Source: a bacterium
Lineage (GTDB): Bacteria; Patescibacteriota; Minisyncoccia; Phycocordibacterales; VMEP01
Direction: 5' to 3'
NCBI GenBank assembly: GCA_030699625.1
Contig: JAUYLU010000046.1
Location: 1-6,460 of the forward strand
Length of the DNA: 6,460 nucleotides
The position numbers were made by a program, and so were the translations under genes. Under the pieces are notes generated by a model. That model saw only the letters and a program-made list of their open reading frames with translations. It searched no databases and was not told the origin of the DNA. This document shows, one piece after another, positions 1 through 6,460 of the stretch (position 1 is the first letter of the stretch; each line of letters opens with the position of its first letter).

Positions 1-101
1 CTTTGCGCACTCGTATTTTCTTTTCGGGAAAAAATAATTTTTGGCCATACATTCTGAAATCCTAAACTCATAAATACCCTTGTTTTGTAGCCCAATTTTG
101 C

Positions 102-130
102 TTGACAACTGCACTACTCTATGCTATACT
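102..130 (+). promoter_or_regulatory. Strong sigma70-type promoter of the exported-protein gene
   Basis: A consensus -35 hexamer TTGACA (102-107) is separated by exactly 17 bp from TATACT (125-130). The -10 is preceded by TGC (122-124), so it is also an extended -10. Transcription should begin near 137, giving a leader of about 30 nt that holds the AGGAGG ribosome site. The same nine-base word TGCTATACT recurs at 1582-1590 ahead of the glutaredoxin gene. Confidence 0.88.
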
Positions 131-167
131 CTCAACATCGCGTGTCCAACCCCACAGGAGGATTCAC

Positions 168-632
168 ATGCGCAAGTTCTTTGCAACCAGTCTCGTCGGT
201 CTCGCCCTACTCGCTGGCATTCCATCTGTCGCACAAGCGCAGTGCCTTTTGTGCGGCATCATCGGCTTCGCGATCGGTAGCAGCACGAGCGGCGTGAACG
301 CGCATCCGCAGGACGTATCTGGCGGCGGCGGTGCGGTACTCTACATCGCGCCGAGAATCAGCGAGCGGATCACCGAGCCGCTTGCCGTTCGCATTGCCTC
401 CACTCCGGTCGCCGGTTTCTCCAGCGGCACCGAATGGAAGTACAAATGGAAGGGCACGACCATCCAGCAAATCTTCGAGAAGACGGTGGAGAAGCCCGAA
501 CAGTTCGTGGTGCTCGAAGTGATGCGTGTCGTCAGTCCGAGCGACATCAACGCCGCGACGTTCTGGTTCGCCTATCTCGAAAAGGACAAGGTCGTCCCGC
601 TCGAACGGCTCACGCCGCGCGAGCAGAAGTAG
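168..632 (+). CDS. Small secreted protein with Sec signal peptide, unknown function
   Basis: A 154-aa protein of no family I recognise. Residues 1-24 form a clear Sec signal peptide: basic MRK, a hydrophobic core around residues 8-18, and an AQA site at 22-24 consistent with signal peptidase I cleavage. The mature chain begins QCLLCG, so it has a CxxC-like pair at C26 and C29, then a short apolar stretch, a Gly/Ser-rich linker (about 38-55) and a mixed alpha/beta region to the end. I chose ATG 168 because AGGAGG lies at 156-161, six bases upstream, and because it gives a complete signal peptide; an upstream in-frame TTG at 102 falls inside the -35 box. The gene has its own promoter and terminator, so it is probably a single-gene unit. 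The cysteines could bind a metal or form a disulfide, but nothing in the sequence decides this. Confidence 0.85.
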   Translation: MRKFFATSLVGLALLAGIPSVAQAQCLLCGIIGFAIGSSTSGVNAHPQDVSGGGGAVLYIAPRISERITEPLAVRIASTPVAGFSSGTEWKYKWKGTTIQQIFEKTVEKPEQFVVLEVMRVVSPSDINAATFWFAYLEKDKVVPLERLTPREQK

Positions 633-653
633 CTGCCCCAGCATCGCTGGTGA

Positions 654-712
654 AAGCCTCGTGTTTGAAAGGAGCTTCGCGCTCACTTCGGCACGAGGCT
701 TCTTTCTTTTTT
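654..712 (+). terminator. Rho-independent terminator of the secreted-protein gene
   Basis: A perfect 10-bp stem pairs AAGCCTCGTG (654-663) with CACGAGGCTT (692-701), followed by a T-rich tail CTTTCTTTTTT (702-712). The 28-nt loop holds a smaller hairpin, GAGC (672-675) with GCTC (681-684). It starts 21 bp after the stop codon. Confidence 0.88.
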
Positions 713-730
713 AATTCAAAGAGCAGTTGT

Positions 731-850
731 ATTCGCTTTGCGAATTCTCGAATCTAGTCCGCCAAAGAAAAATTTGATATTGTCAGCGGAGCGGCTTCGC
801 CGCCTGCATTTTCTGCGGGGGGTTTGCCGCGCCGCCGCCCACGGCGCGGC
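731..850. repeat. Noncoding block of nested hairpins
   Basis: This stretch between the plus-strand terminator and the minus-strand terminator holds no convincing gene but several exact inverted repeats. ATTCGC (731-736) pairs with GCGAAT (740-745). TCCGC (758-762) pairs at longer range with GCGGA (786-790). GCGGC (791-795) pairs with GCCGC (799-803). A 9-bp stem pairs GCCGCGCCG (826-834) with CGGCGCGGC (842-850) around a 7-nt loop. None is followed by a T-tract on either strand, so they are not simple terminators. It could be a dispersed repeat, a structured RNA or a worn mobile-element end. Confidence 0.5.
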
Positions 851-885
851 CGGTTCGCACTAATTCAAGTATCCTGCACCAAATG

Positions 886-911
886 AAAAGGCCCCGCTTG
901 TGGCGTGGCCT
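886..911 (-). terminator. Terminator of the minus-strand 158-aa gene
   Basis: Read on the minus strand, AGGCC (911-907), one mismatch, then CGC (905-903) pair across a 5-nt loop with GCG (897-895), a mismatch and GGCCT (893-889). The run TTTT (889-886) overlaps the stem end. It lies about 20 bp past the stop codon of the upstream gene. The U-tract is short, so it may be weak. Confidence 0.6.
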
Positions 912-931
912 GATTCCCTGTGGGGATTGCT

Positions 932-1408
932 TCAGTTCGCGGTCGACGGGAGCGCATGCGCATTCGCGCTCGGCCGCTGGAACCATTGGGTGCACAACTG
1001 GTACGGTTCGATCGTGAGCTTCCCTTCCGCGTTGAAATCGTCCGCGAAGCAGAAAGGAACGAACGTTTTCTGCACACGTGGATCTTCGAAAGGCTTGGCG
1101 GCGACCACGACTTCGACGAACGCCGAGGTCTTGAACGGCCCGAGTTTCCCCATGAGCGATTCGAACTGCGTGCCGTAGGTCTCCCACAGACGCACAATGT
1201 ACAGCTCCTCACGGTTGAACCTGAGGATTTCCCCCAGCTTCTTACTTTGCTGGTAAATCGCCTGGCGCTCTTTGAGCATGTGGTACGTCGCCGACGCGAG
1301 GAGGCAGACCTCTTGCCTGACCGCTACGTGCAACCACGGATCTTCCGCTGCCGCTACAGGGGCCGCAGAGCGCGCCTTCCTCGTTCTCACTTCTTGCAAC
1401 TGGGGCAT
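932..1408 (-). CDS. Unrecognised 158-aa protein
   Basis: I do not recognise a family. With the ATG at 1408-1406 the product is 158 aa. GGGAG (1419-1415) sits six bases upstream of this ATG, a good Shine-Dalgarno; the adjacent GTG at 1411 would be too close. The N-terminus (about residues 1-22) is Arg/Ala-rich and looks disordered. Residues about 25-65 look helical, and the middle is a compact mixed region containing the word ELYIVRLW. The C-terminal 20 residues (after QWF) are again low in order. There is no signal peptide or membrane segment, so it is probably cytoplasmic. It is followed by its own terminator and is divergent from the glutaredoxin gene. Its amino-acid make-up is balanced and protein-like, whereas the overlapping opposite-strand ORF is Arg/Leu/Phe-rich. 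Confidence 0.65.
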   Translation of the reverse strand: MPQLQEVRTRKARSAAPVAAAEDPWLHVAVRQEVCLLASATYHMLKERQAIYQQSKKLGEILRFNREELYIVRLWETYGTQFESLMGKLGPFKTSAFVEVVVAAKPFEDPRVQKTFVPFCFADDFNAEGKLTIEPYQLCTQWFQRPSANAHALPSTAN

Positions 1409-1422
1409 CACTTTCTCCCAAA

Positions 1423-1524
1423 TTATTCCAAATTAGACACTTTTCCCCTTGCTGCATCCATCTCCTTGGCGTTCAACCTTGAAAAGAACTGCTCCTCCTT
1501 TTGGGAATCATTGAACTTAGACAT
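1423..1524 (-). CDS. Possible 33-aa peptide ahead of the 158-aa gene
   Basis: An ATG at 1524-1522 opens a 33-codon frame ending in TAA 14 bp before the ATG of the 158-aa gene, on the same strand. The peptide is hydrophilic and helix-prone (starts MSKFNDSQKEE, ends GKVSNLE), which is more protein-like than a chance frame in AT-rich DNA. Against it, there is no good Shine-Dalgarno before the ATG, and a TATACA that could be a -10 directly abuts it. It could be a leader peptide, a real microprotein or simply untranslated leader. Confidence 0.35.
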   Translation of the reverse strand: MSKFNDSQKEEQFFSRLNAKEMDAARGKVSNLE

Positions 1525-1577
1525 TGTATACCCGCATCCGGAAGATGCAATAGCTTGCCACGGCACCCCTCTTGACG

Positions 1578-1597
1578 CCCGTGCTATACTGGACGGG
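1578..1597 (+). promoter_or_regulatory. Extended -10 promoter of the glutaredoxin gene with overlapping inverted repeat
   Basis: TGCTATACT (1582-1590) is a good extended -10. No -35 exists at 16-18 bp; TTGACG at 1572-1577 is only 7 bp away. Transcription from here would give a leader of about 16 nt with no clear Shine-Dalgarno before the ATG at 1613. An inverted repeat, CCCGT (1578-1582) with ACGGG (1593-1597), brackets the -10 and could be an operator, but it is short and may be chance. Confidence 0.5.
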
Positions 1598-1612
1598 TAA
1601 AAATATAAAGCC

Positions 1613-1846
1613 ATGAAACCAGTCACCATTTACACCACGCCGACCTGCACCTATTGCAAGATGTCCAAGGAGTTCTTCGCCACAAACAACGTGCCGTATA
1701 CGGAGCACAACGTGGCCACCGACCTCGAGAAGCGCAAGGAAATGGTGGAGAAGAGCGGCCAGATGGGCGTGCCCGTCATCTACGTGGGCGATGAGATGGT
1801 CGTCGGCTTCAACAGGGCGAAGCTCGAGCAGCTTCTCGGCCTCTAA
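1613..1846 (+). CDS. Glutaredoxin-like thioredoxin-fold protein (YruB/NrdH type)
   Basis: A 77-aa minimal glutaredoxin, full length for the YruB/NrdH-like group. Members reduce disulfides or mixed thiols in the cytoplasm through a CxxC pair. Visible marks are the first beta strand VTIYTTP, the redox motif C12-T-Y-C15 before the first helix, the cis-proline loop GVP with P54, then the strand VIYVGD and the G65-F66 pair before the last helix NRAKLEQLL. The start is the only ATG that gives a complete first strand. The ribosome site is poor, which fits a very short leader. No reductase or ribonucleotide reductase gene is adjacent, so the partner cannot be read from context. No terminator follows; transcription may continue through the repeat element into tRNA-Arg. 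Confidence 0.93.
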   Translation: MKPVTIYTTPTCTYCKMSKEFFATNNVPYTEHNVATDLEKRKEMVEKSGQMGVPVIYVGDEMVVGFNRAKLEQLLGL

Positions 1847-1852
1847 TCATTT

Positions 1853-1939
1853 ATAACCAACGACAGATAACCTACAATGAAAAAGTAGAAGGCTTGTATC
1901 CTTTTCCTGTTCCTTGTAAGTTGTTGGTTGTAAGTTTAT
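1853..1939. repeat. Heptamer-repeat element between glutaredoxin and tRNA-Arg
   Basis: From 1853 to 1936 the sequence can be cut into exactly twelve 7-bp units in one phase. Left units include ATAACCA (1853-1859), ACGACAG (1860-1866) and ATAACCT (1867-1873). Right units include GTAAGTT (1916-1922), GTTGGTT (1923-1929) and GTAAGTT (1930-1936), which are roughly the reverse complement type. The middle holds a hairpin, AAGG (1889-1892) with CCTT (1900-1903), and the outer ends ATAA (1853-1856) and TTAT (1936-1939) are placed symmetrically about it. The element fills nearly the whole gap between the glutaredoxin stop and the tRNA. It resembles the units inside lepA. Confidence 0.6.
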
Positions 1940-1943
1940 GCCT

Positions 1944-2015
1944 GTCCCCGTAGTTCAACGGATAGAACAGTGGACTCCTAAGCCACTGATGGCCGTTCGA
2001 TTCGGCCCGGGGACA
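1944..2015 (+). tRNA. tRNA-Arg (anticodon CCU)
   Basis: A complete cloverleaf reading AGG codons. The acceptor stem GTCCCCG (1944-1950) pairs with CGGGGAC (2008-2014), with discriminator A2015. The D stem is GTTC (1953-1956) with GAAC (1965-1968). The anticodon loop is CTCCTAA with CCT at 1977-1979. The T stem is GGCCG (1991-1995) with CGGCC (2003-2007) around TTCGATT. The CCA end is not encoded. Position 31 is A1974 opposite G1982 (39), so the innermost anticodon-stem pair is A-G, while A1969 and T1987 can extend the stem at its outer end. Anticodon identity is clear. Confidence 0.96.
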
Positions 2016-2032
2016 TAATAAAAAATTTAAAG

Positions 2033-2103
2033 TGCGGGATGCGAGAATCGAACTCGCGTCTGTTGCTTGGGAAGCAACCATTCTGCCACTAAACCAATCC
2101 CGC
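2033..2103 (-). tRNA. tRNA-Gly (anticodon CCC)
   Basis: A complete cloverleaf on the minus strand reading GGG codons. The acceptor stem GCGGGAT (2103-2097) pairs with ATCCCGC (2040-2034), discriminator A at 2033. The anticodon stem is GTTGC with GCAAC and the loop is TTCCCAA, anticodon CCC at 2071-2069. The T arm is GCGAG, TTCGATT, CTCGC. CCA is not encoded. It begins 10 bp after the ftsB-like stop codon on the same strand, so it is probably cut from the ftsB transcript. It converges on tRNA-Arg with only 17 bp of A/T tract between them. Confidence 0.96.
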
Positions 2104-2113
2104 ATATTTTGCT

Positions 2114-2497
2114 TTATTTATTGAAAAAATCCTTAATCCCTTTCCACCACGCGGAAAACGGGTTCGTCTCCCCCATGGTAGCTTCTTTTTCCTTGCGGTC
2201 AATCACCACCACCACGCCCTCCCCCTCCTTCGCCACCTTGAACTTCTCGCGGATGGCCTCCTCGACGCCCCGCTCGGTCTTGAGGGCGGCAATGCGGCCC
2301 GAGAGCGTCTTTTCCTTGACCGCGAGAGCCGCAATCTCCTTCTCGAGCGTGGCGAGCCCGTTCGCCGCCTCGCGTTTCTTCTCAAGGAGCTTGAAGGTGC
2401 TGTTCCCGAAAAGAAGGAGCGCCGCAAAAAGGAGGGCGAGCGTCACCTTGGAATAGAGGATGCGGCGAAGGCGCTGTTTCTGTTGAAATTCGAGCAT
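2114..2497 (-). CDS. ftsB: FtsB/DivIC-like septum formation initiator protein
   Basis: A 127-aa bitopic membrane protein of the FtsB/DivIC type, which links early and late divisome proteins and supports activation of septal wall synthesis. The order of parts fits the family. It has a short basic cytoplasmic N-terminus (FQQKQRLRRILYSK), one membrane helix (about residues 18-32), a Lys/Glu/Ala-rich coiled coil (about 36-75), then the conserved extracytoplasmic block around ERGVEEAIREKFKVAKEGE (75-93), followed by VVVVID. The tail (104-127) is variable. The ATG at 2497 has AAGGA abutting it, an unusually tight ribosome site, and sits about 12 nt downstream of a predicted transcription start. tRNA-Gly follows at once. 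The assignment rests on architecture and the conserved block; FtsL is less likely because of the GE.VVVVID motif. Confidence 0.85.
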   Translation of the reverse strand: MLEFQQKQRLRRILYSKVTLALLFAALLLFGNSTFKLLEKKREAANGLATLEKEIAALAVKEKTLSGRIAALKTERGVEEAIREKFKVAKEGEGVVVVIDRKEKEATMGETNPFSAWWKGIKDFFNK

Positions 2498-2510
2498 TCC
2501 TTGGTATTAT
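2483..2510 (+). promoter_or_regulatory. Promoter of the 36-aa membrane peptide gene
   Basis: TTGAAA (2483-2488) lies 16 bp before TATTAT (2505-2510), which is preceded by TGG (2502-2504), an extended -10. Transcription would start near 2517, about 20 nt before the ATG at 2538. The -35 lies inside the first codons of the divergent ftsB-like gene, so the two promoters overlap. Confidence 0.55.
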
Positions 2511-2515
2511 TCGTA

Positions 2516-2521
2516 ATTATA
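2516..2521 (-). promoter_or_regulatory. Candidate -10 box of the ftsB-like gene
   Basis: A consensus TATAAT reads on the minus strand at 2521-2516. No recognisable -35 lies 16-18 bp upstream. It would start transcription near 2509, giving a leader of about 12 nt. It overlaps the predicted start region of the divergent peptide gene, so the two units may compete for polymerase. Confidence 0.45.
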
Positions 2522-2537
2522 CATACACGGCGACACC

Positions 2538-2648
2538 ATGCTGTTCGACAAGGACAACAACAAGAAAATCAGGATGGTCTGGATAATCATCTGCGCGCTC
2601 GTCATCATTTCAATGGTGCTTCTCTACGTGCCCGCCCTCATTTTCTAG
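2538..2648 (+). CDS. 36-aa single-pass membrane peptide, unknown function
   Basis: A short ATG frame of 36 codons ending in TAG. The first twelve residues are charged (MLFDKDNNKKIR). The rest, from about W15 to F36, is one continuous hydrophobic helix (starts WIIICALVIISMVLL) that would insert with the basic end inside. The split between charged head and apolar helix, a plausible extended -10 promoter and the tight fit between ftsB and lepA argue that it is real. There is no clear Shine-Dalgarno. It is convergent with lepA with only three bases between the stop codons. It may be a small membrane regulator or a divisome- or stress-linked microprotein; nothing in the sequence selects one. Confidence 0.7.
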   Translation: MLFDKDNNKKIRMVWIIICALVIISMVLLYVPALIF

Positions 2649-2651
2649 CCC

Positions 2652-4520
2652 CTATTCCCTTACCATCTTAAGGAAGACCTCGTGGGGGATGTTCACGCGC
2701 CCCCGTGCCTGCATCTTCTTTTTCCCCTTCTTCTGCTTCTCGCGGAGCTTCATTTTCCGGGTGATGTCGCCGCCGTACAAATAGCCGGTGACGTCCTTGC
2801 GGAGCGCCTTCACGGTCTCCGAAGAAATGATCCTCCCGAGGGCACGCCCTTGCACCTTCACCACGAAGAGTTGGCGCGGGAGGATTTTGGCGAGCTTCTC
2901 CACCGCCGCCCGGGCCTCGGCCTCCACGCGCCGCTTCGAGACCACCCGGGCGAAGGCGGGCACGGCCTCGTCCGCCACGAGGATATCGAGACGGGCCACG
3001 TCGGCGGGGCGCATCTCGAGAAATTCGTAGGAGAGCGAAGCGAAACCGCTCGACCGGCTCTTTATCTCGTCGAAAAAATTGCGCATGAGCTCGCGGAGCG
3101 GCATGACCGCGGAAAGCGCCACGCGCTTTCCGCCCATGGTCTCGGTATCGCCGATCTCGGCCTCGTGGTCGTACAAAATGACCATGATGTCGGAGAGGAA
3201 TTCCGGCGGCGTGATAATCTTCAGTTTCACCCACGGCTCGCGCGCCTCCTTGTAGCTCCCGTGGTCGGGAAAGAGCGACGGCGAATAGACCATGATGCGT
3301 TTCCCGTTCGCGAGCTCGACCTCGTAATTGATTGACGGCGTGGTGATGACAAGCACGAGCCCGAACTCGCGCTTCAGGCGCTCGGTGACGATTTCGAGAT
3401 GGAGCATGCCGAGAAAGCCCGCCCGGAAGCCGCGGCCGAGGACGCCCGACGACTCCTCTTCGTAGGAGAGCGACGAATCGGAGAGTTTGAGCCGCTCGAG
3501 CGCCTGCCGGAGCTTGGTGAAATCGTCCTGGCTTTCCGGATAGATGGAGGCGAAGACCACGGGCGACGGGAGCGCGTAGCCCGGAAGTGCCGGAAGCAGC
3601 TTTTTCGTGAGCGTCACAGTATCGCCGACCGAGGCCACGCCCGGCTTTTTGATACCGGTGACGATGTACCCTATCTCGCCTGCCTGGAGCCCGTCGCGCG
3701 CCGCTTTTTCGGGAGTGAAGATGCCGGTCTCGAGCGCGAGCGAACGCTCGCGCGCGCCGACGAGCGAAAGCTCGTCGCCCTTCCGCACCTTCCCTTCGAG
3801 CACGCGCGTGTAGAGGATGATGCCCTGGTGGTTCGAGTACTCGAAGTCGAAGATGAGCCCGCGAAAGCTCCCTGAATCTCTGATCTCCTCGCGTGGCGGC
3901 GGAATGCGCTCTACCACGGCGTCGAGGAGCGCCTCCACGCCTTCACCGGTGCGGCCCGAGACGAGAAGCACATCGCTTTCAGAAACGTTGAGGAGCTTCG
4001 CGAGCTCTTGCCGGGTGCCCTCGACATCGGCGAGCGGCGAATCGATTTTGGAGACGACCGGGAGGATGGCGAGGCCGAGTTCGCGGGCCATGCCGAGCGT
4101 GGTCAAGGTCTGCGCCTGCACGCCCTGGGTGGCGTCGACGAGGAGGAGCGAGCCCTCGACGGCCTTGAGCGCCCGCGAGACCTCGTAGGAAAAATCGATA
4201 TGACCTGGCGTATCTATCAGATTCAGAATATATTCTGAATCTGATAACTGACCACCCATAACTGATGACTTATAACTTGAATTCTCGTTATTTGTTATTT
4301 GTCGTTTGTTATTAGTTAATGGTCGATAGACCATGCGCACGGGCGTCATCTTGATGGTGATGCCGCGCTCGCGCTCGAGGTCCATACGGTCAAGGACCTG
4401 GTCGCGCATCTTGCGCTTTTCTATCGTGCCCGTCACCTCAAGCAGGCGGTCCGCCAAGGTGCTTTTACCATGGTCAATATGCGCAATTATAGAAAAGTTT
4501 CGTATATGTTTTAAGTCCAT
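2652..4520 (-). CDS. lepA: Elongation factor 4 (LepA), ribosome back-translocase GTPase, with in-frame insertion
   Basis: A 622-aa LepA/EF4, a GTPase that binds ribosomes and affects elongation and assembly. G1 is AHIDHGKST (13-21), switch I ERGITIK (T55), G3 DTPGH (103-107), G4 SKID (157-160, where most translational GTPases have NKID) and G5 SGR (188-190). EF-G-like domains follow. The LepA-specific C-terminal domain ends with YGGDITRKMKLREKQKKGKKKM and a final helix, so the protein is complete. It is about 25 residues longer than the usual 595-600 because residues about 66-95, between two strands before G3, are an Asn/Ser-rich insertion encoded by a repeat element. The ATG at 4520 gives the conserved start MDLKHIRNFSIIAHIDHGKST but lacks a Shine-Dalgarno; a duplicate start lies upstream. 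Codons 1-20 and 96-111 are AT-rich, unlike the rest. The insertion sits in a loop position, so the protein may still work. Confidence 0.96.
   Translation of the reverse strand: MDLKHIRNFSIIAHIDHGKSTLADRLLEVTGTIEKRKMRDQVLDRMDLERERGITIKMTPVRMVYRPLTNNKRQITNNENSSYKSSVMGGQLSDSEYILNLIDTPGHIDFSYEVSRALKAVEGSLLLVDATQGVQAQTLTTLGMARELGLAILPVVSKIDSPLADVEGTRQELAKLLNVSESDVLLVSGRTGEGVEALLDAVVERIPPPREEIRDSGSFRGLIFDFEYSNHQGIILYTRVLEGKVRKGDELSLVGARERSLALETGIFTPEKAARDGLQAGEIGYIVTGIKKPGVASVGDTVTLTKKLLPALPGYALPSPVVFASIYPESQDDFTKLRQALERLKLSDSSLSYEEESSGVLGRGFRAGFLGMLHLEIVTERLKREFGLVLVITTPSINYEVELANGKRIMVYSPSLFPDHGSYKEAREPWVKLKIITPPEFLSDIMVILYDHEAEIGDTETMGGKRVALSAVMPLRELMRNFFDEIKSRSSGFASLSYEFLEMRPADVARLDILVADEAVPAFARVVSKRRVEAEARAAVEKLAKILPRQLFVVKVQGRALGRIISSETVKALRKDVTGYLYGGDITRKMKLREKQKKGKKKMQARGRVNIPHEVFLKMVRE
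4215..4246. repeat. Perfect 32-bp palindrome inside lepA
   Basis: Sixteen bases on each side of the 4230/4231 centre match perfectly, from TATCAGATTC (4215-4224) to GAATCTGATA (4237-4246). One half encodes conserved LepA residues (YILNLI) and the other encodes the end of the inserted segment, so the palindrome spans the insertion boundary. There is no loop, so it would extrude as a cruciform or form a hairpin in mRNA. Confidence 0.95.
4244..4326. repeat. Symmetric heptamer-repeat element inserted in frame in lepA
   Basis: Five 7-bp units on the left, such as ATAACTG (4244-4250 and again 4258-4264) and ATAACTT (4272-4278), lead to a GAATTC centre (4279-4284). They are mirrored by five units of reverse-complement type: TCGTTAT (4285-4291), TTGTTAT (4292-4298 and again 4306-4312), TTGTCGT (4299-4305) and TAGTTAA (4313-4319). 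The arms are both 35 bp. The block is open on the minus strand in the lepA frame and adds residues of the type TNNKRQITNNENS. Its AT content contrasts sharply with the GC-rich codons before it. Confidence 0.8.
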
Positions 4521-4597
4521 GAGGGCGACTTGCCCCGTAGGCAGCTCTGCTGTTCTACTGGGGTGATGCTGAAATTGCGGATATGCTTTAAATCCAT
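4511..4597 (-). pseudogene. Second copy of the lepA start: 28-codon upstream ORF
   Basis: The ATG at 4597-4595 begins MDLKHIRNFSI, the same 11 residues that begin the intact lepA at 4520. Eight of the eleven codons differ, all synonymously (10 of 33 bases). After codon 11 the frame runs into an unrelated hairpin block and ends at TAA 4513-4511, overlapping the intact lepA start by ten bases. AAGGA lies six bases before this ATG, so it carries the ribosome site that lepA itself lacks. It is either a stranded original 5' end or a translated leader that hands ribosomes to lepA by termination and restart. Confidence 0.85.
4533..4563. repeat. Hairpin block between the two lepA starts
   Basis: CCCCGTAG (4533-4540) pairs with CTAC (4555-4558), a bulged T, and GGGG (4560-4563). 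Inside, CAGC (4542-4545) pairs with GCTG (4549-4552). The 44-bp block 4521-4564, which holds this hairpin, is what separates the diverged lepA start from the intact one. It has no coding content of its own and looks like a small inserted element or the scar of a larger one. Confidence 0.65.
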
Positions 4598-4715
4598 AAA
4601 TAATCCTTATCCTATCACATTATTTATCTATTGACTTTTTTATTATATTATGTAGCTTTATTGAAGAGTTAGTTTAAGCAATTACGCTTTGGCATTAGTA
4701 ATTGACCATTTACCT

Positions 4716-4720
4716 GGAGG
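4716..4720 (+). promoter_or_regulatory. Ribosome binding site that fixes the start of the 79-aa gene
   Basis: GGAGG lies seven bases before ATG 4728. It rules out the in-frame TTG at 4689, which has nothing comparable. A TTGACT at 4631-4636 might be a -35, but no good -10 lies 16-18 bp beyond it, so the promoter is unresolved. Confidence 0.85.
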
Positions 4721-4727
4721 TAGCCAA

Positions 4728-4967
4728 ATGTCTGTAGATAATGAGAAGGACGAGATTAAGGTTTTAAATGAAGAACCATTAGTTCTCCGCCTCTGCTGTT
4801 CCGTCAAAAAATACAATTCTTTTGGGCTGGTAATGGGAACGGCCAAGGTTATCACCGAACTTCACCAACAATATCCTGGCAAGAGCTTCCAATTCATCCC
4901 CATTTACTACAATGCACCTAGTGGAACCAATCCCGAACTAAGGATCATGATCGCAATCGCTAGTTAA
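4728..4967 (+). CDS. AT-rich orphan protein, 79 aa
   Basis: I do not recognise a family. The product is a 79-aa soluble protein with an acidic N-terminus (SVDNEKDEIK), a strand-like stretch LVLRLCCSV with two adjacent cysteines (about residues 23-24), a probable helix around VMGTAKVITELHQQY, and two apolar strands (FQFIPIYY and LRIMIAIAS) at the end. The layout suggests a small alpha/beta fold. The Shine-Dalgarno and start are strong and a clear terminator follows within ten bases, so it is a real single-gene unit. Its codons are more AT-rich than lepA or murJ on either side, and repeat elements surround it, which hints at later acquisition. It is too short and plain to call a toxin, antitoxin or regulator. 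Confidence 0.75.
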   Translation: MSVDNEKDEIKVLNEEPLVLRLCCSVKKYNSFGLVMGTAKVITELHQQYPGKSFQFIPIYYNAPSGTNPELRIMIAIAS

Positions 4968-4973
4968 CCGCAG

Positions 4974-5009
4974 CCCGCCTCAGCAAAAACCTGCTTCGGC
5001 GGGTTTTTT
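4974..5009 (+). terminator. Rho-independent terminator of the 79-aa gene
   Basis: CCCGCC (4974-4979) pairs with GGCGGG (4998-5003). After a 2-by-2 internal loop, AGCA (4982-4985) pairs with TGCT (4992-4995). Six Ts follow (5004-5009). It starts six bases past the stop codon. Confidence 0.92.
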
Positions 5010-5018
5010 GTTTCCCCG

Positions 5019-5060
5019 ATTTTCTATTCCAATATTCTCAAGAATACTAGAATAGAAAAT
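5019..5060. repeat. Imperfect 42-bp palindrome
   Basis: ATTTTCTATTC (5019-5029) is the exact reverse complement of GAATAGAAAAT (5050-5060). Inside, TATTCT (5033-5038) matches AGAATA (5041-5046) around a CA centre; two of the three base pairs joining the arms are mismatched. It is just past the terminator and in no gene. Confidence 0.85.
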
Positions 5061-5083
5061 GCCGCAAATCATGTAACCATGTA

Positions 5084-5118
5084 CCCGCCAAAATTTTGCG
5101 AAGCAAAACTTAGGCGGG
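5084..5118. repeat. 35-nt hairpin with CCCGCC/GGCGGG ends
   Basis: CCCGCC (5084-5089) pairs with GGCGGG (5113-5118). Further in, TTTTGC (5094-5099) pairs with GCAAAA (5103-5108) around a GAA loop. It has the same six-base ends as the terminator at 4974-5003 but no T-tract on either strand, so it is probably a dispersed hairpin rather than a terminator. Confidence 0.75.
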
Positions 5119-5154
5119 CAAGCTACCAACTGCAAACAAATTTTTACTAATTCC

Positions 5155-5188
5155 TCTATTCTCTAATTCGCGCGAATTAGAGAATAGA
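5155..5188. repeat. Perfect 34-bp palindrome downstream of murJ
   Basis: Seventeen bases on each side of the CGCGCG centre (5169-5174) match exactly, from TCTATTCTC (5155-5163) to GAGAATAGA (5180-5188). It lies 64 bp past the murJ stop on the minus strand. It lacks a clean T-tract, so it may protect the mRNA end or be part of the repeat element beside it. Confidence 0.93.
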
Positions 5189-5211
5189 ATTTTGATTGAT
5201 TCTATTATTAT

Positions 5212-5246
5212 TTACTTTCTAACTCCTAATTCCTAACTTCTAAAGC
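5212..5246. repeat. Heptamer repeats at the murJ 3' end
   Basis: Five 7-bp units in phase include CTAACTC (5219-5225), CTAATTC (5226-5232) and CTAACTT (5233-5239), flanked by TTACTTT and CTAAAGC. Similar units, CTAATTC (5147-5153) and CTCTATT (5154-5160), lead into the 34-bp palindrome, so 5144-5246 may be one composite element: repeats, palindrome, AT-rich filler, repeats. The stretch ends five bases before the murJ stop. Confidence 0.65.
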
Positions 5247-5251
5247 CTATT

Positions 5252-6460
5252 CTACAGTTCCTGCTGCTCCGGAGCAAGCGCCTTGGTGCGCCAGAACTTG
5301 TGCCGCATGGCTTCGGAGATCTGACGAAGTTCTTCGCTCCCAAGGAGCTTCAAGACGATGAGACCGACAGCGATGCCGATGAGCCCCGAGAAAAGCCCCT
5401 GCAGGAACACGCCCATGAAGGTATCGAGTCTGAAGATGTCGTCGAAAACGTCGAGGAACTGATAGGCGGCGAAACCCATGAGGAACGATGCCGCGAAGCT
5501 CTCGAAAAAAGTGCGCTTGACGCGGGAAAAGAGGCCGGGGGCCATGTCGCGCTCGAAGATGCGGAAGAGGAGAAAGACGTTCGTAAGCGAGCCGATAGAG
5601 TACGCGAGGGCGAGCATGAGCACTTCCGTTCCCGCGAGATCGCTCACTCGGAACAAGCTTTCGATGAAATAGCGGAAATCGGGCCATTCCCGCACGAGGG
5701 CGATGAGCCCGAAGGCGAGGCCGACGATGAGCGCGTGCGAGAAGAGGTTCACGTAGAGCGGCCGCTTGGTGTGCCCCGCCGCGTAGTAGCCGCGCACGAG
5801 GAGCGGCATGAGCGATTGGGCGACGAGCGAAACCGCGAAAAGGGCGAGCATCGCCGCGGTGAGCCGCGTGTCCTCCCAGCTGAACTTGCCCGTGCCGAGG
5901 ATGACCCGCACGATCTGGGCCCGAAGCACGATGAAAAGGAAGGAAATGGGAAGCGACCAGAAGAGAATGATGCGCGCCGCCGTCTCGATCTCGCGGGCGA
6001 AGCCGCCCTTGTCCCCCGAAGAGAAGAACTTGATGAGCGCGGGGAAGGCCGCCACCGAGTACGAGACGCCGATGATGATGATGGGCACCGACTGGAGGTT
6101 GTACGAAAAATTGAAGATGGAGACCGATCCTTCCTTGATGGTCGAGGCGATGGCGATAATGGCGATGAGAACGAGCTGGTTCATCGAAAGCGTGAGCGTC
6201 CGCGGGAGCGAGACGAGCACGATCTCCTTGATGGATGAAAAATCGATGCGCGTGGAGAGGTACGGCACGAAGCGGTGGGCCCGGAGGACCGGGAACTGCA
6301 CGGCGAGATGGAGGAAGGCGCCGAGCACCACGCCGAGCGCGAGCCCTTTTTCGCCGAAGAGCGGGTAAAGGAAGAGAATGCCCGCGATCATGCACGCGTT
6401 GTAGAGCACGTGCGAGAGCGCGTAGACGAACAAGCCCCGGTACGCCTGGGTGACGCACCC
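5252..6460 (-). CDS. murJ: Lipid II flippase MurJ (MviN), C-terminal part
   Basis: The last 402 residues of a polytopic membrane protein of the MurJ/MviN family, which moves lipid II across the cytoplasmic membrane for peptidoglycan synthesis. The frame is open to the window edge, so the first 100 or so residues and the start lie outside; a TTG at 6433 should not be taken as the start. Family marks are the helix-rich pattern (about ten or eleven membrane segments), SLPRTLTLSMNQLV (84-97 of this fragment), and the signature loop and helix EGSVSIFNFSYNLQSVP (110-126) followed by IIIIGVSYSVAAFP. RGYYAAGHTKRPL later in the chain also fits. The C-terminus is short and charged. No T-tract terminator follows; palindromes and repeats do. 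Confidence 0.94.
   Translation of the reverse strand, partial: GCVTQAYRGLFVYALSHVLYNACMIAGILFLYPLFGEKGLALGVVLGAFLHLAVQFPVLRAHRFVPYLSTRIDFSSIKEIVLVSLPRTLTLSMNQLVLIAIIAIASTIKEGSVSIFNFSYNLQSVPIIIIGVSYSVAAFPALIKFFSSGDKGGFAREIETAARIILFWSLPISFLFIVLRAQIVRVILGTGKFSWEDTRLTAAMLALFAVSLVAQSLMPLLVRGYYAAGHTKRPLYVNLFSHALIVGLAFGLIALVREWPDFRYFIESLFRVSDLAGTEVLMLALAYSIGSLTNVFLLFRIFERDMAPGLFSRVKRTFFESFAASFLMGFAAYQFLDVFDDIFRLDTFMGVFLQGLFSGLIGIAVGLIVLKLLGSEELRQISEAMRHKFWRTKALAPEQQEL

Follow-up and report, generated by a model that had tools for sequence, protein, structure and literature searches.

An inverted array of degenerate heptamers interrupts lepA, the gene of elongation factor 4, without breaking its reading frame. 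The gene lies in the window (the whole stretch of DNA analysed, 6,460 bases), which is one contig of a 73-contig draft genome, G000, of 571,296 bases and 87.78% completeness. The insert is probably a solo copy, lacking any ORF, of an IVS/IVP-type element, situated in the β2-β3 turn of LepA and predicted to be translated into a disordered loop. It is likely to be the gene-less relic of such an element, a widespread insertion of ribosomal RNA, since heptamer arrays of this kind also border many genes of family PF05635 (IVP or S23p, "23S rRNA IVS protein").

The lepA product was recognized by the Pfam models GTP_EFTU, EFG_C and LepA_C and, above cut-off, by NCBIfam TIGR01393 (lepA); the structure of Thermus thermophilus EF4 (5imq) matches it. 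The insert consists of ATAACNN heptamers centred on GAATTC and precedes DTPGH (Table 1). Read on the plus strand, one arm contains the GTTAT-type units TCGTTAT TTGTTAT TTGTCGT TTGTTAT TAGTTAA (4285-4319) and the other the ATAAC-type units ATAACTG ACCACCC ATAACTG ATGACTT ATAACTT (4244-4278). Lag-7 identity in 4236-4325 was 0.583, compared with 0.288 (sd 0.047) for shuffled sequence. None of 5000 shuffles was as high, and a chance origin of the array was rejected. G+C content was 30% in 4215-4326 and 60% for lepA as a whole. The earlier note had described about 90 bp of AT-rich, 7-bp-periodic DNA with five units on each side of GAATTC and an unbroken frame, adding about 29 residues to a protein that canonically has only a short turn here. 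The lag-7 value and the open ORF bear this out, the addition being 30 codons (4325-4236), and T. thermophilus EF4 has 24 fewer residues at the site.

Table 1. Features of the window, with strand (a dot where no strand applies)
Feature	Position	Strand	Remarks
lepA (elongation factor 4)	2652..4520	-	622-aa ORF, open through the insert; host gene
In-frame insert, LepA residues 66-95 (RPLTNNKRQITNNENSSYKSSVMGGQLSDS)	4236..4325	-	30 codons, 90 bp
Heptamer arm, first in lepA sense	4285..4319	-	five ATAAC-type units, the third ACGAC
GAATTC, centre of symmetry	4279..4284	.	
Heptamer arm, second in lepA sense	4244..4278	-	five GTTAT-type units
Right-junction palindrome (TATCAGATTCAGAATA/TATTCTGAATCTGATA)	4215..4246	.	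14-bp exact arm
Left-junction palindrome ATGGTC-GATA-GACCAT with lepA codons for MVY	4319..4334	.	6-bp arm, weak alone
Second, intergenic inverted heptamer pair (ATAACCAACGACAGATAACC ... TTGTAAGTTGTTGGTTGTAAG)	1853..1934	.	pairing judged by eye
Third, intergenic heptamer array (TCTAACT CCTAATT CCTAACT)	5200..5253	.	lag-7 scan 0.66

In the lepA frame only the third unit of the left arm could give a TAA stop, and this unit reads ACGAC. ACGAC recurs at 1853-1872, within the intergenic array, and may thus be a variant that already existed. In the predicted LepA model (mean pLDDT 73) residues 70-92 had pLDDT values below 50 and were placed between strands 61-65 and 97-103. The model thus places the insert between G2 and G3, in the β2-β3 turn of the GTPase domain; if translated, it is predicted to form a disordered surface loop. 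The local RNA fold at the insert was strong (z -4.81), its strongest hairpin being the right-junction palindrome. When the window was scanned with Rfam only two tRNAs reached the threshold, by which a known Rfam RNA at the insert site was rejected. The insert contains neither a PF13366 (GxxExxY) ORF nor a PF05635 ORF; as 90 bp leave no room for the latter, only a solo derivative of an IVS/IVP-type element is claimed. The second heptamer pair of the window sits between a 77-aa ORF (1613-1846) and tRNA-Arg. Near the third array there are intergenic palindromes at 5157-5186 and 5020-5059, perfect (TATTCTCTAATTCGCGCGAATTAGAGAATA) and near-perfect (TTTTCTATTC...GAATAGAAAA), respectively.

Inserts at the same loop were looked for in 149 distinct Patescibacterial LepA genes. 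Of these, 19 came from a set of 20 loci picked mostly for long ORFs, and the others were the best matches to the window LepA and not a random draw. Relatives with named records were Patescibacteria (Parcubacteria, Nomurabacteria, Taylorbacteria, Kaiserbacteria and others), the rest 'bacterium' MAGs. In the in-frame reading the segment from GITIK to DTPGH had 30 residues in 74 genes, which is the commonest length and 25 residues shorter than in the window LepA, 26 residues in 19 genes, and at least 35 residues in 37 (29/130 without the length-picked loci). Reading in any frame yielded 37 segments of at least 105 nt, 36 of which were in frame and stop-free. The exception was L019 (genome G005), whose insert at this loop contains a CCGCCGAAGGCGG palindrome and shifts lepA out of frame. 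Among the database LepA proteins listed, 66 of 120 had long segments, a proportion that gives no rate because these proteins were ordered by similarity to a query that itself has an insert.

A close LepA relative was without the insert, as the earlier note's view of a landed element would have it. The LepA proteins P0003 and P0010 are 88.7% identical and their alignment has a single gap, the 30-residue insert, which P0010 lacks. Conservation of the same insertion in distant LepA proteins, which would contradict that view, was not found; the site recurs and the sequences differ. A quick tree was built from 139 LepA rows with insert columns excluded and SH-aLRT as the only support measure; the 19 length-picked rows, comprising N-terminal parts only, were left out. 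The 32 insert-bearing rows required at least 26 changes, 15 of them forced by strongly supported branches, compared with an average of 29.1 for shuffled labels (35/500 as low). Sister genes carried differing inserts (L109, heptamer, and L166; L091, heptamer, and L132, palindrome). The insert peptides of L004, P0002 and P0003 were alike, and the rest of their group lacked them or, in P0004, had another element; some gains may therefore reflect shared descent with loss, or transfer.

GPERSEGQ, CPERSEGQ or GPEQSEGQ was seen in six LepA loops (L114, L144, L166, L169, L171 and L249). The two of these whose DNA was read both contained a GGTCCYGAGCGAAGCGARGG palindrome, which is presumably widespread in environmental genomes.

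When the ORF-less LepA inserts were tested singly, 19 of 35 were 7-periodic at p<0.01. The other 16 were palindromes or unclassified; repeats of other kinds thus enter this loop as well. Pooling the 30 inserts of at least 40 bases gave z values of 17.7, 10.3 and 8.6 at lags 7, 14 and 21. Two genes (L221 and L246) carried at this turn, in frame, a PF13366 domain (GxxExxY, PD-(D/E)XK superfamily), and the same domain was found there in the database proteins P0004, P0018, P0042, P0048 and P0059. All seven PF13366-bearing LepA inserts contained the motifs GxGHKExxY and PD[FL]...[EL][LI]K. P0004 had the top BLAST identity to the window LepA among the other proteins listed (80% over 85%); in the full alignment a few relatives were 79-80% identical. 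Its fold was predicted with low confidence (pTM 0.49). The L007 insert resembled, by eye, the flanks of PF13366-type loci without the ORF.

In four genomes (L217-L220; G090, G022, G078 and G040) a PF13366 ORF was likewise found fused into RecG without loss of frame, between DEQHRFG and TATPIPRT, with NCBIfam RecG models flanking a TIGR04256 (GxxExxY) match. At 28 PF13366 loci the two flanks were inverted copies of each other (11.89, compared with 8.24 permuted; 0/2000), and a 7-base period was not found in them (z -1.6). Because they have inverted flanks but no such period, the PF13366 loci are treated as a sister class.

Both palindromes at the ends of the window insert are built with lepA's own flanks, a feature absent from the earlier note. 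The right-hand one is an inverted copy of the lepA codons for YILNLI and adjoins those codons. The phenomenon was tested with the outer 36 bases of 37 in-frame LepA inserts, comparing matches to their own flanks with matches to the flanks of other genomes in 2000 permutations. Inverted matches to the own flank averaged 6.19 compared with 4.71 on the left and 7.05 compared with 5.10 on the right, values reached by no permutation. Inverted arms of at least 9 were present on the left in 7/37 (0.5 expected) and on the right in 10/37 (1.25 expected). Direct matches were not raised on the left (1323/2000 permutations as high) and slightly raised on the right (53/2000). Crosswise inverted matches were unremarkable in one direction (1196/2000); in the other they reached 6/2000 but with a much smaller effect (4.92 compared with 4.52). 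The inverted copies track synonymous differences of the flank (CTGAATCTG and CTGAATTTG), which places the signal in the nucleic acid. Judged from these sequences, the insert ends look like the signature of hairpin-like joining, with no clear target duplication. P nucleotides in V(D)J joining come from opened hairpin ends.

PF05635 matches were present in 51/98 genomes of the order, 45 of them over the curated cut-off, and G000 itself has four. Nine PF05635 loci showed inverted repeat arms by eye; tested singly, seven of these had lag 7, L198 had lag 9 and L204 none of 7, 8 and 9. The 110-bp flanks of 30 loci gave z values of 12.7, 8.4 and 6.0 at lags 7, 14 and 21, compared with 2.1, -0.4 and 2.6 for control segments 700-810 bp away. 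Lag 7 was singly significant (p<0.05) in 22 of the 30, and six of the remaining eight showed period 8 or 9. The longest inverted match between upstream and downstream flanks averaged 11.83 (7.18 permuted, 0/2000); direct copies between these flanks were not raised (408/2000 as high). Plasmids gave a similar picture in 12 PF05635 loci, 11 of them from cyanobacteria and one from Azospirillum, which were selected among the 30 listed of 43 matching records. Here z was 14.6, 12.4 and 10.1 at the three lags, the inverted arms measured 11.5 compared with 7.37 (0/2000), and ten loci were singly 7-periodic. Inverted short-period arms thus surround PF05635 genes in three phyla. Where annotated, the fetched plasmid loci lie between protein genes. 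Three IVP loci in viral contigs had, by eye, GGGTGTA-type heptamers. Three of the 12 plasmid loci (L310, L314 and L315) have their PF05635 gene between CRISPR-associated genes, which are cas6/cas4 in two cases and cas10/cmr3 in one.

Arms of such genes and solo arrays can share a word within one genome. In G000 the PF05635 gene on contig C31 has AAAACTN arms, and pyrG (CTP synthase; L038 2890-2949, contig C8) contains a solo array of five AAAACTN units, in frame, encoding about 10 residues that are absent from 3nva. On C66, the arm beside another PF05635 gene consists of ATACTAN and resembles the solo arrays of L038 and L039. ATAACNN arms were found at none of the four PF05635 matches of this 87.8% complete genome. 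They flank the PF05635 gene of L187 in G090, where exact ATAACNN triplets number 21. A survey of 197 genomes gave 78 exact triplets in 16 genomes, and five in four genomes for the reversed control. Among 40 ATAACNN-array loci examined, the fetched stretch included a PF05635 gene only in L054; most arrays are therefore solo. In the sampled part of G000 there were 37 lag-7 stretches (3.0 in shuffled sequence) and 14 lag-8 stretches (3.2), and lags 5, 10, 11 and 13 gave 2-4; counts were high at multiples of 3 because codons make them, and one count at each lag is the N-only L050. CTP synthase inserts before ERHRHRYE, in the same loop, were present in three of 28 readable genes out of 30 fetched (L264, L269 and L271). 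Repeat inserts were seen in frame before ERHRHRYE in L038, L269 and L271.

These comparisons suggest that the heptamer arrays likely originate from the flanks of PF05635 genes. For the IVS/IVP reading of the LepA insert count its inverted terminal arms, its lag-7 period and the ATAACNN word shared with the arms of L187. Against it count the 8/30 and 2/12 PF05635 loci without single 7-periodicity, the 16/35 ORF-less LepA inserts without it, the predominance of solo arrays, the lack of an ATAACNN-armed PF05635 gene in G000, the broken frame of L019, the slightly raised direct matches on the right, the alike inserts of L004, P0002 and P0003, and a left junction arm of only 6 bp.

The insert might instead be a local simple-sequence repeat with palindromic ends that arose without a mobile element, growing where it stands as the polymerase slipped by 7 bases at a time and switched templates at hairpins. 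Slippage with a 7-nt footprint has already been proposed for bacterial heptamers (cited in the accessible part of PMC4679880), and inverted copies of its own flanks are what template switching makes. However, the arms are inverted, not one-way, and such arms enclose PF05635 genes in Patescibacteria, cyanobacteria and Azospirillum. Moreover, element and solo array share a word in one genome, and whole PF13366 ORFs fill the same loop. We regard growth in place as unlikely. Even less probable, in our estimate, is that selection maintains the loop as a functional extension of LepA peculiar to this lineage, its repeat composition being incidental. Such an extension would fit the frame kept in 36 of the 37 long segments and the similar peptide kept in P0002 and P0003. 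It is at odds with sister genes whose inserts differ in sequence and kind, with P0010, which lacks the insert, and with the disorder predicted for it.

Removal of the segment after transcription, or its skipping by the ribosome, as with an rRNA IVS, an intron or a bypass element, seems highly improbable. The strong local RNA fold and the out-of-frame L019 speak for removal, and RNase III cuts out rRNA IVSs (available part of PMC4990558), but removal would not require the frame and the absence of stops found in all but one of the long segments. An assembly artefact, conceivable in a contig of this size from a 73-contig draft, was rejected as next to impossible, since P0002 and P0003 have similar inserts and 36 further LepA genes have inserts at the same site.

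For the favoured IVS/IVP-type element, the following course may be envisaged. In full copies a gene for a four-helix-bundle protein (PF05635) lies between inverted arrays of degenerate heptamers, ORF-less copies being common. The arrays would be moved in trans, by IVP or, for the sister class, by the nuclease-like GxxExxY protein. Joining would proceed via hairpin-ended or snapped-back target strands; opened hairpin ends or snap-back synthesis would leave inverted copies of the flank, hence palindromic junctions and no target duplication. Selection would then remove copies that are out of frame or bring in a stop, so that tolerant turns such as the LepA loop would keep their arrays. More tentatively, and at somewhat less than even chance, the TAACTGA arrays, the cyanobacterial heptamers and the present arrays may all be arms or solo relics of one IVP (S23p) superfamily which, together with its GxxExxY sister class, uses hairpin-ended joining that leaves palindromic flank copies and repeatedly colonises exposed loops of essential proteins in frame.

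The 23S rRNA intervening sequences with S23p/IVP resemble the insert in their inverted arms and in the heptamers beside the S23p ORF of Coxiella, where tandem GACAGAT units precede that ORF (PMC4990558, in part). IVP ORFs are also known in CPR rRNA insertions (PMC11270868, in part). The window copy differs in being in frame in a protein gene, lepA, instead of rRNA, and in having no ORF. Rickettsia palindromic elements are short, palindromic and in frame in unrelated genes (accessible part of PMC10969869), as are the G000 arrays in lepA and pyrG. By description they are about 150 bp long with a conserved peptide per family, whereas the insert has 90 bp of degenerate heptamers, and the lepA and pyrG arrays of G000 have different words and peptides. 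The earlier note had drawn this analogy. Its reading was supported in part: a small repeat element does sit within a conserved gene and keep its frame, one close LepA relative is without it, and the analogy is apt. It foresaw neither the arms of PF05635 elements, nor the differing inserts and PF13366 domains at the same loop, nor the inverted flank copies.

TAACTGA, itself one of the ATAACNN words, is repeated in Beggiatoaceae, cyanobacteria and Bacteroidetes. These repeats are mostly one-way and intergenic, and a regulatory role has been proposed for them. Every reading frame is closed by forward repeats, some copies are found within ORFs, and no transfer mechanism was evident (PMC4679880, in part). 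Neither S23 nor intervening sequence occurs in that paper. The heptamers of Xanthomonas and Nostoc often form convergent pairs in Xanthomonas (PMC4692102, in part). MITEs are likewise short, inverted, ORF-less and present in many copies, but no clear target duplication was seen at the LepA junctions, where direct matches were unraised on the left and weakly raised on the right, and no transposase relative was identified. The GxxExxY insertions (PF13366, TIGR04256) in LepA and RecG share with the present insert the LepA loop, the frame, inverted arms and palindromic junctions; they differ in arms without the 7-base period and in having kept the ORF. In a limited collection of literature no paper was found that ties heptamer repeats in general to IVP/S23p or reports insertions in the LepA loop. 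If correct, the proposal would provide a source for heptamer repeats, which have been interpreted as products of slippage, as regulators or as quadruplexes, and it would supply rRNA intervening sequences, whose mobility has so far been unexplained, with a partner protein. Owing to the palindromic junctions, the chemistry of joining can be put to the test. A single turn in an ancient GTPase, occupied by arrays, by palindromes and by an entire nuclease-like domain, amounts to a natural experiment in domain insertion repeated many times.

On contig C2 of G000 (L035; 4338-4392 and 6090-6195) two ORFs with pilin-like N-termini, judged by eye, were seen. One of the two was scanned and had no Pfam match. 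Both start inside heptamer arrays, and a leader peptide may therefore come from repeat DNA.
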